Of a stretch of 64,000 nt of DNA, positions 1 to 64,000 are shown piece after piece. Position 1 is the first letter of the stretch, and the number at the start of each line of letters is the position of its first letter. Where the stretch lies: positions 186,001 through 250,000 of the forward strand of contig JADLCY010000001.1 in NCBI GenBank assembly GCA_020846935.1, written 5' to 3'. The position numbers and the translations under genes were made by a program. Source of the stretch: Gemmatimonadaceae bacterium. Lineage in GTDB: Bacteria; Gemmatimonadota; Gemmatimonadetes; Gemmatimonadales; Gemmatimonadaceae. The notes under the pieces are model-generated. The model was not told where the DNA came from and ran no database searches. It worked only from the letters and a program-made list of their open reading frames with translations.

Positions 1-1
1 C

Positions 2-1273
2 CACTTCATCCTGCTCGGACTGCGGGGGCAGGCCAAGTCGCGGATCCTCCGTGCGCTCGTGTCCCTCCTCGACGAGCGGATCCCGGTCATCGCCGGGAGC
101 GAGGTGAACGACAACCCGTACGCACCGATCTCGAAGTACGCGCGCGAACTGATCGCGGCGCGCGGCACTGAGACGCCGATCGCCTGGGTCGAACGCGACC
201 AGCGCTACGTGGAGAAGCTCGCGACGCCGGACGTGACGATCGCCGACATCATCGGCGACGTGGACCCGATCAAGGCAGCGCGCGGCGGTCACCTGCTCAG
301 CGACGAGCTGACGATCCACTACGGCATGCTGCCGCGCGCGAACCGGGGCATCTTTGCGCTCAACGAACTCCCGGACCTGGCCGGCAAGGTGCAGGTCGGC
401 CTGTTCAACGTCATGCAGGAAGGAGACGTCCAGATCAAGGGGTACCCGGTACGGCTCCCGCTCGACGTGCTGCTGTGCTTCACGGCCAACCCCGAGGACT
501 ACACGGCGCGTGGCCGCATCATCACGCCGCTCAAGGACCGCATCGGGAGCGAGGTGCATACGCACTACCCGGAGACTGTGGACCTCGGCATGCAGGTCAC
601 GGCGCAGGAAGCGTGGGTCGATCGTGGTGGGCTCCCGGCCCGGGTTCCCGACTTCGTCGCCGAGGTGATCGAGCGCGTGGCCTTCGAGGCTCGCACCGAC
701 AAGCGCATCGACCGGCGCTCGGGCGTCTCGCAACGACTGCCGATCTCGCTGATGGAGAGCGTCGTCTCCAACGCCGAGCGGCGTGCCGTGCGCCTCGGCG
801 AACGCGAAGTGGTGCCGCGGCTCTCCGACCTGTACGCAGCCTTGCCGGCCATCACCGGCAAGATCGAGTTGGAGTACGAAGGCGAACTGATCGGCGCTCC
901 GGTCATCGCCCGCGAGCTGATCCGTCGCGCCGCGGATGCCACGACCCGCGATCGCGCCGGTCATTTCGATTCCGACGCGATCGTGCTCTGGTTCGAGCAG
1001 GGATCGGCGCTGCAGGTCACCGACGATGTGGAGTCCGCCACGCTGCAGCAGGCCTTTGCCACAGTGCCCGGTCTCCTCCCGCTCGTGCGCACCCTTGGCC
1101 TCGCCGCACCGGACGACGCGGCGGTGGAAGCCGCCGCGTGCGAACTCCTGCTCGAAGCGCTCGTCGCGCGACGGAAGCTGAGCCGGAGCGATGGCGGGGA
1201 GTTCGTGCGAGCGGCTCACGAGCAGCGCCGGCGCCCCGGGCAGGAACCGATGGGCGGTGGCATGTCCGCCTGA
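2..1273 (+). CDS. MoxR/ChlI-like AAA+ ATPase, 5' truncated by window edge
   Basis: The reading frame is open from base 2, before any start codon, so the N-terminus lies outside the window. The first visible residues include a P-loop-like G-L-R-G-Q-A-K-S segment. A Walker B-like stretch (GIFALNELPDL) and a sensor-1 region (TANPEDYTARG) followed by an arginine-rich segment (PLKDRIGSE) are typical of the magnesium-chelatase/MoxR branch of AAA+ proteins. Such ATPases usually act with a VWA-domain protein to remodel or insert metal into targets. A VWA protein is encoded at 3708-4988, separated by three genes, one of them on the other strand, so partnership is likely but inferred. The specific substrate is unknown. 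The C-terminus is helical and ends in a Gly/Met-rich tail. Confidence 0.85.
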   Translation, partial: HFILLGLRGQAKSRILRALVSLLDERIPVIAGSEVNDNPYAPISKYARELIAARGTETPIAWVERDQRYVEKLATPDVTIADIIGDVDPIKAARGGHLLSDELTIHYGMLPRANRGIFALNELPDLAGKVQVGLFNVMQEGDVQIKGYPVRLPLDVLLCFTANPEDYTARGRIITPLKDRIGSEVHTHYPETVDLGMQVTAQEAWVDRGGLPARVPDFVAEVIERVAFEARTDKRIDRRSGVSQRLPISLMESVVSNAERRAVRLGEREVVPRLSDLYAALPAITGKIELEYEGELIGAPVIARELIRRAADATTRDRAGHFDSDAIVLWFEQGSALQVTDDVESATLQQAFATVPGLLPLVRTLGLAAPDDAAVEAAACELLLEALVARRKLSRSDGGEFVRAAHEQRRRPGQEPMGGGMSA

Positions 1274-1280
1274 CCGACTC

Positions 1281-1775
1281 ATGGCGCGCGCAAGCGTCCC
1301 ACCCGAGCAGGCCTCGACGACGGGGCCCATCGTGATCCGGCGCGCGAGCCGTGAAGACTTCGAAACCGTGCTCGCCCTGCGCCAGGCACTGCGGCGCGAA
1401 GAACGGCCCGACGAGGAGCCGATCGACGAAGAACTGCGGGCCATGACCCGACGCCAGCTCAGCGCCAGCGGCCAGATCATCTTCCTCGCCGACGACGGTC
1501 ATCGCACCATCGGCATCCTGCGCTGCGCGCTCCAGGCGCCGCTGGACCGTGTCACACGTTCGGCACTGCTGACCACCGCGTACGTCCGACCCGCCTGGCG
1601 GCGCCAGGGCGTCATGGCGCGGCTCGTGCAGGCCGCCTCGGACTGGTGCCTGCGCCACGATGTACGCGACCTCCGATTGCGCAACGCGCCCGACAACGCC
1701 GCGGCCAACGGAGCCTGGGAGGCACTCGGCTTCAAGGTCGTGCAGGTCATCCGCCACCGGCGCACGGAGCCCTGA
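1281..1775 (+). CDS. GNAT-family N-acetyltransferase
   Basis: This 164-residue protein fits the compact GNAT fold. The acetyl-CoA pyrophosphate-binding motif is visible as RRQGVMARL (the R/Q-x-x-G-x-A pattern) after a beta strand (LLTTAYVRPAW), and a conserved C-terminal segment follows (NAAANGAWEALGFK). The ATG at 1281 was chosen because it lies 7 nt after the stop of the ATPase gene. An in-frame start at 1191 would overlap that gene by 83 nt. The acceptor substrate cannot be told from sequence. It is probably co-transcribed with the ATPase and the kinase-like gene that follows 1 nt later. Confidence 0.8.
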   Translation: MARASVPPEQASTTGPIVIRRASREDFETVLALRQALRREERPDEEPIDEELRAMTRRQLSASGQIIFLADDGHRTIGILRCALQAPLDRVTRSALLTTAYVRPAWRRQGVMARLVQAASDWCLRHDVRDLRLRNAPDNAAANGAWEALGFKVVQVIRHRRTEP

Positions 1776-1776
1776 C

Positions 1777-2412
1777 GTGTCTGTCATCACGATCTCGCGC
1801 ATGTTCGGCTCCGGAGGCTCGGAGATCGCGCGCCTCGTCGCGGAGAACCTCGGATGGCAGCTGCTCGACAACGCATTCGTAGAGCGGGTGGCGGCGCGGC
1901 TGCACGCCACCCCGGCGGTGGTCGAAGCCATCGAGGAGAAGGCGCCGTCGCTGGCCGAGCGCATCGCGAACGCCCTGGCGTACGGGTCACAGGAGATGCT
2001 GTCTGCCCCGATGCACGCGCCGCTCCCGCCCTCGGAGGAACGTGTGCTCGAGGTCACGCGGAGCGTGATCGACGATGCCGTCGCGCGCGGACCGGTGGTC
2101 CTCGTCGGGCGCGGGGCGCAGATGCGGCTCGCCTCGCGCGAAGATGCCGTCCACGTGTTGTGCACCGCACCGCGCGAGGCGGCGATCGCGCGGGTGATGC
2201 AGCGCGAGCGGCTCGCGCACGACGAAGCCGGTCGGCGGGTCGACGAGGAGAACCAGCGGCGCACGAAGTTCGTCAAGCGCTACTGGAATCGGAGCTGGCT
2301 GGACGCGTCGAACTACCACCTGTGCGTCAACACGGCATGGACCGGGATCGACGGCGCCGCCGAGCTCATCGTGCGACTGGCGAGCGAGCACGGCCTCTCG
2401 GCCATGTCGTGA
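1777..2412 (+). CDS. cytidylate kinase-like family protein
   Basis: The protein has 211 residues and starts at GTG 1777, one base after the acetyltransferase stop. The N-terminus (VITISRMFGSGGSEIA) is the modified P-loop of the cytidylate-kinase-like family, in which the usual GxxGxGK is replaced by G-S-G-G. An Asp-Asn pair (LLDNAFVERVA) and a downstream GRGAQ segment (VLVGRGAQMRL) with an Arg-rich lid (RVMQRERLAHDEAGRRVDEENQRR) complete the nucleoside monophosphate kinase-like layout. True Cmk activity is not certain, because this family is usually additional to a canonical cmk. It converges on the MFS gene, with only 2 nt between the two stop codons. Confidence 0.75.
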   Translation: MSVITISRMFGSGGSEIARLVAENLGWQLLDNAFVERVAARLHATPAVVEAIEEKAPSLAERIANALAYGSQEMLSAPMHAPLPPSEERVLEVTRSVIDDAVARGPVVLVGRGAQMRLASREDAVHVLCTAPREAAIARVMQRERLAHDEAGRRVDEENQRRTKFVKRYWNRSWLDASNYHLCVNTAWTGIDGAAELIVRLASEHGLSAMS

Positions 2413-2414
2413 GG

Positions 2415-3647
2415 CTAAAGTGACCGGATCTCCGGATACCGCCTGAAGGCCCATCGGCCATAGACCGCCATCAGGACGGCGGACAGGGCCAGGGTCCACG
2501 AGATGCCGATCACGCCGGCCACGGAACCCGCCGCGAATGCGCCGACGACCTGCGGCAAGCCGACGACGATCAGCGAGTAGATGGCCATCAGCCGCCCGCG
2601 GAACTCGTCAGGCACGATCGCCTGCATGATCGTGTTGCCCACCGCCGAATTGACGATCAGCACGCACCCGGTCGCCAGGAGCACGACGTAGGACAATGAC
2701 GGAACGCGAGACAGGGAGATGAGCAGGATCAGCCCGGCCAGTACGAACTGCGAGCGCACGAGCAGCGGACCGCGGCGAAGCCGGGCGCTGGATGCTGCGA
2801 GGCCGAGCGCGCCGATCAGCCCGCCGATACCAACGGCCGACAACAGCACCCCGTAGCCGCTCGCACCAAGACCCAGCTGTTCGCGCGCCATCACCGGCAT
2901 GAGGGCCAGCGTCGGCGTGCAGAGGATCGCGAACACCGAAATCGTTTCGACGAGTCCGCGCAACCGACGGTCGCCGGTGACGTGGCGAACGCCGGTGAAC
3001 ATGCCCTCCCACGGTGTTTCGGTGGGCGGGACCAGGGCTTTCGGGGGCAGCTTGATCAGCGCGAGACCGGCGAGCACGGTCAGGTAGCTCACCGCATTCA
3101 CCCCGAAGCACCAGGCGAGCCCCCAGCGCGCGATGATCGCGGCCGCGATGGCCGGTCCGAGGATACGCGCCAGGTTGAAGCCTGACGAGTTGAGCGCGAT
3201 CGCGTCGCGCAGATCCTCGCGACCCACGAGGTCGATCATGAGCGACTGTCGCGCCGGTATCTCGAAGCTCGTGATGATGCCGCCGAGCGTAGCGAGCGCG
3301 ATCAGGCCGGGGACGGTGATCTGTCCACGCCACGTGAAGTACCACAGGAGCGCGGCCTCCACGAGGAGCATGCCCTGCGCCAGACGAACGATCCGCAGCT
3401 TGTCGCTCCGATCGACGATGACGCCGGCGTACAGCGAAAAGAGGAGGATGGGAAGCGCGGAACTCGCGGCCACGAGGCCGACCACAAAGGCACTGTCGGA
3501 CAGCTCCAGGGCGAGCCACCCCATCGCCATCGACTGCATCCACGTACCGACGAGCGACAGGGTCTGCCCGATCCAGAAGCGCCGGAAGTTCGCGTGCGTC
3601 AGCAGGACGCGAAATGGATTGACCGGCCGGCGGGCGTTGGCGTGCAC
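2415..3647 (-). CDS. MFS transporter, EntS-like (MFS_3) exporter
   Basis: This 410-residue polytopic membrane protein has about 12 hydrophobic segments. The opening FRRFWIGQTLSLVGTWMQ is the hallmark of the MFS_3/enterobactin-exporter-like subgroup, and the GVIVDRSDKLRIVRLAQ loop corresponds to the G-x-x-x-D-R-x-x-R/K loop 2-3 signature of the superfamily. The start was placed at GTG 3647 because the frame farther upstream runs into the divergent VWA gene (3708) and has no hydrophobic or conserved sequence. The substrate (siderophore, drug or metabolite) cannot be deduced. The start lies only 60 bp from the divergent gene, so the two probably share a promoter region. Confidence 0.85.
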   Translation of the reverse strand: MHANARRPVNPFRVLLTHANFRRFWIGQTLSLVGTWMQSMAMGWLALELSDSAFVVGLVAASSALPILLFSLYAGVIVDRSDKLRIVRLAQGMLLVEAALLWYFTWRGQITVPGLIALATLGGIITSFEIPARQSLMIDLVGREDLRDAIALNSSGFNLARILGPAIAAAIIARWGLAWCFGVNAVSYLTVLAGLALIKLPPKALVPPTETPWEGMFTGVRHVTGDRRLRGLVETISVFAILCTPTLALMPVMAREQLGLGASGYGVLLSAVGIGGLIGALGLAASSARLRRGPLLVRSQFVLAGLILLISLSRVPSLSYVVLLATGCVLIVNSAVGNTIMQAIVPDEFRGRLMAIYSLIVVGLPQVVGAFAAGSVAGVIGISWTLALSAVLMAVYGRWAFRRYPEIRSL

Positions 3648-3707
3648 GGGGGAAACATAGTGGCGCGCGGGAACCCGCCTTAGCTTGCAGGCGTTGCTCC
3701 CAACGCC

Positions 3708-4988
3708 ATGCGCTTCCACACCTATTCGAAGTTCTCCCCGGAAGCCGCGGACGCCGTCGACCTCGAGGCGCTGCTCGAACAGCTCTCCGACTTTCTGCTC
3801 CAGTCGGGCTTTGCCGGTGGTCCGACCTGGCACCCGATGTGGGGAGACTCGGGTGACGATCCCGACCGTTCGATGGACGCACTGAAGGAGGCCATCCTCC
3901 AGGCACTCATCGACTCGGGCCAGTTCACGCCGGAGATGCTGCGGGCTTTGCGTGGCGTCGACGACGAGGCATCCCAGGCCTCACTGGCCGAGCTGCTCGA
4001 TCGGATCGTCCAGCGCCTCATGGAGCAGGGCTACCTCACGGCGCAGGCCCCGCCCCAGATGCCGGCGTCGCATCAGCCGGTCGAAGGGCCGGGTGGCCTG
4101 GCGCGGGCGGCATCGCGCGACGTGCAGTTCTCGCTGACCAGCAAGGGCATCGACCTCCTGGGCTACAAGGCCCTGCGGCAGATCCTCGGCTCACTCGGCC
4201 GCAGCTCGTTCGGCAGCCACGAGACGCCGCACCTCGCCACCGGCGTGGAAGCCGACGCGGGCAGCAAGCCCTATGAGTTCGGCGACACGCTCAACCTCGA
4301 CGTCAACGGCACGCTCGCAAACACGCTCACCCGCACAGGATCGCTGGGGTTCCCGCTCGACGTCGACTATCCGGACCTGATGGTCAACCGCGCCGAGTAC
4401 CGATCGTCATGTGCGACCGTGCTGATGCTCGACTGTTCGCACTCGATGATCCTCTACGGCGAGGATCGCTTTACGCCCGCCAAGAAGGTCGCTCTCGCGC
4501 TGACGCACCTGATCCGAACCGGATTCCCGGGTGACACGATCCGCGTGGTGCTCTTCCACGACACGGCGGAGGAGATCCCCGTTGCGGCCCTCGCGCATGC
4601 ACAGGTCGGCCCCTACCACACGAATACCGCCGAGGGACTCAAGCTCGCGCGCCGCCTCCTGCTGGCGCAGAAGAAGGACATGCGCCAGATCGTGATGATC
4701 ACGGACGGAAAGCCGAGCGCACTGACGATGCCCGACGGGCAGGTCTACAAGAACGCGATGGGCCTCGATGCCTGGGTCATCCGCGAGACCTTGCGCGAAG
4801 TCGCCGACTGCCGTCGCGCGGGCATCATGATCAACACGTTCATGCTCGCGCGTGATCGGGCGCTGGTCGACTTCGTGAAGCACGTCTCGGCCATCAGTCG
4901 CGGCAAGGCGTATTTCACCAACACGATGACACTCGGCCAGTACATCCTGATGGACTTTCTGAAGAAGAAAACGAGGCGGGCGGGATAG
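3708..4988 (+). CDS. VWA-domain protein
   Basis: The product has 426 residues. The N-terminal half is helical and variable, and the C-terminal half (from about residue 235) is a von Willebrand A domain with an intact MIDAS DxSxS motif (LMLDCSHSM), a central Thr in the TNTAEGL segment and the second acidic position in MITDGKPS. These proteins bind a divalent cation and act as the partner of MoxR/ChlI-like AAA+ ATPases. The ATPase at the window start is the obvious candidate. No signal peptide or membrane segment is visible, so the protein is probably cytoplasmic. ATG 3708 follows directly on the divergent promoter region. Confidence 0.85.
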
Positions 4989-5159
4989 GGGGTTGGGCCC
5001 GTTCGCCGGAGGGGCCGACTGGGGCCTGTGCCAGCGAGGAGGCTCAGCCGCATTGGTCGGGCGCTGTTCCCAGGTCCGTTGAGGCGTGCTCTATCCGGTG
5101 GCCACGGTCCATCGCTGGACCAGGCTGGGCGAGCGGGCAGATGGTCTCCCTGGACCCTC

Positions 5160-5188
5160 TTGACATCTTCGGGTGGCCTGCCGATACT
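5160..5188 (+). promoter_or_regulatory. sigma70-type promoter of the hom operon
   Basis: A perfect -35 hexamer TTGACA (5160-5165) is followed after exactly 17 bases by GATACT (5183-5188), a good -10 box. A start near 5195 would put the SAM-II-like element at the very 5' end of the transcript, which is where a riboswitch should be. It is a sequence match only, but the geometry is unusually clean for this GC-rich genome. Confidence 0.65.
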
Positions 5189-5207
5189 CAGGCCACAATC
5201 GAACGAG

Positions 5208-5258
5208 ATACGTGGCGATTTACGGCAACTTGCGGCCACGCTAAACAAACGCTAAACA
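5208..5258 (+). ncRNA. SAM-II-type riboswitch (S-adenosylmethionine)
   Basis: The stem CGTGGC (5211-5216) pairs perfectly with GCCACG (5235-5240). The conserved GATTTA follows the 5' strand (5217-5222), CTTGCG precedes the 3' strand, and two A-rich GCTAAAC motifs follow (5240-5247 and 5251-5257). This is the layout of the SAM-II aptamer, an H-type pseudoknot in which the A-rich tail docks into the stem and SAM bridges the grooves. It lies 86 bases upstream of the homoserine dehydrogenase start and just after a promoter. SAM-II elements normally switch off methionine/SAM biosynthesis genes. The assignment rests on the motif pattern, without a covariance model. Confidence 0.8.
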
Positions 5259-5266
5259 GCCCATCC

Positions 5267-5298
5267 GTCCCCGAGGCTATGCCGTCCGGGGACTTTTT
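5267..5298 (+). terminator. leader terminator hairpin of the riboswitch expression platform
   Basis: GTCCCCG (5267-5273) pairs with CGGGGAC (5287-5293) and is followed at once by TTTTT (5294-5298), an intrinsic terminator located between the riboswitch and the hom start. The 5' arm overlaps an 11-nt sequence (5261-5271) that is perfectly complementary to 5314-5324, just upstream of the ribosome-binding region. Two mutually exclusive foldings are therefore possible, consistent with a regulated expression platform. Confidence 0.65.
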
Positions 5299-5343
5299 GT
5301 TTCCGGGTCTTCCGGGACGGATGGACGGAGAGGAAAGGGCACC

Positions 5344-6330
5344 ATGGCTACACCCGTCCTGCGCCTGGGACTGATCGGCTTCGGCACGGTCGGACAGGCA
5401 TTTGCGCGAGGGCTCGCACAGTCTGCGGATCGGCTCGCCTCGCGGCTCTCCGCGCGGATTCGCTTGGCGCGCGTGGCGGTTCGGGTACCGCAGAAGGTAC
5501 AGCCCGCGTGGCCTGATCTTCGGATCGGCGATGATCCGCTCGCCCTGGCCTCTGACCCCTCGGTCGACATCGTGGTCGAGGCAACGGGAGCGGATACGGC
5601 ATGCGGGTGGCTCACCACCGCGCTCAATCGCGGCGCCGTCACCGTTTCTGCGAACAAGCAGGCCGTTGCCGGATCACTGCCTCTCCTCCAGGCGCTGGCG
5701 GACCGCCATCCGCTCTTTCACTGCGAAGGTGCGGTGGCCGCGGCGATCCCGATCGTTCGCGCGCTCCGCGAAGGGCTGGACGGCGAGGACATCCTCGACA
5801 TCCGCGGCATCCTGAACGGAACGAGCACCTTCATCCTCTCCGAAGTCGAGCGGGGCGCGGAGTTCGCAGCGGCCTTTGCGCGCGCGGAGTCCCTTGGCTT
5901 TGCCGAGCGCGGCAGCCGCGCCGACATCGACGGCAGCGATGCCGCGGCAAAGCTCGCGATCCTTGCTTCCACGGCGTGGCGCACCCCCATCGTGCGCGAG
6001 CGGGTGCGGGTGCGTGGATTCGATGAGCGCATCGTCGCGCAGGCTCGTCAGGCCTTCGGTGCCCAGCGTCGCGTGCGCCTCGTCGCCGAGGCGTGGCAGG
6101 CGGACGGACCCCGCCTGATCGTGGAACCGCGCGTGCTCGACGGCGACGATCCGCTGGCCACGGTCACCGGCGTCACCAACGCCGTGGAACTCACCGCCGT
6201 GCTCGCGGGGCAGCTCCGCTGGTTCGGCCCCGGGGCGGGTGGTGACCGCACCGCATCAGCCCTGCTCGGCGACGTGCTCGCCGGTGCACGCACGCTGCTC
6301 TCTGGCGGGCTCGGGAGGGTCGCCGCATGA
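5344..6330 (+). CDS. hom: homoserine dehydrogenase (monofunctional, no ACT domain)
   Basis: This enzyme reduces aspartate semialdehyde to homoserine, the branch point to threonine and methionine. The 328-residue protein opens with the NAD(P)-binding GFGTVGQ motif. It has the SANKQAVAG segment, the ILNGTSTFIL signature of the catalytic domain and the RADIDGSDAAAKLAIL stretch. At this length the C-terminal ACT domain that gives threonine feedback inhibition in many Hom proteins is absent, so control may be mainly by the SAM-II-like leader. The ATG at 5344 has an upstream purine-rich GGAGAGGAAAGG. Its last four bases overlap the next gene (ATGA), indicating translational coupling. Confidence 0.93.
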   Translation: MATPVLRLGLIGFGTVGQAFARGLAQSADRLASRLSARIRLARVAVRVPQKVQPAWPDLRIGDDPLALASDPSVDIVVEATGADTACGWLTTALNRGAVTVSANKQAVAGSLPLLQALADRHPLFHCEGAVAAAIPIVRALREGLDGEDILDIRGILNGTSTFILSEVERGAEFAAAFARAESLGFAERGSRADIDGSDAAAKLAILASTAWRTPIVRERVRVRGFDERIVAQARQAFGAQRRVRLVAEAWQADGPRLIVEPRVLDGDDPLATVTGVTNAVELTAVLAGQLRWFGPGAGGDRTASALLGDVLAGARTLLSGGLGRVAA

Positions 6331-7571
6331 CCACGACGGTCGCACCTGACACGCTCGTCCCGTTCCCGCTGGAGTGCGCCAACTGCGGCGTGTCGCACAC
6401 GAGCGACCGCCCGGCGGCGATCTGCCCCGAATGCCTCGGCCCGCTCGAGGTGGTGTACCCGGAGGGTCGCTCCCTTCCCGATCGCGCCACCATCGCGGCG
6501 AGACCGCCCACGCTCTGGCGCTATCGCGAGTGGCTCCCCTTTGAAGGAACGCCGCTGGCCGCGCGCGACACCGGGTGGACGCCGCTCGTCGAGGCCCCGC
6601 GGGTCGCATCCGCGTTAGGCGTGCGCCGTGCCTGGCTCAAGCTCGATACGCTGTCCAACCCGTCGCTCTCGTTCAAGGATCGCGTGGTCACCACGGCGAT
6701 CAACGCCGTGCGTGCCTTCGGACTGGAGGCGATCGCGTGCGCGTCCACCGGCAACCTCGCGAACGCGGTGGCCTCGGCCGCCGCGCGCGAAGGGTTGCCG
6801 GCCTGGATCTTCGTCCCACATGACCTGGAGATCGCGAAACTGGTCGGAACCCTCGTCTACGGTCCGCGACTCGTGCGCGTTCGGGGAACGTATGACGATG
6901 TGAACCGGCTCTGCGCCCAGCTCGCCGACGAGTATCCGTGGGGCATCGCCAACGTGAACCTCAGGGCGTACTACGGCGAAGGCTCCAAGACCATGGCCTT
7001 CGAAATCGCCGAGCAGTTGGAATGGCAGCTGCCAACGGCGGTCGTCGCGCCGATGGCCGGTGGCTCCCTGGTCACCAAGCTGCGCAAGGGCTTCGGTGAG
7101 TTCATCGATGCCGGGCTCGTGGACGACGCGCTCCCGCGGGTCTTCGGCGCGCAGGCATCGGGTTGCGCCCCGATCGTGCGTCTGTTCGAACGCGGCAGCG
7201 GCGGCATCGTCCCCGAAGTACCGTCCACCATCGCGCGCTCTCTGGCGATCGGCAATCCGGCCGACGGCGTCGCCGCTGCGCGAGTCCTCAGGGAAACCGG
7301 TGGCGGCGCCGCGGCGGTGAGCGACGACGAGATCCGCGACGCGATCCGTGAGCTCGCGTCCCTTTCCGGTGTGTTTGGTGAGACCGCCGCGGGCGTGACG
7401 TATGCCGGCGCCAAGGCGCTCGCGCGAAGCGGAGCCCTCACGGCCAAGGACGACGTGGTGCTCTGCCTCACGGGCAACGGCCTCAAGACGGCCGAGGCGC
7501 TCACCGCTGACCTCGACCAGGTGCCGACGATCGCACCGCGCCTCCGCGAGGTCGAAGCCCTGGTTTCCTGA
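6327..7571 (+). CDS. thrC: threonine synthase-family PLP enzyme with N-terminal zinc ribbon
   Basis: The product has 414 residues. A four-cysteine zinc ribbon comes first (C17, C20, C33, C36), then the fold-type II PLP domain with the Schiff-base lysine K117 in SNPSLSFKDR. A phosphate-binding glycine-rich segment (VAPMAGGSLVTKL) and ACASTGNLANAV also fit. By family it converts O-phosphohomoserine to threonine. Its place between a SAM-controlled hom and genes for a sulfur carrier and its activating enzyme raises an alternative: a paralogue that accepts sulfide from a protein thiocarboxylate to make homocysteine. Sequence alone does not decide between the two. It overlaps hom by 4 nt. Confidence 0.85.
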   Translation: MTTTVAPDTLVPFPLECANCGVSHTSDRPAAICPECLGPLEVVYPEGRSLPDRATIAARPPTLWRYREWLPFEGTPLAARDTGWTPLVEAPRVASALGVRRAWLKLDTLSNPSLSFKDRVVTTAINAVRAFGLEAIACASTGNLANAVASAAAREGLPAWIFVPHDLEIAKLVGTLVYGPRLVRVRGTYDDVNRLCAQLADEYPWGIANVNLRAYYGEGSKTMAFEIAEQLEWQLPTAVVAPMAGGSLVTKLRKGFGEFIDAGLVDDALPRVFGAQASGCAPIVRLFERGSGGIVPEVPSTIARSLAIGNPADGVAAARVLRETGGGAAAVSDDEIRDAIRELASLSGVFGETAAGVTYAGAKALARSGALTAKDDVVLCLTGNGLKTAEALTADLDQVPTIAPRLREVEALVS

Positions 7572-7631
7572 CGCCACCGCGCGCGTGATCCATGCGCGCG
7601 ACTTCCTTCCGATCTCATCGAGTTCCGACTC

Positions 7632-7907
7632 ATGCCGATTCCTGTCCGACTCCCCTCCGCCCTGGCGGCCCAGGCCGGTGGCAACCGAAAGCTCGACGCC
7701 GAAGGATCCACCGTGGGCGCCGTCCTCGATCACGTCGTGGAGCGCTTCCCGAGTGTAGGCCCTCGCCTGCGCGACGCGGCCGGCGAATTGTATCCGTTCG
7801 TCACGGTGTACCTGAACGACCAGGACATCCGGTTCGCCGACGGGTTCGCCACCGCGGTCCGCGAAGGCGACGAAGTCGTCATCGTCCCGGCTGTCGCGGG
7901 AGGCTAG
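7632..7907 (+). CDS. CysO/ThiS/MoaD-like sulfur-carrier protein
   Basis: The product is a 91-residue beta-grasp protein. Its C-terminal half (FVTVYLNDQDIRFADG, then EGDEVVIVPAVAGG) matches CysO of Mycobacterium very closely in wording and ends in the Gly-Gly that is adenylated and thiocarboxylated in this family. CysO-type carriers donate sulfur to a PLP enzyme rather than to molybdopterin or thiazole. The activating enzyme follows 6 nt downstream and a PLP enzyme lies 60 nt upstream, so all three parts of a protein-thiocarboxylate pathway are together. No JAMM-type peptidase (Mec) needed to release the amino acid from CysO is seen in the window. Confidence 0.85.
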   Translation: MPIPVRLPSALAAQAGGNRKLDAEGSTVGAVLDHVVERFPSVGPRLRDAAGELYPFVTVYLNDQDIRFADGFATAVREGDEVVIVPAVAGG

Positions 7908-7913
7908 CTTCCG

Positions 7914-9092
7914 ATGGGTACGCTCACCGAACCCGTGACCACGGCTGACGTGGACCTTCCCGAACTCTCCGCCAGCGAACTCGCCCGCTATAGCCGTCAC
8001 CTGCTCCTGCCCGAGGTCGGGGTCGAGGGTCAGCGGAAGCTCAAGGCGGCCCGCGTGCTGCTCATCGGCGCCGGGGGCCTCGGATCACCGGCAGCGCTCT
8101 ACCTCGCCGCAGCGGGCGTTGGCACGCTGGGCATCGTCGACTTCGACGTCGTCGACGTGACCAACCTGCAACGACAGATCCTGCACGGCACCCGGGACGT
8201 GGGCCGCTCGAAGCTGGCCTCGGCGACCGAGCGCCTGTTGGACGTCAACCCGCACCTGAACGTCGAGGCGCACGAGGCCCGGTTCACTTCGGCGAACGCG
8301 CGCGAACTCGTCAGGCAGTACGACCTCGTCGTCGACGGCACCGACAACTTCGCCACGCGCTACCTCGTGAACGATGCCTGCGTGCTCGAGGGGCGGCCCA
8401 ACGTCTATGGCTCGATCTTCCGGTTCGACGGGCAGGCGTCGGTGTTCTGCACCACCGATGGTCCGTGCTACCGCTGCCTCTATCCGGAGCCGCCACCGCC
8501 GGGGCTCGTCCCCAGCTGCGCCGAGGGCGGCGTGCTCGGCGTGTTGCCGGGCCTCATCGGAACTCTGCAGGCCACCGAAGCCATCAAGCTCATCCTGGGT
8601 GTGGGGGAGCCGCTCATCGGCCGCCTCACGCTCGTCGACGCGCTCGGCGCACAGTGGCGCGTGGTCAAGGTGCGCCGGAACCCGGCCTGCCCGGCGTGCG
8701 GCACCCGCGAGCTCACGGAACTCGTGGACTACGACCAGTTCTGCGGCCTCAGGAACGTGCCAACGGAAGCTCCGGTCCCGGAGACCACGCCTCGCGAAGT
8801 GGCCGATCGCCTCGCCCGTGGCGATGACTTTGATCTGATCGACGTGCGCGAACCGTATGAAGTGAAGATCGCCGCGTACCCCAGGGCCACCCTGATCCCG
8901 CTGGGCACCCTGCCTGACGAGATCTCGTCCCTCGATCGCTCGCGCGAGATCGTCCTCGCCTGTCGCAGCGGTGCGCGAAGCGCCAAGGCCGTACGGCAGC
9001 TGCAGGCTGCTGGCTTCACAAAGGTGTGGAACCTCGCCGGTGGCATCCTGCGCTGGGCCGACGACGTGGACACGACGCTCACGAAGTACTGA
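7914..9092 (+). CDS. moeZ: MoeZ-like E1 adenylyltransferase/sulfurtransferase with C-terminal rhodanese domain
   Basis: The protein has 392 residues. Residues 25-260 form a ThiF/MoeB E1-like domain: ATP-binding GAGGLG (52-57), a zinc site from CYRC (C175, C178) and CPAC (C249, C252), and a conserved cysteine in SCAEGGVLG (C192). Residues about 290-385 form a rhodanese domain with the active-site loop CRSGARS (C350). Such fusions adenylate the C-terminal glycine of a sulfur-carrier protein and transfer the persulfide sulfur from the rhodanese cysteine. The substrate is almost certainly the CysO-like protein encoded 6 nt upstream. MoaD of molybdopterin synthesis is possible as a second client. 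Confidence 0.88.
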   Translation: MGTLTEPVTTADVDLPELSASELARYSRHLLLPEVGVEGQRKLKAARVLLIGAGGLGSPAALYLAAAGVGTLGIVDFDVVDVTNLQRQILHGTRDVGRSKLASATERLLDVNPHLNVEAHEARFTSANARELVRQYDLVVDGTDNFATRYLVNDACVLEGRPNVYGSIFRFDGQASVFCTTDGPCYRCLYPEPPPPGLVPSCAEGGVLGVLPGLIGTLQATEAIKLILGVGEPLIGRLTLVDALGAQWRVVKVRRNPACPACGTRELTELVDYDQFCGLRNVPTEAPVPETTPREVADRLARGDDFDLIDVREPYEVKIAAYPRATLIPLGTLPDEISSLDRSREIVLACRSGARSAKAVRQLQAAGFTKVWNLAGGILRWADDVDTTLTKY

Positions 9093-9167
9093 GCCCACGC
9101 ACGAAGGGAGGCACGCGCCCGGGCTCGCACCAGCGACCCCGGGCGCGTCGTCGTTTCCGGTTACGTT

Positions 9168-9881
9168 GTGGCGGTGTCACGCGATTGTCGCCTCCCCCGT
9201 TCGCTCGACCTGGCCCACGCGAAGCGCGTCTCGCGGCGCCTGCGGACCTGGTTCGCCCGTCACGGCCGCGACCTGCCGTGGCGCGCCACGCGCGACCCGT
9301 ATCGCGTGCTCGTGTCGGAGCTGATGCTTCAGCAGACGCAGGTCGCACGCGTCGTGACATTCTATGACCGGTTCCTGGAGCGATTCCCGACGGTGCATGC
9401 ACTCGCCGACGCATCCGAAGCGGACGTCACCGATGCCTGGCAGGGACTCGGCTACTACGCGCGGGCCCGGAACCTCCATGCCCTGTCGCGGCGCGTCGTG
9501 CGCGAACACGGCGGAACCCTGCCGTCGGCGCCGGTCGAGCTGCGTCGCCTGCCCGGCGTTGGTGCCTACACGGCCGGTGCGGTCGCGTCGTTCGCGTTCG
9601 AGGAGTCGGCGGCTCTCGTGGACACCAACGTCGCCCGGGTGATCGCCCGCATCTTTGCACCGCACCTGCGCCCGCGACGCGCCCGTGACCTTACGCGGAT
9701 CTGGGCCGTCGCCGAGGCCATCCTTCCCGCGCGCGGCGCCACCGCGTGGACGCACAACCAGGCCCTCATGGAACTCGGCGCCCTCGTCTGCACGGCACGC
9801 ACGCGGCGGTGCGAGGTGTGCCCCGTCGCCAGCCGATGCCTGACGAGGCAGCGAGAGCGAAGGCAGAAGGAACGCACCTGA
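9168..9881 (+). CDS. mutY: A/G-specific adenine glycosylase (MutY), short form
   Basis: This DNA repair enzyme removes adenine mispaired with 8-oxoguanine. The 237-residue protein carries the catalytic Glu in ELMLQQTQV (E51), the helix-hairpin-helix LPGVGAYTAGAV with Tyr at the position where endonuclease III has Lys, the catalytic Asp in VDTNVAR (D152), and a 4Fe-4S ligand set C208-x6-C215-x2-C218-x5-C224. It ends directly after the cluster, so the C-terminal NUDIX-like domain that recognises 8-oxoG in classical MutY (about 350 residues) is missing. The GTG at 9168 is used, and GTG 9174 is possible. It converges with citrate synthase. Confidence 0.87.
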   Translation: MAVSRDCRLPRSLDLAHAKRVSRRLRTWFARHGRDLPWRATRDPYRVLVSELMLQQTQVARVVTFYDRFLERFPTVHALADASEADVTDAWQGLGYYARARNLHALSRRVVREHGGTLPSAPVELRRLPGVGAYTAGAVASFAFEESAALVDTNVARVIARIFAPHLRPRRARDLTRIWAVAEAILPARGATAWTHNQALMELGALVCTARTRRCEVCPVASRCLTRQRERRQKERT

Positions 9882-9930
9882 GGTGTAGGGTGCCTGACGC
9901 GCTATCCCGAACGGGTCAGTCGCAGCGAGC

Positions 9931-9964
9931 CGAAAAAGAAACGGAGCGACGATGTCGCCCCGTT
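9931..9964 (-). terminator. intrinsic terminator of gltA
   Basis: An 11-bp stem with one A/C mismatch (9940-9950 against 9954-9964) has the loop GAT. On the minus strand it is followed by TTCTTTTT. It sits 29 bp beyond the citrate synthase stop and about 50 bp beyond mutY, so it could stop both convergent transcripts. Confidence 0.7.
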
Positions 9965-9992
9965 CTCCTGCCGTGACCCGCGCGCGCCGCGC

Positions 9993-11330
9993 CTACTTGA
10001 GGATCTTCTTCTTGCGGTCGAGCGTGTGCGTGTAGGCGCGTTCGTCGTGGCCCGTATAGATCTGCCGCGGCCGCGCGATCTTCTGTTCCTTGTCGAGCAG
10101 CATCTCTTCCCACTGCGCCAGCCAGCCGGCCATGCGCGGAATCGCAAACAGGACCGTGAAGTAGTCGGTGGGGAACTTCATCGCGCGGTAGATCAGACCC
10201 GTGTAGAAGTCCACGTTGGGATAGAGCTTGCGTCCGATGAAGTAGTCGTCTTCGAGGGCAATGCGCTCGAGCTCGAGCGCGATCTCGAGGTCCCTGTCCA
10301 TCCCCGCGACCTTGAAGACGTCGTACGCGAGCTGCTTCACGATCCTGGCCCTCGGATCGTAGCTCTTGTAGACGCGGTGCCCAAAGCCCATGAGACGCTC
10401 GCCGCCCTTGCCGGCCTTCACTTCCTCGATGAACGGCTTCACCTGCTTCACGTCGCCGATCTTCTCGATCATGCGCAACACCTGCTCGTTGGCGCCGCCA
10501 TGCAGCGGACCGAACAGCGCCATCACGCCAGCGGCCGCCGCGCTGAACGGATCGACGTGCGACGAACCCACCGCGCGGACCGCGTTGGTCGAGCAATTCT
10601 GTTCGTGGTCGGCGTGCAGGATGAACAGCACTTCGATCGCGCGCTCGAACACCGGGTTCGGCACGTACTTCGCTTCCGACATCCGCGCGATCATCGACAG
10701 GAAGTTCCCGGCGTACGACAGGTCGTTGTCCGGATAGACGAATGGCAATCCCTTCACGTGCCGGTAGCAGAACGCCGCGAGGGTCGGCACCTTGGCGAGC
10801 AACCGGATGATCGCAATGTCGCGCTGCTCCGGCTCGTGGATGCGGCGGGACTCGGGATAGAACGAGGACAACGCGGCCACGGCCGATCCAAGCATCGACA
10901 TCGGGTGCGCATCGTAGCGGAACCCTTCGAGGAACCGCTTGATGTTCTCGTGCACGTAGGTGTGGTACGTGATGTGGTGCACCCACTTGTCGTACTCGGC
11001 CTGCGTGGGCAGCTCGCCGTGGCGCAGCAACCACGCGACTTCGAGGAACGATGCCTTCTCGGCCAATTGCTCGATGGGGTAGCCTCGATACCGGAGGATC
11101 CCGACGTCCCCGTCAATGAACGTGATCGCGCTCCGGCACGAGGCCGTGTTCATGAACGCGGGATCGTAGGACATCATTCCGAAGTCGCTCGCGTTCACCT
11201 TGATCTGCTTCAGGTCAGCGGCGCGGATGGTGTCGTCAGTGATCGGCACCGTGTACGTCTTGCCGGTGCGACTGTCCCTGATCTCGAGGACGTGGGTCGA
11301 GGACGCCCCAGGCGTCGCCGTCGTGCTCAT
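9993..11330 (-). CDS. gltA: citrate synthase (type I, GltA)
   Basis: The 445-residue enzyme condenses acetyl-CoA and oxaloacetate in the TCA cycle. Visible catalytic residues are the His in HADHEQN, the His in FGPLHGGANE and the Asp in NVDFYTGL. The R-x-x-x-Y motif region MGFGHRVYKSYDPR is intact. Length and N-terminal beta-rich extension are those of the hexameric Gram-negative GltA type. The ATG at 11330 is followed by a short Thr/Ser-rich leader before the conserved core. It is transcribed divergently from the TauE/SafE-type gene, with 148 bp between them. Confidence 0.95.
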   Translation of the reverse strand: MSTTATPGASSTHVLEIRDSRTGKTYTVPITDDTIRAADLKQIKVNASDFGMMSYDPAFMNTASCRSAITFIDGDVGILRYRGYPIEQLAEKASFLEVAWLLRHGELPTQAEYDKWVHHITYHTYVHENIKRFLEGFRYDAHPMSMLGSAVAALSSFYPESRRIHEPEQRDIAIIRLLAKVPTLAAFCYRHVKGLPFVYPDNDLSYAGNFLSMIARMSEAKYVPNPVFERAIEVLFILHADHEQNCSTNAVRAVGSSHVDPFSAAAAGVMALFGPLHGGANEQVLRMIEKIGDVKQVKPFIEEVKAGKGGERLMGFGHRVYKSYDPRARIVKQLAYDVFKVAGMDRDLEIALELERIALEDDYFIGRKLYPNVDFYTGLIYRAMKFPTDYFTVLFAIPRMAGWLAQWEEMLLDKEQKIARPRQIYTGHDERAYTHTLDRKKKILK

Positions 11331-11478
11331 GTGCGTGATCTCCAGGTGCCTGATCTGCCGGCTTCGCGTGCGTGCGAAGTCCGTTGCGGAAAGCTAGCGC
11401 ACTTCGACCCACGTCAGAACCGCGCGGCGCACGCCGTCGCGCGCACGTAGCTTTCGCCACCCGCGCCCGCATCGCAGG

Positions 11479-12315
11479 ATGGGCGTCCACCCGCTCCCGA
11501 TCGCCGTGGATCCCCAGTTCCCTCAGCTCCTGCTCATCGTGCTCGTGGCCGCCGTCGGGAGCGCGGTCAACTCGATTGCCGGCGGCGGCACGCTCCTCAC
11601 CTTTCCAGCGCTCGTGGGACTCGGTGTCCCAGGGCTCGTCGCCAACGCCACATCCACGGTGGCGCTCGTCCCCGGTTCGATCGGCGCCGTGGTCGGCTAC
11701 CGCGACGCGCTCAGTGGCTCGGCGCGATGGTCCACCGCCTTCGCCATCGCAAGCCTGCTCGGCGGGGCCGTCGGGGCCGGTCTCCTCCTCGTGACTCCGG
11801 CGGACCGTTTCGACGCGATCGTGCCCTGGCTCGTCTTTGGCGCCACCGCGCTGTTCATCGTACAGCAGCCGCTGATGCGACTGCTGAAGCAGCGATCCGG
11901 AGATACCACCTCGAACGGCGACCCGTCGTTGCGGCCACCGCCGACCGCGCTCCTCGTCTTCCAGTTCGTGATTGCCATCTACGGCGGCTATTTCGGCGCC
12001 GGACTCGGCATCCTGATGCTCGCCGCGCTGGGATTCATGGGCTTCTCCAACATCCATCGGATGAACGGGATCAAGAGCCTGGGGGGCATGTGTGCCAACC
12101 TGATCGCCGCGGCGACCTTTGCCCTGTCGAACCTCGTGAACTGGCCCGTAGCGGTCGCGATGGCCGTGGGGGCCATCGCGGGGGGCTACGGAGGCTCCCG
12201 TCTGGCCCAGCGCGTGTCCCAGGCATGGGTCCGCCGGGCGATCATCCTGATCGGCCTCGCCAGCGGCGTCTGGCTCCTGGCCGGTGGCCTGAGCCCGGCC
12301 GCGCCCGGGGGGTGA
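11479..12315 (+). CDS. TauE/SafE-family (TSUP) membrane permease
   Basis: The 278-residue integral membrane protein has about eight hydrophobic segments. The repeated signatures are AAVGSAVNSIAGGGTLLTFPAL near the N-terminus and GGYFGAGLGILMLAALG in the second half, the pseudo-two-fold pattern of the TSUP family (sulfite/taurine-related anion exporters). The exact anion is unknown, and sulfite or another sulfur compound is the family expectation. The sulfur-carrier operon lies 2 kb away but is not contiguous with it. Confidence 0.85.
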   Translation: MGVHPLPIAVDPQFPQLLLIVLVAAVGSAVNSIAGGGTLLTFPALVGLGVPGLVANATSTVALVPGSIGAVVGYRDALSGSARWSTAFAIASLLGGAVGAGLLLVTPADRFDAIVPWLVFGATALFIVQQPLMRLLKQRSGDTTSNGDPSLRPPPTALLVFQFVIAIYGGYFGAGLGILMLAALGFMGFSNIHRMNGIKSLGGMCANLIAAATFALSNLVNWPVAVAMAVGAIAGGYGGSRLAQRVSQAWVRRAIILIGLASGVWLLAGGLSPAAPGG

Positions 12316-12433
12316 CAAAAGTTCTGCGCAGATTGGTCGATACTGAGATACGGGCCCGGAGTTCCGAACCGGTTGGCGACGTGAGGAGGGGACGTGCCCG
12401 TCAGCAGTCTGACCTCGTCGCACGCAACTCGAC

Positions 12434-13582
12434 ATGCTCTCGTTCTTTTCGAAGCAGACCAAGCCAGCACCGGCCGTGGCGGATGAGCCGGCGGTATCCG
12501 CCACACCCGTGACGGAGAAGGAGGAGTTGTCCCGGGAAACGGGCATCGTCCTCGACGCCCTCGGATCCCTGCTGCAGCTCTACGCCAAGCACGCCTTCGA
12601 CACCGAGCTCAAGTCCGGCGACGAGATCCGCACGCTGATCCATCAGTGGAAGATGCACGGCCTGGTTGGTTCGCAGCGCCCTGACCATCCCGACGACAAG
12701 CCAGGCTCCGGAGTCTTCTATCGCGACTGGAAGGGGCTCATCCACGCCTTCGGCGAGCAGCGGCGCGACGAGTCGAAATACGTGACGCGCGTCCTCGATG
12801 ACTTCCGTGACGTCACGTGGGCTTTTGTGAGCGCGGTGCACACGGTCGTCGTGGAGGAGCACACCGAGAGTCGGATCGCCAGCGACCAGCTGAGCCGCAT
12901 GCGTGTGGCGGTGGAGAGCAACTCCACCGACCTCATGAAGCGCGAGGCGCTCGCCGTGGTGACCGTCATGGAAAAGCTCATCGAGCACCGCAAGGAACGG
13001 CAGCAGGAGCAGTTTGCGGTCCTGGCCGACAAGCTCAAGAACCTGGGCCGCGAACTGGAAGACGCCCGTCGTGAGTCGACGATGGACGGCCTGACGGGCC
13101 TGAGCAACCGCAAGGCGTTCGACGACTACCTCGGCCGCAGCATCGAGCTGCATACGCTGCTTGGTCAGCCGGGCAGCCTGATGATGGTGGACATCGACTC
13201 CTTCAAGGCGATCAACGACACGTACGGGCATCCCGTCGGCGACGCGGCACTCCGTCAGGTGGCCAGTACGCTGTCGCGCACCTTCCTGCGGCGCGTGGAC
13301 TTCGTGGCCCGCTACGGCGGTGACGAGTTCGCGATCATCCTTCAGGAAACCGGGGCCAACAACGCCGCCCTGCTTGCCGAGCGGTTGCGCAAGGCCGTGG
13401 CAGAGCTGCCGCCCCTCGAGGTGCAGGGCGGCGTCGAGCCGCCACGGATTACCCTGTCCGTCGGCATCGGAGAACTCAGCGTCAGCGACACGGGGATGGA
13501 CTGGGTCAAGCGGGCCGACGCCGCGCTGTATCACGCCAAGCGCGACGGGCGTGATCGCGTGCACGCCATCTCCGAGAACTGA
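12434..13582 (+). CDS. diguanylate cyclase (GGDEF domain)
   Basis: The protein has 382 residues. The N-terminal 210 residues are helical, with a likely coiled coil (residues 140-215) and no membrane segment. The C-terminal GGDEF domain is intact: the DxLTGLxNR signature, an RYGGDEF active site, and an RRVD motif five residues before the GGDEF, which matches the RxxD inhibitory I-site. It should synthesise cyclic di-GMP with product feedback. The N-terminal region has no recognised sensor. Cyclic di-GMP commonly controls exopolysaccharide production, and a large polysaccharide locus begins 5 kb downstream, but a direct link is only inference. Confidence 0.9.
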   Translation: MLSFFSKQTKPAPAVADEPAVSATPVTEKEELSRETGIVLDALGSLLQLYAKHAFDTELKSGDEIRTLIHQWKMHGLVGSQRPDHPDDKPGSGVFYRDWKGLIHAFGEQRRDESKYVTRVLDDFRDVTWAFVSAVHTVVVEEHTESRIASDQLSRMRVAVESNSTDLMKREALAVVTVMEKLIEHRKERQQEQFAVLADKLKNLGRELEDARRESTMDGLTGLSNRKAFDDYLGRSIELHTLLGQPGSLMMVDIDSFKAINDTYGHPVGDAALRQVASTLSRTFLRRVDFVARYGGDEFAIILQETGANNAALLAERLRKAVAELPPLEVQGGVEPPRITLSVGIGELSVSDTGMDWVKRADAALYHAKRDGRDRVHAISEN

Positions 13583-13604
13583 GCCGGGCCGCGGGCCCGA
13601 ATGC

Positions 13605-14075
13605 CTAACGCGGAGTTCGCTTCGCCATCGCCCGGATCGCGCGGAATTCCGCCGCGCTGACCGGGAGCACGGACAGTCGGTTGCCGCGCTGCAGCAGGCG
13701 CATGCCGGACAGGGCCGGATTGCCCCGCAACTCCTCGAGCGACACGAAGCGCTCCAACGGCTCGACGCCACGAACGTCGACGCAGAACCAGCGCGGCGCC
13801 TCGCGCTTTGAGTCGGGGTCGTAGTGGTGATCCTTCGGATCGAACGCCGAGAGGTCCGGCTGCGCCTCCCGCGCCACCTCGGCGATCCCCGCGGCGCCAG
13901 GAGGTTCGGCACTCGAGTGGTAGATGATCACCTGGTCGCCGACCTTCATCTCCTGCATGAAGTTCCGCGCCTGATAGTTCCGCACGCCGTCCCACGACGT
14001 CGTTCTCCTGGGCGCGTTCATCAGGTCGTCGAAGGAAAACGTCGACGGTTCGGTCTTCATGAGCCAGTACTGCAT
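13605..14075 (-). CDS. EVE-domain protein
   Basis: The product is a 156-residue PUA-like EVE protein. It begins MQYWLMKTEPSTFSFDDL and contains WDGVRNYQARNFM and GDQVIIYHSS, the classic EVE pattern (formerly DUF55). These proteins bind modified bases or nucleic acids, and their cellular role in bacteria is mostly unsettled. The ATG at 14075 was chosen because homology starts at its first residue, although the frame is open for about 110 codons upstream. It converges on the diguanylate cyclase with 22 bp between stops. Confidence 0.9.
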   Translation of the reverse strand: MQYWLMKTEPSTFSFDDLMNAPRRTTSWDGVRNYQARNFMQEMKVGDQVIIYHSSAEPPGAAGIAEVAREAQPDLSAFDPKDHHYDPDSKREAPRWFCVDVRGVEPLERFVSLEELRGNPALSGMRLLQRGNRLSVLPVSAAEFRAIRAMAKRTPR

Positions 14076-14137
14076 GATCGAATGCGCTGGGATGGCCGAA
14101 AGGAGCAAAGGGGAAACCTCGCGCAGCAGCCGGGAAC

Positions 14138-14163
14138 GGAAAAGGGCCGCCCCGGGGCGACCC
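14138..14163 (-). terminator. intrinsic terminator after the class V aminotransferase
   Basis: A 20-nt near-perfect inverted repeat (14144-14163, ten-base arms, one mismatch) is followed on the minus strand by TTTT. It lies 35 bp after the aminotransferase stop and upstream of the EVE gene, separating these two minus-strand units. Confidence 0.65.
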
Positions 14164-14197
14164 TCTCCTGTGAGCCTGCACCCTGGACGCCGCCGCG

Positions 14198-15499
14198 TCA
14201 GTTCGCCGCAATCCCCTGCTTCGCGGCCCTGAGCATCACGTCGCCGAAGTGGTCGACTTCGTCCAGCGTCGTATACACGCTTGGCGTGACGCGGAGGCCA
14301 TGAAACTCCGGGTGCACGATGGCCACCGTCATGATCCTGTGCTTCGACCAGAGCCAGCCCTGGAGCTTTGGCGTCTCGACGCCTTCCAGGTTGACGAGGC
14401 AGATCGCGCACGACTGCCGGTCATCGAGCGGCGTGAGCACGTTGAACCGGCCGTTCCCTTCGGCGAGCAGCCGCTTGGCCCACCGATCCCGCAGGTAGCG
14501 CAGTCGCGCGGCCTTGCGCTCGAGTCCGATGCCCCGATTGAACGCCGCGGCAAGCGAGATGGCGTTGTGGTTCGCGGCGGGATGCGTGCCGATCTCCTCG
14601 TACTTCCGGATGTTCGCCACCTGCTCCTTTGACGCCGCCATCAGTGGCCACAGCTTCGGGATCTTCTCGCGACGAACGTAGAGGAAGCCCGTGCCGATGG
14701 GCGCAAAGAGCCACTTGTGCAGCGAAGTGCCGTAGTAGTCGCAGCCGAGGTCGTCGCGCGTGAACGGGAAATGCGCGAACGCGTGCGCTCCGTCGATCAG
14801 CACCTCGATGCCCTTCTCACGCCCCATCTCCACGATGCGGCGGATCGGGAGGATCTGACCCGTGAGATTGGTGATGTGCGTGAGCTCGATGACCCGGGTG
14901 CGCGGCGTGATGGCGGCCCGGAACTGATCGACGATGTAGTCGTCGGACGGCGGGGGAACGCGAAACGAGATCTGTTTGACGACGATCCCCTCGCGGCGCG
15001 CGCGCTGGTCCCACGTGGTGATCATCCGACCATAGTTCTGGTTGGTGATGATCACCTCATCGCCGCGCTGGAGGTCGAGCCCAAGGATCATCGTCTCGTT
15101 GGCCTCCGACGCGTTGCGCGTGATGGCCATCTCCTCGGGATCGCAGCCGAACATCTTCGCGAGGTCCCGGCGCACCAGTTCGATCCGCGGCTCGAGATCC
15201 TGCCACATGGTCCAGACCGGCATCTGGTTGGACCACTTGAGGTCGCGGAACATGGACTCGAGGACGTGGGTCGGCGTGGGGCTCACGCCGCCATTGTTCA
15301 GGTTCACCGTGGTCCGGTCGTCATCGAAGGCCCGCTGGATCTGCGCCCAGTAGTCCTCGTCCGTCGCCGCGCCCTGCGCCGTCTTTCCGGCGACGATTTC
15401 GTCGGCACGGAAGATCGTGGAGAGCGAGTCCGGCCTGAACGCCGGGAGCGCGACTCCCATGCGCACCATCTTGTTGACGAATCCACGCCGGTCGGTCAT
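14198..15499 (-). CDS. class V aminotransferase-fold PLP enzyme with TAT-like signal
   Basis: The protein has 433 residues. The PLP lysine is in the TSLHKWLFAPIGTG segment, the pyridine-N-binding Asp is in LIDGAHAF, and the phosphate-binding region is ITRNASEANET. The subgroup resembles isopenicillin-N-epimerase/cysteine-desulfurase-like proteins. The N-terminus MTDRRGFVNKMVRMGVALPAF has a twin-arginine RRGFV pattern followed by a mild hydrophobic stretch, suggesting TAT export, which is unusual for a PLP enzyme but known in this subgroup. The start at ATG 15499 places the twin arginines at residues 4-5. The substrate is unknown. Confidence 0.8.
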   Translation of the reverse strand: MTDRRGFVNKMVRMGVALPAFRPDSLSTIFRADEIVAGKTAQGAATDEDYWAQIQRAFDDDRTTVNLNNGGVSPTPTHVLESMFRDLKWSNQMPVWTMWQDLEPRIELVRRDLAKMFGCDPEEMAITRNASEANETMILGLDLQRGDEVIITNQNYGRMITTWDQRARREGIVVKQISFRVPPPSDDYIVDQFRAAITPRTRVIELTHITNLTGQILPIRRIVEMGREKGIEVLIDGAHAFAHFPFTRDDLGCDYYGTSLHKWLFAPIGTGFLYVRREKIPKLWPLMAASKEQVANIRKYEEIGTHPAANHNAISLAAAFNRGIGLERKAARLRYLRDRWAKRLLAEGNGRFNVLTPLDDRQSCAICLVNLEGVETPKLQGWLWSKHRIMTVAIVHPEFHGLRVTPSVYTTLDEVDHFGDVMLRAAKQGIAAN

Positions 15500-15772
15500 C
15501 GCTGGTCCTCGCTGTGTGAGTGACGCCCCGAAATCAGGGCCGCGTCGCGCCCGTGGGAAAGGGCGAATGTGCAAACGTGCGCCAGTCCCTGCCACCACCA
15601 GCGTCGCCCGATGCGCACCACCGCCCATGCCGGCGGCCGGAAGCAAGGCACACCGCCAACACACCCTCACCTGCGTCGCCCCGACGGTGCCGGGTCGCCG
15701 CCTGCACCGCGCACCGGCAAGGGCGCGGCGGTTCCACTGTGTTCGCTGGGGTTGGCGGGAGGCGACGCGCCT

Positions 15773-16921
15773 TCAGAGTCGCTGGGGCTGCGGCAGATCC
15801 AGAGTGAACGAGAATCGCGTCCCCTGCTCGAGTTCTGTTTCCACCTTCAGTTCTCCGCCCATGGCCCGAACCAGTTTCTGGCAGATCGAGAGCCCGAGTC
15901 CCGCGCTGGAAAACGCGTAGTCCCCCGGCATCTGGCGCTGGCGAAAGGCCTCGAACAGGTGCGCCATCACGCGAGGCGGGATGCCCCGACCCGTGTCGGC
16001 AACGGCGAACTCCACCTGCACGCGGTCGAGTTCGCGAACGGTCACTTCGACGGAGCCCGCGTTCGTGAACTTGATCGCGTTGGTGGCCAGGTTGAGCAGC
16101 ACGCGATTGAGCGCGGCAGGGTGCCCGATGCGCTGATCCGCGACCGGTCCGGTACACTGCATCGTCAGGCGCTTCTCCTCCGCCATGGGCCGCAGGATGT
16201 CGACCATCGACTGCAGGACGTCGGACACGGCGAACGGAATGGGCTGTGTGTCGAGCAGCGTTGTGCCGCCACGCGCGAGTTCGATGACGTCACCGGCGAG
16301 CGCGCTGAGGCCGAACGCCGCCGAGTAGATGAGGCCGAGCTGACGCTGCTGGATCGGAGGCACCTCGCCGCCCACGCCATTGCGCAGGCGCTCGGCGAGG
16401 ATGAGGATCGACCCAAGGGGCGAGCGCATGTCGTGCGCCATCTCCACGACGAGCTGCTGGGCGTCGTGCCCGGTCAGTCGCATGGCGAAGCGGTGGGCCG
16501 CATCGTGATCGAGCGCCTCCTGGACCGCCTCGATGGCACGCACGACCGTGACGACGTCGACCGGCGCCGCCGTGCCGCAGCGTCGCAGGAACGCGTGCCG
16601 CCAGCGCTCGAGCACGCGTCGGGCTGGCACAAACGAAGGGATGCCTTCGGGCGCGCGCGGCGCGCCGGCGGCCGCAGCACGCGCCGCGTCGTTCAGGGCC
16701 CCCAGTGTGAGCTGCAGGTCGGCCGTCGTGATCGACGAGTGATCGGTCTCCTGCCAGTGCGCGAGCACGTCGGCCCCGGCACGAGCCAGGATCGACCACG
16801 CGTCATCAACACCGGCCGGTGGGAGTGCCGGGGACGCGGGCGCGGCCTTGCGCGCGCGCCGCCTCGCCGGTCGTGGGGCTCCCGCCGCCTCGTCAGGCGG
16901 CGGGTCGGGAACGGACGTCAC
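15773..16921 (-). CDS. soluble sensor histidine kinase
   Basis: The protein has 382 residues and no membrane span. A basic, Pro/Ala-rich N-terminus is followed by a helical region of no recognised sensor type, then the dimerisation box with phospho-acceptor H163 (EMAHDMRSPLG). The HATPase domain has an N-box NRVLLNLATNAIKF, a G1 box DTGRGIPP and a G2 box GLGLSICQKL. The gene overlaps the response regulator stop by 4 nt (GTGA/ATGA-type coupling), so the two form a two-component pair. The input is unknown, and the output is most likely the divergent polysaccharide locus. Confidence 0.9.
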   Translation of the reverse strand: MTSVPDPPPDEAAGAPRPARRRARKAAPASPALPPAGVDDAWSILARAGADVLAHWQETDHSSITTADLQLTLGALNDAARAAAAGAPRAPEGIPSFVPARRVLERWRHAFLRRCGTAAPVDVVTVVRAIEAVQEALDHDAAHRFAMRLTGHDAQQLVVEMAHDMRSPLGSILILAERLRNGVGGEVPPIQQRQLGLIYSAAFGLSALAGDVIELARGGTTLLDTQPIPFAVSDVLQSMVDILRPMAEEKRLTMQCTGPVADQRIGHPAALNRVLLNLATNAIKFTNAGSVEVTVRELDRVQVEFAVADTGRGIPPRVMAHLFEAFRQRQMPGDYAFSSAGLGLSICQKLVRAMGGELKVETELEQGTRFSFTLDLPQPQRL

Positions 16922-18444
16922 TCCTCGAGCGGCAGCCCGCCCTCATCGCGGCGGAACCCGTGCTTCTCCATCAGCCGGTACAACGTGGTCCGGTCGATGT
17001 TCGCGAGGCGAGCCGCCTTGGACATGTTGGACCCCGCACGCGACACCAGCTGCGCGAGATACTCCTTCTCGAAGTGCGCGATGAGCTTGTCCTTGGCCAC
17101 ATGAAACGGCTCGTTCATCACCTGCATCGGGAATCCGCTCGACGGCTCCTCGACGATCCCATCCTCGTAGATCGGGACGTCCTCGGGCTCCACGGAATGA
17201 CCCGGCTCGGTGAGCACGGCCAGCTGTTCGATCACGTTCTGCAGCTCACGGACGTTGCCGCGCCAGGGCCGGGTGCGCAGGAACTCGACAGCGTCTTCCG
17301 TGATGCGCGGTTGCGCCTCGCCGGACCCCCGATGGCGTTCCCAGTAGTGCGTGAGAAAGTGGTTCGCGAGCAGCGGAATGTCCTCGGGACGCTTGCGCAG
17401 CGGCGGCAGGTGAATCGGCACCACGCGCAGGCGATAGAGCAGATCCTCGCGCAGCGTCCCCTTGGTGACGCACTCCTGCGGCACGCGGTTGGTGGCCGAG
17501 ATGAACCGCACGTCGACGACGGCGTCCTCCTTTTCGCTTCCCACGCGGCGCACCACACCGTCCTGGATGACGCGCAGGAGCTTGGCCTGCAGCGGCAGCG
17601 ACATCTCGGTCAGCTCATCGAGGAACAGCGTGCCGCCATTGGCGATTTCGAGAAGTCCCGGCTTGTCGCGATCGGCGCCGGTGAACGAGCCCTTGCGGTG
17701 GCCGAACAGCTCGGACTCGAGCAGCCCCTCGGGGAGTGCCGCACAGTTGATGGGCACCATCTGTCGCGACGCGCGACGGCTGTGCGCGTGAATGAACTGC
17801 GCAATCACTTCCTTGCCCGTGCCGCTCTCACCCATGATCATCACCGACGCATCGGTGCTCGCTACCTTGCGCGCCAGGTCCACGGCCTTGCGAAAAGCGG
17901 GTGACACGCCGAGCAAGGTGAGTTTGTCGCTGTTACCGCTTTGCTTCAGGAGTTGCACACGGAGGTCGCGCGTTTCGCGCGCCACCATCACTGCGTGCGA
18001 GGCCCGCCCAACGAGCACCTGCAGGTGCGTGGCCGAAAATGGCTTGGGGAGGTAGTCCCAGGCGCCAGCACGCAGGGCCTCGATGCTCGTCGTCACGCTC
18101 GGGTTGCCGGTCATCACGACGACGATCGTGTCCTTGCTCGCCTCGAGGGTGCTCTTGAGGATCTCCATGCCCGACACGGGGGTCATATAGAGGTCCACGA
18201 GCACAATGTCGAATCGCCGCCGCTTCACCAGGTCGACCGCTTCGTCGCCGCGACCCAGCGTGGTGACGTTGAACCCGTCCATCTGCAGCACGCTCGCGCA
18301 TCCCTCCCGCAGCGTGCGATCGTCGTCGACGATCAGGATGCTCAGGCTCGCCTTGACGTCCGCGGAGATAGAGAGCGGATCGCGCCCGTCATCGGGCGCC
18401 GCTGCCGTTCCTTCACCGTCGCGTACCACAGTTCCACCTGTCAC
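16918..18444 (-). CDS. NtrC-family sigma54-dependent response regulator
   Basis: The product has 508 residues in three parts. The receiver (about 35-150) has the DDD acidic cluster, the phospho-acceptor D84 (VLVDLYMTP) and the Lys in YLPKP. A sigma54-activating AAA+ domain follows, with Walker A GESGTGKE (205-212) and the GSFTGA loop (252-257) that contacts sigma54. A Fis-type helix-turn-helix ends the protein (SKAARLANIDRTTLYRLMEKHGF). It activates transcription from -24/-12 promoters after phosphorylation by the linked kinase. A good -24/-12 match lies upstream of the divergent wzc gene, which makes that locus the probable target, as with PrsR-type regulators of exopolysaccharide genes. Confidence 0.93.
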   Translation of the reverse strand: MTGGTVVRDGEGTAAAPDDGRDPLSISADVKASLSILIVDDDRTLREGCASVLQMDGFNVTTLGRGDEAVDLVKRRRFDIVLVDLYMTPVSGMEILKSTLEASKDTIVVVMTGNPSVTTSIEALRAGAWDYLPKPFSATHLQVLVGRASHAVMVARETRDLRVQLLKQSGNSDKLTLLGVSPAFRKAVDLARKVASTDASVMIMGESGTGKEVIAQFIHAHSRRASRQMVPINCAALPEGLLESELFGHRKGSFTGADRDKPGLLEIANGGTLFLDELTEMSLPLQAKLLRVIQDGVVRRVGSEKEDAVVDVRFISATNRVPQECVTKGTLREDLLYRLRVVPIHLPPLRKRPEDIPLLANHFLTHYWERHRGSGEAQPRITEDAVEFLRTRPWRGNVRELQNVIEQLAVLTEPGHSVEPEDVPIYEDGIVEEPSSGFPMQVMNEPFHVAKDKLIAHFEKEYLAQLVSRAGSNMSKAARLANIDRTTLYRLMEKHGFRRDEGGLPLEE

Positions 18445-18698
18445 AGGCTCTGGACCTCATTGGGGTGACCACGCCGCACCACCTGCGAAAGACCCGCGCT
18501 GCTTGATCCTCGCCACAGTGTATCGGGATTACAACACTCGGGGCTTCAATACCTTCGTACCTTCTAATACGATCCTGATGTGCCGAGGTCAAGCGACAGC
18601 GATGCGGTGCCCCAACACCCACTGTTGGTCACCAACAACATCGACTGTAGAGCACGATCAGTGAGTGCGGTTGGTCACAAACACGAGGCCGACCGCGA

Positions 18699-18713
18699 TG
18701 GCCCGGGCTGTGC
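18699..18713 (+). promoter_or_regulatory. candidate sigma54 promoter of the polysaccharide operon
   Basis: TGGCCCG-GGCT-GTGC matches the -24/-12 consensus TGGCACG-N4-TTGC with one mismatch in each box and keeps the invariant GG-N10-GC spacing (GG 18700-18701, GC 18712-18713). It sits 160 bp upstream of wzc, in the 428-bp gap that separates wzc from the sigma54 activator gene. The rest of the gap contains a direct GTTGGTCAC-type duplication (near 18625 and 18670), possibly part of an activator site. I see no gene in the gap. Confidence 0.55.
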
Positions 18714-18872
18714 GATAGCATCGCCTCGATCGCGCCCACAGGCCGGGGTGCGAGGGATGGCGGGGCCCCCCCACTCCGGATCGACCACCCGGCGGCGTTT
18801 GTGCGCCGTTTCTTGCGTTCCCTCGTCTCATTATCGTGCAGCCAGCCGAATTCACGGGTCGTGAGGACCTAA

Positions 18873-21314
18873 ATGTCGACTAGCGTCGTTCCTTCGGCGG
18901 GTGGAAGCCCGCTTCAGTCAGGCCAGGGATTCTCGGGCGCCGAGTGGGGGGCACCGCCTCCGCCAGAGCGCGGGAACGCTGCCATCCAGCAGCTGATCAC
19001 CCGCACGCTCGCCGCGGTCAAGCGGTACCGCTGGCTGATCCTGGCAATCTTCGTGATCGGCAGCGCCGCAGGTGTCGCCGCCTCTCGGCTCATCAAGCCC
19101 AAGTTCGCGGTCGACGCGACCATCTGGATCTCGCAGAGCGGTGGCCGATCGGGGCCCGTGCAGGCGCCGGGGCTCATTTCGAGCGACCTGGGTTGGACAG
19201 ACCTGATTCGCAGCTTTGCGATTCTCGACCCGGTCGTCTCCGAACTCGCGCTCTACGTGACGCCGACGAGCGGAAAGGACACGCTCCTGTTTCGCGGCCT
19301 CATGCCGACGGACTCGCTGGTACCTGGTCTGTTTCGCCTGAAGCTCGGGCAGAACGGATCCCGCTACCAACTCGTGCAGCTGGCCGAGCAGCGTGGTGAG
19401 GTCGAGCGCGTCGTTGAGAACGGCGCCGTGGGAGATTCCATCGGTCGTGCGGTCGGTTTTGCGTGGCATCCCGACCGCAAGCTGCTCCAGCGCACCGACC
19501 AGTACGACTTCGAGATCGTGACGCCGCGCGAAGCCGCGGTGACGCTGCAGGCGGATCTCGTGGTCGGCCTGCCACAGAATTCGAACCTCATGCGCCTCGG
19601 ACTCCGGGGCGAACATTCGCTGCTCCTCGCCGAGACGATGAACCACGTCCTGCGGCGCTTCGAACGGGAGGCGCAGCGACTCAAGAAGGAGAACCTGGTC
19701 GACGTGGCCAACACGATCGACGAACAGCTCAAGCGCGCCGCGGACGATCTCTACAGCAAGGAATCGGCGCTGGAGAGCTTCAAGATCAACACCATCACCC
19801 AGCCAAGCGACAACGTGGCCATCCAGCCCGGCGTCTCGATGGCCACGAGCCCGGTGATGGCCGCGTACTTCGCGGACAAGACCACGCTGGAAAGCGTGCG
19901 TCGCGACCGCGACCTGCTCGAGCGGATCGTGGGTGAAGGCTCGGCACGCAACGGCCGTCTCTCGTCGGAGGCGCTGCGCGCTGCCCCGTCCATCCTGGTG
20001 GCGTCGGAGACGGGCAAGGAACTCGCGACGGCGATCAACGACCTGAGCCTGCGGCAGGTGAACCTTCGCACCTTGCGCGAGCGGTACACCGACGAGCACC
20101 AGCTCGTGAAGCAGGAGCTCACCGCCATCAACGCGCTCGAGGGTGAGGTGATCCCGGGCATCGCCAACCGGCTCCTCGTGGAGCTGCGCTCGCGCGAGAC
20201 GGAGATGACGCGCCGCGTCGACGGTGCGTCCGCGGAGCTCAGGAAGATCCCGCAGCGCACGATCGAAGAAGCGCGACGCAACCGCGATGTCGCGGTGGCC
20301 ACGACGATCTTCCAGGATCTGCAGAGCCGCGCGGTCGCGGCGCGCCTGTCCGAGCAGACCGTGATGCCGGACATCGCGATCCTCGATACCGCCGTCGCGC
20401 CCCGGCTCCCGACCAGCGACACGACGCTCAGCCTCATCGCGATGGCCGTCATTGCATCGCTCGGCGCCGGCGTCGCGCTCGCCATCCTGCTGGACCGCCT
20501 GGATGGCCGCTTCCGCTACCCCGAGCAGGCCGTGAACGACCTGGGTCTGGACATCGTTGGTGCCGTGCCGAGTTACACGGCTCCGCGCAGTCAGCGGGCG
20601 CGCCTCGAACAGGCGTCGCAGATGGTCGAGTCGTTCCGGTCGCTCGCCCTGTCGGTGCGCGCGTCGTTTCCGCCCGGCACGCCGGTGCAGCTCACCGTAT
20701 CGAGCCCGGGGCCAGGCGACGGCAAGTCCACGATCTCGATCAACCTCGCGAATGCGCTGGCCGAGGGCGGCTATCGCACGCTGCTCATCGATGGAGATAT
20801 CCGCCGCGGGCAGCTCCACGAGTCGTGCCCGCCCGCCGCGCAGAGCCCCGGCCTGCTCGACTACCTCGCCGGTGAAGCCACGCTTGGTGAGGTCGTGAAG
20901 ACCTGTGACCTGCACGTGAACCTGTCGCTCGTGCCATGCGGCACCCGTCGGCGTCAGGGCCCCGAACTGCTCGCGTCCCAACGCATGGGTAACATGCTGC
21001 GGGAACTGCGCTCGCAGTTCGATGCCATCGTTGTTGATTGTGCGCCGCTCGGAGCCGGCATCGATGCCTACGCCCTGGGCAGCGCGACCGGCTCCATGCT
21101 CCTCGTCCTGCGGGCCGGCGAAACGGACCGTCGGCTCGCATCAGCGCGGCTCAGCACCCTCGATCGCATGCCGATCCGCATCCTCGGCACGGTGCTGAAC
21201 GACATCGGCGAGTCGCCGGAGTTCCGCTACTACCACTATCTTGACGGCTACGGCACGCCGGAGACGTTGCCCGACGTCGCGCTCATCGGATCGTCGGGGA
21301 CCGATCACCGTTAG
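18873..21314 (+). CDS. wzc: polysaccharide co-polymerase fused to BY-kinase (Wzc-like)
   Basis: The protein has 813 residues. A cytoplasmic N-terminus leads to a first membrane segment (WLILAIFVIGSAAGVAA, about 50-66), a large periplasmic coiled-coil region with chain-length-determinant features, a second membrane segment (LIAMAVIASLGAGVALAILL) and a cytoplasmic ATPase. The Walker A is PGPGDGKST near residue 614, Walker A' is LLIDGDIRRGQ, and the C-terminus has a tyrosine cluster (RYYHYLDGYG) suited to autophosphorylation. It should control chain length and export of the exopolysaccharide made by the following genes. The ATG at 18873 was chosen, and upstream is the sigma54 candidate. Confidence 0.92.
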   Translation: MSTSVVPSAGGSPLQSGQGFSGAEWGAPPPPERGNAAIQQLITRTLAAVKRYRWLILAIFVIGSAAGVAASRLIKPKFAVDATIWISQSGGRSGPVQAPGLISSDLGWTDLIRSFAILDPVVSELALYVTPTSGKDTLLFRGLMPTDSLVPGLFRLKLGQNGSRYQLVQLAEQRGEVERVVENGAVGDSIGRAVGFAWHPDRKLLQRTDQYDFEIVTPREAAVTLQADLVVGLPQNSNLMRLGLRGEHSLLLAETMNHVLRRFEREAQRLKKENLVDVANTIDEQLKRAADDLYSKESALESFKINTITQPSDNVAIQPGVSMATSPVMAAYFADKTTLESVRRDRDLLERIVGEGSARNGRLSSEALRAAPSILVASETGKELATAINDLSLRQVNLRTLRERYTDEHQLVKQELTAINALEGEVIPGIANRLLVELRSRETEMTRRVDGASAELRKIPQRTIEEARRNRDVAVATTIFQDLQSRAVAARLSEQTVMPDIAILDTAVAPRLPTSDTTLSLIAMAVIASLGAGVALAILLDRLDGRFRYPEQAVNDLGLDIVGAVPSYTAPRSQRARLEQASQMVESFRSLALSVRASFPPGTPVQLTVSSPGPGDGKSTISINLANALAEGGYRTLLIDGDIRRGQLHESCPPAAQSPGLLDYLAGEATLGEVVKTCDLHVNLSLVPCGTRRRQGPELLASQRMGNMLRELRSQFDAIVVDCAPLGAGIDAYALGSATGSMLLVLRAGETDRRLASARLSTLDRMPIRILGTVLNDIGESPEFRYYHYLDGYGTPETLPDVALIGSSGTDHR

Positions 21315-21333
21315 GCAACCGCCGAATGCACCG

Positions 21334-21366
21334 CGGGGCCGGGTTCTCTCTGGAGACCCGGCCCCG
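21334..21366 (+). terminator. strong hairpin after wzc
   Basis: GGGGCCGGGT (21335-21344) pairs perfectly with ACCCGGCCCC (21356-21365), extendable by a C-G pair at the base. It follows the wzc stop by 20 bp and lies between two convergent genes. No run of T follows in either direction, so it may act as a Rho-independent hairpin of poor quality, a processing site or a transcript stabiliser. Confidence 0.5.
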
Positions 21367-21484
21367 TGTCGTTTGGTGACTCAGCCGAGGCCCCGATCCA
21401 GGTCCGTACCCTGGATTCGCGAACCGCGATCAGTGGTTTCCAGGCAAGAGATTGCGAGAAGGCGCGAGATGGCGCCGTGGAGAA

Positions 21485-22432
21485 TCAGCTCGCCGAAATC
21501 GCGAGGCGTTCCGCGCTCTGGTGCATCCCGCCCCGTTCGCGCCGCAGTTCGCCCGCGGCCTTGAGCAGCAGGGCGACCACGTCCGACGACGACGTCGAGA
21601 AGTCGCGCACGGCGGCGTAACCGGCGGTGAGTCGAACTGCACGATCGCGATCGCCCACGCGCACCGGTGTAGTCTCGACCAGTCCACGAACCCGGCTGAT
21701 GATGCGCTCAGCCCCTTCGGCATCGGTTGACGGTGCGATCACCACGAGTTCCGAGCGACCCAGCCGGCCAACAGCGTCGGAGACCCGTGCCGTGTGCCGA
21801 CACACTTCACTCAGGCGAGCAAGGGCCATCGACTCGAGGTCGACGCCGATGGCACGGCCATCGTCGTTCCGGTCGATCTGCGCCATGAAGGCAATGCAGG
21901 CCAGCGCACCCCGATGTCGCGCAGCTTCGGCGCCGATTTCGCGCGCCCTTCGTGCCAATCCCCGGGGGTTGTAGAGGCCCGTGGGGTGGTCGAGCAGGCC
22001 ACCTTCGAGTGAGCGATCCGCGTCACGCTTGGCGCGCACGAACAACTCCAGCTTGAGGACCAGCGACTCGATGTCGTAGGGCTCGCTGAGCAGTTCCCAC
22101 GCCCCCGCGCGGTACGCGTCCAGACGCTGCGAACGCGTCGGAGTACCGGATGTGAGGAGGATCACCGGCGTTCCGGCCTGGAATCCCGGATCTTCCCGGA
22201 GGAGCCGAATGACCTCGAGCCCGGAGATGTCCGGCAGGCCGATTTCGAGCACGATCGCATCGGCCCGCGTGGTCCTGATCAGTTCCAGCGCCTGCTTTCC
22301 AGTGAACGCCCGAACCGTGGCAAAGCCTCGCGGACCAAGGACGCTTTCGAGGGAGCGGGACGCCCACTCCTGGTCGTTCGCCAGGAGAACCAGGGGCGGA
22401 GAGCCGTGTACGTCTGTGAATTGTGCGGCCAT
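21485..22432 (-). CDS. degenerate receiver plus degenerate GGDEF-like protein
   Basis: The protein has 315 residues. Residues 12-130 are receiver-like, but the phospho-acceptor Asp is Glu (E63 in VLEIGLPDISG), the acidic pair is N19-D20, and the conserved Lys of the K-P motif is Glu (LLSEPYD). Residues about 145-310 keep the GGDEF fold (DHPTGLYNPRGL, VGRLGRSELVVIAP), but the active-site GGDEF is replaced by L-G-R-S-E-L. Neither phosphorylation nor cyclase activity is expected, so it probably works as a protein-interaction or ligand-sensing adaptor. It lies convergent to wzc and divergent from wza, inside the export cluster. ATG 22432 marks the start of receiver homology. Confidence 0.82.
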   Translation of the reverse strand: MAAQFTDVHGSPPLVLLANDQEWASRSLESVLGPRGFATVRAFTGKQALELIRTTRADAIVLEIGLPDISGLEVIRLLREDPGFQAGTPVILLTSGTPTRSQRLDAYRAGAWELLSEPYDIESLVLKLELFVRAKRDADRSLEGGLLDHPTGLYNPRGLARRAREIGAEAARHRGALACIAFMAQIDRNDDGRAIGVDLESMALARLSEVCRHTARVSDAVGRLGRSELVVIAPSTDAEGAERIISRVRGLVETTPVRVGDRDRAVRLTAGYAAVRDFSTSSSDVVALLLKAAGELRRERGGMHQSAERLAISAS

Positions 22433-22740
22433 GAGTCGTGGCGGGGCCGGAGATTCGGCCCTTTTCCCACCCCCGCTCGATGCACATTGCGTGCTCCGGC
22501 GGGGATCGGGTGCCGAATTGGGGCTCCAATGGTTTTCTTGTCTCGTGGCGTGCCGGGAGGGGGAGTCAGCGGTAAGTGCCGTGCCCGCATGGCGATTCCG
22601 GGGCGCCGCCGCCCCGGAGTTCGCTGTGACGACGCCGTCAGAACGTCGTTTACGGGTGGAGAGCGTTGCATCGGAGCTGCGACCTGAGGGAAGGCGTCGG
22701 CACCCTCTTGCCGCCTCAGGGCATGATTTTCGCTTTGAGG

Positions 22741-22780
22741 CGGGTATCTGTTTGCACCGTATTACCTTGGTGCGCACCAA
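22741..22780 (+). promoter_or_regulatory. candidate sigma54 promoter and palindromic operator upstream of wza
   Basis: CGGGTATCTGTTTGC keeps the GG-N10-GC spacing (GG 22742-22743, GC 22754-22755) with a perfect TTGC -12 box but a weak -24 box. It is followed by the perfect 14-bp palindrome TTGGTGCGCACCAA (22767-22780) at the position where transcription would start. The palindrome is 46 bp upstream of the wza ATG. The remainder of the 393-bp gap (22433-22825) shows no gene. Confidence 0.4.
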
Positions 22781-22825
22781 TCTTTCCGGCGCGCGAGCAC
22801 GTACCCTGCAAGGAGTTCTGTCGAG

Positions 22826-23644
22826 ATGAGATCCGCGCTTGCGACCCTTTGTGCCTCGGCTCGGCAGCAGCGCGCCGTATTGCTGGTCGGCTTCCTTGCG
22901 GCCACGCCGGCCGTGCTGGCCGCGCAGGATCTGATCGGGACCCAGCGTCGGCAGGCAACGCGCGCGGAACTGGAGCAGGCGGTTGCGGCTGCCGAGCAGG
23001 CGCAAACGACCGCCGAGTCCAAGACCAGGGAGCAGCTTGGCCAACACGTGGCCTCGCTGCGACAGCGGTTGCGCAATGGCGACTTCGCGCCCGGTGATCG
23101 GCTCTTCCTGACCGTGCTTGGCGACTCGGCCCTGACCGACACCTTCACGGTTCGGCAGGATCAGGGCATCCAGTTTCCTGGCCTTCCGGTAATGTCGCTG
23201 CGTGGGGTGCTCGACTCCGAGCTCACCGCGCACCTGACGAAAGAGCTGTCACGCTACCTCAAGAACCCTCAGGTCACGGCGACCGGATTGATCCGTCTCT
23301 CGGTGATGGGCGGGATCGGCAAGCCCGGGTTTCTCACCGTACCGATCGACCAGCTCGTGACGGACGTGGTGATGGCGTCTGGTGGTCCGGCGCAATCGGG
23401 CAAGTTCGAGGACGCGATCGTGAAGCGCGGCAGCGCGACCTATCTGAACAAGCGCCAGTTCGCTGACGCGGTACGTCAGGGCAAGACCGTAGGCGACGTT
23501 TCGCTGCGCGACGGGGACGAGATCTTCATTCCCATGGCCACCAACCAGAACCGGTTGACCATGTGGCTGCCAATTCTGACGGCAGCGACCACCATCTACT
23601 GGATCACGCGCGGCGGTCGCGGTCGCAGAACGCGGACGCCGTGA
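22826..23644 (+). CDS. polysaccharide export protein (Wza/SLBB-type)
   Basis: The protein has 272 residues. An N-terminal signal peptide (LLVGFLAATPAVLAAQ) is followed by a helical stretch (residues 40-75), a poly-export domain (FAPGDRLFLTVLGDSALTDTFTV, GIQFPGLPVMSLRGV) and a SLBB-like segment (IRLSVMGGIGKPGFLTVP). A short hydrophobic C-terminal helix (MWLPILTAATTIYWI) with an Arg-rich tail may anchor it. It should form the periplasmic/outer membrane export channel for the polysaccharide. No lipobox cysteine is visible, unlike Wza. Its stop overlaps the start of the sugar transferase by 4 nt. Confidence 0.85.
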   Translation: MRSALATLCASARQQRAVLLVGFLAATPAVLAAQDLIGTQRRQATRAELEQAVAAAEQAQTTAESKTREQLGQHVASLRQRLRNGDFAPGDRLFLTVLGDSALTDTFTVRQDQGIQFPGLPVMSLRGVLDSELTAHLTKELSRYLKNPQVTATGLIRLSVMGGIGKPGFLTVPIDQLVTDVVMASGGPAQSGKFEDAIVKRGSATYLNKRQFADAVRQGKTVGDVSLRDGDEIFIPMATNQNRLTMWLPILTAATTIYWITRGGRGRRTRTP

Positions 23645-24477
23645 GCGTGGAACACTCTGAAAACGAGGACGTGGTATCCGTGTCGTGGACAGGCAAGGCG
23701 GAATTCGTGCGCGAAGATCGCGCCGGTGCACCTTCGACGCGCCGCAATGCGCGCGTCATCGAGTCGCGCATCGAGCGCCCGAGGTCGGTGGACGCCCATG
23801 GGCGCGATGACGTCCTCGACGTGACGCCGCGCGATCGACACGAAGGCCTGTCGCGTGCCATGAACATGGCGGTGGCCGGCTTCGGCCTGCTCGTCTCGCT
23901 GCCGGTGCTGGTCGTGGCGGCGGTGCTGATCAAGCTGTCGTCTCGGGGCCCGATCCTCTACACGCAGACTCGCGTGGGGCTCGACCGTCGCTGGAAGCGG
24001 ACGCTGGCGATGCGCGAGGCCCGCGTGGAGGACCTGGGAGGCCAGGTGTTCACGATCTACAAGCTGCGCACCATGCGCGTGGATGCGGAGAAGCGCTCGG
24101 GCGCCGTTTGGGCCACCGAGAACGACCCGCGTGTGACGCGGCTCGGCAAGTTCCTGCGCAAGTACCGGATCGACGAGTTGCCGCAGCTCTGGAACATCCT
24201 GCTTGGCGACATGAACCTCGTGGGGCCGCGCCCCGAGCGTCCGAGCATCGTCGCGCGGCTGCGTGAAGACATCCCCGAGTACCGTTTTCGCCATCGGGTC
24301 AAGCCGGGCCTCACCGGACTCGCGCAGATCAATCAGAAGTACGACGCATGCCTCGAAGACGTGCGCGCAAAGGTCAACTGGGACCTGCGCTATATCAACA
24401 CGCAGGGGTTCTGGGTCGACCTCGGCATCATGCTCAAGACGGTGCCGTCCGTGCTGCTGAAGTTCCAGGGTTGGTGA
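23641..24477 (+). CDS. initiating sugar transferase (undecaprenyl-phosphate sugar phosphotransferase)
   Basis: The protein has 278 residues from GTG 23641, which overlaps the wza stop (GTGA). A polar N-terminal region of about 70 residues precedes one membrane segment ([21 protein letters not shown]). The conserved catalytic domain follows, with [44 protein letters not shown] and [13 protein letters not shown]. This is the PglC/WcaJ C-terminal type that transfers a sugar-1-phosphate to undecaprenyl phosphate. It lacks the four extra N-terminal membrane helices of WcaJ, so it is a small-type enzyme with a custom N-terminus. Confidence 0.92.
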
Positions 24478-24610
24478 GGCGAGCATGGCGGTCACGCTCA
24501 CCCGACAAGTCGCTCAGGGCCACCAGAGGGTCCGTGCTGTTGCCGTCGTCGACGGTCGCGTGAACACCACGTGACACTGGCGCGATCGGTCAGGGACCCG
24601 TAACGACAGA

Positions 24611-24640
24611 GCCGCTCGACCCATCGAGCGGCTTTTCATT
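24611..24640 (+). terminator. intrinsic terminator of the wza-sugar transferase unit
   Basis: GCCGCTCGA (24611-24619) pairs perfectly with TCGAGCGGC (24624-24632) across a 4-base loop and is followed by TTTTCATT. It is a classical Rho-independent terminator, placed 130 bp after the sugar transferase. Confidence 0.85.
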
Positions 24641-24666
24641 GCCTCACGCGACGGCGCGTTGCGCGA

Positions 24667-24972
24667 TCAGCTGCGCGATCCCCCAAGGGCCAGGCGATTG
24701 TACACGGCCCCGATGATGCGGCCGATGGCCCAGCCAACGACGAAGCCGTAGACGAAGCCGACAAGGCTTCCGCCAAAGCTTACCTGATAGCCGGGAAAGA
24801 ACGCCGAGAGGAGCGAGAGGTGCTTGCCAACCTGGGCACCGCCCTTGATCACCAGGAAGTTGGTGGCGAGGAACAGGCCACCGCCGAGCAAGAGGCCGAA
24901 GGAGATGCCCCAGGCCTGGGCGTTGAGGGCGAGCAGGCCTTCCTGGATCTTCTGGTCGTTCGACGGGGCCAT
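24667..24972 (-). CDS. small two- to three-span membrane protein, paralogue of the next gene
   Basis: The protein has 101 residues, with hydrophobic segments at about 23-45 and 65-90. The C-terminal half (LSAFFPGYQVSFGGSLVGFVYGF) aligns with the neighbouring 131-residue protein (LSEYFAGYAVSWRGLVIGMAWGF), so the two are diverged paralogues placed in tandem. The function is not recognised. They close a minus-strand glycosyltransferase operon, which suggests a small membrane subunit of the polysaccharide machinery. ATG 24972 is 5 bp downstream of the preceding stop. Confidence 0.7.
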   Translation of the reverse strand: MAPSNDQKIQEGLLALNAQAWGISFGLLLGGGLFLATNFLVIKGGAQVGKHLSLLSAFFPGYQVSFGGSLVGFVYGFVVGWAIGRIIGAVYNRLALGGSRS

Positions 24973-24977
24973 GGCTG

Positions 24978-25373
24978 CTAGATGTGGTCGAGAAAGTTGC
25001 GGGTCTGCTCGATCTCGGCGCGCGTCCTGATCATGAAAGCCGACACGGCAAGCGCCAGATTGCGACAAAAGGCGACGAACCAGCCGGCGACGAAGGCCAC
25101 GAGGAATCCCCAGGCCATGCCGATGACGAGTCCGCGCCAGCTCACGGCGTACCCGGCGAAGTATTCGCTCAGGAGGCCTAACGGGAAGGTCTGGGCGCGT
25201 GGTACCAGCAGGCACATCGCCGTGATGCTGCCCATCAGGAGGGCCCCGGCGACACCGGTCGCGACCCCGAAGGCCGCCTTGTGCAGTCGTGCAAACGCGA
25301 GCTGCAGTGCGGGGAGCATCAGCTCCTCGGTCGTGTGGCGGACTCCCACCTCACGCTCACGCAGGTCAGGCAT
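24978..25373 (-). CDS. small membrane protein, paralogue of preceding gene product
   Basis: The protein has 131 residues with two clear membrane segments (about residues 36-60 and 80-112) and a polar C-terminus (RTRAEIEQTRNFLDHI). The GY-x-V-S-x-x-G-L-x-x-G-x-x-x-G-F pattern is shared with the 101-residue neighbour. No family is recognised. Its start overlaps the end of the glycosyltransferase gene by 8 nt, so it belongs to the same operon. A role as an accessory membrane partner of the glycosyltransferases is inference. Confidence 0.7.
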   Translation of the reverse strand: MPDLREREVGVRHTTEELMLPALQLAFARLHKAAFGVATGVAGALLMGSITAMCLLVPRAQTFPLGLLSEYFAGYAVSWRGLVIGMAWGFLVAFVAGWFVAFCRNLALAVSAFMIRTRAEIEQTRNFLDHI

Positions 25374-26487
25374 TCTGCTCCTTGTCGGCGGTCCAGGTAC
25401 TGCGATTCCGCGACGGCACGGGAGGCCAGCGTTTTACGCCCACCTCGGCATAGGCCTCGATCGTCGGATCCTGCCGCGGAGCACCGATCAGCTCGTGCAG
25501 CAGCATCCCGAGGCCGAACGATACGCCGTTCAGGAGATAATACAACAGATGCACGGGAATCACCCGGATCGCGAACCAGACTCCCCGCGTGCGTGCAAAG
25601 AAGCCGAGCAATGGCGTGCTGATCGTCACCGCGACCGCGAGGCACAGCGCACCCGGCATCGCAATGCGCCAGTCCCACATCACCAGGGCAAGCCCAAGCA
25701 GCAACGTCCCGAGCCAGACGAGGATCGTGTTGAGCTTCTCGGTCCACTTGAGGTTGAGCGTCCCGCTCGAGAGCATCGAGCCGCGATGCGCCAGGAGCCG
25801 GGCCCACGGGATGCCGCGGTCCTTGAGGTCGGTCATCAACACGCCACGAAGCGTCCACCGCTTGAGGTGGGTCGCCTGGATCTCCGGCCTGAGCAGGATC
25901 CGATGGCCCAGCCGGCGAATGCGGCCGCCCATCTCGATGTCCTCGATCTGCGGCCGGGGATAGTGCCATTCGTCATACATCCCGGCCTCTTCGAACACCT
26001 CGCGCCGCACGGCGCCCGCGCCCGCCCAGAACGTGTCCGCGTCACCCGCGTTCTGCTGATGCACGTGGTGGTGCAGGAGGTTGCGATACTGCGACACGAA
26101 TCCGGGCGCGGCCGGCCGGTTGTCGTAGGAGCCGAACACGGCGCCGGCATCGGGCACCTCGCGCATCACCTCGAGAAACCGCCGCATCGTGTCGGGATGC
26201 ACGACGACGTCGGCATCGAAGAACATCACCACCTCACCGAGCGACACTTCAAACCCGCGATTGCGGGCGTAGGCCGGCCCATTCGCCCGGCCCGGCAACC
26301 TGACGACGGTGTCTGCATAACGAGCGGCGACCGAGGCCGTCTCATCGGTCGAGCCGTCATCGACGACGATCAGTTCCCATTGGTCCCGGGGAAGGTCGCT
26401 GCCGCAAATCGCGCCCAGCGTGCGGGGAAGCATGCCGGCCGCGTTGCGCGCCGGAACGATCACGGAACAGGCGGGGCGCCGACTCAT
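25366..26487 (-). CDS. membrane-anchored family 2 glycosyltransferase
   Basis: The protein has 373 residues. The GT-A core is clear: SVIVPARNAAGMLPRTL, LIVVDDGSTDET, and a DxD metal site in MFFDADVVV. An acceptor-side ED motif is present in QIEDIEMGGRIRRLGH. From about residue 230 the chain has three or four hydrophobic segments, as in membrane-associated GT2 enzymes. ATG 26487 overlaps the deacetylase stop by 4 nt. The sugar donor is unknown. Overlaps with the genes on both sides show a single operon. Confidence 0.9.
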   Translation of the reverse strand: MSRRPACSVIVPARNAAGMLPRTLGAICGSDLPRDQWELIVVDDGSTDETASVAARYADTVVRLPGRANGPAYARNRGFEVSLGEVVMFFDADVVVHPDTMRRFLEVMREVPDAGAVFGSYDNRPAAPGFVSQYRNLLHHHVHQQNAGDADTFWAGAGAVRREVFEEAGMYDEWHYPRPQIEDIEMGGRIRRLGHRILLRPEIQATHLKRWTLRGVLMTDLKDRGIPWARLLAHRGSMLSSGTLNLKWTEKLNTILVWLGTLLLGLALVMWDWRIAMPGALCLAVAVTISTPLLGFFARTRGVWFAIRVIPVHLLYYLLNGVSFGLGMLLHELIGAPRQDPTIEAYAEVGVKRWPPVPSRNRSTWTADKEQNA

Positions 26488-27245
26488 GCCACCTCCCGCG
26501 TGTGCGATCCCCGACGCTCCAGCAGCGTCCGCAGCTTTCGTCCGCTCGACCGCAGCCACAACCACGACCGGAACGTTGCGCTGCCCCACGCTTCGAGCGC
26601 GCCCGAGGATCGAAGGTAGTATGCATCGAGACGCGGCAACTGGGCGGCATCTTCGGCGGCAGCGACCGCGCGCAGCTCCGTGGTGCAGCCCCACGTGAAG
26701 TGGCGTCGCACCATGGCCGCCGTGCCGGGGTCGACGTCCCCATAGGGGTACGCGAACGTCGCAGGGCGCATGCCCAGCCTCGCCTCGATGTCGTCGGCAG
26801 ATCCCGCGATCTCCGCTTCGCGCTGCGCCGCCGGTACCGCCGGAAGGTGCGGGTGTGTGCGCGTGTGTGCACCGATTTCCACACCCGATGATGCCACCGC
26901 GCCCAGGTCGTTCCAACCCATGAGCGGGAGGTGCGGAATCCCGGCCGCGAGCTGACGCCCCCAGTCGTTGTGCCCGCCGACGTGGTTTGACACGGCGAAC
27001 ACGGTGGCCGGAAGTCCGTGTTCGGTGAGAACGGGCAGGGCTTCGGTGCGAAAGTTGGCGAACCCATCGTCAAACGTCAGCGCGACCGCCTCCTGATCGT
27101 CTCGCAGCTTTGGCAGGTCAGCGAGCGGCACGACGTTCACCCGCCCTGACGCGAAGAACGCGCAGTGCGCCCTGAACGCCGCCGGCGAGACCGAGATGGC
27201 GGATCCGGTCTCGTCCACGGAGTGGTAGGTGAGGATCGCGCGCAT
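26484..27245 (-). CDS. polysaccharide deacetylase (NodB/CE4)
   Basis: The protein has 253 residues. The CE4 signature is complete: TFDDGF (metal and catalytic Asp), HTRTHPHL (metal His pair) and FAYPYGD. It removes acetyl groups from N-acetylated sugars, probably on the product of this locus or on an intermediate. No signal peptide is visible, so it may act in the cytoplasm on a lipid-linked intermediate or be exported by an unrecognised route. ATG 27245 is 6 bp after the stop of the epimerase gene. Confidence 0.9.
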   Translation of the reverse strand: MRAILTYHSVDETGSAISVSPAAFRAHCAFFASGRVNVVPLADLPKLRDDQEAVALTFDDGFANFRTEALPVLTEHGLPATVFAVSNHVGGHNDWGRQLAAGIPHLPLMGWNDLGAVASSGVEIGAHTRTHPHLPAVPAAQREAEIAGSADDIEARLGMRPATFAYPYGDVDPGTAAMVRRHFTWGCTTELRAVAAAEDAAQLPRLDAYYLRSSGALEAWGSATFRSWLWLRSSGRKLRTLLERRGSHTREVA

Positions 27246-27250
27246 GTTCG

Positions 27251-28243
27251 TCAGGCGCGGGCCGCGGTAACCGGGAGCGCGAGACGCGAGCGCTGGTCCT
27301 CGACCACGTCGTGGATGATCTCCTCGAGCGACGTCATCGGGCGATAGCCTGTCGTGCGTTCCAGCTTGGACACATCGGGGACGCGACGCATCATGTCCTC
27401 GAATCCTGCCTGATAGGCCTCGCTGTAGGGTATCAGGCGAATCTCCGAACTGCTGCCCGCCGCGGCGCGCACCTGCTCCGCGAGACCGAGCATCGACACC
27501 TCGGTGGTCGTGCCGACGTTGAACACCTCACCGATCGCCGCCGGTGTCGCCGTCAGCCGCAGGACGGCCTCGACCGCGTCCCTGACGTGTCCAAAACAGC
27601 GGGACTGCTTGCCCGTCCCATACACGGTGATCGGTTCACCACGCAAAGCCTGCTGTGCGAAGTTTGGGAGCACCATGCCGTAGCGCCCCGTCTGCCTCGG
27701 GCCAACAGTGTTGAAGAACCGCGTGATGATGACCGGCACCCCCTTTTCCCTGCCATAGGCGAGGGCAAGCCACTCGTCGAGCGCCTTGGAGCACGCATAC
27801 GCCCAGCGTGAGTGCGACGTGGGGCCGAGCTGGAGGTCCTGATCTTCGCGGAACGGGATCTGGCTCGACTTGCCGTACACCTCGGACGTCGACGCCACGA
27901 CCACCGGCTTCTGCTTCTTGGCCGCCGCGGCGAGCACGATCTCCGTTGCCCGCACGTTGGTCTCGATCGTGTGCACCGGTCGCTCGACGATGAGCTTTAC
28001 ACCCACCGCCGCCGCGAGGTGGAACGTGAGATCGGCGCGATCCACGAACTCGGCCACCAGCGGCACGTCGAGTGCCGTGCCGATGCGATACTCGAATCCC
28101 TTGCGCCCGACGAGGTGCGCGATGTTCTCCATCGCTCCCGTGGACAGGTCGTCGAGCACCATGACCCGATCGCCCCGGTCGAGGAGCCGCTCGGCCAGGT
28201 GGGACCCGATGAACCCGCAACCGCCAGTGATGAAAACGTTCAC
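27251..28243 (-). CDS. NAD-dependent sugar epimerase/dehydratase (extended SDR)
   Basis: The protein has 330 residues from GTG 28243, which overlaps the glycosyltransferase stop by 4 nt. The dinucleotide site is TGGCGFIGSH, the catalytic Ser/Thr region is VVASTSEVYGK, and the Tyr-x3-Lys pair is in WAYACSKALDE. Substrate-loop wording (TRFFNTVGPRQTGRYGMVLP, YGTGKQSRCFGHVRD) is that of UDP-glucose 4-epimerase/UDP-glucuronate decarboxylase-like enzymes. The exact nucleotide sugar cannot be fixed. Confidence 0.85.
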   Translation of the reverse strand: MNVFITGGCGFIGSHLAERLLDRGDRVMVLDDLSTGAMENIAHLVGRKGFEYRIGTALDVPLVAEFVDRADLTFHLAAAVGVKLIVERPVHTIETNVRATEIVLAAAAKKQKPVVVASTSEVYGKSSQIPFREDQDLQLGPTSHSRWAYACSKALDEWLALAYGREKGVPVIITRFFNTVGPRQTGRYGMVLPNFAQQALRGEPITVYGTGKQSRCFGHVRDAVEAVLRLTATPAAIGEVFNVGTTTEVSMLGLAEQVRAAAGSSSEIRLIPYSEAYQAGFEDMMRRVPDVSKLERTTGYRPMTSLEEIIHDVVEDQRSRLALPVTAARA

Positions 28244-29514
28244 GCTGCCTCCGGATATGCCACGAGTGACGCGGTCCGCAGCTGCCCCTTTCGGAGTGCG
28301 GCCCGTCGAATGATGTCGAGGTACTGCGGGACCACCACCCGTTCCGACCACCGCTCCACGTAGGCACGATAGCCAGCCGCGGCCAGAGTGGCGCGATGCG
28401 CGGCATCCGTGGAAAGACGCGTCATCGCGGCCAGCAACTCATCCCGCGTGCTGAAGAGTTCCCCTCCACCCGACGATTCCACAATCTCCGGGAACGGCCC
28501 CAGCCGACGAGCGATGACCGGAGTTCCCTGCCGGAACGCCTCAATAAGGACGATCCCGAACGTCTCGTAGCACTCCGACGGCACGATCAGGGCGATTGCG
28601 TGTTCGTAGTAGCGGCGCAGGTCGTCCGGGGTGATGCGGCCGAGGAACCGGACGTTGGGCAAGTCCGCGGCGAGGGCCTGGAGCGCAGGCGCGTGTGTCC
28701 CGTCGCCCGCAACCAGCAACTCGGCACCGCGCAGGTCGCGAAAAACGGGGATCACATCATCCAGGCCCTTGATCCGCTCCAGCCGCCCCGCGAACAGAAA
28801 GTATGGCCGGTCGTGCGGTGATGCCCCACTTGGCGTCGGCATCCCCTCGGACGTGGGATCCGGGAGGAAATACGGCAGCACTTCCATGGGCTGGCGCAGA
28901 CCGAACTCCCGATGCTTCGCCCGGCTGAACTCGCTCATGGCGATGATGGTATCGATGCGATCAAGCTCGCGGTCGAGCAGACCGGTGTACCGCCAGAGCT
29001 GTGGTGGCCGGCGATAGCTGAGCGAGCACGAAAAACATTCGCGACCGGTGCACAGCTCGCGACCGTGACGCCAGAGGACGTGCATGGGGCAGACGAGCCA
29101 GTGTTCGTGTGCCATGTACGCGGTGACGGCGTCACCGGCCAATGCGAATAGGCCCGGCCCGCCGATGAGCGACACGTTGTGGTAGTTCACGACGTCGTAT
29201 TGTCCGCGCGCGATGATCTCGCGTAGCCGACGCCCCTGGACGACGGGGCGCCCGAGCTGCTGCGTGAGCAGCGTCGACGTCACCGGGGACGCGCTCGACA
29301 GTCGGATCACTTCGACGCCTTCGTCGACGTCATGCGGTGGCGCCGCGGGCATCGGGCCACTGGTCAGTACGCGATAGGCATCGCTGTCGTGAACCACGGT
29401 CACGTGGTGCCCGAGCTTCACGAGCCCGCGGGCGAGGCGCTGAATGCCGACCGCGTCGCCACCGAACGAGTGTGGTGGGTAGAACGTGGTGAGCATGAGG
29501 AAGCGCGCGCTCAT
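28240..29514 (-). CDS. family 4-type (GT-B) glycosyltransferase
   Basis: The protein has 424 residues. The N-terminal GT-B domain begins FLMLTTFYPPHSFGGDAVGIQRLARGL, the usual G-G loop of GT4. The C-terminal domain has the donor site LFAGRLERIKGLDDVI and the E-x7-E motif in PSECYETFGIVLIEAF. A Cys-rich insert (C-x-x-x ... CTGRECFSCSL) in the acceptor domain is found in one GT4 subgroup. It overlaps the next gene by 4 nt at its start. The donor sugar is unknown. Confidence 0.88.
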   Translation of the reverse strand: MSARFLMLTTFYPPHSFGGDAVGIQRLARGLVKLGHHVTVVHDSDAYRVLTSGPMPAAPPHDVDEGVEVIRLSSASPVTSTLLTQQLGRPVVQGRRLREIIARGQYDVVNYHNVSLIGGPGLFALAGDAVTAYMAHEHWLVCPMHVLWRHGRELCTGRECFSCSLSYRRPPQLWRYTGLLDRELDRIDTIIAMSEFSRAKHREFGLRQPMEVLPYFLPDPTSEGMPTPSGASPHDRPYFLFAGRLERIKGLDDVIPVFRDLRGAELLVAGDGTHAPALQALAADLPNVRFLGRITPDDLRRYYEHAIALIVPSECYETFGIVLIEAFRQGTPVIARRLGPFPEIVESSGGGELFSTRDELLAAMTRLSTDAAHRATLAAAGYRAYVERWSERVVVPQYLDIIRRAALRKGQLRTASLVAYPEAA

Positions 29515-30683
29515 GCGGCGGCCTCCCGGAGCGCGCGATGCGTGGCGGCGGCGCTCGCCTGCCACGTGAGCGCGCGCGCCTGCGTGAACGCCACGGCTCC
29601 CATCTCGCGACGGCGCGCGGGATCGTCGAGCAGAGCGCGCATGGCGGCGGCGATCTCCTCGGCGTTGCCGGGCGCGACGAAGATTCCGCCGCGGGCCAGC
29701 AGCGCAGGCAGCGGACTCTCGCGGGTCGCGATGACCGGGGTGCCACAGGCCGCTCCTTCGACCGCGGGCAGTCCAAACCCTTCGGACTCGCTTGCCAGGA
29801 CGACCGCCGTGGCGCCCGAGTGGAGGTGTCGCAGGTCTTCGTCGGGAACGAAGCCCGTCCACTGCACGAGGTGGCCCGTGCCCTCTTCGGCGATCATCGT
29901 GCGCAGGCGATCGGCTTCGCCATGGAATACATCGCCTGAGAGGCGGCCCACGAGCAGCAGGTGCGGCGCGACGCGCCCGGCCTCGCGCGCCACATCGCCG
30001 TGTGCACGGATCACGGCATCGAGCCGCTTGTGCGGGTTGAAGCCACCGACGTACACGAAGTAGGGCGCCTGCCCGAGTGACCAGGCCCGACGCGCGGACT
30101 CGATATCGGCCGGGGCGCTCGGTTCATAGACCGCGGCGGGCGCCTCGACCGCCACGCGCAGGCGTCGACGCGGAACGCCCAACATGCGCTCGATCTCGCC
30201 GGCCGCATAGTCGCTGACCGTCAGGACGAGGCGCGCCTGCCGGATCGCGAGCCCGACCTTGAGCTTCCAGAAGAGTCGGGCACGCCGCGACGGCAGCGTG
30301 AGGTGCGGAAATCGCTCGGCGATGGCGTCATGGACGGTGACCACCGCGCGTTGGCCGGGCGCGAGCGGGAACCAGGTGTAGACACTCGGCGAAAAGAAGA
30401 CGTCGGGACGACGGCGGTACACCGCACGGGTCAGCGCGAACATGTCCGCGAGCGTGCGATGGCCGTCTGCCGCGGCAGCCACGGATGGCGTCGCCGACAA
30501 CGTCACCACATGTCGCTCCACGTTGGGTGCCTCGAGCGGGAAGGCGTCGAGCGACGTCTGGTCGCCAATACAGATGAAGCGGTCGTCGGGCGCATGCTCG
30601 ACGAGCGCCCGCATCAGTTCGCGCGCGAACCGCCCGTAGCCCCTCGCATTCGCCCAGCACGTGGCGTCCACGCCGATCCGCAC
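29511..30683 (-). CDS. family 4-type (GT-B) glycosyltransferase
   Basis: The protein has 390 residues. It starts MRIGVDATCWANARGYGRFA, the glycine loop seen in mannosyltransferase-like GT4 enzymes. Donor-binding sequences YFVYVGGFNPHKRLD and ASESEGFGLPAVEGAACGTPVIA are intact, the latter including the E-x7-E pair. No membrane span is visible, so it is a peripheral cytoplasmic enzyme. It is separated by 9 bp from the flavoprotein gene upstream and belongs to the same operon. Confidence 0.9.
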   Translation of the reverse strand: MRIGVDATCWANARGYGRFARELMRALVEHAPDDRFICIGDQTSLDAFPLEAPNVERHVVTLSATPSVAAAADGHRTLADMFALTRAVYRRRPDVFFSPSVYTWFPLAPGQRAVVTVHDAIAERFPHLTLPSRRARLFWKLKVGLAIRQARLVLTVSDYAAGEIERMLGVPRRRLRVAVEAPAAVYEPSAPADIESARRAWSLGQAPYFVYVGGFNPHKRLDAVIRAHGDVAREAGRVAPHLLLVGRLSGDVFHGEADRLRTMIAEEGTGHLVQWTGFVPDEDLRHLHSGATAVVLASESEGFGLPAVEGAACGTPVIATRESPLPALLARGGIFVAPGNAEEIAAAMRALLDDPARRREMGAVAFTQARALTWQASAAATHRALREAAA

Positions 30684-30692
30684 GACGCGCCC

Positions 30693-32210
30693 CTAGGCGC
30701 TGACCGACGTTCGCGCGCTCCTCGAGGCCAGGGAGTCGCCGACCTGCTCGTCCAGCGACTTCATGTCCAGCTTCTGCTCCTCGTGGTACTCGTAGTCGGT
30801 ATTCACCGACCAGACGTCGTGCGACGCTCCGCGCATGTTGGCGATCGCCATCATGGCCGTGAGCATCGAGTGATCCTGGTTGTTGTACTTGTGCATCCCG
30901 TTGCGCCCCACCGTGTGGAAGTTGGTGAGGGCATCGATGTAGGTGCGAGCCGTCTCGAGGTGCGCGCTGTAGGCGCTATCGTAGACGGGGTAGGCCTTGG
31001 GCATGCGCACGACGGTACCATCGACCACCTTCGTCGGATCGGCCAGGCCCAGTTCACCGATCTCCTTGCGCGCGAGTGCCACGAGATCGGCGTCGGCGCT
31101 GTTCCACAGGCCATCGCCCTCGAAGCAGAAGTACTCGAGGCCCAGGCAGGTCTTGCCCGGCTCGGGCACCATGGCCCGCGACCAATTGTTGAAGTTCTGG
31201 ATGCGCCCGACCTTCACGCCCGGCGAGTGGATGTAGATCCAGTTGTCGGGGAACAGCGAGTCCGCATCGATCACGAGCGCGACCGTAAGGAAGTCGCGGT
31301 AGTTGAGGCCGTCGCCGGCGGAGCGGATGTGTACAGGGGGCTGCGGATCGAGCGCACGCACGAGATTGCGAATCGGCATCGTCGAGATCACATGATCCGT
31401 CTCGATGCGCTTCACGCCCGCCACGGTGCGAGCCCGCACCGCCACAACCTTCTGGTCGCGCGTCTCCAGCGCTTCGACCTCGTGCCGCATCAAAACCTCG
31501 CCGCCGAGCGCGCGAATGCGATCGGTCGCCATCTCCCACATCTGTCCGGGGCCAAGGCGCGGGTACTGGAACTCGTTGATCAACGTCTTGATGCTGTCGC
31601 CCCGCTTCTGCAGCGATGCCGCGTTGAGGATCGCCTTGGCGAGCGAGAGCCCCTGAATGCGCTGCGCCGCCCACTCCGCGCGGATCTCCGTGCACGGCAG
31701 GCCCCACACCTTCTCCGTGTACGTCTTGAAGAAGATGGAGAACAGCCGCTTGCCGAAGCGATTCGATACCCACTGTTCGAGGTTCTCCTCGACCGGGTAC
31801 GGGCGCAGGTGCGACCAGACGTAGCTCAGCACGCACAACATCGAGTTCCACAGCCCGAGGCCGCTCAGCGCATTCCAGGCCTTGAGCGGGTAGTCGAAGT
31901 ACTTGCCGCTGTAGTGGATTCGAGAGAGCCGCGGAACGCTGATGAACTCGGGGCCGAGGATCTCGTGCCACAACTCCTCGACCGGGGTGATCTTGGTGAA
32001 GAATCGGTGGCCACCGATGTCGAAGCGGTACCCGTTGTATTGCGCGGTCCGCGAGATTCCCCCGACCACGCTGTCGGCTTCGAGCACGGTGACGCGCACG
32101 CCGTCCTTGGCGAGCAGGTATCCCGCCGTCAGCCCGGCTGGCCCCGCGCCAATGATGACGACGTGTTCACCCGGCTTGAGCTGCGCTACCCTACGTGGGA
32201 TCGGAGTCAT
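30693..32210 (-). CDS. FAD-dependent oxidoreductase, PPO/UGM-like
   Basis: The protein has 505 residues. The Rossmann FAD site GAGPAGLTAG is followed by the dinucleotide-binding acidic residue in VTVLEADSVVGGISRT and a C-terminal FAD segment (TVGRNGMHKYNNQDHSMLTAMMA). This subgroup is annotated as protoporphyrinogen-oxidase-like or UDP-galactopyranose-mutase-like and is frequent in polysaccharide loci. A sugar ring-contraction or a lipid-linked sugar oxidation is possible, but not shown. ATG 32210 was chosen because homology begins about 13 residues later, and it overlaps the stop of a possible 37-residue ORF (ATGA). Confidence 0.85.
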   Translation of the reverse strand: MTPIPRRVAQLKPGEHVVIIGAGPAGLTAGYLLAKDGVRVTVLEADSVVGGISRTAQYNGYRFDIGGHRFFTKITPVEELWHEILGPEFISVPRLSRIHYSGKYFDYPLKAWNALSGLGLWNSMLCVLSYVWSHLRPYPVEENLEQWVSNRFGKRLFSIFFKTYTEKVWGLPCTEIRAEWAAQRIQGLSLAKAILNAASLQKRGDSIKTLINEFQYPRLGPGQMWEMATDRIRALGGEVLMRHEVEALETRDQKVVAVRARTVAGVKRIETDHVISTMPIRNLVRALDPQPPVHIRSAGDGLNYRDFLTVALVIDADSLFPDNWIYIHSPGVKVGRIQNFNNWSRAMVPEPGKTCLGLEYFCFEGDGLWNSADADLVALARKEIGELGLADPTKVVDGTVVRMPKAYPVYDSAYSAHLETARTYIDALTNFHTVGRNGMHKYNNQDHSMLTAMMAIANMRGASHDVWSVNTDYEYHEEQKLDMKSLDEQVGDSLASRSARTSVSA

Positions 32211-32320
32211 TCGGTGTGTAAGCGAACATTGCCAGGCGCGCGACCGAGGCGACGAGCCGACCACGCCCCCGCGATCCCCTCGACGACGAACAACGCAAAC
32301 AACGGCAACGAGATACCCAC
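32207..32320 (-). CDS. possible 37-residue membrane peptide, translationally coupled to the flavoprotein gene
   Basis: From GTG 32320 a short frame encodes one hydrophobic helix (GISLPLFALFVVEGIAGAW) followed by a basic tail, the usual positive-inside anchor. Its TGA overlaps the ATG of the FAD gene as ATGA, the same 4-nt coupling seen throughout this operon. The frame stays open for a further 30 codons upstream without a standard start, so it could equally be the C-terminal remnant of a larger membrane protein. The composition is plausible for protein but the evidence is thin. The rest of the gap to 32460 holds GC-rich inverted repeats only. Confidence 0.35.
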   Translation of the reverse strand: MGISLPLFALFVVEGIAGAWSARRLGRAPGNVRLHTE

Positions 32321-32460
32321 CAGGCTCAAGTGATGCTCGGTGCGATCGCCCGAGGGCAGATTCGACGGAGGAGCGCGGGAACGGGCAGGTGCGTCCCGGC
32401 GGTATTCATCCTGATAGCAAGGGGCGCGCCGCGCCGAATGGCCGGCGCGCCTGAATGGTG

Positions 32461-32497
32461 AAAACTAGTCGAGCGCGAACAGGAGACGTTCGCGCTC
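32461..32497 (-). terminator. intrinsic terminator after the hypothetical 173-residue gene
   Basis: A perfect 10-bp stem (32471-32480 with 32488-32497) and 7-base loop are followed on the minus strand by TAGTTTT. It lies 50 bp past the stop of the gene at 32546-33067 and upstream of the flavoprotein operon, so that gene is transcribed separately. Confidence 0.7.
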
Positions 32498-32545
32498 GGT
32501 GGGAACCGCTGTGGCCCCCCGGCGACCCAGTGTGCGCGGCCCTCC

Positions 32546-33067
32546 TCAGGTCATGATCTCGCTCGCTTCATTGGAGCGCCTCCACATCACGTGCGACGAC
32601 CGATGGGTCGTGCGGCCGGATGCTTCGGTGGGTCGCTCATCGGTAACTACAACGGGGACGCTGACGTCGGCCCGCCGAACGGGCGCGCCGTAGCGACCAA
32701 GCGCCACAAGCCACTCCCCGTCACCGACGCGATTGTCTTCACGGCACGTAACGATGTCACCAGTGACGTGCTTGAGGCCCTCGTCGGTCATTGCACTCCG
32801 GTCGCTCCCCGCGCCAACCCACGCAAGCGCGCATGGGTGCGCCTTTGCCATGCTCACGATGCGCTCGCGTGAGGCACCGGTGGTTTCTTCGCACACAAGC
32901 ACGAGCTGCGCGTTCAGCGGCTCCGCAGCAGTCCCGACGACACGCATGGCCCGCTCCAGCTCGGCGTCGCTGCGGGACAGCAGGACGATCGAGATGTTCG
33001 GGCGGGCCGAACGCGGAGCCGGAAGGAAGACGCTGGAGTCGTGGCCGACGGCGTGAAGCGGTGTCAT
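32546..33067 (-). CDS. hypothetical protein with a GT2-like N-terminal fold
   Basis: The protein has 173 residues from ATG 33067. In-frame starts farther upstream (33115 and beyond) are possible and no clear ribosome-binding site decides. The core reads like a family 2 glycosyltransferase start: NISIVLLSRSDAELERAMRVV, then LVLVCEET, then a later GDIVTCREDN in the position of the DxD strand. The usual catalytic Asp residues are mostly absent and the acceptor half is missing, so an active transferase is unlikely. It stands alone with its own terminator. Upstream bases 33068-33476 (about 410 bp) contain no other gene, only a locally AT-richer stretch around 33255-33276. Confidence 0.5.
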   Translation of the reverse strand: MTPLHAVGHDSSVFLPAPRSARPNISIVLLSRSDAELERAMRVVGTAAEPLNAQLVLVCEETTGASRERIVSMAKAHPCALAWVGAGSDRSAMTDEGLKHVTGDIVTCREDNRVGDGEWLVALGRYGAPVRRADVSVPVVVTDERPTEASGRTTHRSSHVMWRRSNEASEIMT

Positions 33068-33476
33068 GTCGGATATTGCATGACAAGAAGCGGGCCAGCG
33101 CGCCGTCGACGCCATCAGCAGCACCGGCTCTGGTTGACGCGTGAGCTTGTTCGCCCGCCGACACACCTTAGGAACCTCAGATCCGCCTGAATTGTGGACC
33201 GCAATCGACAGAATCGGACACATTGTCGGCCCATGTAGACGAATCAGCCGCATCCCGTTCACTTTCTGTTTACAATGGCCCGCACGGCGGCCGACCGGTG
33301 TGTTGTCGTCAGGCCACACTACCGTCTCAGGTTGAGCACGGTGCCGAGTGCGACCGAGATTCGTCATGAGGCTGATATCATGACCGGTCGGCCCGGGCCG
33401 CGTCCCCAAACCGGCGAGGTTCTTGCGACCATCGGGTCAACCCGCGATCGATCCCCCGAGCACCGACCGTTCCTTC

Positions 33477-34424
33477 ATGCCTGTAACGCACCCCAACGCG
33501 ACGACGCCACCGCTGGAGCGGTCGGCCGCGGTCGGCCGTGCGTCCGTGCGGTCCTGGGCCAGGCTCCTGCGGCCGCATCAATGGGTGAAGAACTTCTTCG
33601 TGCTGGCGCCGCTGCTCTTCTCCGGGCGCGCGCTCGATCCAGCCTCGCAGCGCGCGGCGGCGCTCGCCTTTGCGGTCTTCTGTCTGGCGGCGAGCGCGGT
33701 GTACGTACTCAACGACATCGTCGATCGCGAGCAGGATCGCGCACATCCCGGCAAGCGCAACCGGCCAATCGCGTCGGGTGCCATCAGCGTGGCGGCCGGG
33801 ATCGGTGTTGCCGCGCTCCTCGTGGCGCTCGCGCTGGGCACGGCGTGGTACGTGGGCACGTCGCTGCTCGCGATCACGGTCGCCTACCTGCTGCTCAACG
33901 TGGTCTACAGCGTCTGGATCAAGCAGGTCGTGATCCTGGATGTCTTTGCCATTGCCGCGTTCTTCGTGTTGCGCCTGGTGGCTGGCGCCGCCGCCGTGCA
34001 GGTGCGGCCGTCGGTGTGGCTGATCCTCTGTGGCGGCCTGCTCTCGCTCTATCTGGGTTTTGCCAAGCGGCGGCACGAACTCGTGCTCCTTGGCGAGGGC
34101 TCGCAGGATCATCGCGCGGTGTTGAGTCAGTATTCCACGCCGTTCCTCGACCAGCTCTCCGTGGTGCTGCTGGCGGTGACGATCGTCTCGTACATCATGT
34201 ACACGCTCGAGTCCGAGACGGCGCGGCTCGTGGGCGGTGAAGTCCTTTCGTACAGCACGGTCTTCGTCCTGTACGGCGTGCTTCGTTATCTCTACCTGGT
34301 CCATCGTCGGCAGGACGGCAACCCGTCGGAGACGCTGCTGAATGACCGGGGGTTGCTGTTGGCCGTGACGCTGTGGGTGCTGTACTGCGGTGTGGTGATC
34401 TACCGAGCCGGTCCGACTCCGTGA
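33477..34424 (+). CDS. UbiA-family prenyltransferase, probable decaprenyl-phosphate phosphoribosyltransferase
   Basis: The 315-residue integral membrane protein has about eight hydrophobic segments. The prenyl-diphosphate-type Asp motif is seen as NDIVDREQDRAHPGKRNRP, which together with RPHQWVKNFFVLAPLLFSG is the wording of the DPPR-synthase branch (transfer of 5-phosphoribose from PRPP to a polyprenyl phosphate). That reaction makes lipid-linked pentose donors, in actinobacteria for arabinofuranose. The partner epimerase (DprE1/DprE2) is not seen in the window. ATG 33477 was preferred over 33423. It opens a long plus-strand operon of coupled genes. Confidence 0.82.
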   Translation: MPVTHPNATTPPLERSAAVGRASVRSWARLLRPHQWVKNFFVLAPLLFSGRALDPASQRAAALAFAVFCLAASAVYVLNDIVDREQDRAHPGKRNRPIASGAISVAAGIGVAALLVALALGTAWYVGTSLLAITVAYLLLNVVYSVWIKQVVILDVFAIAAFFVLRLVAGAAAVQVRPSVWLILCGGLLSLYLGFAKRRHELVLLGEGSQDHRAVLSQYSTPFLDQLSVVLLAVTIVSYIMYTLESETARLVGGEVLSYSTVFVLYGVLRYLYLVHRRQDGNPSETLLNDRGLLLAVTLWVLYCGVVIYRAGPTP

Positions 34425-34460
34425 TGCGCGTGACTCCTGTTTCCCTCGCCCTGCCCGTGC

Positions 34461-35249
34461 ATGACGACGCCTGAGCGCGCCACCGGCGCGACCACGCCGA
34501 GCCTCTCGTTGGTCATGCCGTGCTACAACGAGGAAGCGATCGTTGCCCAGACGGTGAAGCGCGTGCTCGGAGCGTTCGAGCGTGCGGAGATCGCCATCGA
34601 ACTCGTGGCGGTGGACAACGGCTCGCGTGATCGAACGGGCGAGATTCTGCGTGACCTGGCCGCGGCGCATCCGCAGGTGGTCGTGCATCGCGTCGAGGTG
34701 AACATCGGCTACGGCAACGGGATCCTTTCCGGCATCCCGCGGTGCTCGGCGCCGTGGATCGGCGTGATTCCCGCCGACGGCCAGGTGGACGCCGAAGACG
34801 CCGTGCGACTGTTCGAGGATGCGATTCAATGTGGCGAGCCGGTGATCGCCAAGGCGCGCCGGCGCTTCCGCATGGACGGGGGCGCGCGGAAGCTCGTTTC
34901 GATCGGCTACAATGTCTTCTTTCGTGCCCTGTGGCCCGGCGTCGAATCGCTCGACATCAACGGTCTGCCCAAGATCATGCCGCGCGACGTGGTGCAGCGC
35001 ATGGACCTGCAGAGCCGGCAGTGGTTCCTCGACCCGGAGATCATGATCAAGGCACACTACCTCGGCGTGCGGGTGCTCGAGTACAACGTGTTCGCGCGGA
35101 TGCGTGGCAGCGGACTCTCGCATGTCCGTGCGCTGACGTGCTGGGAGTTCTTCACCGCGCTCCTGCGCTACCGGTTCTCCGGCGAGCTGTCGCGCTGGCG
35201 TGCGTCGCGCGCCGTGCCAGCGGCCGCGGGGACGTCTCCCCGCTCATGA
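34461..35249 (+). CDS. polyprenyl-phosphate-type family 2 glycosyltransferase
   Basis: The protein has 262 residues. The GT-A core SLVMPCYNEEAIVAQTV, LVAVDNGSRDRTGEIL and VIPADGQVDAED is that of DPM1-like enzymes that make lipid-phosphate sugars. A glycine-rich acceptor turn (VNIGYGNGILSGI) replaces the usual N-x-G-K-G-x-A motif. No C-terminal membrane segment is visible. Its stop overlaps the methyltransferase start (ATGA). It fits a role in producing a polyprenyl-linked donor for the GT-C enzymes of this locus. Confidence 0.82.
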   Translation: MTTPERATGATTPSLSLVMPCYNEEAIVAQTVKRVLGAFERAEIAIELVAVDNGSRDRTGEILRDLAAAHPQVVVHRVEVNIGYGNGILSGIPRCSAPWIGVIPADGQVDAEDAVRLFEDAIQCGEPVIAKARRRFRMDGGARKLVSIGYNVFFRALWPGVESLDINGLPKIMPRDVVQRMDLQSRQWFLDPEIMIKAHYLGVRVLEYNVFARMRGSGLSHVRALTCWEFFTALLRYRFSGELSRWRASRAVPAAAGTSPRS

Positions 35250-36514
35250 CGGCGCTGGATCCGCGGGTGCACGACGAGGGTCGACAACTCCTGACGCACC
35301 GCACGACCTGTCGTGCGTGCGGTGGGGCCACCCTGCACCGCTTTCTGGAGCTGGGCAACCAGCCGTTGGCCAACAGCTTCCTGCGGAGCGCGGACGAGGC
35401 GGCGAGGGAACGACGCTTCCCGCTCGACGTGTACTTCTGCACGAGCTGTTCGCTCGTGCAGCTCGCCGACGTGATCGATCCCGAAGTGCTCTTCGGCGAC
35501 TACATCTATGTCACCGGCACATCGACGACGATCGCCGCGCACAACCGTCGGTATGCGCGGGCCGTGGTCGACGAGCTTCTGCTCGGCCACGACGACCTCG
35601 TGGTCGAGATCGCGAGCAACGATGGTTCGCTGCTGTCGTGCTTCCGCGACCTGGGCGTGCGCATCCTTGGCGTCGAGCCCGCACGCAACATCGCGTCGGG
35701 AGCCAACGCACGGGGTATTCCGACCGACAATCGCTTCTTTACGCGCGAGGCCGGGCCGGCTCTTCGCGCGACACACGGAAAGGCCCGCGCCGTGATCGGC
35801 AACAACGTGCTGGCGCACGTGGACGATACGCAGGGGTTCCTCCGCGGGGCCGCAGACCTGATCGACACCGACGGTGCGGTGATTGTCGAGGTGCCGTATG
35901 CCACCGAGATGCTCACCGGGGTGGAATACGACACGGTGTACCACGAGCACCTCTGCTACTTCAGCGTGACCGCACTCGCGCGCCTCGCCGAACTCGCCGG
36001 CCTTGGCATCGTGCGGGTCGACGACGTCCCGGTGCATGGGGGCTCGGTGCGCGTGTGGTTTCGGCCCGGTGTACCGCATGCGGCCGCGGTGGAGCGTCGC
36101 CTCGTCGAGGAGCAGGAGAACGGACTGGCGACGCTGGCAGCGTGGGAAGCGTTTGCGCAGGCCAGCGCTGAGCAGCGCCGCGACCTCCTCGCGCTCCTGC
36201 GCCGTCTCCGAAGCGAAGGCAAGCGTGTGGTAGGCTACGGCGCACCCGCCAAGGGCAACACGCTGCTCAACTACTGCGGGATCACGCCCGAGCTCCTGGC
36301 GTACACCGTGGATCGGAATCCGTGGAAGGTGGGCAAACTGACGCCGGGCGTGCACCTCCCCGTGCGACCGGTGGAGACGCTGATCGAGGAGCAGCCGGAC
36401 TACGTGCTGATCCTCGCCTGGAACTTTGCCGAGGAAGTGATGGAGCAGCAGGCAGCGTATCGCGCCGCCGGCGGGCAGTTCATCATCCCGATTCCCTCGC
36501 CCCGGATCATCTGA
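35246..36514 (+). CDS. sugar C-methyltransferase (zinc-ribbon class I SAM enzyme)
   Basis: The protein has 422 residues. An N-terminal zinc site (CRACGG ... CTSC), a SAM domain with motif I variant VEIASNDGSLL, the acidic VYHEHLCYFS segment and a C-terminal Rossmann-like domain with GYGAPAKGNTLLNY are the three parts of the TylC3/NovU C-3-methyltransferase family. These enzymes put a branch methyl on NDP-4-keto-deoxysugars. It lies directly before the genes for CDP-glucose synthesis and dehydration, so the substrate is probably a CDP-4-keto-6-deoxyhexose. Confidence 0.87.
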   Translation: MTALDPRVHDEGRQLLTHRTTCRACGGATLHRFLELGNQPLANSFLRSADEAARERRFPLDVYFCTSCSLVQLADVIDPEVLFGDYIYVTGTSTTIAAHNRRYARAVVDELLLGHDDLVVEIASNDGSLLSCFRDLGVRILGVEPARNIASGANARGIPTDNRFFTREAGPALRATHGKARAVIGNNVLAHVDDTQGFLRGAADLIDTDGAVIVEVPYATEMLTGVEYDTVYHEHLCYFSVTALARLAELAGLGIVRVDDVPVHGGSVRVWFRPGVPHAAAVERRLVEEQENGLATLAAWEAFAQASAEQRRDLLALLRRLRSEGKRVVGYGAPAKGNTLLNYCGITPELLAYTVDRNPWKVGKLTPGVHLPVRPVETLIEEQPDYVLILAWNFAEEVMEQQAAYRAAGGQFIIPIPSPRII

Positions 36515-36516
36515 CG

Positions 36517-37287
36517 ATGCGCGTGGTCATCCTGGCCGGAGGGCGCGGCACGCGCCTGAGCGAAGAAACCACGATGCGGCCCAAGCCCATGGTGGAGATT
36601 GGTGGACGCCCGCTGCTCTGGCACCTCATGCAGTTCTACGCGTCCTTCGGCCACAAGGAGTTTGTGGTCGCGTGCGGGTACAAGGGCGAGATGATCAAGC
36701 AGTACTTCCGCGACATCGCGACGCACGAGAGCGACTTCTTCGTCGATCTGCGGAGTGGCGCCGTGGATGTCCTGACGCCATCGCGTCTGGACTGGAAGGT
36801 GGGTGTGATCGACACCGGCCTCGACTCGATGACCGGTGGACGGCTGCGCCGCCTTCGTGATCAGTTGAGCGGCGGCACCTTCATGTGCACGTACGGCGAC
36901 GGCCTCTCGAACGTGAACGTGGGGGCGCTCGTGCAGTTCCACCGCACCCATGGTCGGCTCGCCACCGTGACCGCGGTGCGGCCTCCGGCGCGGTTTGGCG
37001 GGCTGCACATCGATGGGACCGCGGTGAAGCAGTTTTCGGAGAAACCGCAGGCCGAGGGCGGCTGGATCAACGGCGGCTTCTTCGTGTTCGAACCGGGCGT
37101 GCTCGACTATCTGACCGACGACACGACCATCCTCGAGCGCGAACCACTCGAACGGCTGGCGGCCGCCGGCGAACTGATGGCGTACCGACACGACGGCTTC
37201 TTTCAACCAATGGATACCGTGCGCGAGCGTGACCTCCTCGAGGGGCTGTGGGCCGGTGGCGCCGCGCCATGGAAGACCTGGGCATGA
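36517..37287 (+). CDS. rfbF: glucose-1-phosphate cytidylyltransferase
   Basis: The protein has 256 residues. The nucleotidyltransferase signature LAGGRGTRLSEETTMRPKP is complete, with CTYGDGLSN as the metal-binding Asp region and a typical RfbF C-terminus (FFQPMDTVRERDLLEGLWAGG). It makes CDP-glucose from CTP and glucose-1-phosphate. It starts 2 bp after the methyltransferase stop and overlaps the dehydratase by 4 nt, giving a CDP-deoxysugar cassette. Confidence 0.93.
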   Translation: MRVVILAGGRGTRLSEETTMRPKPMVEIGGRPLLWHLMQFYASFGHKEFVVACGYKGEMIKQYFRDIATHESDFFVDLRSGAVDVLTPSRLDWKVGVIDTGLDSMTGGRLRRLRDQLSGGTFMCTYGDGLSNVNVGALVQFHRTHGRLATVTAVRPPARFGGLHIDGTAVKQFSEKPQAEGGWINGGFFVFEPGVLDYLTDDTTILEREPLERLAAAGELMAYRHDGFFQPMDTVRERDLLEGLWAGGAAPWKTWA

Positions 37288-38300
37288 GTTTCTGGAACCA
37301 GAAGCGGGTATTCGTGACCGGCGCGACCGGTCTGCTGGGTTCGCACATGACGGCAGAACTGCTTCGCCGTGGTGCGGACGTGGTGTGCCTCGTGCGCGAT
37401 TGGGTACCGGACAGCGAGTCGGTGACGTCGGGTTCGCTGTCGCGCTGCCGTCTCGTGCGCGGCGACCTCGAGGACTATCTGCTGGTCCTTCGTGCCCTCA
37501 ACGAATACGAGATCGACACGATCTTCCACCTGGGCGCCCAGACGATCGTCGGCACGGCTTCGCGCTCACCGCTCTCCACGTTCGAGGCGAACATCAAGGG
37601 GACGTGGGTGCTGCTGGAGGCCGCGCGCCAGATGACCAGGGTCGAGCGCGTGCTCGTGGCGTCGAGCGACAAGGCGTACGGCGAACACGACCGGCTGCCG
37701 TACACCGAAGATGCGGCGCTGGTGGGCAAGTATCCCTACGACGTCTCCAAGTCCTGTGCCGACCTGATCGCGCTCTCGTACTTCCACTCGTTCCGGCTGC
37801 CGGTCGCGGTGACGCGCTGCGGCAACCTGTACGGTGGCGGCGACCTCAACTTCAACCGCCTGGTGCCGGGAACGATACGCTCGGCGCTCCGCGGCGAGGC
37901 GCCAGTGATCCGCAGCGACGGGACGTTCGTGCGCGATTACTTCTACGTGCGCGACGCCGTGCAGGCCTACCTCGCTCTTGCCGAGCGCATGCCGGACGAT
38001 GGGTTCACGGGTGAAGCGTTCAACTTCGGCACGGAGACGCCGCTGTCGGTCATTGCGATGGCGACCAAGGTGCTCGAGGTGATGAACCAGTCGGCGCTGC
38101 CGCTGACGATCCTCAACCAGGCGTCGAACGAGATCCCGAAGCAATACCTCGATTGCACCAAGGCGCGTCGGCGCCTCGGGTGGGAGCCGCGATGGACGCT
38201 CGAGGAGTCGTTGAGCGACACCGTGGCGTGGTATCGCGAATGGATGGCGCGCGGCCAGCGTGGGCTGGCGGCGACGGAACAACCGGCGGCGGTCCGATGA
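37284..38300 (+). CDS. rfbG: CDP-glucose 4,6-dehydratase-like SDR
   Basis: The protein has 338 residues. NAD site TGATGLLGSH, active-site SSDKAYG, Tyr-x3-Lys pair in YPYDVSKSCADL and downstream GNLYGGGDLNFNRLVPGTIR are those of the CDP-glucose 4,6-dehydratase/epimerase group. It would convert CDP-glucose to CDP-4-keto-6-deoxyglucose, the substrate expected for the C-methyltransferase two genes upstream. The classical enzyme has Thr where this one has Ser (S-S-D-K). A plain epimerase is the alternative. Coupled by 4-nt overlaps on both sides. Confidence 0.85.
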   Translation: MSFWNQKRVFVTGATGLLGSHMTAELLRRGADVVCLVRDWVPDSESVTSGSLSRCRLVRGDLEDYLLVLRALNEYEIDTIFHLGAQTIVGTASRSPLSTFEANIKGTWVLLEAARQMTRVERVLVASSDKAYGEHDRLPYTEDAALVGKYPYDVSKSCADLIALSYFHSFRLPVAVTRCGNLYGGGDLNFNRLVPGTIRSALRGEAPVIRSDGTFVRDYFYVRDAVQAYLALAERMPDDGFTGEAFNFGTETPLSVIAMATKVLEVMNQSALPLTILNQASNEIPKQYLDCTKARRRLGWEPRWTLEESLSDTVAWYREWMARGQRGLAATEQPAAVR

Positions 38301-39703
38301 GTCGGCTCCCGCACGTGGTCGTGCTCGGCGGTGGTCCTGCCGGGTGCGGCGCCGCCTACCAGTTGCGCCGCACCAACAAGGCGAGCGTCACGCTGCTCGA
38401 GCGCCAGGAGGTGGTTGGCGGCAACGCCGGCTCGTTTGAGTGGGCGGGACAGTGGCTCGACTACGGCAGCCATCGCCTGCACCACACGGTGCATCCCGAT
38501 ATCCTCGCCGACATCCAGCGCATGCTCGCCGCCGACTTCGGGGACTTCGATCGGCATGGGCGCATCCGGCTTCGCGGCGAGTGGTTGCACTTTCCGATCA
38601 AGTCGCTCGACCTGCTCCGCCGGCTCGACAAGGGGTTTGCGCTGGGAATGGTGAAGGACCTCGTGCAGCGCAAGCTCGCGCGCCCGGCCGAGGGCGAGAC
38701 GTTCGCGTCGGTGCTGCTCGCGAACCTCGGGCCCACGATGTGCCACCACTTCTACTTTCCGTACGCGCGCAAACTGTGGGGCAAGGAGCCCGAACTTCTG
38801 TCGGGTATCCAGGCGCGCAAGCGCGTGACGGCCGGGAGCTTCGGGAAACTGATCAAGCGGCTGCTCAAGCCAGTCGGTGGCGGCAAGTACTACTACATGC
38901 GCGAAGGCTACGGGCAGATCAGCCGAGTGTACGCGCGTGAGGCGACCGCGTCCGGCGCGGAGATCGCGCTGGGATGGGGCGCGGCGCGCATCGAGCGATC
39001 GACCGAGCCGGGGTACACGTGGACCATCACCGCGGAGCGCGGCACCGAGCGGCGGACCATCCATGCCGACCACATCTGGTCGACCATCCCCATCACGCTC
39101 CTGGCCAAGATCACGCAGCCTGCGCCGCCGGCGCCGGTGATGGCGGCTGCACAGTCGATCGGGTATCGCGCGATGGTGCTGGTGTACGTGCAGCTCCCGG
39201 TCGACCAGTACACGACCACGGACGCGCACTACTTCCCGGAGGGCAACGTTCGCGTGACGCGCCTCTCCGAACCCAAGAACTATTTCCGCTCCACGGAACC
39301 CAGGGGCACGACGGTGCTCTGCGCCGAGTATCCGTGTCAGGTGGGCGACGAGATCTGGTCGGCGAATGACCAGTCGTTGGCCGACCTCGTGGAGAAGGAC
39401 ACGAGAACTGCGGGGATTCCGCTGCCGGACAAGCCCATCGCGGTACACGTGCGGCGCCTGGCCCAGGCATATCCGACATACCTGATGGGCTACGAGAAGC
39501 CGCTGGCCGTGCTCGACGACTGGGCAGCGTCGCAACCCAATGTGCTGGTCTACGGGCGCCAGGGACTCTTTGCGCACGACAATACGCATCACGCGCTGTA
39601 CATGGCGTATTCGGCCGTCGACTGCCTGACGCCAACGGGTTTCGACCACGAGAAGTGGGCCGGATACCGCGAAGTCTTCAAGACGCACGTGGTCGAGGAC
39701 TGA
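38297..39703 (+). CDS. FAD-dependent oxidoreductase, UGM/PPO-like
   Basis: The protein has 468 residues. FAD-binding GGGPAGCGAAYQL and ERQEVVGGNAGSF start the chain, and the C-terminal FAD segment reads GRQGLFAHDNTHHALYMAYSA. Sequence style matches the flavoprotein at 30693-32210, so the locus has two members of this group. UDP-galactopyranose mutase-like ring contraction is one possibility. A C-terminal conserved-residue comparison would be needed to decide. Coupled by 4 nt to the dehydratase. Confidence 0.83.
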   Translation: MSRLPHVVVLGGGPAGCGAAYQLRRTNKASVTLLERQEVVGGNAGSFEWAGQWLDYGSHRLHHTVHPDILADIQRMLAADFGDFDRHGRIRLRGEWLHFPIKSLDLLRRLDKGFALGMVKDLVQRKLARPAEGETFASVLLANLGPTMCHHFYFPYARKLWGKEPELLSGIQARKRVTAGSFGKLIKRLLKPVGGGKYYYMREGYGQISRVYAREATASGAEIALGWGAARIERSTEPGYTWTITAERGTERRTIHADHIWSTIPITLLAKITQPAPPAPVMAAAQSIGYRAMVLVYVQLPVDQYTTTDAHYFPEGNVRVTRLSEPKNYFRSTEPRGTTVLCAEYPCQVGDEIWSANDQSLADLVEKDTRTAGIPLPDKPIAVHVRRLAQAYPTYLMGYEKPLAVLDDWAASQPNVLVYGRQGLFAHDNTHHALYMAYSAVDCLTPTGFDHEKWAGYREVFKTHVVED

Positions 39704-39706
39704 GCC

Positions 39707-40675
39707 GTGAAGCTCATCATCCAGATCCCCTGCCTCAACGAGGCGACGACGCTGCCGGCGACGTTCGCGCAGCTGCCGCGGTCGATCCCGGGCATCGACA
39801 CGATCGAGATCCTGATCATCGACGACGGCAGCACGGATGGCACGGCCGAGGTGGCGCGATCGCTGGGTGCAGCGCACGTGGTGAGTTTCGAACGGAACCG
39901 GGGTCTGGCCGCGGCGTTCATGGCGGGCCTCGACGCCTCGCTGCGCGCCGGCGCCGACATCATCGTGAACACCGACGCCGACAATCAGTACCAGGGAAGC
40001 GACATCGCAAAGCTGGTCGCTCCGATCATCGACGGCGAGGCGGAACTCACGGTCGGCGACCGGGGCGTGGGCAGCCTGGCGCACTTCTCGCCCATCAAAC
40101 GCCGGCTGCAGGTGCTCGGGAGCGGCGTCGTGGGGCGCGCGGCGGGCCTCGACACACCCGATGCGACGAGTGGATTTCGCGCGATGACCCGCGAGGCGGC
40201 GCTCCGCACCATCGTGCTCAGCAACTACTCGTACACGCTCGAGTCGCTGATCCAGGCGGGCGCACGACGCGCGGCCGTGAAGTTTGTGCCCATCGGGATC
40301 AACGCGCAGACCCGTCCGTCGCGCCTCATGCGGAGCATCCCGCACTACATCCGGAAATCCGGCGTGACGATCCTGCGGGCGTACGCGATGTACCGCCCGC
40401 TCCGGTTCTTCGTGTCGTGGGGGATGGTGCTGATCCTGCTCGGGCTCATCCCGGCGGGGCGGTTCCTGTACTTCTACGTCACCGGCAATCGCGTCGGCCA
40501 CGTCCAGTCGCTGCTCCTGGCCACGATCCTCATCGTGGTGGGCTTTCAGGTGCTGCTGATCGGCGTGCTGTCGGACCTCATCAGCTTCAATCGACGGATC
40601 GTGGAGGAGGTGCTCTACCGTCAGCGGCGGATGGACGCCGCGCGCGAGGCGTCGGAGCCGCCCGAGGCGCTGTGA
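39707..40675 (+). CDS. family 2 glycosyltransferase with C-terminal membrane helices (polyprenyl-P-sugar synthase type)
   Basis: The protein has 322 residues from GTG 39707. The GT-A core has [34 protein letters not shown], the acceptor motif [17 protein letters not shown] and a DxD in [10 protein letters not shown]. Two C-terminal membrane helices (residues about 238-260 and 272-298) make it a GtrB/DPM-type enzyme. It should charge a polyprenyl phosphate on the cytoplasmic face. The following flippase-like gene overlaps by 4 nt, consistent with flipping of the product. Confidence 0.88.
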
Positions 40676-41670
40676 GCGACGCCGGAACGCGGCGACGACC
40701 GGTGTGGAAACACCCGGCCGTGCGCATTGCCGGCAGCGCAGCCATGCTGTTGCTGCTGTTCCAGGTGCTGCCGTTCGGCGACATCCGCGCCGCGCTGCGC
40801 AGCCTGCCGGTGTGGGTGTTCCTGGTCGCGATCGCGTCGTACCTGGGCCTGCACCTCATCGGCATTGCCAAGTGGCGCGTCGTGGTGAACGCCGTTGGGG
40901 CGGGGCTGCCGTTTGCCGGTGCGGCGCGCGCGTACTACTGGGGCCTCTTCGGCAACATGTTCTTGCCGTCGATCGTTGGCGGCGACGTGGTGCGCATGGG
41001 CATGGCGCTGCGCACGGCGCGCTCCCGCACGGGCCTCGTGCTGGGCAGCGTGGTCGACCGCGTGCTGGACATCGTTGGACTGGCGAGTGTGGCGGCGATC
41101 GGCGCCGTGCTTTCACCACGTGCCCTCGATCCGCAGAGCCGGCGCATACTCCTCGGTGTGATTGCGGTGTGCGCGGTGGGTGCCATCGGCGGTCTCGCGC
41201 TCGTGTGGTTCCTGCCATTTGGTCGGCTGCCCTTCAAGATCCGCCGCAAGCTCGCTCCGCTCTGGCAGGCCTTTCGTGCGGCGCGCGGCAACGTGCCGGC
41301 GCTGGTGCTCGCGTTCCTGATGTCGATGTCGCTGCAGGCGCTGCTGGTGGTGATGAACTGGTTGCTCGGACTGCGCATGGGCATCGACGTGCCGCTCTAC
41401 GTGTGGCTCTTCGTATGGCCGCTGGCAAAGGTCTCCGGGCTCGCGCCGGTGACGCAGGGCGGCATTGGCGTCCGCGAGGCGGCGCAGGCCCTGCTCTTTG
41501 CGCCGTTCGGCGTACCGGGAGCGACCGCGGTCGCGGTGGGTCTCGCGTTCGAAGTCGTGATCCTTGCCGGCGGCCTGCTCGGTGGAGCCATTGCGTGGAT
41601 CATGGGTCGCGGCGATGGCGGCGTGCGTCGAGGTGTGACGCGCGCGAGTCCGACCGCTCAGCGCTGGTAG
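40672..41670 (+). CDS. AglD/MprF-type lysylphosphatidylglycerol synthase TM-family membrane protein
   Basis: The protein has 332 residues from GTG 40672, with about eight membrane helices. Conserved wording [38 protein letters not shown], and [13 protein letters not shown] is characteristic of the UPF0104/LPG-synthase transmembrane family. In several bacteria and archaea such proteins act as lipid or lipid-sugar flippases. Its coupling to a polyprenyl-P-sugar synthase supports a flippase role for that product (inference). The 3' end overlaps the convergent glycosidase-like gene by 13 nt. Confidence 0.85.
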
Positions 41671-43586
41671 ATGGTCATCACCCCGCCCGCCGGGAGGCTG
41701 GCGCGGACGCTTCCACCGGCGTCGACCTGCTGATCGGGTCGGTCGACGTTCCATTGCGCGCCGGCCGTGCTGAAGTTGAGGCCGTAGGCGCCAGCCGGGA
41801 GCCCGGAGACGGAGAACGTCGCCGCGGTCTTTGCCCACACGATGGCGACCATGCGGCCATTGGCGTTCCGGAAGGCCAGCGGCAGTATATCGGTTGGGTT
41901 GCCGGATGTCGCGCCCACACGCACAGCGCCGCGCCGGACGTATGCAAACACCTGTCGGAAGCGCTTCGACTCGTTGGTGAAGTTCACGCGCGGATGCGCC
42001 GGATCGGACTGATTGATCTGGTAGTAGGCGCCTCGCGCGGCGGGGTTGTCGCGGCGACCGCAGAAGCCGTTGGCGAACTGCATCCACGACGACGCGTTGG
42101 CCACCACGAGGTCCTCGTACAGCTCCTCGAAGTCGGCGCCGATGTGTTCCAGCATCGCGGTCTTCACCCCGTCGCGCAGCCATCGCTGGCCGATGGCGTC
42201 CACGGCGGGATACGCCTCGGCGACATACCGATGGTACGAGAGTTCACCGATGAGTCCCGTGGTCCCCGGCACCTGCAGGATCTGGTCGTAGAAGGCGGCG
42301 GCATTGTACACCGAGGTCGTGGAGGGCGCGATGATCGTGGGCGCGAACCCGGCCGCGCGCAGGCGAGCGACCAAGGCAACCATCGAGCGCCCGATGTCCG
42401 CCGCCGAGTAGGGCGTATGTTCCGGCTCGAGGACGAGTTCAAAGGCGTCAGGAACGATGCCGTACTTCTGCTGCAGGTGCACGAAAGCCATGGTCACCAG
42501 CTCGGCGTACTCCGCGGGCTGCTTCATGTGGCGCAGTCCACCGGGCTGGTAGCCCTCGCGCTCGAAATCCACGTAGGTGAGCACGAGTTGCAGGCGTTCA
42601 CCACGGGCGGCGAGCCGCTCACGCAACGGGAGGACCGCCTGCTCCATGAAGCCGTCGAGGAAGCTCCACTGAAAGCGCGAGCTGTCGCTCACCATCGGAT
42701 CCTCGTTGTCGTTCACCGGTGCGCTCCACGACCGGCGATACTCGGCCGACGAAATGCGGCCCGCGGCGAACTCGGCGTGATAGTCCTTCGTGTTCTCCGT
42801 GCCGCTGCGCAGGGCGATGGTGACGCGTTCGATGCCCAGCTCATTCACGAGGCGATCGTGGAGCTGGTCCTTGTAGAGACTGAACGCGAGCCGATCGCAC
42901 TCGAACCATCCGTTCTGACCGGCGCCCTGCCAGCCAGTCATCGTCTGAAACGTTGTGGTGGTATCCACGGTGATCTCGTTGCGCGTCGCGCCCGTCACCG
43001 TGACGCGCACCGACGACGTCGCGCCACCTGCCGACATGGTGAGGCGGGCCGTGCCGGGTGCGAGTCCGCGGACCCGTCCACTCGACGTGACCGCGGCCAC
43101 GAGGGGGTTGTCGGTGTTCCAGAGCGGCGCTTCCTGCGTCGAAGGCTGGCCGTTGGCGGTGAAGGCCGCGCCGGTGAGCGTGATGGTTTCGCCGACCGCA
43201 AGGGTGGCCGATGCCGGCAGAATGGAGACGCGTGCGATGCGCCCTCCGGACCGTGGCACGACCGACACGTGGATGGTGTCAGCGACCGAACCTGCCCTGG
43301 CGATGATGCGTGCCTCGCCTGGTCCAACCGCCGAGAGCATGCCGGTGGGCGCAACGGTGGCGACCGTGGCGTCGCTGCTTGCCCATCGGACGATCGTTCC
43401 ACGGACCACGGCCCCATCTCGATCCCGGGCGATGGCCGTCAGGGGTTCGCGCCGCGGGACGGCGAGCAGGACCGAGTCCGGCGTCACGGACAGCGTGGCG
43501 ACGTCCGGTTGATGGATCGACGAGGCCGTGGCGCCCATCGCGCCGACGACGATGACCACAATGCTGCGCGACGCTCGATCCATCAT
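41658..43586 (-). CDS. secreted glycoside hydrolase-like protein with two Big2 domains
   Basis: The protein has 642 residues. A Sec-type signal (SIVVIVVGAMGATASS) precedes two Ig-like Big2 repeats (about 28-110 and 115-200), followed by a (beta/alpha)8 domain and a C-terminal beta domain (GRMVAIVWAKTAATFSVSGL). The barrel has conserved acidic motifs LVLEPEHTPY and AMLEHIGADFEEL in the positions of a clan-A retaining glycosidase acid/base and nucleophile, most like GH30-type enzymes. A clear paralogue is at 62034-63707. It probably trims or remodels the exported polysaccharide. The substrate is unknown. Confidence 0.7.
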   Translation of the reverse strand: MMDRASRSIVVIVVGAMGATASSIHQPDVATLSVTPDSVLLAVPRREPLTAIARDRDGAVVRGTIVRWASSDATVATVAPTGMLSAVGPGEARIIARAGSVADTIHVSVVPRSGGRIARVSILPASATLAVGETITLTGAAFTANGQPSTQEAPLWNTDNPLVAAVTSSGRVRGLAPGTARLTMSAGGATSSVRVTVTGATRNEITVDTTTTFQTMTGWQGAGQNGWFECDRLAFSLYKDQLHDRLVNELGIERVTIALRSGTENTKDYHAEFAAGRISSAEYRRSWSAPVNDNEDPMVSDSSRFQWSFLDGFMEQAVLPLRERLAARGERLQLVLTYVDFEREGYQPGGLRHMKQPAEYAELVTMAFVHLQQKYGIVPDAFELVLEPEHTPYSAADIGRSMVALVARLRAAGFAPTIIAPSTTSVYNAAAFYDQILQVPGTTGLIGELSYHRYVAEAYPAVDAIGQRWLRDGVKTAMLEHIGADFEELYEDLVVANASSWMQFANGFCGRRDNPAARGAYYQINQSDPAHPRVNFTNESKRFRQVFAYVRRGAVRVGATSGNPTDILPLAFRNANGRMVAIVWAKTAATFSVSGLPAGAYGLNFSTAGAQWNVDRPDQQVDAGGSVRASLPAGGVMTIYQR

Positions 43587-43677
43587 GGCTGGCAGTGGAA
43601 TCGGGTTGCACCTGCTAGACTTCCCGCGCACGTCACCCCGCGGAGCCGGGACTCGCTCCCCACACACTCTCGTCGGC

Positions 43678-45114
43678 ATGGGCGTCGGGAACGATAAGGT
43701 ATCGCCAACGCCGCTCGCGCAACTGTGGCGCGGCTTCGCCATGCTTGGCCTGGCGGAGATTGCGGCGCGGCTCGTGGCGTTTGGCGCCACGGCGTGGGTG
43801 TCCCAGCACCTCGGCGCGGGTCCGTTCGGCGTCGTCAGCTTTGCGCTCGCGGCGCTGCTGTATGCGAACCGGGTGGTGAGCTGGGAACTGGAGTCGGTCG
43901 GCGTGACCGAGGTGGTGCCGCGCGACGAACACGGCGACGCGGCCGCGGGGACGATCATCGCTGCCCGGTTCCTGAGCGCGATCGTCGCGATCGTCGTGCT
44001 GGGCGGCCTCGCACGCTGGGTGCTGCCGAGCCCTGACGGCGTGGTGCTGGTGCTCTACGCCATCGGGCTCGCTGCCGTCGCGCTCAACACCCGCTTTGCG
44101 TATCTGATGCGTGGAACGCCGGCCCGGCCTGCGCTCGCACGCTTCCTGGCCGAGTCGGTCAATGCCGCCGTCGTGCTGGTGCTGGTGCGTTCGGCGGCCG
44201 ACGTCGAGCGCGTGCCGTTTGGCTTCGTGATCGGAGAGGCGATCGCTGCCGCGTTCCTGCTTTCGGCAATTCCCGGAGCCTGGCGCGGCGTACGGCGGTT
44301 TGACGCCGGGCTCGCCAGACACACGATGCGGCGGGCGGCACCGCTGGTGCTCGCGTCGCTCCTCGGGCTCATCGCGTTCAACCTCGACCTGATCCTCCTT
44401 CGCCTGACGAGAGGATCGGAGTCGGCGGGGTTCTATGCCGCGGCGTATGCGCTCGTGGCGCTCGTGCTCAATCTCGGCGTGACCTACGCGGCGAATGTGT
44501 TGCCCGGGCTGAGCCGGCTGCGCGACGATCGCGATGCATTTGGTCGCTTGTACAGCGATGCCAACCTGCTGCTGTTCGTCCTCATGGTGCCGTGTGTGGT
44601 GGGCGGCGCCGTGCTGGCGCGACCGCTGGTGAACCTCGTCTTCGGCGCGGAATACGCCTCGTCGGCGGCGCCGCTGGCGCCCCTGCTCGTCGCGGCGGGG
44701 CTCACGCTCAGTCGATTGGTGCCCGTCGCGGCCATCGTCGCGCTGGGCAGGCGACGCGAGGCGCTGTGGGTGAACGGGTCGGGCGCGGTGGTGAACGTTG
44801 CGCTCAACCTCATCCTCATTCCGCGCTTCGGCATCATGGGCGCGGCCTCCTCGGCGGTGGCGACCGACATCGTTCGGCTCGTGGTCGCGCAGGCGCTGGT
44901 GCGACGCGCGGGTGTGGAAGCTCGCTACGCGCGGCGACTGGTGGCGCCCGCGTCCGCCGCGGCAGTCATGGGCGTTCTGGTGTGGTTGGTCCGGGCGTGG
45001 CCCGTGCCGCTGGCCGTGGTGTCGGGCGCTGCGATCTACGGCGCAGCGCTCGTCATGTTTGGCGTGGTGAAGATCGGACCTGGCGCGCGCGTGCGGCTCG
45101 CCGAGGACGCCTGA
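43678..45114 (+). CDS. wzx: Wzx-like polysaccharide flippase
   Basis: The 478-residue membrane protein has about twelve to fourteen hydrophobic segments, with the MVF/MATE-type pattern LGAGPFGVVSFALAALLYANRV and FNLDLILLRLTRGSESAGFYAAAY. It moves lipid-linked repeat units across the inner membrane. ATG 43678 is 91 bp from the divergent glycosidase gene. Its 3' end overlaps the convergent GT-C gene by 79 nt, a long overlap that leaves the last 26 codons shared. Confidence 0.88.
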   Translation: MGVGNDKVSPTPLAQLWRGFAMLGLAEIAARLVAFGATAWVSQHLGAGPFGVVSFALAALLYANRVVSWELESVGVTEVVPRDEHGDAAAGTIIAARFLSAIVAIVVLGGLARWVLPSPDGVVLVLYAIGLAAVALNTRFAYLMRGTPARPALARFLAESVNAAVVLVLVRSAADVERVPFGFVIGEAIAAAFLLSAIPGAWRGVRRFDAGLARHTMRRAAPLVLASLLGLIAFNLDLILLRLTRGSESAGFYAAAYALVALVLNLGVTYAANVLPGLSRLRDDRDAFGRLYSDANLLLFVLMVPCVVGGAVLARPLVNLVFGAEYASSAAPLAPLLVAAGLTLSRLVPVAAIVALGRRREALWVNGSGAVVNVALNLILIPRFGIMGAASSAVATDIVRLVVAQALVRRAGVEARYARRLVAPASAAAVMGVLVWLVRAWPVPLAVVSGAAIYGAALVMFGVVKIGPGARVRLAEDA

Positions 45115-46763
45115 GCGGAGCGCTCCACGCGGAAAAGCCATCCCACCGGTTCGCGGGCAAGCGGTACGAGGCCGGGTAGGAACGCAAAACGCGCGGGATC
45201 GTGCGTGCCATTCACAAAGAGATAGTCGGCGCGGGACGTCTCCAGCAGCGCCGGCATGAGCGACGGGTTGGCGAGTGCCTCGCGCAACGCGGCGACCTTG
45301 CTCGTGAAGTTCACCGTCAGGAAGAAGTGGCCCACGTAGAGCCGGCCCGGGAACGTTGGTGCGAGCCAGAGGAGATCGGGCACGTCCGCGAGGAGGATCT
45401 GACTGGTGTCCGCCGATGCGCGCAGGGCATCGCGGGCCGCGCGATGTGACGGGTTCACGTACTGAAACGGGGCATCGGTGCGAAACCCGCTGAAGTGCCA
45501 CGTGCGCGCGGCGAGCCAGAGCGGCGCCGCCCCGCCAACCAGCGCGAGGATCGCGGCATGTCGCGCGCTGACGCGCGGCCATTTCGCGAAATACGCGATC
45601 GCGCCGAGGATCGCGAGCGGCACCTGCATGGTCATCGTGCCGCGATCAGGATACGGAAAGAACGGACCGGAGAGCGTCACGATCGTGCAGCCAAGGATCC
45701 AGCCAAAGAGAAACCGCTCCCTGAGGCCGCCGATGCGCCAGCGCGCCAGCCCGCCCCACGCGATCAGAGCCCACGAGATCGGGTAGGCAATGAGCAGCGT
45801 ACTGACGAGGATGTTGATGGCGCGCCAGTCCGGGAGCGGGAGCCCGGATCGCGCATAGAGCGCGCCCAGCACGGCGTAGCAGACCCCAACCGCGAGCGTG
45901 CATCCGGCCAGGAGCCCGACGAGCCGCCGCCGGTCGGGGATCATGGGCCAGCAGCAGAGGGCAACTCCCCACGCGATGGCCAGGAGCGTGATGCCCTCGT
46001 AGACGTGCATCACGGTCATGAGGACGAACATGCCCATCGCCGCGGCGATGCGCGCCGGCGTGAGCCGCGTGATCGCCGAGTGCAGCGCGAGGACGGCGCC
46101 GAGTCCAACGATCCACAGCGCGATGGAGTGCGTGTCGAGGAGCACCTTCACCAGGTAGTGGCTGCGGTAGTCCTCGAAGACGGGGAAGAGTTCGATCGGT
46201 TCGAGCAGGAATCGCTGGAACGTCGACGAGGCCGCGAGCGCGGGAATCTGCTGCAGCACCTTGATGTGCCCACCGAGTCCTCCCGCGACCATCAGCGGCA
46301 CCACGACCCAGAGCCGCTGCGTCGGATCGGCGATGAAGCGGCGCACCGTCGCGTACACCATGAGCGTGAGCAGGATGGCCAGCACGCTGCCGGCGTAGGC
46401 GTAGGCGCGTTCCGGCGTGGTCCCGACGGCACGACCGGCCTTCCCCACGGCCCAGAAGAAATAGACCGGCAGGTGCGCGCGGTTCGGTTCGGTGGTGAAC
46501 CGGTTGGTGATGACCGGCCCTTCGCGTTGGGTCTGTCGGAGCCAGACGCGGTACTGCATCTGGTCCGGGGAGATGGTGAGGTTCTCCTCGAAGGTCCACT
46601 CGCCGCGCTGGCTCAGTTCGGCGCGCCAGAAGGGCGCGATGTGGGCCACGGCGGCGCAGAGGGCGATGACCCACGCGATCCAGGGGAGGCCCAGGAGGCG
46701 CCGCGGGTTCGCGGTCGTGGCGGCGCCGGCCGCGCGGTCGTCGTCAGGCAGGGGCGTCGTCAT
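45036..46763 (-). CDS. GT-C-type integral membrane glycosyltransferase-like protein
   Basis: The protein has 575 residues with about ten to eleven membrane helices and a soluble C-terminal tail of about 130 residues (NPSHRAARDALRASADTSQILLADVPDLLW onward describes the extracytoplasmic region). A large first loop (WTFEENLTISPDQMQYRVWLRQ) has the acidic residues expected of GT-C enzymes. It would use a polyprenyl-phosphate sugar on the outer face. The family is not assigned more precisely. The C-terminal 26 codons overlap wzx on the other strand. Confidence 0.72.
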   Translation of the reverse strand: MTTPLPDDDRAAGAATTANPRRLLGLPWIAWVIALCAAVAHIAPFWRAELSQRGEWTFEENLTISPDQMQYRVWLRQTQREGPVITNRFTTEPNRAHLPVYFFWAVGKAGRAVGTTPERAYAYAGSVLAILLTLMVYATVRRFIADPTQRLWVVVPLMVAGGLGGHIKVLQQIPALAASSTFQRFLLEPIELFPVFEDYRSHYLVKVLLDTHSIALWIVGLGAVLALHSAITRLTPARIAAAMGMFVLMTVMHVYEGITLLAIAWGVALCCWPMIPDRRRLVGLLAGCTLAVGVCYAVLGALYARSGLPLPDWRAINILVSTLLIAYPISWALIAWGGLARWRIGGLRERFLFGWILGCTIVTLSGPFFPYPDRGTMTMQVPLAILGAIAYFAKWPRVSARHAAILALVGGAAPLWLAARTWHFSGFRTDAPFQYVNPSHRAARDALRASADTSQILLADVPDLLWLAPTFPGRLYVGHFFLTVNFTSKVAALREALANPSLMPALLETSRADYLFVNGTHDPARFAFLPGLVPLAREPVGWLFRVERSAQASSASRTRAPGPIFTTPNMTSAAP

Positions 46764-46858
46764 GCGAAGGGAGCCGGTCGGTGGCCGCGGAGGTGACGCC
46801 GCCGCGAGGCCCGCGTAACATACGCCACCGCGTACGAGGACCGCGACCGGAGCGCGAC

Positions 46859-47881
46859 ATGGGGTTTGCGATGGACGATTGGCTCGAGCTGGTGTGCCCG
46901 GCCTGCAAGGCGGCGTTGGTCGACGTTGACGCGCCGGCGTCGCTCGCCTGTGCTGCCTGCGGCGCGACGTGGCCGATCGAACACGGTATCCCCGACCTTC
47001 GGACGCGGCCCGACCCGTACATCTCCAGGCTGGGCGACGTCGCCAAGGCGCGTGCCCTGCACCGTGAGTTCGGCACGCGTGACTTTGCCGGCATCATCGA
47101 ACTGTACTACGCGATGACGCCCGAGGTACCGGAACCGCAGGCGCGCCTCAACGCCTCGCGCATGCTCGGCGGTATCGCGCGCGCCAAGGTGGCGCTGGCC
47201 TCGTGGGAGGACGATGTGGGCCCCTTGGGTTCGATGGGTCGCGTGCTCGACATCGGGTGTGGCGAGGCGCCGCTCGTGATTGCCGCCGCGCGACGCGGGG
47301 CGCAGGCCGTCGGCGTCGACATCGGGTTCCGTCACATCACGATGGGGCTCAAGCAGGTCGAGCAGGAACGACTTCGGGCGCCGCTGATCGCCGCGTGTGC
47401 GGAAGCCCTTCCCTTCCCCGATGCGTCGTTCGACGTCGTGACGATCATGCACGCGCTCGAACTCTTCCGGGATCAGCCCCGCGCGCTGGCGGAGGCCTTT
47501 CGAGTGACGCGGCCCGGGGGACGCGTGCTGGTGAGCGCGCCGAACCGCACGAGCGTGGGTCCCGACCCGCACATCGGCCTCCCCGCGGGCGGGCTGCTCC
47601 CGAACGCGCTCGTCGGCCTGGTGTCGCGCCTGCAGATGGCGCGCCCACCTCACCGGAGCTTCCTCACGGCGGGCGGACTTCGTCGCGCGCTCGTGCGGGC
47701 CGGCTTCAGCGAGGTGCGCGTGGGCATCCCCGGGCTCTCGGATTCACAGCGCGCGCAGTTCACCGGTCTGCTGCGCGTGGCGGCCGACGGGTACGAGCGC
47801 CTGCGCACGGCCCCCGGGGCGCGCACGGTGCTGCGGACGATCGGTCCGCTGCTGCAGGCATCGGCGGTCAAGCCTCGTTAG
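46859..47881 (+). CDS. SAM-dependent methyltransferase with Trm112-like zinc ribbon
   Basis: The protein has 340 residues. An N-terminal zinc ribbon (LVCPACKAALV ... LACAACGATWPIEHGIPDL) is followed by a class I fold with motif I RVLDIGCGEAPLVIAA, motif III-like ALPFPDASFDVVTIM and RPGGRVLVSAPNR. Small-molecule, lipid or sugar methylation is possible. In a glycan locus the sugar O- or C-methylation role is likely. ATG 46859 was used, and ATG 46871 is close. It converges with the GT39-like gene, overlapping 4 nt. Confidence 0.82.
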   Translation: MGFAMDDWLELVCPACKAALVDVDAPASLACAACGATWPIEHGIPDLRTRPDPYISRLGDVAKARALHREFGTRDFAGIIELYYAMTPEVPEPQARLNASRMLGGIARAKVALASWEDDVGPLGSMGRVLDIGCGEAPLVIAAARRGAQAVGVDIGFRHITMGLKQVEQERLRAPLIAACAEALPFPDASFDVVTIMHALELFRDQPRALAEAFRVTRPGGRVLVSAPNRTSVGPDPHIGLPAGGLLPNALVGLVSRLQMARPPHRSFLTAGGLRRALVRAGFSEVRVGIPGLSDSQRAQFTGLLRVAADGYERLRTAPGARTVLRTIGPLLQASAVKPR

Positions 47882-49356
47882 GCCGGCGGCGTCAGCGCGT
47901 CCATCGTGCACACGATGACCTCGCCGCCGCCCAGCGTGGCGGGAAAGACGCGTTGCTCGCGGCAGTCGGCGTCCACGTGCGCGGCGAGCCCCGGATCGTA
48001 GAGGTCGAGGTAGCGCGGGAAGGTGTACACGAACCACACCTTGCCCCGACGACGCAAGGCGTCGAGATCCGCCGCGGTCTTTACGCGTTCCCAGGGCAGC
48101 CGGTAGTAGAGCAGATAGACCGCCGCGGTGACGTCGGCGACGGCGACCACGTCACCCGGCGCCCTGGCCTCCTGCACCATCGCCAGCGGCCCGTCGAAAT
48201 CCTGCTTGGGCACGCGCCAGTCGCGCGGCAGCGACGCCAGCGATGCGATGACGAGCACGCCGATCGCCGCCTGCCCCAGGAGTTCACCACGGCGTGTACG
48301 CTCCTCCGTCGTCAGGCGCCTTGACCACTGCGACAACCACACGCCGGTCGCGTACGCGCCACGGACCACGAGGAGCACGAAGAAGCCGCCCAACACGAAG
48401 AAGAACCGCGGGTACATCGTCCCCCGTCCGATCGCCGCACCGCCAATGATGGCGAGCGGCGCCAGCACGATGATCAGCGCGACGTGACGGTCGCGACGGA
48501 ACCAGGTGATCACGCCCGCCAGACCGATTGGCACAGCCAGCGCGAGCGCAATGATGGCGAGACCGAACGCGTCCCCGAACCCGGCGCGCAACACGCGAAT
48601 CCCCTCGGCGAGCGCCCACGCCGGAGACGACACGCCCGTCTGGTCCGACGGCTGCGTGAAGTAGTCGAGCATCGGCTGCAGCATCGGGTAGTGCAGCGCC
48701 GCGCTGATCACGCCGCCGCCAACGAACGGAAGCAGCACGACGCGCCAGTCGCTTCGCGGCCGATCGCCCGTAGGCCACACGAGGGCCGCGAGGGCAACGA
48801 CACCCTGCGCAATCACGAAGAAGACGAAGGTCAGGTGCGCGTACGTACCGAGCGCAATGCAGAGCGCAAACCAGCCCGCCGCCCGGCGATCGCTGCGATG
48901 CAGCATCGCCAGCAACTGGTGCGTGGTGAGCAACGCAAAGAACAGCAGCGCGCTGTAGCCCCTGGCGCTCTGCGAGAACCACACGTGGTGGTACGACACG
49001 GCGAGGAGCAGCGCGGCGGCGATGGCCTCGCGACGGCCGACCAACGGCTTGGCCAGCCAGAACAGCATCGGGACCGAGGCCACGCCAAACAGCAGCGCCG
49101 GCAGGCGGATCGCCCAGGCCGACTCGCCGAACACGGAGAGCGACGCATGCGCAAGCAGCGCGTAGAGCGGATGCTTGTTGTCGCCGCGGAACTCCGAGAG
49201 GTTTTCGGGAAACGACGTGCGAAACGACTGAATGATGGCCGCGATCTCGTCGTTCCAGAGGCCGTCGTTGAGTCCGGGCAGGCGCAGCCCGAGAGCCAGT
49301 ACGGCGAGCGCGAGCGGGATCACCCACTCACGGTCCTCGCGGCGATCGTTCGGCAT
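47878..49356 (-). CDS. GT39-family (ArnT/PMT-like) membrane glycosyltransferase
   Basis: The protein has 492 residues with about eleven membrane helices. The first periplasmic loop has the catalytic D-E pair (GLNDGLWNDEIAAI), then LPALLFGVASVPMLFWLAKPLVG and SQSARGYSALLFFALLTTH, all standard in GT39/PMT_2 proteins. It transfers a sugar from a polyprenyl phosphate to a periplasmic acceptor. The start was set at ATG 49356, because the upstream extension to 49503 has no membrane character and reaches the promoter zone of the divergent GT2. Confidence 0.85.
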   Translation of the reverse strand: MPNDRREDREWVIPLALAVLALGLRLPGLNDGLWNDEIAAIIQSFRTSFPENLSEFRGDNKHPLYALLAHASLSVFGESAWAIRLPALLFGVASVPMLFWLAKPLVGRREAIAAALLLAVSYHHVWFSQSARGYSALLFFALLTTHQLLAMLHRSDRRAAGWFALCIALGTYAHLTFVFFVIAQGVVALAALVWPTGDRPRSDWRVVLLPFVGGGVISAALHYPMLQPMLDYFTQPSDQTGVSSPAWALAEGIRVLRAGFGDAFGLAIIALALAVPIGLAGVITWFRRDRHVALIIVLAPLAIIGGAAIGRGTMYPRFFFVLGGFFVLLVVRGAYATGVWLSQWSRRLTTEERTRRGELLGQAAIGVLVIASLASLPRDWRVPKQDFDGPLAMVQEARAPGDVVAVADVTAAVYLLYYRLPWERVKTAADLDALRRRGKVWFVYTFPRYLDLYDPGLAAHVDADCREQRVFPATLGGGEVIVCTMDALTPPA

Positions 49357-49533
49357 GCGCTTCAAGAGGAAACGGTCGAAGGTGAGATTTCCCCGGTCAT
49401 TGGGCAGGAACCGCGCCACGGTGCTCGGCCGCTTCCGGACACCGTGACCGGCCAGCCCACGGCAGGCCCGAAACTTGACAGCACCGGTGAACGGATCAAG
49501 CACTCTCCCTCAGACCCATCGTACGCTCCTCAC

Positions 49534-50427
49534 GTGACCGCATCCCTGACCGTCATTGTTCCGGCCGTCAACGAGCCCCTGGACGTCCAGAAGACGCTCG
49601 AAGCCCTCGCGCGCGAGCGAGCGGCCACCGGCGTCGAAGCCATCGTGGTCTCTCGACTCGGCGCGCCGGTAGCCGGCCTGGTTCGGTCTTCCTTTCCCTG
49701 GGCGCAAGTCATGGATGTACCGCACGGGACGACGATCCCGGCGATGCGCGCGCTGGCGTTCGAACGGGTGACCACGCCGTGGGTCGCGGTGATCGAGGAT
49801 CACGTTGCGGTGCCCGCGGGGTGGGTGAAGCTCATGACCGAACGGGCGCAGGAAACCGGAGCCGTCGTTGGAGGCCCGGTCGACAACCTGGCGACGACGA
49901 CCCTGCTCGATCGCGCGGCCTTTCTGTGCGAGTACTCGCACTGCATGCCTCCCCTTGGCGGCGGTGTCACGTCGTGGCTGCCCGGCAACAACGTGGTCTA
50001 TCCGTCCGCGACCGCGCGCCGGTATGTCGAGATGCTTCGGCGCGGCAGCTGGGAGAACGACATGCACGAGGCGATCAAGGCGGAGGGCGGCAGCCTCGTC
50101 ATGGTACCCGAGGGCGTGGTCGGGCACGACAAGCACTATTCGCTGTGGGAGTACGTTTCGCAGCGCTATCTCTACTCGCGGTCCTTCGCCGGCAAGCGCA
50201 GCCAGCAGTCCTCGGCGGTCAAGCGCCTCGCCTACGCGGCGGGCTCGCTCGCGCTGCCTCCGGTGCTGCTGATGCGGATCGTCTCGCGAGTTGGTGCGCG
50301 CTCGGAGCACCGGGGCACGCTGCTGCGATCGCTGCCGCTGATCGCGACGTTCGTGCTGTCGTGGGCCGCCGGGGAACTCGTGGGCTATCTCGCCGGCCCC
50401 GGCGATTCGCTGGGCAAGGTGCGATGA
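49534..50427 (+). CDS. family 2 glycosyltransferase-like protein with membrane tail
   Basis: The protein has 297 residues from GTG 49534. SLTVIVPAVNEPLDVQKTLEAL is a GT2 start, but the metal DxD is replaced by VIEDHVAVP. Other catalytic landmarks (ENDMHEAIKAEGG as an ED-type motif) are kept. The C-terminus has two hydrophobic segments (LALPPVLLMRIVS and LPLIATFVLSWAAGELVGYLAG). It is a diverged paralogue of the convergent protein at 50663-51586, and its stop codon lies in the first unit of a 77-bp tandem repeat. Confidence 0.8.
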   Translation: MTASLTVIVPAVNEPLDVQKTLEALARERAATGVEAIVVSRLGAPVAGLVRSSFPWAQVMDVPHGTTIPAMRALAFERVTTPWVAVIEDHVAVPAGWVKLMTERAQETGAVVGGPVDNLATTTLLDRAAFLCEYSHCMPPLGGGVTSWLPGNNVVYPSATARRYVEMLRRGSWENDMHEAIKAEGGSLVMVPEGVVGHDKHYSLWEYVSQRYLYSRSFAGKRSQQSSAVKRLAYAAGSLALPPVLLMRIVSRVGARSEHRGTLLRSLPLIATFVLSWAAGELVGYLAGPGDSLGKVR

Positions 50428-50685
50428 GCGCTCAGGAGCGGCCCGTGATCGCACGCGTTCTCCAGACGGATCGGCGTTGGCGTAGAGCCGCGTGGGTGCG
50501 ATGAGCGCTCAAGGGCGGCCAGTGATCGCACACGGGCGCAAGACGGATCGGCGTAGGCGTAGAGCCGCGCGGGTGCGATGAGCGCTCAGGCGCGGCCAGT
50601 GATCGCACACGGGCGCAAGACGGATCGGAGTGTGCGTAGAGCCGCGTGGGTGCGATGAGCGCTCAGGCGCGGCCGGTGATCGCAC
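50419..50685. repeat. 77-bp tandem repeat (3 full units plus 36 bp) at a convergent gene junction
   Basis: Units start at 50419, 50496, 50573 and 50650 with an exact 77-bp period. Each begins GTGCGATGAGCGCTCA and carries GTGCGAT ... ATCGCAC arms (7 nt each) about 20 nt apart. The first unit holds the stop codon of the plus-strand glycosyltransferase (TGA at 50425-50427), and the last partial unit holds the stop of the minus-strand one (50663-50665). The units are about 85-95 per cent alike by eye, the first being most diverged. Confidence 0.93.
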
Positions 50686-51586
50686 CCCAGGCCTCGCCGG
50701 CGCTCCAGGCCACGAGGATCGCCAGCACGGTCGGTAGCGCCCGCAGGTAGGACGGCGCGTTACCCAGTCGTTGCTGAGTGCGACCGTGACGCAGGAGCAG
50801 CACGAAGGGCACGATCGGGCTCGCGAGCACGAGGGCCGCGCGCCGTGCAACGGACGCGTCGCCGGCCCGGACCTGTCCAAACAGGCGACCCCAGTGGAAT
50901 CGCTGCCTGGCGAGCGTACCCAGTGTTGCATAGTGACTGCGGAACTCCACAACGGCGTCCGGGATGAGGAAGAGCACCTCGCCCGAGGCGGCCAGCGACC
51001 AGTGGACTCGCGCCTCGTTGTACCGATCGTGCCAGGTGGTGCGCGTCGCTTCGATGCACCGGCGCTTGTAGCACACGTTGACATCGGACACCCAGTCGCG
51101 CGCGCCCGTGGCAAACGGTGGCGCGTAACGTCCGTAGTCGACCGCCCACACCGACCAGTTGAGCACATCGGTGGTGGCCGGCGCTATGGCACCGCCGATC
51201 ACGCCGTGCGGCAGGTCACGGTGTGCCCGCACCATCGTTGCCGCCCAGTCGGGCCGCGGGCGGGCGCGGTCCTCGACCATCGCCACCAGCTCACCGGAGG
51301 CGTGGGTCAGCGCCGCCGAGCGACGGCGATCGAACAGTTCGTGCTGACCGGCCGGAGACTTGGGGGGGCGCGCGGTAGCGACCGGGCCCATGCCGATGAA
51401 CCTGACGGCGGGGAACCGGGTCGAAAGCGCGCCCACCTCGGGGATGGTGTCGTCCCACGCAACGAGGATTTCCAGGGGTGGCGCGCCAGCCTGCCTGACG
51501 AGTGCGTCGAGCACCTCGACGACAGCGTCACCGCCGTCGACGACGGTGACGATGACACTCAATACGGACGTCGGCCCCGTACTCAC
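50663..51586 (-). CDS. family 2 glycosyltransferase-like protein, paralogue of the convergent gene
   Basis: The protein has 307 residues from GTG 51586, which overlaps the Gfo/Idh stop by 4 nt. SVIVTVVDGGDAVVEVLDAL is the GT2 start, the DxD position reads MVEDRARPRPDW, and an ED-like motif is seen in VSDVNVCYKRRC. The C-terminal membrane segment RALPTVLAILVAWSAGEAWGAI closely resembles RSLPLIATFVLSWAAGELVGYL of the 49534-50427 protein. The two are therefore paralogues facing one another across the repeat. The function is as uncertain as for its partner. Confidence 0.78.
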   Translation of the reverse strand: MSTGPTSVLSVIVTVVDGGDAVVEVLDALVRQAGAPPLEILVAWDDTIPEVGALSTRFPAVRFIGMGPVATARPPKSPAGQHELFDRRRSAALTHASGELVAMVEDRARPRPDWAATMVRAHRDLPHGVIGGAIAPATTDVLNWSVWAVDYGRYAPPFATGARDWVSDVNVCYKRRCIEATRTTWHDRYNEARVHWSLAASGEVLFLIPDAVVEFRSHYATLGTLARQRFHWGRLFGQVRAGDASVARRAALVLASPIVPFVLLLRHGRTQQRLGNAPSYLRALPTVLAILVAWSAGEAWGAITGRA

Positions 51587-52638
51587 AACGTCATGCGCCC
51601 CAGAGGTTGGAGCTGCACGGCCTGACGCGTCGCCGTACTCTCCCGGACCGCGGCCGCCACTTCCACGGCCCGGAGCCCGGCAAAGCCGTCGGCGATCGGG
51701 AGGTCCTGCTTGCCTTCGGCGAGCGCGAGGAAGTCGCGCAGCTCGTCCTTGAACGAGAGCAGCGCGGTCGTCTTCCAGCTATAGAGCTTCTCGCGCACTG
51801 CAATGCCGAGGTAGCGATGGTGCACGCGGGTGCGCGGACCGCGGGGGTTCTGGTGCGTGATGAGGAGGTTCTCCATGGGAGCGTACGCCCCGCGCACCAT
51901 GCCCTTGTCGCCATAGGCTTCGATGAAGAAGCCATAGCCCTTCCACTCGTCCCAGGTCGCCTGATACGTGGCCGCCACGCCGTCAGGGTTGCGGAACACG
52001 GCCATGGCGTTGTCCTCCGAGCCAGGCACTTGCCACACGTTGTTGGACATCACGCCGTAGACATCGGTGATCTCGCCGAGGAAGTGGCGTGCGAGGTCGG
52101 TCATGTGGATGCCGATGTCCCACATCGCCCCACCGCCGGTGAGCGGTGTCTTGTACTCCCAGTCGTGCGTGAAGCTCGAGAGGCCTTCGTGGCCGCCGAA
52201 GACGCGGAAATGATCCACGGTGCCGATCGTGCCTGCGCCGATGGTTTCCCGCATGAACGTGATTGCCGGGTAGTAGCGGAGGTTGAAGCCGACGGCGAAG
52301 GCGCGCCTGGCCGTCTGTGCGGCCTGCACGATGCGGCGGGTGTCCTCGACGGTGTTCGCGACCGGCTTTTCGCACAGCAAGTGAAGCCCGCGCCCGAGGG
52401 CGCCGAGGCAGGCCTCGACGTGGGCCTGGACCGGTGTGGACACGACGACGGCGTCCATCGGCGTGTCGAGGAGTTCCTCGAGCGAGCCACACAGGCGCGC
52501 ACCGCTGGTGCCCGCGGCCTGACGCGCCAGATCCGCGTTGAGGTCGAACACTGCGGCGAGGGACGTGGAGGGCTCCTCGCGAATGGACTGCGCGCGGAGC
52601 GCGCCGATCTTGCCGGCGCCCACGAGGCCGATGCGCAT
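51583..52638 (-). CDS. Gfo/Idh/MocA-family oxidoreductase
   Basis: The protein has 351 residues. NAD(P) site IGLVGAGKIGALRA and the conserved CEKPVANT (catalytic-site Lys) are both intact, as is the GGGAMWDIGIHMTDLARHFLG segment with the His near the substrate. Such enzymes oxidise or reduce sugars or nucleotide sugars, often 3-keto intermediates. It lies between two minus-strand glycosyltransferase-like genes and the divergent GT-C pair, so a nucleotide-sugar function for the locus glycan is the best guess. Start ATG 52638. Confidence 0.9.
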   Translation of the reverse strand: MRIGLVGAGKIGALRAQSIREEPSTSLAAVFDLNADLARQAAGTSGARLCGSLEELLDTPMDAVVVSTPVQAHVEACLGALGRGLHLLCEKPVANTVEDTRRIVQAAQTARRAFAVGFNLRYYPAITFMRETIGAGTIGTVDHFRVFGGHEGLSSFTHDWEYKTPLTGGGAMWDIGIHMTDLARHFLGEITDVYGVMSNNVWQVPGSEDNAMAVFRNPDGVAATYQATWDEWKGYGFFIEAYGDKGMVRGAYAPMENLLITHQNPRGPRTRVHHRYLGIAVREKLYSWKTTALLSFKDELRDFLALAEGKQDLPIADGFAGLRAVEVAAAVRESTATRQAVQLQPLGRMTL

Positions 52639-52937
52639 GAAAACAAGACTCCGGTGTAAAGGGGGCCGCTGCTGGCAGCGGAAACGGTCGGCTCAGGGGC
52701 CGCCACTGGAAGGACGAGGGAGCCCGGACCCAAGTTAGTGTGGCCCCTCATGGAACGGGCTCGTCTCTTGCAAGGGGCGTGCTCACCCTCGGCGCTCCGC
52801 CGAGTGAGGCTGGCGTCCCGTCGTCACGTCATTCTGTCATCATCGTCACGAACGCACATGCAGCGAACTCCGGCAGCGTCGGCCCCGCGCCACATGCGTC
52901 GGCACCGGGCGCGAACGAGCGGGCGGACACGCCGCGC

Positions 52938-54437
52938 GTGACGCGTCACCTGGTGCGCTGGTTGCGGACGGCCGCAGCGAAACTCGTCGTCACGACCTGG
53001 CTCGTCTACGCGCTCTTCGCGACGACCAACGTGGCGCGAGAGACCTACCTGTCGCTCGCGGTGGCGGAGCGCTGGTCGATCCGGGTGGACGAGTATCAGG
53101 GATTGCACCCCGACCTGTTCGAGATGCCCGGTCGGGGGTGGTACATCAACAACAACCCGGGCACATCGTTCCTCGGCGCGATCCCGTACACGCTGGCACG
53201 GCCTGCGCTGTCGGCGTTGTACGCGTGGAAGCCGCACCTGCTGGCACCCAAGCCTCCAGCGACGTACGACGACGCGCGACCGAACCGCTCGAAGTTCCTG
53301 AACGCTTCGCGCGCGCGCGGGCTCGACGTAAAGCTCGGCCTTGCAGCGCTGATCACCGGCGTCGGGCTCATGGCGCCACTTGGCGCGCTCGCGGCGTGGG
53401 TGCTCTTTCGCTTCCTGCGCGCGCGAGGCATGCCCGAGCGCCGCGCGATCGGCTGCGGCCTGCTCTACGCACTCGTGACGCCAATTTTCTTTCGCTCGGC
53501 GTTCCTCAATCAGAACGCCATCCTGACCCATTGCGTGCTCGGCGCGTACGTGCTGCTGGCCGGCTGGACGCCCCGCCCACGCGGTGCGCTCCCGTCGGCA
53601 CGGGACATCGCGCTCGCCGGTGCACTCCTCGGGTTCGGCCTGCTGTGCGACTACGGTGCGGTTCCGCTGATCGTGGCCTTCGGCGTGTGGGTGCTGGCCC
53701 TGCACGTTCGCCGCGGCGTCGTGGCGATGCTGCGCGCCGGAGCGACGTACACGCTTGGCGCGGTCCCGATGATCGTGGCACTCTTCTGGTACCAGGCCGC
53801 GGCGTTCGGGAGCCCGTGGTTCCCGGCGCAACGCTACATGCCGGCGACGAAGTATTCGGTCATAGGCTGGAACGGATTCTTCGTCCCCACCGCCGAGCTG
53901 CTGACTGGCAACCTCTTCGACCCACGCTATGGACTGTTTGTCTTCTGTCCGCTGCTCGCGGCGGCGCTGTTCGCCGGATTCGTGCGTCGCGACGCGACCG
54001 ACCCCGATGCGGGGCAGTTGCGCGGCATCCTCGGCGTGAGCCTCGCTCTCTATTTGTTCTCCAGTGCCAACCAGTTCGCCATGCTCCAATGGAACACCGG
54101 CGTGCGCTACCTCGTGCCGCTCGCGCCGCTGCTGTTTCTCGCGGCGCTGCCTGTCCTTCGGGCCATGCCGCGGCCGGCCGCTGGTCTGCTCGTCGGAACG
54201 AGCGTGGTGATCTCGTGCGTCGTGAGCATGACGCGTGAGAGCGTTCCCGACGCCTTGCGGCTGGTGGCGCGCGAAGGTCCGACGCTCCCGATCTTCATCG
54301 TGCTCGAAAAGGTCGCGTCCGGATATCCGGCGCTGCAGTTCGGGCTGGTTGGCCCGCTGGTGGCTTTTGGGGGACTGGCGCTGGTGCTGTGGCTCCTGTG
54401 GCGACGGAGTTCGGTGGCGCCGGAGGTGCGTGCATGA
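52938..54437 (+). CDS. GT-C-type multi-span membrane protein
   Basis: The protein has 499 residues from GTG 52938. An open frame back to 52740 has low-complexity, non-hydrophobic sequence and was not used. About eleven membrane helices are visible, with a first loop (WSIRVDEYQGLHPDLFEMPGRG) that carries the acidic pair expected for lipid-phosphosugar GT-C enzymes. No subfamily is assigned, and it resembles GT39/GT83-type proteins. It overlaps the next gene by 4 nt. The 299-bp gap upstream (52639-52937), shared with the divergent oxidoreductase, shows no other gene. Confidence 0.7.
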   Translation: MTRHLVRWLRTAAAKLVVTTWLVYALFATTNVARETYLSLAVAERWSIRVDEYQGLHPDLFEMPGRGWYINNNPGTSFLGAIPYTLARPALSALYAWKPHLLAPKPPATYDDARPNRSKFLNASRARGLDVKLGLAALITGVGLMAPLGALAAWVLFRFLRARGMPERRAIGCGLLYALVTPIFFRSAFLNQNAILTHCVLGAYVLLAGWTPRPRGALPSARDIALAGALLGFGLLCDYGAVPLIVAFGVWVLALHVRRGVVAMLRAGATYTLGAVPMIVALFWYQAAAFGSPWFPAQRYMPATKYSVIGWNGFFVPTAELLTGNLFDPRYGLFVFCPLLAAALFAGFVRRDATDPDAGQLRGILGVSLALYLFSSANQFAMLQWNTGVRYLVPLAPLLFLAALPVLRAMPRPAAGLLVGTSVVISCVVSMTRESVPDALRLVAREGPTLPIFIVLEKVASGYPALQFGLVGPLVAFGGLALVLWLLWRRSSVAPEVRA

Positions 54438-56080
54438 GGCGCTTACTGGCGATTCTCGGACTGCTCAACGTGCTCGTGCTGGCGGTGCACGCCGGGCTCT
54501 CGTGGTTCGAGGCCGGTGCGGCGACCTATGCCGCTCGCCCCTACGGTCAGGTGGTGTTCTACGATCGGTTCGGGGCTCGGGTGGCCGACGTTGCCTATCG
54601 AGTGGCGCCCGCGGCCTTCGCCAACTTCCAGAAGCCGGACACCACGGTGCGCCGGCCCGGCGCATTGGTGTACCCGCCACCCGATCCCGAGGACCACATT
54701 CGCACGGTGAAGCGCCAGTTTGCCTTTGCGATCGGTGGTGACCTCATCGGCGCCGATCTGTTCATCGATGCCTACGCACTGCCGCTCATTGCGTCCACAT
54801 TGCTGGCACTCGGCGCGGTGCTGCTCGTGGCGCGCGGCCCGGTCGCCGACGTGACGATCGTCCGCTCGGCGTGGCGCTGGGGCGTGGCGTTCGTGCTCGT
54901 GATGGCCGTGGCGATGCCGGTGCTCGTCCCGGATTTCTGGCTGTCCTTCGCGTGGGGGCGCACGCTCTGGTGGGGCGGAAACCCGTACTACGACGTCCCG
55001 GCGGCTGCCGTCGACGGTTTGCCGTTCGACGCGCCCATCCTGCGCATGACCTACGGGCCGCTCTGGGCCGTGATCTCGTGGGTCGTGACCGCGGTCACGA
55101 GCGGGTCGGTGTTCTGGGGAACGGTCGTGTTCAAGGCGCTGCTCGCCGGCTCGTGGATCGCGGTGCTCGCGCTCGTGAGGCATCTCACGAACGATCGACC
55201 GCCGCGCGAGCAGGCGATGGCGCTCGTCGTGGCGGGCTGGGCGCCACTCGGTGCGGTACAGGTCGGCGGCGATGGGCACAACGACGCGTTCATGATCCTC
55301 GGCATCCTTTCGTGGCTCGCGCTGGTGCGGCTCGGGAGATACCGATGGGCCACCCTGTCACTCGCCGCGTCTGTCGCGGTGAAGTACGTCAGCGCGCCGC
55401 TCTTTCTGCTCGATCTCCTGCTCACGCCGGTCCCCGGTGTGGCGCACCCGACGTTCATCCAGCGCGTGCGTGCGTGGATCCCGCGCGGACTCATCGCCGG
55501 CGTCTTCTGGGTCGTCGTCTTTGCGCCGTTTGTGCGCTCCCCGGCGTTCTTTGCGGAGACTTCGGCGGTTCGCGAGGGCTACTTCTTTCTCCCCGCCGAC
55601 GCGATCAAGGCGATTGGCGCGTTGACGGGACTCGGGCTCCGGCCGCTGGCGTTCCTGGTCATGGGGGTGTTTCCCGTGGTTACCGCGGCGTGCGTGTGGT
55701 CGTGGTGGCGCTCGCCCTCGTTCGCCGGCCTGCAGCGCGCTACGGCCGCGATCATGCTGTCGGTGCTGTTCATCGCGGCCGCGCACGTGTGGCCGTGGTA
55801 CGTGCTCTGGCTTGCGATTCCGGCCGTGCTGTTGCCGTGGGAGTCGCTGCTCGCGCGCTGGAGCGTGGGCGTGCTGCTCGCGGCACCGTTTCCGCTCGCC
55901 TACTGGACGGCGTGGCCCGACAGCGGCGACTTCCGGAAGTTCGAGCTACCGTCGCTGGCCATGTACGGACTCGCGCTCGGATGGATGCTGGTGGGGTGGC
56001 GGCTCTTCCGGGCGCGCGCTGACGTCACAGTCTCACAACGGCCCGAGACGGAGTACGAGGGGTTCGTCTCCAAGGCTTGA
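54434..56080 (+). CDS. GT87-like (DUF2029) polyprenol-phosphate glycosyltransferase
   Basis: The protein has 548 residues. It has about ten to twelve membrane helices and the GT87 fingerprint: FAWGRTLWWGGNPYYDVP, then LRMTYGPLWAVISWVV and GGDGHNDAFMILGILSWLAL. Actinobacterial relatives transfer mannose from polyprenyl-phosphomannose to lipoarabinomannan-type glycans. ATG 54434 overlaps the previous stop (ATGA), so the two GT-C genes are translated together. Upstream GT2 enzymes of the locus could supply the donor. Confidence 0.82.
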   Translation: MRRLLAILGLLNVLVLAVHAGLSWFEAGAATYAARPYGQVVFYDRFGARVADVAYRVAPAAFANFQKPDTTVRRPGALVYPPPDPEDHIRTVKRQFAFAIGGDLIGADLFIDAYALPLIASTLLALGAVLLVARGPVADVTIVRSAWRWGVAFVLVMAVAMPVLVPDFWLSFAWGRTLWWGGNPYYDVPAAAVDGLPFDAPILRMTYGPLWAVISWVVTAVTSGSVFWGTVVFKALLAGSWIAVLALVRHLTNDRPPREQAMALVVAGWAPLGAVQVGGDGHNDAFMILGILSWLALVRLGRYRWATLSLAASVAVKYVSAPLFLLDLLLTPVPGVAHPTFIQRVRAWIPRGLIAGVFWVVVFAPFVRSPAFFAETSAVREGYFFLPADAIKAIGALTGLGLRPLAFLVMGVFPVVTAACVWSWWRSPSFAGLQRATAAIMLSVLFIAAAHVWPWYVLWLAIPAVLLPWESLLARWSVGVLLAAPFPLAYWTAWPDSGDFRKFELPSLAMYGLALGWMLVGWRLFRARADVTVSQRPETEYEGFVSKA

Positions 56081-56309
56081 TGAAGGGGTCGTTGTCCACC
56101 CCTTCGTTGCGAGGCGCTGGAGTGGCGTGATGTTGATGAGGGCGACGTGCCGGCACTCGCAGGTCCTGACGGGAGGTGAAGCAGCCCCGCGTGTGATAGG
56201 CGGAGCGGCCCGTGGACCTTGGCGTCGGCGCGCTCTTGGAGCACCCTCCAGGTCAAGTGCTCGGGCTTCCGTTGGTCTACGGAATGAACCGCCACGGTCT
56301 CATCGACGG

Positions 56310-56565
56310 CGCAAACCAGCCATCCGGCGCGACACGCGTGCTATGCAGCTCACCTACAGCAGCTGGCTCAATCAGGTGGAGAGCTGGTTGCGCGGATCGA
56401 GCGCGCCCCGACTGACGCGTGGCAATCTTCACCTCGGCGACGGCCTGCGGCGGAGCTCGCTGTAGTACATCAGGGTGAATAGCGTGCCCGTCAGCTCCCT
56501 CGTGTGGCGATACGCCGACCCCAAGGCACACATGCGTGATGCACGCATCCAAGCAGCAGTCCACT
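56310..56565 (+). pseudogene. IS630-family transposase remnant
   Basis: The decayed 3' part of an IS630-type transposase is spread over frames. The conserved SSWLNQVESW (56358-56387) is followed by a frameshift into RIERA-like and VAIFTS-like sequence, and then by YIRVNS and VWRYADPKA in the original frame up to a stop at 56565. It follows an apparently random 230-bp stretch after the GT87-like gene. No intact terminal repeats are visible, so its limits are uncertain and it is probably immobile. Confidence 0.65.
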
Positions 56566-56580
56566 AGTCGCTGGGCTTGC

Positions 56581-56609
56581 TTGACAATAGCGGCAGGGGG
56601 GGGTACGTC
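56581..56609 (+). promoter_or_regulatory. possible promoter of the Cys-rich peptide gene
   Basis: A perfect TTGACA (56581-56586) is followed after 17 bases by TACGTC (56604-56609), a poor -10. The spacer has a run of eight G. Transcription would start about 10 bp before the peptide start codon. It lies just beyond the decayed transposase. Confidence 0.35.
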
Positions 56610-56626
56610 TCTTCTGAGAGGTCGCT

Positions 56627-56875
56627 ATGCGACAGCGTATCATCACTCTCTCGCTGCTCTCGATCATCACCGCAGCGTTCTCTGCCTCACAAGCCGATGC
56701 GCGCCCGGTCGCGCGGATCTGCGACGAGAACGGTGACTGCGGCTCGTGCTGCTGGGGCGGGCAGGACTGCGTCAACTGGTGCAATCAGCACTGTCCCGAG
56801 TCGAGCTACTGCGACATGCAGTACTCTCCGATGTGCTGCGGCCAGGGCGGATACTCAATCTGGTGCCGCTTCTAG
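56627..56875 (+). CDS. small secreted cysteine-rich protein
   Basis: The protein has 82 residues. An N-terminal signal (MRQRIITLSLLSIITAAFS, cleavage probably after ASQADA or near residue 26) precedes a 55-residue mature part with 11 cysteines, including two C-C pairs (GSCCWGG and MCCGQGG), plus several Trp and Tyr. The odd cysteine number suggests one free or intermolecular thiol. It resembles small disulfide-rich secreted proteins or bacteriocin-like peptides, but no family is recognised. A DsbA-like gene follows 26 bp downstream. ATG 56627 has GAGAGG upstream. Confidence 0.7.
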   Translation: MRQRIITLSLLSIITAAFSASQADARPVARICDENGDCGSCCWGGQDCVNWCNQHCPESSYCDMQYSPMCCGQGGYSIWCRF

Positions 56876-56901
56876 CCCGAGGCGCCGGAGGCGTCATTTC
56901 C

Positions 56902-57560
56902 ATGCACGCTCGCCGCCGCGAATGGCTGGCTAACGCCATGACATGGATCTTGGCTGCGTGCGCGCTTGCCAGCACGGCTCTCGTGGTGCGTCGAGAGCTC
57001 GTCGCGAACGCGAGCACGCGACCTCGCATGTCGATTGAACCCGACTGGCAACGGTTCGCCTTCGGTCATGTCTTGCGTGACTCCGGCGCTCAGAACAGCA
57101 TTGTCGTCTTCTCAGACTTCCAGCCCCGTACTGTAAACGCTTTGTCGAGTATGTCGACTCCCTGCGGTCCACTGGAGTACCGATCAAGGTGATCTTTCGC
57201 CACGCGCCGTCGGCTGGACACCCGTCAGCGATTGCGGCGGCCCGCGCGGCAGAGTGTGCCGATTCGCAGGGCGAGTTTGAGGCGATGCACGACGCTCTGT
57301 TCGCGTTCCAGGACTCGATTGGCAAGGCGCCCTGGCATTGGTTCGCCAGGATTGGGAGCGTTTCGCTGGATCGCGGCTTCGATGCCTGCGTAGCGCGACT
57401 GGAGGTGATCCCTCGCCTTCATGACGACACCGTCGATGCGCGCCGTTTGGGGGTGCTCGGAACGCCCACACTCCTCATTGGCCGTATCCGGCACGATGGG
57501 CTCCCCTCGCTTGATTCCTTGCGAGCGTACGTCAGGCGTTCCGCGTCACCCTCACCCTGA
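56902..57560 (+). pseudogene. DsbA-like thioredoxin-fold oxidoreductase, frameshifted at the active site
   Basis: A membrane-anchor or signal segment (ANAMTWILAACALASTALV) leads to IVVFSDFQ in one frame, ended by a stop at 57190-57192. The downstream part continues in another frame as CKRFVEYVDSLRSTGVPIKVIFRHAP and ends VLGTPTLLIGRIR (the cis-Pro T-P-T loop). The frame changes between Q and C-K-R, at CCCCGTAC (57123-57130), where the C-P-Y-C-type active site should be. One missing base explains it. The whole thioredoxin fold is otherwise intact, so a recent mutation or a sequencing/assembly error is likely. Confidence 0.75.
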
Positions 57561-57564
57561 TCCG

Positions 57565-58728
57565 ATGAAGCAGCCAATTGGCCTCGCGCGCGTGGGGATT
57601 CAAGCGCCGTTCCTCGCGGCGCTCTTGATCGGCGCCACGGTGCAAGCACAGCCCACGCAAGCCTGGCGACTGGTGCGGGACGTGGAGGTCTCGCAGGCTA
57701 TGTCTGTCGGGACGGAGTTCACTCAGGTCCGCGCTATCGTCCCCGTGGGTCCCCTCACTGCCGTCGTAGTTGAAGGGCGGCCCGCAGGCATTGGGGTATA
57801 CGGAGCGAATGGTCAGCTCTTGCGGCCGATTGGTCGAATTGGGAGGGGACCCGGCGAATACGAGTTGCCACATGAGGTTGGTCTGCTCGGTGACACGGTT
57901 TGGGTCACCGAAGTGGGCACGCGACGCACCAGCATGTTCAGCAGCCGCGGCGACTTGCTGTCGACAAGCGCCTGGCAGACTGCGACGGAAGCGCCCACTC
58001 AGGGGGGAGGGCTAATGGTTGAGGGATTGCTTCCCGACGGTTTCGCATGGGGCGGGAGGGACAACAGCCCCGACGCGCTGGGAGACCCTCCGAAGTCACG
58101 AACCCTGTTTCGGCTCACGCGTGAGGGGCGGCTTGTGGATACGATGGTCACCGTGCCCACTTCGGGAGCAATGTTTGGGATTCGTCGTGACGACGGCGGC
58201 ATCTCTTTCGGTCGACAACCCTTTACCGATGCGACGCTCGCTCTGTGTGGCGTTGGTCATGCAGCGTGTCTGTTGATCGATCGCCGCGTCGCCAGCGAAC
58301 GGCGCCGGGGGTCGTTTCGCGTAACGGCCATCCGTGCCGACGGGGATACCCTGTGGTCGAAGAGCTACGGCTATGAGCCAAGAGCACTGGAGAAGGGCAT
58401 CCGCGACAGCGTGTTCAGGTCATATGAGAGCCGACTGCTGCGAAGTGGCGCTACGCCGCAGCAGATTCGCGATGCGATCTTCCTTCCGGCGTATCGACCG
58501 CCGATCAGCGCCGCGTTTGCAGGCGCAGATGGCTCCCTCTGGCTCGCGAGAGAGACCGGAGCTGCGACGATCGAGTACTGGGTCCTGGACGCCGCAGGGC
58601 ATCACGTGGCAACCGCTCGTAGTCCCGCAAAGGTGTCCATTCGCGCCGTCTCGGGTAACTACGTATGGGCCGTAGAGACCGACAATGATGACGTCCAGCG
58701 CGTGGCACGCTACCGCATCGTGCGATAG
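57565..58728 (+). CDS. secreted 6-bladed beta-propeller-like protein
   Basis: The protein has 387 residues. A signal peptide (APFLAALLIGATVQAQ) is followed by blade-like repeats such as IGVYGANGQLLRPIGRIGRGPGEYELPHEVGLL, the typical IGRxGxGPGE wording of the 6-bladed/NHL-like propeller proteins common in Gemmatimonadota and Bacteroidota. Such proteins act as ligand-binding or surface proteins, but the ligand is unknown. ATG 57565 lies 4 bp after the frameshifted thioredoxin stop. It is the third gene of a small island with the Cys-rich protein. Confidence 0.82.
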   Translation: MKQPIGLARVGIQAPFLAALLIGATVQAQPTQAWRLVRDVEVSQAMSVGTEFTQVRAIVPVGPLTAVVVEGRPAGIGVYGANGQLLRPIGRIGRGPGEYELPHEVGLLGDTVWVTEVGTRRTSMFSSRGDLLSTSAWQTATEAPTQGGGLMVEGLLPDGFAWGGRDNSPDALGDPPKSRTLFRLTREGRLVDTMVTVPTSGAMFGIRRDDGGISFGRQPFTDATLALCGVGHAACLLIDRRVASERRRGSFRVTAIRADGDTLWSKSYGYEPRALEKGIRDSVFRSYESRLLRSGATPQQIRDAIFLPAYRPPISAAFAGADGSLWLARETGAATIEYWVLDAAGHHVATARSPAKVSIRAVSGNYVWAVETDNDDVQRVARYRIVR

Positions 58729-59023
58729 CGCGAGTCGAGGACCGGCCGAGCAGGAGGGCCATCGCTCTCAATGATGATTTGACTATCCACGGCCAAGGGA
58801 AGATGCAGCGCGTGCAGGTCGCAACACGCTGCACAACGACTTCGGCTCGCAGCCGATCACCAACGCCGTCTCGCGCGGGTGAGCAACGCGGAGTGCTATG
58901 CCGCCCGGGCCGGGGTGCCAAGCGTGCAGTCGCGCGCACCTCTGCTGAGCCCTTGGCCATCGCCGGTTGTCATCGCGACCACTCCAGCTTGCGCCTGCTC
59001 CGCCCGGTGAAGCACCACTCTCT

Positions 59024-59977
59024 CTACTGCGCCGGTCGCGACCCACTTTGCGCATCTCGCACCGCGCGCTGCACGATTTCGCGCAGATCGCCAGGGAGCG
59101 GCGCCCCGAGCAGGCGCGTCATTCGCTCGACAGACACGCCGGCCGGCCACATCTCCTCGGCGCGCGTGGGGAGCATGCCGAAGCCGAGCAATGACTCCGG
59201 GAGCCCCACCTGCCGCGCGACCTCGCGAATGAAGGTCTGCACGGTGTACAGGCGACCGCTCCCCACGTTCACCACGTCGCCGGGGTCGAAGGCGGCGTCG
59301 GCCAGGCGTGCGAGCGCATTGGCAACATCGCCCACGAACGCAAAGTCCCGCGGCTGGCGTCCGTCGGTGAGTGGGAGCAGCACACCGGCGCGCGCAGCTG
59401 CGCCAATTGCGGGAAACAGGCGCCCCTCGTGCTCGCCCTCACCAAACACGGTGAACAGGCGCGCCGTGATCGCGCGAGTGCCTCGGGTGCGTGCGACGTC
59501 CGTGACGGCCTGCGTGCCGGCGAGCTTGGTGCGGCCGTAGGCCGTCGTGGGGAGACACGGGCCCGCCTCGTCGAGCACTCCGGTCCACGTGCCGTACTCC
59601 AGCGCCGACCCCACGTGAACCAGAGCGGCGGCCGGCCACGCGCTCGCCGGCGCGCAGGACTCAGCGAGCTCGCGCACCAGGCCGTGGTTCATTCGCTCGG
59701 CGAGCTCTTCGTCGCGCTCCGTGTGGTCCACACCGTATCCGGCGAGGTTGAACACTACCGATGGGGTGTAGGCGCGAATGAGTCCCGCGGCTGATCCAGC
59801 GACCGCGAGGTCTGCCTCCACGAGTGGAACGGACACGCTCCGTCGATGCAGGGCATCGCGCGCCACCGCCGCATCGCGCACCACACCGATGACGGATGCG
59901 CCTCGCGCATGCAGCGCATGCACCACTCGGCGGCCAATGAATCCGCCGGCGCCGAAGACGAGAGCGCGCTCGCTCAC
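59024..59977 (-). CDS. NAD-dependent epimerase/dehydratase (extended SDR)
   Basis: The protein has 317 residues from GTG 59977, overlapping the next stop by 4 nt. NAD site FGAGGFIGRR, Ser in HVGSALEYG, Tyr-x3-Lys in AYGRTKLAG and a PRDFAFVGDVANAL segment fit a nucleotide-sugar epimerase or 4-keto-reductase. The C-terminal region names the reductase/epimerase group without deciding the substrate. It lies at the end of a minus-strand run with a GT-C protein and the second glycosidase-like gene. The 295-bp gap after it (58729-59023), shared with the propeller gene, shows nothing else. Confidence 0.83.
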   Translation of the reverse strand: MSERALVFGAGGFIGRRVVHALHARGASVIGVVRDAAVARDALHRRSVSVPLVEADLAVAGSAAGLIRAYTPSVVFNLAGYGVDHTERDEELAERMNHGLVRELAESCAPASAWPAAALVHVGSALEYGTWTGVLDEAGPCLPTTAYGRTKLAGTQAVTDVARTRGTRAITARLFTVFGEGEHEGRLFPAIGAAARAGVLLPLTDGRQPRDFAFVGDVANALARLADAAFDPGDVVNVGSGRLYTVQTFIREVARQVGLPESLLGFGMLPTRAEEMWPAGVSVERMTRLLGAPLPGDLREIVQRAVRDAQSGSRPAQ

Positions 59978-62037
59978 GGTGCGGCGAACGCCCTCGCCTG
60001 TGCAGCGGAGAGCGGTCCCGCGATCACTCGAAACCCGTCGCCGGTGCGCGTCGGCCCGTCGATGAACCACACCGGTCGGTCCGCGTAGGCCTCCAGCGCC
60101 TGCACCCTCGCCTCCGGTGTCACGTCCCACGCGTAGAGCGGCGCCGCAGCGTTCAGATCGATCGGGTTGTAGATCACCGCCGACGCAAAGTCGGGGTGAC
60201 GGCGGCCACGGATGAACACGAGACTGCGACCGAAGTGCTGCGCGGTCGCGAGTTCGCGAATGTCAGGGCGCATGTTCCGGTAGTGGTGATACTTGTCCAC
60301 CGCCCGCCACGGGAAGAACGTCACGAGGGCCGCGAGCGACAGCGCAAGGCCGACCATCACGACGCGGCCACGCACCGACGCACCCGGCGGCTCCGCAGTG
60401 ACCGCCAGTCGGTCGCCCAGCTCAACGAGCCCGCGCGCCACAAGGGCCACGCACGAGACGATGATCAGGAACCAGTAGCGCGCGCCAAAATCAGGGCCGC
60501 CGCTGAACCAGTAGAACGAATGAATGCCGGCGATCACGCCGATGACGGTGAGGTGCCACCGGTCCTCGCGACGGAGGCGACGCAGGCACACGAGTAGCAA
60601 GATCGCGACAAGCGACCCGGTCGCCCATCCCAGCAACTCGACGTTGGTCACCGTCACGTTGAGATTGGCGTTGACCACCACGTCGATGGGGCCGTGCCCC
60701 GGGAACGGGTCGAGTCCCGACCACCCGAGTCCGCGATTGGCGCCAAAACCGAGGTCGTTGCTCCCTTTGGCGTAATACTTGTCGATGTACGCCATGATGG
60801 GGAAATAAGACGGATCGCCGGTGAGATAGCGGTTGTAGGGCCGCACGACCGCACCACCGAGCGCCGCGCCCGCAGCGAGCAGCGCCGACGGCACGAACAC
60901 CAGGGGCCGCGCGAGGCTCGCCCACCAGCGTGGGGGAAGCGACCACAACCCGAGCAGCAATGCCGTGGCCAGGCCCTCGAGCGGGCGTACGAGACTGGCG
61001 CCGCCGATGGCAATGCCCCCGAACACGGCGGCACCCATGGTGGAACCGCGCACATGCCCCAGCGTCGACCGATCGCCGCGCACGCGAGCGACGGCGAGCG
61101 CACCGAGCAGCGCGAAGCAGAGCGTGAGCTGATGGGTCATGAAGTTCATCGCCATGAACACGAACCACGGCGAGACGGCGAGGAACAGCGTCGCGAGCCG
61201 GGCGACGCGCCGCTCGTGCACCTGCGAGAGCAGTCGGTGCGCGAGAAGGATATTGACGGCGCCGAGCACGGGGTTGACGAGCCACGGCACGCCGAGCCAC
61301 GCACCGATCGCCAGCACGAAGGGCCAGCCCGGCGGCACCGGCGAGAACCAGCGCGTCGCGTCGTAGTACATCAGGTCGATGTTGAACGCGAGCGGAGCCG
61401 GCGGGAGCGGCATGGTGAGGTGGCCCGCGGCGAGGTACCGCGCCTGCAGCAGGTACACGACCTCGTCCGGCACATGCGGATGCCGCTCGTACGACCAGTA
61501 CGCGAGGGCCGCGCTGGCCACCAGCACCCAGAGGGCGCAGGTCAGCGCCAGAGGATCCACTCCCCGCGTCGCCCCAGCGGTACCTGGCTTGCCGAACCAA
61601 CGCTCGGCGCGCGCGTCGGCCGCCGCACCGCTGATCGCACGTGCGAGCACGATCACGTTGCCGATCGCCACGAGCTGCACCAGCGTTGCGACCACGAGTT
61701 CCGCAGCGTAGAGACCCGGCGCCTTTGACGCGGTGGCGCTGGTGATCGCGAAAGCGCCGATCAGCGCGACGCGGGCCACGGGCGAAAGGGCGGTCGTCAT
61801 CCAGCGCGACAGCACCGGCCACAGCGGCCCAAGGGCGCGGGCGACGAGCAACGCCTGCACCAAGAGCACGCCAGTGGCGACCCACGACGTCGCCGAGCCC
61901 CAGGTGAGCCGGTAGTGCTGGTACGACACCCGCGTTCCCGCCTCGATGAGCGCGAGTGCGGCCGCTTGCCCAACGATGAGCAGCAGCAGCCAGCCCAAAA
62001 CCCCCGGGAAGGATCGACGCGCAGCCGATGTGCTCAT
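59974..62037 (-). CDS. large GT39-like integral membrane glycosyltransferase
   Basis: The protein has 687 residues and about fourteen membrane helices. The catalytic-loop acidic pair is in HPHVPDEVVYLLQARYLAAGHL, followed by PPGWPFVLAIGAWLGVPWLVNPVLG, a pattern typical of GT39/PMT_2-like proteins in surface-glycan loci. A soluble C-terminal part of about 120 residues ends it. It overlaps the glycosidase-like gene by 4 nt at its start, indicating coupled expression of a transferase and a hydrolase-like protein. Confidence 0.8.
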   Translation of the reverse strand: MSTSAARRSFPGVLGWLLLLIVGQAAALALIEAGTRVSYQHYRLTWGSATSWVATGVLLVQALLVARALGPLWPVLSRWMTTALSPVARVALIGAFAITSATASKAPGLYAAELVVATLVQLVAIGNVIVLARAISGAAADARAERWFGKPGTAGATRGVDPLALTCALWVLVASAALAYWSYERHPHVPDEVVYLLQARYLAAGHLTMPLPPAPLAFNIDLMYYDATRWFSPVPPGWPFVLAIGAWLGVPWLVNPVLGAVNILLAHRLLSQVHERRVARLATLFLAVSPWFVFMAMNFMTHQLTLCFALLGALAVARVRGDRSTLGHVRGSTMGAAVFGGIAIGGASLVRPLEGLATALLLGLWSLPPRWWASLARPLVFVPSALLAAGAALGGAVVRPYNRYLTGDPSYFPIMAYIDKYYAKGSNDLGFGANRGLGWSGLDPFPGHGPIDVVVNANLNVTVTNVELLGWATGSLVAILLLVCLRRLRREDRWHLTVIGVIAGIHSFYWFSGGPDFGARYWFLIIVSCVALVARGLVELGDRLAVTAEPPGASVRGRVVMVGLALSLAALVTFFPWRAVDKYHHYRNMRPDIRELATAQHFGRSLVFIRGRRHPDFASAVIYNPIDLNAAAPLYAWDVTPEARVQALEAYADRPVWFIDGPTRTGDGFRVIAGPLSAAQARAFAAP

Positions 62038-63707
62038 CGCACACCGTCAGCGTAGACGGTGATCACGCCGGCGTGCGGCATCGTGACGCGGAGCGGTGTC
62101 CCATCCACCGCCACCACGTCGGGGAGATTCTGGTTGTACGGGCCGGCGTGTGTGCCGTAGTTCAACTTGTAACGGCCCGCCGAGATGCCGCGAAGGGTGA
62201 AGGTCGTGGGGCCGGGCACCTGCACCACGATCACGAGGCGCCCCGCGCGGTCGCGGAAGGCGAGCGGACGCACTGCCTCCTCGCTGCTCGTGGCCCCGAT
62301 CCGCGTGGCACCGGGCCGCACGTAGTAGAACACCTGCCGGAGCAATCGGGCGTCGCGAGTGAAGTTGATGCGCGGTTTGGCGGGATCGCGCTGGTTGATC
62401 TGGTAGTACACGCCATCACCGTCGGGATTGTCGCGCATCCCACAGTACCCAAGAGCAAAGCGCTCCCACGCGACGGCATTGGCAATCGTGAGGTCGTCGT
62501 AGAGACTTTCGAAACCGCTGGGGATGTGCTCGAGCATGGCGGGCGCCGCGCCGTCCCTTCGCGCGCGCACGAGAATCTCGCGCAGGGTCGCTCGCGATAC
62601 CCCGGTGTAACGGTGATAGGCCACCTCGGAGATGAGGCCGCGCGCTCCCGGCACGCGCATCATGGCGTCGTAGTACAACGGCGCATTGGACGCCTTCGTG
62701 GTCGACGGACCGATGAATGCCGGACGGTAGCCGCCTGCCCTCAGCCGGCGCGCGACCGCCACCAGCGCGCGTCCCATGTCTTCGCCCGTGTAGGGCGTGT
62801 GCTCGGGTTCGAGGTTCAGTTCCACCGCGTCAGGCACCCAGCCCTCGCGCGAGTGCATGTGATCGAAGATCGCACGAATCAGCTCCGCGTACTCTTCGGG
62901 ATCCTTCATCGTCGGGAACCGCTTGGACGCGTCGCCGAGGTAGAAATCGACGTAGTTCAGGTTCACCGAAAGCGTCTCGCCGCGGGCCAGCATGGCGTTG
63001 CGGATCGGCGTCACCACCTCGTCCATGTGGTGATCGAAGAAGCCCCAGGTGAATCCGGCGGGATTCACGACGAACGGGTCGTCGTTGTCGTTGGCCGCGA
63101 CGAACCAGGTGCGTCGCCACAGGGGATAGTTCAGCCGTCCCGCGCGATAATCGAGGAAGGTGTCGTCGGGGCGTTCGGTGCCCGAACGCGCGGTCGTGCG
63201 CAACCGCGTGATCCCCAACTCGTCGATCGAGCGCGCGATAAGCTCCTGCTTGTAGTTGGCGTACGCCGTCGGGTTGCAATCGAGTTCCCCGAGCTGTCCC
63301 GACGCCTCCCAGGCACGGATCACCTGGTGCTCGACGCGCGGGAACACGTCGACGATGGGCGCGCCGCCGGTGGGCGCAGGCACCACGCGCACGCGAGTCC
63401 GCACGGTCGCGCGATCAACCCTGGCCACGACCTCGGCTTCACCCAACGCGCGCGCCTCGACGCGCCCGCGCGCGTCCACCGTAGCGACGGCCTCGGCGCC
63501 AGAGGTCCACGTGGGCGACGCGTCCGTGATCACCGTCCCGGCGGAGTCATGAAACGTGTGCGTGAGCGTAACGGCGTCGCCCACCTGGAGGACGACCGCG
63601 CCATGGGACTCCATGCCGAAGGTCGCCGGGCCGGGAGGAGCCGGGCGGTCGGCGGCAGGGGCACACGCGAGCACGAAGCCCGCAACACAACACAAGCGAC
63701 GCATCAT
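62034..63707 (-). CDS. lipoprotein glycoside hydrolase-like protein with Big2 domain, paralogue of 41658-43586
   Basis: The protein has 557 residues. A lipobox-like signal (VAGFVLAC, Cys about residue 15) suggests a lipid-anchored periplasmic or outer-membrane protein. One Big2-like domain (about 35-115) precedes the barrel domain. Landmarks are shared with the paralogue: ELNLEPEHTPYTGEDMG, FIGPSTTKASNA, AMLEHIPSGFESLYDD, and FALGYCGMRDNPDGDGVYYQINQ. The C-terminal beta domain is LVIVVQVPGPTTFTLRGI. It starts at tandem Met codons (63707 and 63704). A retaining glycosidase acting on the glycan of the same locus is probable, but activity is inferred. Confidence 0.72.
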   Translation of the reverse strand: MMRRLCCVAGFVLACAPAADRPAPPGPATFGMESHGAVVLQVGDAVTLTHTFHDSAGTVITDASPTWTSGAEAVATVDARGRVEARALGEAEVVARVDRATVRTRVRVVPAPTGGAPIVDVFPRVEHQVIRAWEASGQLGELDCNPTAYANYKQELIARSIDELGITRLRTTARSGTERPDDTFLDYRAGRLNYPLWRRTWFVAANDNDDPFVVNPAGFTWGFFDHHMDEVVTPIRNAMLARGETLSVNLNYVDFYLGDASKRFPTMKDPEEYAELIRAIFDHMHSREGWVPDAVELNLEPEHTPYTGEDMGRALVAVARRLRAGGYRPAFIGPSTTKASNAPLYYDAMMRVPGARGLISEVAYHRYTGVSRATLREILVRARRDGAAPAMLEHIPSGFESLYDDLTIANAVAWERFALGYCGMRDNPDGDGVYYQINQRDPAKPRINFTRDARLLRQVFYYVRPGATRIGATSSEEAVRPLAFRDRAGRLVIVVQVPGPTTFTLRGISAGRYKLNYGTHAGPYNQNLPDVVAVDGTPLRVTMPHAGVITVYADGVR

Positions 63708-63720
63708 CGAAGGGGTTGGC

Positions 63721-64000
63721 TCACCGGCTGTCTTCGAGTGCCCAGATCGCCGAGCGATCGAAGGGGACCACCTCGCGCAACCGCGTCGGGTCGACACCGC
63801 GCAGTCGGCGCGACTCCACGACCGATCGCGCGGTCTCGTCGTTGTCGAACGACGGAATGATGAACAATCGCCCAGGCACTGAATCGCCGTTGACGACGAA
63901 CCGCGCGCGCACCCCGCGCTCCCGCAGGTAGAAGTCCACCGGGCCCTGCGCGCGGAACTGCGCCGCGATCAGGTCATCAGGTCGGAGCCTGACCGCCAGC
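63721..64000 (-). CDS. C-terminal part of a probable membrane glycosyltransferase, truncated by window edge
   Basis: An open frame runs off the window end, so only the last 92 residues are seen. The sequence begins LAVRLRPDDLIAAQF, continues FRAQGPVDFYLRERGVRARFVV and ends RLREVVPFDRSAIWALEDSR. No membrane helices are in the visible part. The soluble tail resembles the C-terminal periplasmic domains of the GT-C proteins in the locus, so the complete gene is probably another GT-C enzyme (inference). It ends 13 bp before the glycosidase gene, on the same strand. Confidence 0.6.
   Translation of the reverse strand, partial: LAVRLRPDDLIAAQFRAQGPVDFYLRERGVRARFVVNGDSVPGRLFIIPSFDNDETARSVVESRRLRGVDPTRLREVVPFDRSAIWALEDSR

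Follow-up and report, generated by a model that had tools for sequence, protein, structure and literature searches.

A SAM-II riboswitch before a homoserine dehydrogenase operon in Gemmatimonadota: a probable transcriptional OFF switch with a conserved hairpin beyond its terminator

Results

The window, a stretch of 64,000 nucleotides from a Gemmatimonadaceae contig, carries at 5344-9092 a set of four genes encoding a homoserine dehydrogenase (hom), a threonine-synthase-like (thrC-like) enzyme, a ThiS-like sulfur carrier and a ThiF-like protein with a rhodanese domain. They are preceded by a leader containing a promoter, an aptamer and a terminator (Table 1). Family matches (PF00742, NF004976) agree with the earlier note on this DNA in calling the gene downstream of the riboswitch homoserine dehydrogenase. 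The promoter described there is likewise present, TTGACA (5160-5165) and GATACT (5183-5188) being separated by a 17-nt spacer. It is the sole sigma70-like pair in the 3.5 kb between 4000 and 7500, against 0.3 expected. Among 101 related aptamers, 11% have a promoter-like score of at least 8 in the sequence upstream, compared with 1% after shuffling.

Table 1. Features of the leader and of the genes behind it (positions in the window).
Feature	Position	Strand	Basis
Sigma70-like promoter, TTGACA-17-GATACT	5160..5188	+	10/12 matches
SAM-II aptamer, full-length RF00521 match	5202..5276	+	35.2 bits
P1 stem 5211-5216/5235-5240 with loop L1 5217-5234 (conserved GAUUU, CUUGC)	5211..5240	+	sequence; relatives
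Conserved GCUAAA and P2 pseudoknot 3' strand (GCC 5259-5261, partner GGC 5224-5226)	5252..5261	+	covariation
Candidate antiterminator segment	5275..5285	+	predicted fold to 5286; own-versus-swapped test; function inferred
Intrinsic terminator: 5267-5273/5287-5293, apical GGC/GCC, U-tract 5294-5298	5267..5298	+	predicted energy; relatives
Inner post-terminator hairpin 5286-5293/5299-5306, U-tract looped out	5286..5306	+	predicted fold
Enclosing helix 5261-5271/5314-5324 (11-nt complement)	5261..5324	+	shuffles; covariation
Shine-Dalgarno GGAGAGG, outside the 11-nt helix	5327..5333	+	sequence
hom, homoserine dehydrogenase	5344..6330	+	PF00742 1.2e-43; NF004976 above cut-off
Threonine-synthase-like PLP enzyme, overlapping hom stop	6327..7571	+	TIGR00260 235 bits, above cut-off
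ThiS-like sulfur carrier, ends in GG (C-terminus AVAGG)	7632..7907	+	PF02597 1.4e-14
ThiF-like activating enzyme with rhodanese domain	7914..9092	+	PF00899, PF00581

A permissive scan of 301 nt matched the RF00521 (SAM_alpha) covariance model over its full length (E=1.5e-6), bearing out the SAM-II-like pseudoknot that had been read from the letters. The covariance-model check proposed with that reading thus gave a match, albeit one 0.8 bit short of the Rfam gathering cut-off of 36 bits, because of which a gathering-threshold scan of the whole window listed nothing. Both stems are kept and covary in relatives: 99.3% of P1 cells are paired in 25 distinct relatives, of the same 25, 12 have GC and 8 have CG as the outer pair of P2, and all three P2 positions pair in 54 of 71 distinct aptamers. 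The conserved unpaired GAUUU, CUUGC and GCUAAA are all within the aligned match. The long-loop subtype of SAM-II (RF01726) was rejected, scoring 18.2 bits against a cut-off of 44.

Moreover, RF00521 occurs twice more in this genome, at 39.0 and 37.9 bits, both above the cut-off; these paralogues stand before cysH-like and metH-like genes (named from sequence, without family search). The family was found in 39 of 41 related genomes. Within the order 264 of 288 genomes have it, as against none of 14 control genomes, and in a sample of the phylum 202 of 298. Since two paralogues pass the cut-off and the family is this widespread, membership of the window leader in SAM-II is secure on sequence grounds; with P1 and P2 conserved, the 0.8-bit shortfall is a matter of threshold and no feature is missing. 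This RNA is almost certainly an S-adenosylmethionine (SAM) sensor of the known class SAM-II. The regulator can be regarded as near-universal in one Gemmatimonadota order, and a literature search on SAM-II and riboswitches in Gemmatimonadota found no relevant earlier report.

Relatives of the aptamer sit upstream of metH-, metX-, metY/B-, metF- and cysH-like genes (named from sequence). One of the same-genome copies (L001, G000:C10:28906-28979) precedes a cysH-like gene, for an APS/PAPS reductase; from this location, SAM may regulate sulfate reduction as well. Four aptamers (L006, L032, L055 and L066) stand before panB-like genes, which by sequence encode ketopantoate hydroxymethyltransferase and would not be expected behind a SAM sensor. 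Another recurrent target is an ATP-grasp-like family of unknown role (L024, L056, L058, L065 and L071). L006 and L065 lie back to back on opposite strands of one contig (G005:C13:14227-14302 and 14510-14583), one before the panB-like gene and the other before the ATP-grasp-like gene.

The four-gene set of the window is found behind SAM-II leaders in several genera, conserved or permuted. The same order, with a ThiS-like protein ending in GG, occurs at L139-L142, L144 and L147. At L145 (G024:C4) the aptamer is followed by ThiS, ThiF and the thrC-like gene, at L146 (G021:C3) by the thrC-like gene, ThiS and ThiF, and at L143 (G072:C36) by hom and then ThiF, with neither the thrC-like gene nor ThiS. 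Family searches of the source genome, which covered MetX, Prok-JAB and MetY-family proteins, gave no MetX and no Prok-JAB match; MetY-family proteins are present, and there are three thrC-like genes, the operon copy and two others. Among the ten genomes with this type of hom, a strong MetX match (302 bits) is confined to G072; matches in G004, G048 and G092 are weak (109-153 bits), and the other six gave none at 1e-30. G072, the sole strong-MetX genome of the ten, is also the one whose operon is without thrC and ThiS. The lack of a MetX match in the source genome suggests that the thrC-like enzyme may make homocysteine from O-phosphohomoserine and a protein thiocarboxylate. Such a route, if true, would explain why the operon is controlled by a SAM sensor. 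We did not find a route from O-phosphohomoserine and a ThiS-type thiocarboxylate to homocysteine in the literature searched.

An intrinsic terminator lies between P2 and the gene, where the earlier note had placed a hairpin with a T-run. GUCCCCG (5267-5273) pairs with CGGGGAC (5287-5293), with GGC/GCC at the apex, and five U residues follow; the predicted fold of the platform up to the U-tract has an energy of -17.8 kcal/mol. A simple terminator scan missed this hairpin, owing to a loop limit of 8 nt. Counterparts are common: 92 of 102 related leaders have a terminator-like hairpin, ending in a U-rich tail, 3' of the aptamer, compared with 28 of 102 when the downstream 100 nt were shuffled.

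A candidate antiterminator would pair UGCCGU (5280-5285) with ACGGCA of L1 (5222-5227) and GGCU (5275-5278) with AGCC (5258-5261). For the nascent RNA up to 5286 this is, unaided, the lowest-energy predicted fold (-19.6 kcal/mol). Once the 3' arm emerges the terminator wins, the antiterminator being predicted to be some 10 kcal/mol the weaker when both can form; it must therefore act kinetically. Aptamer loops paired better with their own platforms than with swapped ones. In two tests of the longest pairing run the observed value was reached in 2 and 8 of 5000 permutations, and in two tests of duplex energy in 5 and, more weakly, 243 of 5000, with relatedness among leaders left in all of these counts. 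As a control, the loop was set against a window further downstream, where own and swapped combinations showed no difference. Taken together, the terminators, the swap tests and the predicted folds fit a transcriptional OFF switch of a kinetic type. An antiterminator formed by the 3' strand of the aptamer alone was also considered and is unsupported (1374 and 1442 of 5000 in the swap test).

Further downstream, the 11-nt complement reported in the earlier note is exact and overlaps the 5' arm of the terminator by 5 nt, as described. It is the longest inverted repeat in the leader, and one as long arose in 1 of 1000 dinucleotide shuffles. It had been said to reach towards the ribosome-binding site (RBS); it does adjoin the site but stops short of it, its 3' strand ending at 5324 and the Shine-Dalgarno (SD) sequence starting at 5327. 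Ten hom leaders, drawn from five genera, and 3 thrC-type leaders can form the helix immediately before the SD, with 0-3 nt between the two. Across these 13 leaders, 94.4% of cells in the outer six pairs are standard pairs and three of the six pairs have changed on both sides, as counted on 9 distinct rows with hand-placed strands, the one on the 3' side being the segment that immediately precedes the SD. Neither the paired percentage nor the covariation score was reached by any of 500 shuffles, and sliding the partner strand lowered pairing to 35-58%. A full-leader MAFFT alignment, in which some rows had the 3' strand misplaced, was excluded from these counts. Own-versus-swapped tests within the 10 hom leaders (segments 1x4 and 2x3) had low power because the strands are too similar, and covariation was counted instead. 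The 11-nt helix of the hom and thrC leaders is real.

Together with the inner hairpin, which is predicted in the window leader and in most hom leaders, the helix makes up one long hairpin, whose energy with the fold enforced is about -35 to -56 kcal/mol. Most of the 13 leaders have it as their lowest-energy platform fold, with L084 a clear exception. The helix can form only once polymerase has passed the terminator and so is no antiterminator in the usual sense. Refolding of the terminator after read-through is a more likely role for it than sequestration of the RBS. No description of a post-terminator hairpin was found in the SAM-II literature that we compared.

Discussion

We propose, with a probability of roughly 80%, that the SAM-II riboswitch is a transcriptional OFF switch for the hom, thrC-like, ThiS and ThiF operon. 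The computed basis of this reading is the family match, P1 and P2, the terminator, the clade-wide pattern and the covarying helix, from which we infer SAM binding, the direction of control, the action of the antiterminator and the role of the long hairpin. When SAM is bound, GGC of the loop strand and GCC of the 3' strand would be taken up by the P2 pseudoknot. Held in this way, P2 would block the ACGGCA/UGCCGU and AGCC/GGCU pairings of the antiterminator, whereupon the hairpin at 5267-5293 would fold and polymerase would stop at the U-tract. If SAM is absent, the antiterminator would be the first to form and polymerase would read through. In the read-through RNA the arms of the terminator would then re-pair as a longer and more stable hairpin, 5261-5271/5314-5324 closing around 5286-5306. 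This hairpin ends just upstream of the SD and most likely serves to dismantle the terminator and to keep the U-tract off the SD, thereby permitting translation as opposed to blocking it.

An alternative that we consider unlikely is a dual platform in which SAM sets termination and two near-equal folds of the read-through RNA set translation. One fold would keep the terminator and pair its U-tract (CUUUUUGUUUCC) with the SD, and the other, the long hairpin, would free the SD. The two folds of the window leader are indeed nearly isoenergetic, at -50.3 kcal/mol (to 5338) and -50.7 kcal/mol (to 5342), the predicted accessibility of its SD is 0.21 in the terminator fold and 0.64 in the long-hairpin fold, and L084 favours pairing of U-tract and SD. 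However, the same contrast in accessibility is absent from other leaders, and poly-U pairs with purine-rich SD sequences by composition. Moreover, U-tracts paired no better with their own SD than with swapped ones, in a test of low power for which the U-tracts of L087, L034 and L049 and the starts of several leaders were mis-set, and whose values therefore carry no weight here. It is distinctly doubtful that such a two-layer platform, with terminator and refolding hairpin setting access to the SD, is joined to an operon making homocysteine from O-phosphohomoserine and a ThiS-type thiocarboxylate.

It is quite improbable that the terminator is constitutive and that SAM acts otherwise, on the promoter or on RNA stability, perhaps as in metA of S. 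meliloti, whose terminator has no predictable SAM-II-driven antiterminator (PMC9373788). The weakness of the window's antiterminator relative to its terminator would agree with this, but each aptamer loop is a better match for the terminator region of its own leader than for swapped ones, and the alternation between GCCGCC/GGCGGC and GCCGCG/CGCGGC shows this most clearly. Lastly, the RBS-sequestering stem that the earlier note saw in the 11-nt complement, alongside the terminator, is rejected as highly improbable: the helix does exist, shows covariation and comes so near the SD that it could sterically hinder the ribosome, but it leaves the SD unpaired in all 10 hom leaders, is impossible in terminated RNA and overlaps P2 by just 1-2 nt, which would give SAM little grip on it. 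Nor do the two folds differ consistently in the accessibility of the SD.

The OFF-switch reading places the window leader among SAM-II riboswitches of the terminator type. SAM-II was described mainly from alphaproteobacteria, with promoters lying immediately ahead of P1 and, in many cases, a terminator downstream of P2 (Corbino 2005, PMC1273637); in alpha- and betaproteobacteria it is seen most often together with a terminator (Barrick and Breaker 2007, PMC2258182). Like the RF00521 representatives first known as the metA motif (PMC1273637), the window leader has the P1 stem and the P2 pseudoknot, the conserved loop and GCUAAA, with a promoter just 5' of P1, a terminator 3' of P2 and methionine genes downstream. 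Unlike them, it belongs to Gemmatimonadota, precedes hom-thrC-ThiS-ThiF and carries a covarying hairpin past the terminator. In S. meliloti the metZ leader, which the window leader resembles, is of the terminator type, its terminator being predicted to depend on SAM; the metA leader combines a terminator with control of translation (PMC9373788). The earlier note had called a combination of terminator and RBS-pairing stem unusual. The terminator stands and the stem does not, and metA is a SAM-II precedent for a combined platform. Unlike metA, where the SD lies within the aptamer and AUG2 is used (PMC9373788), the window leader has no SD in P2, its own lying about 65 nt downstream. A further likeness is to the c-di-GMP-I riboswitch Bc1 of B. 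thuringiensis (PMC11218506), which has a long expression platform and dual regulation of transcription and translation; however, Bc1 has another ligand and aptamer and two terminators in series, whereas the window leader has one terminator, which would refold. More than 100 natural leaders are now offered for the study of SAM-II-driven terminators, a question left open by the S. meliloti study (PMC9373788), and the regulon points to a candidate sulfur-carrier route to homocysteine. What sets the window leader apart, and is worth testing, is its conserved second fold past the stop signal together with the sulfur-carrier operon behind it.
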